A DNA stretch of 13,845 bases from assembly GCA_021849525.1 (NCBI GenBank), contig JAJZSS010000007.1:1-13845 (forward strand). The letters are read 5' to 3'. The stretch is from Chloroflexota bacterium. Its GTDB lineage: Bacteria > Chloroflexota > Anaerolineae > Anaerolineales > UBA4823. Shown here one piece after another: positions 1 to 13,845 of the stretch (within the stretch, counting starts at the first letter, position 1; every line of letters starts with the position of its first letter). The translations under genes were made by a program, and so were the position numbers. A model generated the notes under the pieces. That model saw only the letters and a list, made by a program, of their open reading frames with translations. It had not been told where the DNA came from and ran no database searches.

Positions 1-645
1 TCCGATCTAACACCGGATTGGCTGGTTTGCGCAGCCCATCGGGCGTAGATTTTTCAGGCAGTGGGCTGGATTGACTGAAAATATATAAGCTTACTGGCAC
101 TGCCAGTCCAGCCAGAATCCAGTATGCTGATTGGATACCACTCCCGGCATGGAGCGCCTGTGCCAGAATTACCGGTGATAAAAAGGCACCCAGCCCAAAG
201 CAAAAATGGAGGCCATTCATGAATGGGCCTACCCTGGAGCGGTGGACCCATACCATCATGAGATTGCCGCCCAGATCTGCTGCGCCTTCAGCGATGCCCA
301 AAAAAATGTAATCGCTACCAGCAGCCAGAGCAGAGGAATCAGGGGAGTCAGCGCCAGGGCGAGGGCAATCAAACCAATAGCAGAAGCCATCACCCGGTGC
401 CCGGGGATGCGATCGTACAACCGACCCGCCAGGATGGAACCACACAGATAGCCTAACGAACGGGCGCTGAATAAAAAGCTGATTTCATTGAGCAGCACGC
501 CTGTATTTGCTGCCAGCCCTTGCAGGGTCGGCCCCAGAATGGCTGAGGTCAAGCCCAGGATGATAAAGGCTGCATAATACCCGCTGGTTTTAGCCAGCCA
601 GGCGGGCCGTTCTGCAGCTGAGGTCGAAGGATGGATGGTGCTCAC
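1..645 (-). pseudogene. MFS transporter, N-terminal half, frameshifted and cut by window edge
   Basis: Major facilitator superfamily permease; the sequence most resembles the FucP/NaGLT1-like sugar-transporter branch, but the substrate cannot be told. The only usable start is GTG at 645; an in-frame stop lies 8 codons upstream, and a GAGG lies 13 bases before the GTG. Residues 1-115 contain several hydrophobic helices and the loop GRLYDRIPGHR, which matches the MFS helix 2-3 motif. Frame 0 then ends at a TGA near 256. A second frame, open from about 298 to the window edge, continues the same family (GIAEGAADLGGN, then VGPFMNGLHF and further helices). The switch falls at a run of seven T on the minus strand (A at 300-306 on plus). 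One more T would give TFFLGIAEG and restore an uninterrupted reading frame. This may be a true mutation, a homopolymer sequencing error, or less likely slippage. The C-terminal half lies outside the window. Family assignment is confident, substrate is not. Confidence 0.8.
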
Positions 646-781
646 GGATGGGTCAAAGCCTCGTCAGGTTGGTTGTATGAGGAATTAAGGTAAAGCGATT
701 GAAAGCCGTATCTTTGCAGCCGCGTTCCAAAACATCTGGTCTAATCCACAATTGTACTTGATCCGTTGAGTTAATTTTGAG

Positions 782-820
782 AATCAAAAACTGGCGGCTC
801 GCACCCGCCAGTTTTTGATT
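782..820 (-). terminator. Intrinsic terminator of the VIT-vWA gene
   Basis: This is a perfect 16-bp inverted repeat (782-797 with 805-820) around a 7-base loop. A GC-rich core (CTGGCGG/CCGCCAG) is flanked by an A-run and a T-run, so the hairpin carries a U-tract on either strand. It lies about 40 bases past the stop of the minus-strand VIT-vWA gene, which is the only gene transcribed into it. It also insulates the MFS gene further left. Confidence 0.9.
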
Positions 821-861
821 GAGACCTGCAGCATTAACTGGAACTACTTCTGCTTAGGCTA

Positions 862-3285
862 TCAGGGAAGATGTTTACGCACACCGACCAGAGCGAAGGG
901 CAAGCCACCAAGAGCGATCAGAACCAGCCATACACCGCCGCATAATGGACTGCTCTTGTTTTCTCGAGTTTCAGCAGGGGTAACAGAAGTCCCTTGTTCA
1001 TTTACGACGGGCTGTGTAGCTTCGGGTTCAGCCTCGGCGGTTCGGCTGGGTGTGATTGGAATATCGACTGGCTCAACTACGGCGCCCTCATCGACGACTT
1101 CGTAAGCAATCCCATCGACCAGCACGGTTACGGCCGGGGCGATGGCAAATGCGGCTGCCAGGTCTGATTGTGCCGCTACAAGCCGGAAGTAGTCCTGGGA
1201 CAAAAAGGCAACTTTGACAGTTTTATCACGTTCTGGATCATGGGTAGTATCGATCCAACGCCCCTCGTTCAAGACAAAGGTTTTAGCGCCCACGATCCGT
1301 ACCTTCTGGGCAATGTCTTCGGATGGTGCTGCCGGCACCTCAGCGCCTGCCATTGCGCCCTGGTCTGCAGCTTTCTGTACGGCAGCCTGCCCTGAGGGCG
1401 CTGCTGTTGGCATGGCTTGGAGGGTCTCAAAAGCCTGATTGGCGATATCTTCCTGGGCGGAAGCTCCGAGAGGGAGGGGTTCAGTGACCAGGTAAGAAGT
1501 ATAGGGAGTAACAATACCATAGCGGATAGACAGGCGCACAATCTGATCGATCAGCTCCTGGTTCGCGCCTTGCAGGCGGACCTGGTTGAGCAAATATCCG
1601 ATTTTGCGCGTTGCCCACAGGCGAGGTAAGGCTGCCAGAGTTTCTGATTCGCCCAGACTACGCCGTGTAAAGCTCTGCTCCGGGAAATTGAAGCTTTGTC
1701 TGGTACCACTGACTTCGCCGTTAAGGGTGATATCGGTTGCGCCGCCTTCCCTATAACGCCCGACGGCGATAATTTGCGAACCCTTGAACAGATCGGGCAG
1801 CGGGGATGGATACATGTCAGAGACGCGCAACTCTCCAAAATCCAATTCCAGGTTGGTGAGCACAGGAGTGCTGATCTTGGCGTAGAACGTGGAAATCGAT
1901 TCATCTAAACGCTCGCCCGGTTGGACATAGCTGGAGGTACCTTGGTGATTTTGTGCCAGCGAGTCGAGTAAAAATGTGTCCACATCATAGCCGACTCCAA
2001 AAGCGAACAGACGCAAGTTGCGCGGGGCGGCTTCGGTTAGATTGGCAAGGATCATGGAGCTTTCAGTCACCCCTTCGGTGGGCAGACCATCCGTGAGGAA
2101 AATCAAATAAGTTGGGCGTTCGCGGTCTATCATGTTAGCAGCTTCTAACAAAGCACGGTTGATATCCGTTGCACCCTGGGCGCTCAGGCGATCGACCCAG
2201 GGAAGGGCTTCAGCGGCATCCTGAGCTGGTCGCAAGCCTGAAGCATAGACCTCCAATCCGGTGCTGAAGGAAATTATATTGAAACGATCCTCCGGATTGA
2301 GGTGGTTGAGGATATAGCGCAGTGCTTCCTGGGCTTGTTGGAATTTTTCACCTTCCATGCTGCCAGAGCGATCCAGCACCAGCAAGACATCCTTGGGCAG
2401 GCTTTCGGTTGCAACATCTGGTCGTGGGGCAAGCATGATCAGGAAGAATCCATCGGGATCGGTGGGGTCCGCTGGATCTCGGAAGCTAAGCAAGTGGAAG
2501 GCTTCGCTTTCGCCAACTGAGTAAAATAACGTGAAATCGGTATCCGGGGTGATATTGCTGGCCTCATAGCTGGCTTGCACTGCGTTGGGATTCTCCCGTT
2601 GAATATCCACCGGATGGCTGGGTGAGTAAACCGCCCGGATAGGCTCCGCAGATTGGATTTCCACGCTGACTGAGACATTTTCCAGCGGCCAGAGCGAGAA
2701 CTTTTCCGTGTTCAACGGGTAAGTGTAGCGTACAAGACCACTTTCGGCACTTAATGCTTGGGTATACTCCAATTCCACCCGGCGTTCCCCAAGCGCCGGG
2801 ATTGGAAAAATACTGGCCTCGACTGCCCCCTGACCGGCATATTCCAGGAGCGCCGGATCGCGCAGGCTGGATACGATCTCCTCGTATGTGCGACGGGCTT
2901 CAGCCGCATCCAGGACTTTGCCTTCAACGGGCTCGCCATCGACCCAGAGAATAAAGCCGGTCACTGCCGCGTCCAAAGGCAGAGGAAAGATATAAGTTCC
3001 TTCCACAGTCCAGTCATTCGGATTATAAAAAACCTGGTCCACGCGAGTGATTGCCACCTGGTTTTCGATCGTTACCTGCACACGGTGATAGCGGATGGCC
3101 AGTTGTACCAGGGGGGAAGGCTCTGGACAGGGGAAAGGACCAGGACACGGTGGTGGAGGGCAGGGATCGCATATCGGGGGTTCAGGAATAATGATCCCAT
3201 CTGCGCGGGCAAGGCTGGATGGCATTATGGCAAATGCCAGCGCTAAAATAAAGGCAATACAGGAAAGGCTGATCCAGCGGGACAT
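862..3285 (-). CDS. Secreted, membrane-anchored VIT and von Willebrand factor A domain protein
   Basis: A protein of about 807 residues. The chosen start is ATG 3283-3285, preceded by GGAG at 6 bases; an in-frame ATG four codons upstream (3297) has no well-spaced ribosome site. Residues 1-29 form a signal peptide ending near SLARADG. A Pro/Cys-rich stretch follows (about residues 33-58, containing CDPCPPPPCPGPFPC). A VIT domain covers about 60-185 and a vWA domain about 295-480. The MIDAS metal site is visible: D305-R-S307-G-S309, the Thr of GATDI, and the Asp of FLTDGLPTEG. Near the C-terminus is a hydrophobic helix (VWLVLIALGGLPFALVGV) followed by basic residues, so the protein is probably anchored with its domains outside. 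The architecture is that of inter-alpha-trypsin-inhibitor heavy-chain-like proteins. Adhesion or protein binding is the usual suggestion for this family, but the ligand is unknown. It is transcribed alone, divergent from prfA. Confidence 0.93.
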   Translation of the reverse strand: MSRWISLSCIAFILALAFAIMPSSLARADGIIIPEPPICDPCPPPPCPGPFPCPEPSPLVQLAIRYHRVQVTIENQVAITRVDQVFYNPNDWTVEGTYIFPLPLDAAVTGFILWVDGEPVEGKVLDAAEARRTYEEIVSSLRDPALLEYAGQGAVEASIFPIPALGERRVELEYTQALSAESGLVRYTYPLNTEKFSLWPLENVSVSVEIQSAEPIRAVYSPSHPVDIQRENPNAVQASYEASNITPDTDFTLFYSVGESEAFHLLSFRDPADPTDPDGFFLIMLAPRPDVATESLPKDVLLVLDRSGSMEGEKFQQAQEALRYILNHLNPEDRFNIISFSTGLEVYASGLRPAQDAAEALPWVDRLSAQGATDINRALLEAANMIDRERPTYLIFLTDGLPTEGVTESSMILANLTEAAPRNLRLFAFGVGYDVDTFLLDSLAQNHQGTSSYVQPGERLDESISTFYAKISTPVLTNLELDFGELRVSDMYPSPLPDLFKGSQIIAVGRYREGGATDITLNGEVSGTRQSFNFPEQSFTRRSLGESETLAALPRLWATRKIGYLLNQVRLQGANQELIDQIVRLSIRYGIVTPYTSYLVTEPLPLGASAQEDIANQAFETLQAMPTAAPSGQAAVQKAADQGAMAGAEVPAAPSEDIAQKVRIVGAKTFVLNEGRWIDTTHDPERDKTVKVAFLSQDYFRLVAAQSDLAAAFAIAPAVTVLVDGIAYEVVDEGAVVEPVDIPITPSRTAEAEPEATQPVVNEQGTSVTPAETRENKSSPLCGGVWLVLIALGGLPFALVGVRKHLP

Positions 3286-3397
3286 AGGATACTCCATCTC
3301 TTCATCTCAAGGCTGATTTCCGGACGTTGTGGGGCGTTCCACATAATTTCGCTCGCTATCTGGAGCTAAGACGCAAGCCAGCTTCAGATAGTTCCAA

Positions 3398-3406
3398 TGG
3401 TATAAT
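3398..3406 (+). promoter_or_regulatory. Extended -10 promoter for prfA-prmC
   Basis: TGG followed directly by TATAAT (3401-3406) gives a consensus extended -10 element (TGn-TATAAT). No good -35 hexamer is visible at 16-18 bases, which fits an extended -10 promoter. It lies about 60 bases before the prfA ATG, in the 3298-3466 gap between the divergent VIT-vWA and prfA genes. No comparably convincing promoter for the minus-strand gene was found in that gap. Confidence 0.6.
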
Positions 3407-3466
3407 CGGTAGGCTTTTTCCCCATTTGCATGGGTGACCTAAACTTATTTCAGGCAGAACAGTCGT

Positions 3467-4531
3467 ATGTTACAAAAATTAGCAGGAATTGAAGCGCGTT
3501 ATCAGGAAATCAACCAGATGCTCATGGAAGTAGGCGAGGATTACCAGCGCGCCGCGGAGCTGGGTATTGAGCGCGCCGAGCTCGAACCACTGGTGAATAA
3601 AGCAGGTGAATATCGCCAGCTATTGGAGCGCCGCGACGAAGCCCAAACCCTGCTAGATACCGATGATGAAATGCGCCAGTTAGCCCAGACGGAGCTGGCA
3701 GAGGTTGAGCCGCTGATCGAGGATATCGAACGAGAGATCAAATCGATGCTGCTCCCCAGAGACCCGCGCGACCAGCGCAACGTAATTTTCGAGATCCGCG
3801 CCGGGACAGGTGGGGATGAAGCCGCGCTTTTTGCTGCCGACCTGTTTCGCATTTATTCTCGTTATGCTGAACGGAAACGCTGGAGTGTAGAATTGCTCTC
3901 CGTCAATGAAATTGGTATCGGCGGCTACAAAGAAATTATCTTCCAGGTGAAGGGGAAAGGCGCATACTCGCGCTTAAAGTATGAATCGGGCGTACATCGC
4001 GTCCAGCGTATCCCGGTAACTGAATCGCAAGGGCGGATCCATACTTCAACCGCGACCGTGGCGGTGCTGGCAGAAGTCGATGAGGTTGAGATCGATATCC
4101 CTGAAAATGACATCAAAATCGACGTCTACAAATCGGCTGGTGCGGGCGGGCAAAACGTGCAGAAAAACGCCACAGCAATCCGGATTACTCATCTCCCCAC
4201 CGGCATTGTGGTCTCCTGCCAGGATGAGCGCTCTCAGCTCCAAAATCGAATGCGAGCGATGAGTATATTACGGGCTCGCCTCTATGAGATGGAGGTGGAG
4301 AAACAGCGCGAAGAACGCGAGGAGAATCGTCGTTCGCAGGTCGGAACCGGCGAGCGTTCTGAAAAGATTCGTACCTATAATTACCCCCAATCTCGAGTAA
4401 CGGATCACCGGATAAACATCTCTTCTTACAACATGCCGGCAATCCTCGATGGGGATATTGACCAATTTGTCGATGAGCTGTCGACTCGCGATGAAGCAGA
4501 ACGGTTGGCGGCAGTGGGGTTAGACGACTGA
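3467..4531 (+). CDS. prfA: Peptide chain release factor 1
   Basis: RF1 recognises UAA and UAG stop codons in the ribosomal A site and triggers hydrolysis of peptidyl-tRNA. At 354 residues it has the usual family length. The N-terminal coiled region and PCRF domain include the conserved [14 protein letters not shown]. The codon-reading tripeptide is P183-V184-T185 (the RF1-type PxT, not the SPF of RF2), followed by ESQGRIHTS. The catalytic GGQ is at residues 227-229 within the segment AGAGGQNVQ. The start is ATG 3467 with only a weak upstream AGG. It is followed after 24 bases by prmC, whose product methylates the GGQ glutamine, so the pair forms a functional operon. Nothing unusual was seen apart from the weak ribosome site. 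Confidence 0.97.
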
Positions 4532-4555
4532 TCTGATATCTCTGGGTAGCATATT

Positions 4556-5392
4556 TTGGCAACACTGGCCTCTCACTTAGCCAGGCTCAAAGACCGCCTG
4601 AAATTCACAGATACTCCCGGGTTAGACGCCCAGGTTCTAATGGCGCATATTTTGGGGAAGCAGCGCACGTGGGTTCTCTCCCACCTGGAAGCTGAGCTGG
4701 CTGACCTTCAAGCGCAAGCCTTGAATTCTGCTGCTACCCGTCTGGAAGCTGGCGAACCGTTACCTTATGTTTTGGGTGAATGGGAATTTTTTGGCTTACC
4801 CTTTACTATTACCCCTCAGGTGTTGATCCCGCGTCCGGAAACAGAGCTGCTGGTTGAAACAGCGCTTTCCTGGTTGGATAAGCACCCCGAGCGAAGAATG
4901 GCAGCAGATATCGGCACTGGATCAGGGTGTATCGCGGTGAGCCTGGCAAAAAAGGTTTCCGATCTCCGGGTTGTTGCCACCGACATTTCCGACAGCGCTC
5001 TTCAGGTTGCTTCTGAAAATTGCCTCAGGCATAAAGTAACCCCTCGCGTCCAGCTGCTCGAAGCTGATCTGATGGATGGAATGGATCAACGCTTTGATTT
5101 AATTTGTGCGAATTTGCCCTATATTCCTTCAGCTGTGCTGCATAAGCTTGCGGTCTACGGGCGAGAGCCGGCATTGGCTTTAGATGGAGGGGAGCGCGGG
5201 CTGGATTTGATCGCCCGTCTATTAAGGCAGGCTCCCGGCAGTTTATTTCCTGGAGGCTTGCTTTTATTAGAGATTGAAACATCTCAGGGGGAAGAGGTTT
5301 TGAAACTGGCCAGTAGGGCATTCACAGGGGGAGAAATCCATATATTCCAAGACCTGGCAGGGCATGACCGGGTTGTCTATATAAATTCTTAG
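4556..5392 (+). CDS. prmC: Release factor glutamine N5-methyltransferase
   Basis: PrmC (HemK) transfers a methyl group from S-adenosylmethionine to the glutamine of the GGQ motif in release factors, raising termination efficiency. It has 278 residues, normal for the family. An N-terminal helical domain includes DAQVLMAHILGK and the segment PYVLGEWEFFGLPF, then LIPRPETELLVE. The SAM-binding motif I reads AADIGTGSGCIAVSLA, and the substrate-glutamine motif reads ANLPYIP. The textbook form of that last motif is NPPY; here Leu replaces the first Pro while Asn, Pro and Tyr are kept. The start is TTG 4556: an in-frame TAG lies three codons upstream and no ATG is available before well-conserved sequence. 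It sits 24 bases after prfA and is probably cotranscribed. A short hairpin (5393-5407) directly after the stop is too weak to call a terminator. Confidence 0.96.
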   Translation: MATLASHLARLKDRLKFTDTPGLDAQVLMAHILGKQRTWVLSHLEAELADLQAQALNSAATRLEAGEPLPYVLGEWEFFGLPFTITPQVLIPRPETELLVETALSWLDKHPERRMAADIGTGSGCIAVSLAKKVSDLRVVATDISDSALQVASENCLRHKVTPRVQLLEADLMDGMDQRFDLICANLPYIPSAVLHKLAVYGREPALALDGGERGLDLIARLLRQAPGSLFPGGLLLLEIETSQGEEVLKLASRAFTGGEIHIFQDLAGHDRVVYINS

Positions 5393-5470
5393 ACTTCCAT
5401 GAGAAGTATTGTTATATTCAGATCTAAACCAGGCCTCGTCACGTAATATCTATCATTATGCTCAGATTGG

Positions 5471-5496
5471 TCCGAATTAAACGCCGCTAAATCGGA
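5471..5496. repeat. Imperfect inverted repeat upstream of the YceI gene
   Basis: Two 9-base arms (5471-5479 and 5488-5496) pair with one mismatch around an 8-base spacer. The repeat lies in the 141-base gap between prmC and the YceI-like gene, about 40 bases before its start codon. It could be an operator or a leader hairpin. No convincing promoter hexamers were found around it, so the role is a guess. Confidence 0.3.
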
Positions 5497-5533
5497 GCTG
5501 GTCGATATTGGGATACCTTAGGAGGTCTATCTT

Positions 5534-6301
5534 ATGCCACGGTTATATGTGTATTTTGTTTTGCTATCCATCCTGCTTTCTGCTTGTGCCGGTAATTCGC
5601 CAATTGCCTCCTCTGAGAGTGTCGTAACAGATACTCCAGCCGCCACTGAAATTCTCCCCTCAATTGCTGCCACGGCAACGAACGCTGCTGAACTGGGAAT
5701 GCCCCCCACTGATTCGATGCAGGCTTTGGAAACTACGCCTACCGAACCAGTGAACACTGGACCGGTGGAATATCAGATCGACCCCAGTGAATCATCGGTA
5801 AGTTACGAAGTGGGAGAGACTTTCTTTAATGAAAACAACCGTTTTAGTGTGGCAGTGGGGGTCACTCATGGAATCACTGGCTCAGTCCAGCTCGATCTCT
5901 TGAATCCTCAAAACACTACGTTGAGTACAATAACTGTTGATATAAGCCAGTTTGAATCGGACAGCGGACGTCGCGATAATACAATCCGAGATCGTTTTCT
6001 GGAGTCGAGTCGATTCCCCATCGCAACGTTTGTTCCTACACAAATTACTGGTTTGCCCGGGCAATATAACGCAGGCGAAATGCTCGCTTTTCAAGTTACC
6101 GGTGATCTGACGGTACGCGAAACTACCCACCCTACGACATTTGATGTCCAGGCCTCCCTGAATGAAGGTATACTGGCAGGACAGGCGTCAACCACGGTCT
6201 TGATGAGTGAATATGGCGTTGGCCCAATTCAGACAGGGGTACTGGGTACAGAAGACGAGGTCAAAATTATCTTTTATTTCGTGGCCCGTCCGGTAAACTA
6301 A
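5534..6301 (+). CDS. YceI-family lipoprotein
   Basis: A protein of 255 residues with a type II signal peptide: hydrophobic residues 5-15, then the lipobox L15-S-A-C18, so Cys18 should be lipidated and hold the protein at the membrane surface. A Ser/Thr/Ala/Pro-rich linker (about 20-78) leads to a YceI-type beta-barrel domain (about 80-252). Typical elements are IDPSESSVSYEV at its start, then FLESSRFPIATF and GDLTVRETTHP. YceI domains have a lipocalin-like fold that binds isoprenoid or other amphiphilic molecules; the ligand here is unknown. The ribosome site is strong, GGAGG at 5521-5525 with 8 bases to the ATG. A perfect hairpin follows 8 bases after the stop. It appears to be a single-gene unit, possibly continuing into the DUF952 gene. 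Confidence 0.93.
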   Translation: MPRLYVYFVLLSILLSACAGNSPIASSESVVTDTPAATEILPSIAATATNAAELGMPPTDSMQALETTPTEPVNTGPVEYQIDPSESSVSYEVGETFFNENNRFSVAVGVTHGITGSVQLDLLNPQNTTLSTITVDISQFESDSGRRDNTIRDRFLESSRFPIATFVPTQITGLPGQYNAGEMLAFQVTGDLTVRETTHPTTFDVQASLNEGILAGQASTTVLMSEYGVGPIQTGVLGTEDEVKIIFYFVARPVN

Positions 6302-6309
6302 CAGTAAAT

Positions 6310-6348
6310 CGTTGGCTGGCTGCATCTGTTTCGTGCAGCCAGCCAACG
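6310..6348 (+). terminator. Perfect 15-bp hairpin after the YceI gene, lacking a U-tract
   Basis: Arms 6310-6324 and 6334-6348 are exactly complementary, with a 9-base loop. The stem is GC-rich (GGCTGGCTGC core) and should be very stable. The bases after it (AGGGATC) contain no T-run, so it is not a textbook intrinsic terminator. It may work as a weak or factor-assisted terminator, or protect the 3' end of the YceI message. The DUF952 start lies 30 bases downstream. Confidence 0.6.
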
Positions 6349-6378
6349 AGGGATCAAAGGAATCGGGGGAAGAAAATT

Positions 6379-6750
6379 ATGTCAGAACTGCTTGAAAATA
6401 ACTCCCAACCCAATTGGGTTGTTCACTTGTGCCAGAGAGCTGCTTGGTCTGCTGCCCTTAAAGGAAACTCATATGAAGCAGCTTCCCTGGCAGAGGTTGG
6501 ATTCATCCATTGTTCTCGCCCCGACCAGGTAGTCACGGTTGCCAATCGCTATTATGTTGGCTTTACTGATCTGGTTTTGTTATGGATTGAGGTAAATCAT
6601 CTGCATGCAGAGCTACGCTGGGAAGCTGCTGACGCCGATTTTTATCCCCATATTTACGGTACCCTCAATTTTGATGCAGTTCAGGCTGTAATAGACTTTC
6701 CCGCCGCGCCAGATGGTCATTTTTATACCCAGCCAGAATTTCCAGGTTAG
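6379..6750 (+). CDS. DUF952 family protein
   Basis: A small soluble protein of 123 residues that matches DUF952 over its whole length. Landmarks in order are VVHLCQRAAW near the start, GFIHCSRPDQ (the conserved FIHxSxxxQ), LVLLWIEV, LRWE and FYPHIYGTLNFDAV. The family is widespread, sometimes fused to other enzymes, and has no established reaction; the conserved His, Ser and Gln suggest a binding or catalytic pocket. The start is ATG 6379, preceded by a purine-rich GGGGGAAG at about 6 bases. The gene is convergent with the CGNR regulator, with only 23 bases between their stop codons, so any shared terminator must lie within the gene ends. No clear one was seen. Confidence 0.92.
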   Translation: MSELLENNSQPNWVVHLCQRAAWSAALKGNSYEAASLAEVGFIHCSRPDQVVTVANRYYVGFTDLVLLWIEVNHLHAELRWEAADADFYPHIYGTLNFDAVQAVIDFPAAPDGHFYTQPEFPG

Positions 6751-6773
6751 CCGAAAAACCGGATACCCTGGGT

Positions 6774-7406
6774 TTAATTTGGGGCGGTAATTACCTTTTT
6801 ACGAGCGTAATGCCGGCGGGCTTTAGCCCGGTTTCCACAATCATCCATATCACACCAACGCCGGCTATGATTCTTGCTGGTGTCATAAAATAACCAGCGG
6901 CAGATTTCATCCTCGCAAATCCCTACTCGCTGCAGATGGGCAGAATCCAGTAGATCGGCTGCCGCTTGAGCGATGGGCCACAATACCTGTTCTAAATTTT
7001 CTGTAGTACGCTCCCATTCCCAGGCGAAGTGATCTAATTGAAAAACGAGCTTATAGTGACGGGCAGCCACTGCCAGTTCATTATTTAAAGTGTCGAGGTC
7101 GCTTTGCTGCGGAGTGCTCTTTTCTTTAGCAGCTTCTATAAGGTGGAAAATTGCTTCTCGGAGCAGGAGGGCTCGTTGAAGTGCTTGTTCACCTTTTTCT
7201 GGGACCTGGCAGGCAGCGTCCATTAATGCCTGGGCTTTGTCCACGCCGATCTGCCCGCTCTGCACACTCCAGGTAAGCAGGTCGTTATAGTGCTTCAAAA
7301 GCTCGCCTGGTTGGTTGCTCCCCCGTGAGCTGAGTGTGTTGGCGAAATTTATAACCAGCTGGAGAGAAAGTTTTTCTTCATTTAGAGAATCGCTTTGAAT
7401 AGGCAT
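6774..7406 (-). CDS. CGNR zinc-finger protein with ABATE domain, probable transcription regulator
   Basis: About 210 residues from ATG 7406, which has AGGA 11 bases upstream; the same frame can be extended to a TTG at 7436, but without a ribosome site. The N-terminal two thirds match the ABATE stress-induced domain (LVINFANTLSSRG near the start, then helices). The C-terminus is a CGNR zinc finger: ICEDEICRWLFYDTSKN, then RRWCDMDDCGNRAKARRHYAR. Four cysteines are placed to bind zinc, and the basic tail suits DNA contact. Family members are regarded as transcription regulators, often acting on their own locus. That fits the very unusual promoter arrangement directly upstream. The target signal is unknown. 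Confidence 0.92.
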   Translation of the reverse strand: MPIQSDSLNEEKLSLQLVINFANTLSSRGSNQPGELLKHYNDLLTWSVQSGQIGVDKAQALMDAACQVPEKGEQALQRALLLREAIFHLIEAAKEKSTPQQSDLDTLNNELAVAARHYKLVFQLDHFAWEWERTTENLEQVLWPIAQAAADLLDSAHLQRVGICEDEICRWLFYDTSKNHSRRWCDMDDCGNRAKARRHYARKKVITAPN

Positions 7407-7443
7407 ATGCTTTTTTATCCTGCAAATAACCTTCAAAAACCAC

Positions 7444-7472
7444 TTGACAGGTTATAAAAATTACGCGATAAT
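7444..7472 (+). promoter_or_regulatory. Plus-strand sigma-70-type promoter for the 85-residue protein gene
   Basis: TTGACA (7444-7449), a 17-base spacer and GATAAT (7467-7472) give a near-perfect housekeeping promoter. The expected start of transcription is near 7479, leaving a leader of about 80 bases before ATG 7558. It faces the minus-strand promoter at 7488-7516, and its RNA must cross that promoter. Confidence 0.75.
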
Positions 7473-7501
7473 ATAACTGTCTATACGATTATAGCAGGTT
7501 A
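7448..7501 (+). repeat. Paired CAGGTTA direct repeats in the face-to-face promoter region
   Basis: The heptamer CAGGTTA occurs at 7448-7454 and 7495-7501. The first copy lies at the start of the plus-strand promoter spacer, and the second lies in the minus-strand promoter spacer next to its -10. The placement suits a regulator site, for example for the adjacent CGNR protein. A 7-base repeat can arise by chance. Confidence 0.3.
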
Positions 7502-7516
7502 GTTTGTGGATGTCAA
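7488..7516 (-). promoter_or_regulatory. Minus-strand consensus promoter for the CGNR regulator gene
   Basis: Read on the minus strand, TTGACA (7516-7511), a 17-base spacer and TATAAT (7493-7488) match the housekeeping consensus at all twelve positions. The expected start is near 7481, which leaves a leader of about 75 bases before ATG 7406. The promoter points at, and overlaps the transcript start of, the plus-strand promoter at 7444-7472. Confidence 0.8.
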
Positions 7517-7557
7517 ATTGAATCGATCAGGCAGGTGTCTTGATGTGGAGGATAACC

Positions 7558-7815
7558 ATGAACGATCAGTATTATTATCAAAGCGAGGCCCGTTATCGCT
7601 ACGAGAAATATATCCACGAAGCAGATCATGAGCGTTTGGTTCGCCTCGCTCTGAAAAACCGGCCATTCTCAATATCAGCCCGAGTCCGATTCTTGCTTTG
7701 GCTGGGAAACCACCTGGCCGGCTGGGGAACCCGATTGGTAGAACGATATCAAATTGAGAGGGTTAATTCAAACGCTAAGTTCAGCGATTCTATCCAATCT
7801 GCGAATGGCTGCTGA
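7558..7815 (+). CDS. Small protein of unknown function, 85 residues
   Basis: The chosen start is ATG 7558 because GGAGG (7547-7551) sits 6 bases before it; the frame is open further up to TTG 7540. The product is rich in Tyr, Arg and Glu at the N-terminus (YYYQSEARYRYEKYIHEADHERL). The middle is amphipathic to hydrophobic (ISARVRFLLWLGNHLAGWGTRLVERYQ) and could be a membrane-surface helix rather than a full membrane span. I do not recognise a named family. The strong promoter and ribosome site argue that it is really expressed. It is divergent from the CGNR regulator gene, with 151 bases between start codons, so it is a likely regulatory partner or target. No terminator is visible before the peroxiredoxin gene 146 bases downstream. 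Confidence 0.7.
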   Translation: MNDQYYYQSEARYRYEKYIHEADHERLVRLALKNRPFSISARVRFLLWLGNHLAGWGTRLVERYQIERVNSNAKFSDSIQSANGC

Positions 7816-7961
7816 TAAATTCTAGAATCCTGAGAAGGGAAAGACAACCGGCGGAAATTCAACCTGCATAAATCATTTAAAAAGGTAAAATTTAAGATAT
7901 CAACGCGCATTATATTCTGGTGAAGCAACCCAGAAAGGTCAGCATTTCGAAGGAGTCTTCT

Positions 7962-8735
7962 ATGGCGTTACAGGTTGGAGACATCGCTCCAGACTTTTGT
8001 CTGGATAGTCACCTGGGAAAACCGGTAAGGTTAAGTGATTATCGAGGTCAGCGCAACGTTGTCCTGGCTTTCTTCCCGCTTGCCTGGACCCCGATCTGAA
8101 CGGGTCAGATCCCATCCTACCAGGTCGCTCTTGACCGGTTTGATGGGGTCCAGACCCAGGTGCTGGGTCTCAGTGTAGATAGTGTGCCTTGCCTGGAAGC
8201 CTGGGCTGAAAGTCTGGCTGGTATCACCTACCCATTATTGAGTGATTTCTACCCACATGGCAAGGTCGCCCAATTATACGGAGTATTACGCCCGGAAGGA
8301 AAGAGTGAGCGTGCGCTATTCATCATCGATAAGCAGGGCGTGATTCGATATGTGGATGTTCACGATATAGATCACCAGCCGGATAATGAAGTATTGTTTG
8401 CTGAATTGGAGAAGCTGGAGCCCTATTACGCTGCCCAATATGCAGCCCGGATTGCGGCTGAGAAAAAATCAGAGCCGGAGCCGCCTGCTGGACCTACTGC
8501 TGATGTAGTCCTGTACTGCACGCCTTGGTGCCCGGCTTGCCGGCGGGTGCGAGCATTCTTACGCGAGAACCAGATTTCATTTGAAGAAATAAATATTATG
8601 CAGGATCGGGCTGCAGCCACCCGGGTTCGCGAATGGACCGGTGGATACGAGACGACACCCATCATCAATGTTCGTGGTACGATTGTTATTGAGTTCGACC
8701 AGAGTCGAGTGGCAAAATTACTTGGGATTAAATGA
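7962..8735 (+). CDS. Selenocysteine-containing peroxiredoxin fused to glutaredoxin (UGA at codon 46)
   Basis: A 257-residue peroxidase if TGA 8097-8099 is read as selenocysteine. ATG 7962 has AAGGAG (7950-7955) at 6 bases. Residues 1-150 form an AhpC/TSA-type peroxiredoxin of the AhpE/Bcp kind, with VGDIAPDF at the start and [10 protein letters not shown]46-TGQIPSY at the active site. U46 falls exactly on the peroxidatic Cys of the PxxxTxxC motif (P39, T43), and Arg117 fits the conserved active-site Arg. Cys77 ([11 protein letters not shown]) is a candidate resolving residue. A charged/Pro linker (about 158-179) leads to a glutaredoxin domain (180-257) with C190-P-A-C193 and the cis-Pro T232-P233. 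The expected role is reduction of peroxides, with the attached domain recycling the active site. The frame stays open and conserved for 211 codons after the TGA, which argues against a dead gene. No selA, selB, selC or selD lies in the window. Sec reading is inference, well supported by the downstream hairpin. Confidence 0.88.
8102..8157 (+). promoter_or_regulatory. Bacterial SECIS-like stem-loop directly after the in-frame UGA
   Basis: A long hairpin begins 3 bases after TGA 8097-8099. The base pairs are 8102-8106 with 8153-8157, 8108-8116 with 8142-8150 (one G-U pair), 8119-8121 with 8137-8139, and 8123-8126 with 8133-8136. A8122 is bulged near the top. The 6-base apical loop (8127-8132) starts with G. 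From the UGA to the loop there are 27 bases. This fits the published bacterial SECIS consensus: a small loop with a G in its first two bases, 16-37 bases from the UGA. SelB would bind it to deliver Sec-tRNA. Confidence 0.8.
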
Positions 8736-8747
8736 TCAGGATAGATG

Positions 8748-9164
8748 ATGGTGAATGATCTGATAAATCTTATTTCGTCGATATTATCGAGCTCCAAAGT
8801 AAATAAGATTCTGGCGCGCAGGTTGCTGGTTGTTATCCTGCTCGGGGCAGCCATCATCAGTGGCTGGTTTTTTCCTTTCTCAGCCCTGGCGGACGCAGGT
8901 GGTTGGCCCAGCCCAACTTTTGTAATCCTCCCTACGTTGATAAACTTTCCAACTGCAACCTTATTTCCCACAGTGGATGTTGCGAATCTCAATCAGCTGA
9001 TGATTACTGAGGCTACTCCGACTGCGACTCTATTTATAGCCCCTACACCTGGTACATCAGGTGAGAGGAGTACGTTGAGTTATTTGTGTCTGCCTCTGGG
9101 GGTTGGCATTCTCCTGGTCATGATCCTGGTCTCACTGATGATAATGAGACGCAGGCAAGTCTAG
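8748..9164 (+). CDS. Predicted membrane protein with Thr/Pro-rich extracellular segment
   Basis: About 138 residues. ATG 8748 is preferred over ATG 8745 because AGGA (8738-8741) is then 6 bases away. Residues about 26-44 are a hydrophobic segment ending in FSALADA, which looks like a signal peptide with a cleavage site before GGW. The middle (about 50-105) is rich in Pro and Thr (ILPTLINFPTATLFPTV, then ATPTATLFIAPTPGTSG). A C-terminal membrane helix (about 112-133) is followed by RRRQV as a stop-transfer signal. The mature protein is thus likely a short stalk outside the cell held by one helix. No family is recognised. It starts 12 bases after the peroxiredoxin stop and is probably in the same transcript, though nothing in it suggests a redox role. 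Confidence 0.7.
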   Translation: MVNDLINLISSILSSSKVNKILARRLLVVILLGAAIISGWFFPFSALADAGGWPSPTFVILPTLINFPTATLFPTVDVANLNQLMITEATPTATLFIAPTPGTSGERSTLSYLCLPLGVGILLVMILVSLMIMRRRQV

Positions 9165-9190
9165 AATACATTATACAGCGGGGTTACCAC

Positions 9191-10828
9191 GTGAGGTCAA
9201 TGTCAGGTGGGCGCCTGGGTTATCTGGCGGCCTTTATCTTGTTGTGTCTGAGTTTTTTAGCCGTTCAACCCTGGAGCACCCTGGTTGGGCATGCAAGCGT
9301 TCTGAAGGTCCAAAGTCTCTCAACACCTGAGCTGATTGAGGCTGCGCTCCAACAAGGGGAAATTAGCCAGGAAATGGCTAATCTATACCTCGCTTATGCG
9401 CTGACGGGCGCAGGAAAATTACCTCAAGACTTTGTAAGCTCAGTCCCCTGGGATGGCACTCTCTATCTGCATAAATTACAAAAGAACCTTCGTGAGGTGA
9501 ACTCCAATTCGCCGGGGACGGAGGCTGTCCAGGCAATCTTAAGCAGCATTTGTTCATATTCCGACGATGTATTGCCCAATCGTTTTCTTACCGAACATTT
9601 CTCTATTGAATACAATACCGTTGGTGGCGAGCTGGAATTGGGCGACTATATTTATTCATTAGAGGTTTCCTGGTTAAAGCAGATCGATCAATTTGGCTGG
9701 GCGGCGCCTCCAGTGTATCTGCCGAACCCCGCGCCGGAAAATCGCTATCCGGTCCACATTACAACTCTAAATTACGGATTATATGGATTTGTTTCCGCCT
9801 ATGGCGATCATGCCGGATTCGTGGGAGATAATCCGAACACTTCCTGGAACGATGGGGATGCTATTGCATCCTGCATGGTGCTCAACCGCGACTATTCTAA
9901 TTTCCCTGGCACGTCTCAAACGGCTCTGGACGCCACCGCGGCACACGAGTTCAATCATGCGATTCAGTATGGCCTGGGTGCCTTGAATGGGTTTAACTTA
10001 CCGGATTCGGTATTTATCGAGGCTGGCGCTACCTGGATGGAAGATGAGACCTTTGATGATGCCAACGATAATTATAACTATCTCTGGCCTGTCTTCAGCA
10101 GTTGTATGGGAAATTACAATTATTCTCCCTATGCTTACTGGATTACTTTCCGCGGCATGCTGGAACCTCTTGGGACGGGTGTAGGGGGCGGAGGTGAAGA
10201 TATTTTGCAGGCGTTCTGGGAGCTGACCAGCCAGAATCTGGCCAACAATCTGGGCGCATTGAGTCGGGCTATCCAGCAGCACGGAGGGACCCTGGCGGAT
10301 GTCTATCACCAATATGCGGTAGCTGTAAAATTTAATCGTCCCTGTCAGGGAGGATATGCACGGCCTTTTTGTCTGGAGGAAGGTCCTGAGTATGTTGTTG
10401 CTGCCGGATCCACCACCGTACATGGCACAATTGCTGGTGTAGGCAGCAGTTACTCTGGCTCTGTGCAGGATAACTATGCCATAAATTGGGTGAAACTGCC
10501 GGAGAATTCAGGTGTTTATGATATTTCGCTGCGCAATACATCTAATGGGGGTGCACTACGCAGCAGCGTGGTTTGTGATACGGGGACCAGCTTGCGTGTC
10601 CAGCCCCTGGGCGCGGTTATTGGGGCGGGTGGTGAAGTAACCCAGGCTGATTTTAACTCGACCGGTTGTACCAGTGTAGTGTTGGTACTCACCAATCAGG
10701 CCGTGACTGCTGAAAATCCTTCTTCTTGTATAGCCCGCTCATACCAAATCTTAACGACCTCTCGCGTGGCACCAACTCCCACTCCCGCATCGATCTTTTA
10801 TTTTCCCTGGGTACCAATTTCCCATTGA
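9191..10828 (+). CDS. Secreted HExxH metalloprotease-like protein (MXAN_6640-like)
   Basis: About 545 residues from GTG 9191, chosen because GGGG lies 7 bases upstream; ATG 9200, three codons on, is an equal candidate. The frame is open back to 9086, but that part overlaps the previous gene and would put 38 residues before the signal peptide. A signal peptide follows the start (LGYLAAFILLCLSFLAV). The zinc-protease motif H252-E-F-N-H256 is followed by E277 in the segment FIEAGATWMED, a likely third zinc ligand, and by DANDNYNYLW. This pattern resembles the MXAN_6640 group of putative gluzincin-type metalloproteases. The C-terminal region (about 430-520) looks like a beta-rich domain, then a short TPTP linker and the tail FYFPWVPISH. 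The enzyme is probably exported and degrades protein outside the cell. It starts 26 bases after the stalk protein gene. Substrate is unknown. Confidence 0.85.
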   Translation: MRSMSGGRLGYLAAFILLCLSFLAVQPWSTLVGHASVLKVQSLSTPELIEAALQQGEISQEMANLYLAYALTGAGKLPQDFVSSVPWDGTLYLHKLQKNLREVNSNSPGTEAVQAILSSICSYSDDVLPNRFLTEHFSIEYNTVGGELELGDYIYSLEVSWLKQIDQFGWAAPPVYLPNPAPENRYPVHITTLNYGLYGFVSAYGDHAGFVGDNPNTSWNDGDAIASCMVLNRDYSNFPGTSQTALDATAAHEFNHAIQYGLGALNGFNLPDSVFIEAGATWMEDETFDDANDNYNYLWPVFSSCMGNYNYSPYAYWITFRGMLEPLGTGVGGGGEDILQAFWELTSQNLANNLGALSRAIQQHGGTLADVYHQYAVAVKFNRPCQGGYARPFCLEEGPEYVVAAGSTTVHGTIAGVGSSYSGSVQDNYAINWVKLPENSGVYDISLRNTSNGGALRSSVVCDTGTSLRVQPLGAVIGAGGEVTQADFNSTGCTSVVLVLTNQAVTAENPSSCIARSYQILTTSRVAPTPTPASIFYFPWVPISH

Positions 10829-10895
10829 CAAATTTTGTCGACTATGAAGCGCAAGTTCAGAAGACGCTCCTTCGCCTGTGGTAAGATATAAGGTT

Positions 10896-10910
10896 GGGGT
10901 CAGTGACTCC
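10896..10910. repeat. Short palindrome upstream of the glucan phosphorylase gene
   Basis: GGGTCA and TGACTC form a near-perfect dyad around a single central G, with one G-T position. It lies 12 bases before the TATAAT at 10923-10928, where a -35 element would be expected. The spacer is too short for a stable hairpin, so a protein-binding site is more likely if it is functional. Confidence 0.3.
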
Positions 10911-10922
10911 CTTGATTAATTA

Positions 10923-10928
10923 TATAAT
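10923..10928 (+). promoter_or_regulatory. Probable -10 element of the glucan phosphorylase gene
   Basis: An exact TATAAT lies 52 bases before ATG 10981. No good -35 hexamer is present at 16-18 bases; the space is taken by the palindrome at 10896-10910, which would suit an activator-dependent promoter. The whole 152-base gap 10829-10980 holds no other recognisable element and no clear terminator for the metalloprotease gene. Confidence 0.45.
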
Positions 10929-10980
10929 GCTTGCCCGGGTAAAATCGCACCGGTGACAGGCTCGCAAAAGGATAAATAAC

Positions 10981-13167
10981 ATGCAATCATTTCGTACTCA
11001 TATTCCCAGCCAATTCAGCCTCCCCCAACGGATCAGCCGGCTCGGAGAGCTGGCATACAACTTGTGGTGGACCTGGCATCCTGAAGCTCAAAGGCTATTT
11101 TCCAGGATTGATTCGCAATTGTGGGAGGAAACCAGCCACAATCCAGTTCTGTTCTTGCGGCGGGTAGATCGCTCCCGTCTTAACTCAGTGACCAATAATC
11201 GCTACTATCTGGAATTTTATGATCGAACCTTGCGCTCGTATGATCAATATATGACCACCGATGAGACGTGGTTCACACAAACTTACCCGGATTTGCGCAA
11301 CCGGCCGATCGCCTATCTTTCTATGGAATTTGGCTTGCATGAGACTCTACCCATCTATGCCGGTGGTTTAGGAATACTCTCTGGCGATCATACCAAGGAA
11401 GCCAGTGATCTCGGTTTGCCATTTGTAGGCATCGGATTTTTCTATACCGAGGGCTATTTCACCCAATACATCACAGAAGATGGTTGGCAAGAAGCCCGTT
11501 ATACAACCCATCAATTGGATACCTTGCCAGTTTTACCAGTCTTGGATGAAGATGGACAACCAGTGACGATCTCAGTGGAACTGCCGGACCGCGATGTATT
11601 TGCCGGCATGTGGGAAGTACATGTGGGCCGCGTTCCACTATATTTATTGGACACGAATATCGAGCAAAACTCCCCTGCGGACCGTGCGTTGTCTTCCCGG
11701 CTGTATGGCAGTAATCAAGATTTGCGCATCTGCCAGGAAATTCTTCTGGGAATCGGTGGTGTACGTGCTTTGCGCGTGTTGGGCTACAATCCGAATATCT
11801 GGCATATGAATGAAGGCCATGCAGCCTTTATGGTGTTGGAACGCATCCGTGAGCTGCTTGAAGCGGATCATTCTTTTGAAGAAGCTGCCGAAATCGTTCG
11901 CGAGACAAATGTATTTACCACACATACCCCGGTACCTGCAGGCAACGATGAATTTCCCTTGTGGCTGATCGACAAATACCTGGCTCGGGTGTGGCAGCAG
12001 CTGCATCTTACCCGCGACCAGTTCATCGACCTGGCTCGCAACACCGTCTCCTGGGGAGACACTTTCAGCATGCCGGTGCTCGCCCTGCGTTATTCCAGGG
12101 GGCGAAATGGAGTTTCTCAGCTGCATGGACAGGTTGCGCGCCGGATGTGGCATTATCTTTGGCCAGAAAAGAAAGAAGAGGATGTTCCGATTACCTCTGT
12201 CACCAATGGCATTCATACCGGTACATGGATTGGCCGCCGTTTAATGAACCTTTACGATCGTTATCTGGGTCCCGATTGGATGGAGCATGTCGATGACCCG
12301 CAATTATGGGAGTTGGTTCAGACGATCCCAGATGACGAGATCTGGGCTGTACGCCGTCATTTAAAGCGTAAGCTGAGCGCATATATGCGTGAACGCGCCC
12401 GCCAGATGTGGGTGAAAGGCGGCAGGCATCCAATTCAGGTTGTAGCCGGCGGAGTGTTACTGGATCCCTATGCGTTGACCATCGGTTTTGCCCGCCGCTT
12501 TGCCCCCTACAAACGGGCTAACCTGATCCTTTCAGATATCGACCGTTTACTTAAGCTTGTCAATAACCAGGAAAAGCCGGTCCAGATCATCTTTGCTGGT
12601 AAATCTCACCCCGATCATGAAGGCGGGAAAATACTGATCCAGGAAGTTTACCGGATCGTAAAGCGCTCTGAAAGCGGTGGTCGTCTGGTCTTTCTGGAAG
12701 ACTATGATATGAACCTGGCACGATATTTGATCCAGGGTGTTGATGTGTGGCTGAACACACCTCGCCGGCCCAATGAAGCCAGTGGTACCTCTGGAGAAAA
12801 AGCAGCTCTTAATGGCGTACTGAATTTTTCTGTGCTGGATGGCTGGTGGCGTGAAGGCTATAACGGGAAAAATGGCTGGGCGATCGGGAAGGATATGGAT
12901 TATACGGATCCTGTCCTCCAGGATCAGGAAGACTCGGAAAGCCTGTACAACATCCTGGAAGAAGAAATCATACCCTTGTATTACCAGACCCGCAGCTCGG
13001 ATGGGTTGCCAGGAGAATGGTTGGTGCGTGTCAAAGAATCGATTCGCACTCTGAGCCCCCAATTCAGCATGCGCCGCATGGTCAAAGAATATACGAACCG
13101 CCTTTATTTACCTGCCCTGCAGAAGCGAAATGTTTACGAGTTGCCAGAAGCCAGACAGGCGGAATGA
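10981..13167 (+). CDS. glgP: Alpha-glucan (glycogen/maltodextrin) phosphorylase, GT35
   Basis: It cleaves alpha-1,4-glucan chains with phosphate to release glucose-1-phosphate, in the cytoplasm, using pyridoxal phosphate. At 728 residues it belongs to the shorter group of phosphorylases that carry an N-terminal DUF3417 domain (about 12-110, with LGELAYNLWWTWHPEAQRLF), not the roughly 800-residue GlgP of enterobacteria. Landmarks are IAYLSMEFGLHETLPIYAGGL, H275-M-N-E-G-H280, then TTHTPVPAGNDEF and VTNGIHTGTW. Further on come GFARRFAPYKRANL and EASGTSGEKAALNGV, in which Lys607 is the expected PLP-binding lysine. Relatives often have Met before that Lys, where this one has Glu. The start is ATG 10981 with AAAAGGA at 8 bases. 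Two membrane-protein genes follow closely, the first 11 bases after the stop. Whether the preferred substrate is glycogen or maltodextrin cannot be told. Confidence 0.95.
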   Translation: MQSFRTHIPSQFSLPQRISRLGELAYNLWWTWHPEAQRLFSRIDSQLWEETSHNPVLFLRRVDRSRLNSVTNNRYYLEFYDRTLRSYDQYMTTDETWFTQTYPDLRNRPIAYLSMEFGLHETLPIYAGGLGILSGDHTKEASDLGLPFVGIGFFYTEGYFTQYITEDGWQEARYTTHQLDTLPVLPVLDEDGQPVTISVELPDRDVFAGMWEVHVGRVPLYLLDTNIEQNSPADRALSSRLYGSNQDLRICQEILLGIGGVRALRVLGYNPNIWHMNEGHAAFMVLERIRELLEADHSFEEAAEIVRETNVFTTHTPVPAGNDEFPLWLIDKYLARVWQQLHLTRDQFIDLARNTVSWGDTFSMPVLALRYSRGRNGVSQLHGQVARRMWHYLWPEKKEEDVPITSVTNGIHTGTWIGRRLMNLYDRYLGPDWMEHVDDPQLWELVQTIPDDEIWAVRRHLKRKLSAYMRERARQMWVKGGRHPIQVVAGGVLLDPYALTIGFARRFAPYKRANLILSDIDRLLKLVNNQEKPVQIIFAGKSHPDHEGGKILIQEVYRIVKRSESGGRLVFLEDYDMNLARYLIQGVDVWLNTPRRPNEASGTSGEKAALNGVLNFSVLDGWWREGYNGKNGWAIGKDMDYTDPVLQDQEDSESLYNILEEEIIPLYYQTRSSDGLPGEWLVRVKESIRTLSPQFSMRRMVKEYTNRLYLPALQKRNVYELPEARQAE

Positions 13168-13178
13168 GGTAACCAGAT

Positions 13179-13706
13179 ATGGAAGTATTACTTACTCCTG
13201 AAGCCTGGATCACCGCACTGACGATCTTCTTCCTGCGCGTCAGCGATATGACCCTGGATACGCTTCGTGTGTTAGTGTTCATGCGGGGGCGCAAAGCCAT
13301 AGCCTGGGTGTTGGGTTTCTTTCAAGCGGCGATATTTATTCTAGCGATAAGCTCCGTGTTGAGTAATGTGAATAACATCCTCAATGTCTTCGGATACGCG
13401 GCCGGGTTCGCCACTGGCAATGTGGTCGGTATGTTAATCGAAGAATGGTTGGCGATTGGCCATACCCATCTTTCGATTATCAGCTCCAGGCGCGGGGCAG
13501 CAATAGCCGAGCGGCTGCGAGAAGATGGCTATGCAGTGACTGAATTGGCTGGACGCGGTAAAGATGGCACGGTTACTTTACTCAACTGTAGTGTCCTGCG
13601 CAGAAATGTTGACCAGGTGCGAAAAATTATTAATGAAGTAGACGACGAAGCCTTTATCACGGCAGAGGATGTGCGTCCGGTGCGGCGAGGATTTTGGCGG
13701 GCCTGA
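13179..13706 (+). CDS. UPF0316-type membrane protein (DUF5698 and DUF2179)
   Basis: A protein of 175 residues. The N-terminal half has three predicted membrane helices (about 8-30, 40-60 and 65-90) and matches the UPF0316/DUF5698 pattern: TIFFLRVSDMTLDTLRVLV, then RGRKAIAWVLGFFQ. The C-terminal half (about 95-175) is a DUF2179-type soluble domain (LSIISSRRGAAIAERLRE through GRGKDGTVTLLNCSV). DUF2179 domains are small alpha-beta modules also found at the end of YitT-type membrane proteins, and no molecular function is established. The start is ATG 13179, and GAGG at 13166-13169 overlaps the stop of glgP, so the two are very probably cotranscribed. A paralogue begins 8 bases after the stop, which suggests the two products may work as a pair. 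Confidence 0.92.
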   Translation: MEVLLTPEAWITALTIFFLRVSDMTLDTLRVLVFMRGRKAIAWVLGFFQAAIFILAISSVLSNVNNILNVFGYAAGFATGNVVGMLIEEWLAIGHTHLSIISSRRGAAIAERLREDGYAVTELAGRGKDGTVTLLNCSVLRRNVDQVRKIINEVDDEAFITAEDVRPVRRGFWRA

Positions 13707-13714
13707 ACATAAAT

Positions 13715-13845
13715 ATGCTTGAGGCAGTTATACCTGCGCTTTCAATTTTCTTCCTGCGGATAGTGGATATTTCACTGTACACCATGCGCCTGATGATGGT
13801 GACCCGCGGGCAAAAAAAATTAGCCTGGATATTTGCACTACTTCA
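13715..13845 (+). CDS. Second UPF0316-type membrane protein, cut by window edge
   Basis: The reading frame is open from ATG 13715 to the last base (43 complete codons). Its start, IPALSIFFLRIVDISLYTMR, aligns without gaps to ITALTIFFLRVSDMTLDTLR of the preceding protein. The following RGQKKLAWIFALL matches RGRKAIAWVLGFF. It is therefore a tandem paralogue, diverged well beyond a recent duplication. The ribosome site is weak (GGCGG about 15 bases upstream), so translation may be coupled to the preceding gene, whose stop is 8 bases away. Whether it also carries a DUF2179 domain lies outside the window. Confidence 0.85.
   Translation, partial: MLEAVIPALSIFFLRIVDISLYTMRLMMVTRGQKKLAWIFALL

Follow-up and report, generated by a model that had tools for sequence, protein, structure and literature searches.

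The window analysed here, a 13,845-nucleotide stretch from the start of contig JAJZSS010000007.1, carries on its forward strand a gene whose single reading frame, from ATG 7962 to a real stop at TGA 8733-8735, is broken only by an in-frame TGA at codon 46. Read through that codon, the frame would give a product of 257 residues with a predicted selenocysteine (Sec) at position 46. The features of the locus, all on the forward strand, are:

7950..7955, ribosome-binding site AAGGAG, 6 nt before ATG 7962 (from the sequence)
7962..8735, predicted selenoprotein gene, AhpE-type peroxiredoxin plus glutaredoxin/mycoredoxin-like domain (from the read-through frame, domain matches and homologues)
7974..8354, peroxiredoxin domain, Pfam AhpC-TSA, residues 5-131 (Pfam E 2.4e-37)
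8097..8099, in-frame TGA, codon 46, predicted selenocysteine 46 at the peroxidatic position of PxxxTxxU (from frame, alignment and homologues)
8108..8150, SECIS-type stem-loop in the coding RNA (from folding, recoding and compensatory changes)
8160..8735, 191-residue open reading frame with a GTG start, from standard gene calling (from the mechanical ORF list and public entries)
8190..8192, Cys77, candidate resolving cysteine, not universal (from homologue comparison)
8505..8684, glutaredoxin domain, residues 182-241 (Pfam E 2.3e-15)
8517-8519, Cys186, an additional cysteine invariant in 42 aligned rows (from the alignment)
8529..8540, CPAC active site with Cys190 and Cys193 (from sequence and alignment)

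An initial sequence-only reading of this DNA had proposed a single interrupted frame with TGA at the position of the peroxidatic cysteine and a CPAC glutaredoxin domain behind it. Sequence and translation agree on the frame, and Pfam and the alignment place codon 46, which lies in a 13-residue motif, at the peroxidatic position of the AhpC/TSA domain. The Pfam Glutaredoxin model (PF00462) scores 57 bits with the window protein, against a gathering cut-off of 22.9, and is matched at E values up to 1e-5 in all 42 rows of alignment A3, which holds 42 of the fusions. Many homologues also have a purine-rich site upstream of their start. The same reading had anticipated that conventional gene calling would return a 191-residue fragment from GTG 8160; this fragment is in the ORF list, and the two best public entries are 191 residues long. 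The shorter open reading frame is an artefact of treating the TGA as a stop.

A search for homologues with Sec or Cys at the site, followed by alignment, gave 87 distinct fusion genes among the matches listed, of which 80 have TGA at the peroxidatic codon and 7 have TGT or TGC, with sequence kept on both sides. The in-frame TGA is thus not a matter of chance, and the gene has what is expected of an in-frame-UGA selenoprotein gene: coding sequence conserved on either side of the codon and cysteine at that codon in homologues. Aligned rows share 49-71% identity with the window protein, and P39, T43, residue 46, R117, C186, C190, C193 and P233 are invariant in the 42 rows of A3. These counts follow the removal of 12 duplicate loci before the structure tests and the tree, and they leave out L038, whose catalytic region reads N; most of the homologue sequences come from metagenome assemblies.

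Part of this set comes from a scan of named genome contigs that kept 80 of at least 578 relatives. Among the matches listed, it contains 72 fusions (65 with TGA, 7 with TGT or TGC) and 8 unfused proteins, all 8 with TGA. One of the scan patterns held a Cys codon, so the scan, if biased, would be biased towards Cys. Record titles are of Chloroflexota type for 71 of the 72 fusions listed and name Slackia for the remaining one; among the carriers are Leptolinea sp. HRD-7 and Anaerolinea thermolimosa IMO-1, and A. thermolimosa has a TGA copy at L094. The contig carrying fusion L133 bears the name Slackia heliotrinireducens (Actinomycetota); in the tree this fusion clusters with Chloroflexota, and the assembly label is doubtful.

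The genome surveys give the distribution of the gene within the lineage. Across 61 genomes (the window's own and relatives) we found 27 near-full-length fusions, each with one TGA; TGA fusions occur in 25 of the 37 genomes that make up the window's own family here and in 2 of 24 from the remainder of the order. An even draw of 298 genomes from the class, own genome included and overlapping the named-contig scan at least at L096, yielded 33 matches at 1e-60, about one ninth. Twenty-nine of these are full length with exactly one TGA each, stops being counted irrespective of position; two of the partial matches have one TGA, and two also have other stops. Judged from these sequences, the design is no peculiarity of one genome: many environmental bacteria share it, most of them Chloroflexota.

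In a tree built from the peroxiredoxin part only, in which support is below 80% at 24 of 94 inner branches, the 7 Cys fusions fall at three places within the Sec fusions. These placements suggest replacement of Sec by Cys. Eight unfused Sec AhpE-like genes (L134-L141) from Acidobacteriota, Bacillota and the former Deltaproteobacteria are nested within the Chloroflexota fusions, a position that suggests transfer and domain loss. A further arrangement is seen in genus g14 (L041, L042), where a Cys peroxiredoxin and a redoxin are encoded by separate adjacent open reading frames, possibly a pre-fusion or split state.

The RNA just downstream of the UGA folds into a stem-loop. In the window, positions 8106-8153 fold with -25.4 kcal/mol (z -4.81), and none of 200 dinucleotide shuffles is as low; a shorter stretch that cuts part of the outer helix gives a nonsignificant z of -1.57. 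The apical loop (8127-8132) begins 27 nt downstream of the UGA, with G as its first base, so the window gene has both the directly downstream stem-loop and the loop G of a SECIS element. We also used a synonymous recoding test, in which protein sequence and codon usage are held fixed, on the 48 bases that begin at +12 after the T of TGA. The window gene folds at -21.6 in this test, compared with -9.9 (sd 2.8) for its recodings, none of 2,000 being as low.

The same signal is present across the family. Among the matches listed, 88 TGA genes (80 fused and 8 unfused) have a mean z of -2.67 at +12, with p <= 0.05 in 73 and 15 falling short, whereas the 9 listed Cys genes have a mean z of +0.25 and none is significant. 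The +12 segment was the strongest of 36 scanned and was later repeated with more shuffles. For the 51 bases that start at the TGA itself, the mean z is -1.75 in TGA genes, with p <= 0.05 in 47 of 88, and +0.32 in Cys genes (again among the matches listed). The segments at +36 and +48, both of which overlap the stem-loop, give mean z values of -1.42 and -1.18 in TGA genes, and the other segments scanned range from +0.2 to -0.93. Sec and Cys genes alike also have slightly more stable folding than expected (mean z near -0.6 to -0.9) some 36-72 bases ahead of the TGA.

Base-pair conservation was counted in set A2. Of the 80 distinct fused Sec genes among the matches listed, 42 have U at codon 45, and A2 contains 41 of these. 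The structure pairs in 82.4% of cells, compared with 72.7% when shuffled and 26.5-47.0% when slid, the slid control favouring this structure because it was taken from one of the sequences. In these 41 genes, double-changed cells number 65 against 25.5 in shuffles (0 of 500 had as many), and pairs changed on both sides number 9 against 6.4 (5 of 500). In the 80 Sec fusions listed, the loop opens 22-30 nt downstream of the UGA, at 27 nt in 48 of them; one of its two leading bases at least is G in 64, and neither is in 16. RNAalifold found no consensus structure in mixed alignments; with two groups of 20 formed according to their 3' sequence, it recovered mainly the outer helix, consistent with a one-base register shift between clades that is seen in the alignment. 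Taken together, the RNA structure downstream of the UGA is under selection.

The sequence-only reading had looked to selA, selB, selC and selD in the same genome, and three of the four were found. The genome assembly (68% complete, 536 contigs) contains selA (contig C60), selB (C338) and selD (C102), and in it tRNA-Sec was not found: there were nine matches below cut-off, and the eight that were checked are other tRNA genes. Searches of the window with Rfam and ARAGORN gave no lead. tRNA-Sec is present in 44 of the 61 genomes, and for the 27 with a TGA fusion, own genome included, selA was found in 25 and tRNA-Sec in 20; the single genome with neither is 77% complete. Two further genes of the own genome have an in-frame TGA. 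The selD gene (L143, G000:C102:2500-3800) reads SSCAGUASK and looks like a selenoprotein gene itself, and L142 (G000:C290:773-1813) is peroxiredoxin-like with the motif FTUPFC (UxxC type).

We compared 19 hand-picked genomes, comprising all 7 with a Cys fusion, 8 with a Sec fusion, 2 with split Cys genes and 2 with unfused Sec genes. selA was found in 7 of 8 Sec-fusion genomes versus 2 of 7 Cys-fusion genomes, and tRNA-Sec in 7 of 8 versus 3 of 7. Both are present in the two split-Cys and the two unfused-Sec genomes. In four related Cys-fusion genomes, whose completeness is not given, neither selA nor tRNA-Sec was found. This pattern suggests that the change from Sec to Cys went together with loss of decoding in one lineage, whereas in the lineage of L107 and L132 no such loss accompanied it.

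Based on these observations, we estimate at about 90% the probability that the gene encodes a Sec peroxiredoxin of the AhpE (one-Sec) type joined to a mycoredoxin/NrdH-like glutaredoxin, a predicted Sec peroxidase. Codon conservation, the naturally occurring Sec and Cys versions, a SECIS-type fold without counterpart in the Cys genes, and the presence of selA, selB and selD in the genome all bear out the original proposal of a Sec peroxiredoxin-glutaredoxin.

The identities of the two domains are the basis for how such an enzyme could work. The best PDB match to the N-terminal domain is AhpE of Mycobacterium tuberculosis (Rv2238c, a one-Cys peroxiredoxin), with a sequence E value of 6e-30 and a concordant profile match; the structure model (mean pLDDT 91.8, pTM 0.79) aligns with AhpE at TM 0.85-0.94, depending on target length. 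The assignment as AhpE-type follows from an AhpC-TSA domain closest to AhpE, the P-x3-T-x2-C/U signature and the active-site Arg, so that the P-T-C/U-R active-site residues are kept. AhpE itself has Cys and no fused domain, whereas the window protein has Sec and a C-terminal glutaredoxin domain. PDB matches to that domain include glutaredoxin 7c10, redoxins 3zit and 3zij, and 2lqo (putative glutaredoxin Rv3198.1), the last of which we take to be mycoredoxin-1. The best NCBIfam redoxin models for the window protein, GlrX_YruB and mycoredoxin, are both below cut-off; mycoredoxin TIGR02200 scores 47 bits against 89.5, so the likeness is to the way mycoredoxin works and does not extend to membership. 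More generally, none of the 25 models listed, of 29-31 matching per protein, reaches its NCBIfam cut-off. The domain shares the CPxC redoxin type with mycoredoxin-1, NrdH and the glutaredoxin family, and differs in being fused to its probable client and in having an extra Cys four positions N-terminal to the CPxC pair. AhpE is described as a one-Cys enzyme whose sulfenic acid is reduced by mycoredoxin-1, directly or through mycothiol (PMC4360819, in the part consulted). With an AhpE-like N-terminal domain and a mycoredoxin-like C-terminal domain, the fusion would join a domain pair known to work together.

Other known systems resemble the window protein in one respect each. Membership in the PrxU family was rejected, as model NF040737 scores 59 bits with the window protein and 62 and 66 bits with two relatives, against a cut-off of 270. 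PrxU of Eubacterium acidaminophilum, unlike the window protein, is not known to have a glutaredoxin domain. The hybrid of Haemophilus has a peroxiredoxin followed by a glutaredoxin in one chain, like the window protein, and uses Cys in a Prx5-type peroxiredoxin; this would make it an analogue, not a close relative, and probably a separately made fusion. The parallel with E. acidaminophilum drawn in the sequence-only reading extends to the Sec at the same TxxU peroxidatic position (PMC13188914, in the sections covered) and not to the family. Prx-PP2C and other Prx-like selenoprotein fusions of the GOS marine survey also combine a Sec redox domain with another domain, and the partners named in the portion of that survey covered are phosphatase, secretin-like and unknown domains, with no glutaredoxin (PMC2398784).

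We infer Sec insertion in cells, peroxidase activity, an intramolecular relay and the final electron donor, in the following scheme. UGA 46 would be decoded as Sec by SelB and tRNA-Sec, directed by the stem-loop just downstream. The Sec46 selenolate would reduce H2O2, an organic hydroperoxide or peroxynitrite and become a selenenic acid, which Cys190 of the CPAC domain, in the same chain or in the partner chain of a dimer, could attack to form a selenenylsulfide. Cys193 would then resolve it, leaving a Cys190-Cys193 disulfide for reduction by a thioredoxin-reductase-type enzyme or a small thiol.

We considered whether the fused glutaredoxin is instead not the main reductant, with Sec46 resolved by Cys77 in two-Cys style, by thioredoxin or by small thiols, and CPAC serving other disulfides. 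Residue 77 is Cys in 82 of the 99 fusion loci listed (duplicates included) and in 6 of 8 unfused Sec relatives listed, and the occurrence of unfused Sec AhpE-like proteins in other phyla likewise speaks for reduction without CPAC. Yet 16 of the 99 loci have Ser, Val, Ala or Gly at that position (1 is unmatched), whereas Cys190 and Cys193 are invariant in the 42 aligned rows and the pattern C-x3-C-x2-C is present in 99 of 99 loci, with Trp before the second Cys in 98 and Gly in L106 (all among the matches listed). Moreover, in M. tuberculosis the one-Cys AhpE has a free-standing glutaredoxin-like protein as its reductant (PMC4360819, in the part consulted). Because Cys77 varies and the CPAC cysteines do not, we regard the CPAC relay as probably the main resolver of Sec46, with Cys77 as its principal, though unlikely, rival.

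It appears very improbable that the TGA is a true stop in a decayed or split gene with the 191-residue downstream frame as its product. Gene callers do report that fragment, and the two parts are separate neighbouring frames in genus g14; against this, a single TGA stands at the catalytic codon in nearly all of the distinct fusion genes listed (80 of 87) with conservation on both sides, a product begun at GTG 8160 would be missing the catalytic residue along with the beginning of the fold, and the split g14 genes that were read (L041, L042) carry Cys. A pseudogene or sequencing error was likewise rejected, the same TGA codon occurring in many genomes. Slighter still is the likelihood that UGA is read as Trp (code 4), as Gly (code 25) or by a suppressor tRNA, as some public predictions would have it, and we rejected it: the gene itself and several nearby open reading frames in relatives end in TGA, the alternative codon in homologues is Cys, selA, selB and selD are in the own genome, and Cys genes do not have the downstream structure.

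Database entries show how annotation has distorted the family. Among the matches listed, 120 relatives include 53 shorter than 215 residues that lack the catalytic site; the site residue is Cys in 46, Trp in 17, Gly in 2 and Arg in 1, and one long entry lacks the pattern. The Trp and Gly entries, seen as protein entries only, are consistent with gene-calling software having tried codes 4 and 25. Public entries P0002-P0121 include pieces of roughly 190-210 residues, several of them named glutaredoxin by JGI. JGI names some entries "peroxiredoxin/glutaredoxin," so the domain pair has already been seen. Frequent as it is in the window's own family, the fusion is often cut short or mistranslated in public databases.

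Sec peroxiredoxins with the TxxU motif form a well-established family. A Sec peroxiredoxin-glutaredoxin fusion was not among the matches listed in a literature search of titles and abstract openings, with subscription journals mostly outside it, and in these matches we found no sign that the Sec nature of the fusion had been noticed earlier. Such a selenoprotein is not named in the portions covered of a 2026 review (PMC13188914), a 2022 review (PMC9312934), a 2006 survey (PMC1794560) or a 2008 survey (PMC2398784), and the main text of the two reviews has no word beginning with Chloroflex. The 2006 survey, in the part covered, gives three Chloroflexi selenoproteins in three families (PMC1794560). 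The fusion would accordingly add a selenoprotein architecture to those in the covered portions of the 2022 and 2026 reviews (PMC9312934, PMC13188914).

On balance we lean towards a previously unlisted architecture. It would be a Sec peroxidase complete in itself, made by fusion of an AhpE-type peroxiredoxin to its mycoredoxin-like reductant, and Sec may speed a direct relay from selenenic acid to redoxin. Such an enzyme could serve peroxide defence in Chloroflexota, and lineages without Sec decoding may have kept the fusion by a switch to Cys, leaving natural Sec/Cys enzyme pairs. A peroxidase with its own reductant, and with natural Cys replacements where selA and tRNA-Sec were not found, would allow a direct test of the benefit of selenium to a peroxiredoxin.

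In the surroundings of the gene, flanking ORF lists of nine loci, compared by eye, had no common neighbour. The window itself has, near the fusion gene, an ABATE/CGNR zinc-finger protein, a putative stress-induced regulator, at 6774-7436 on the reverse strand.
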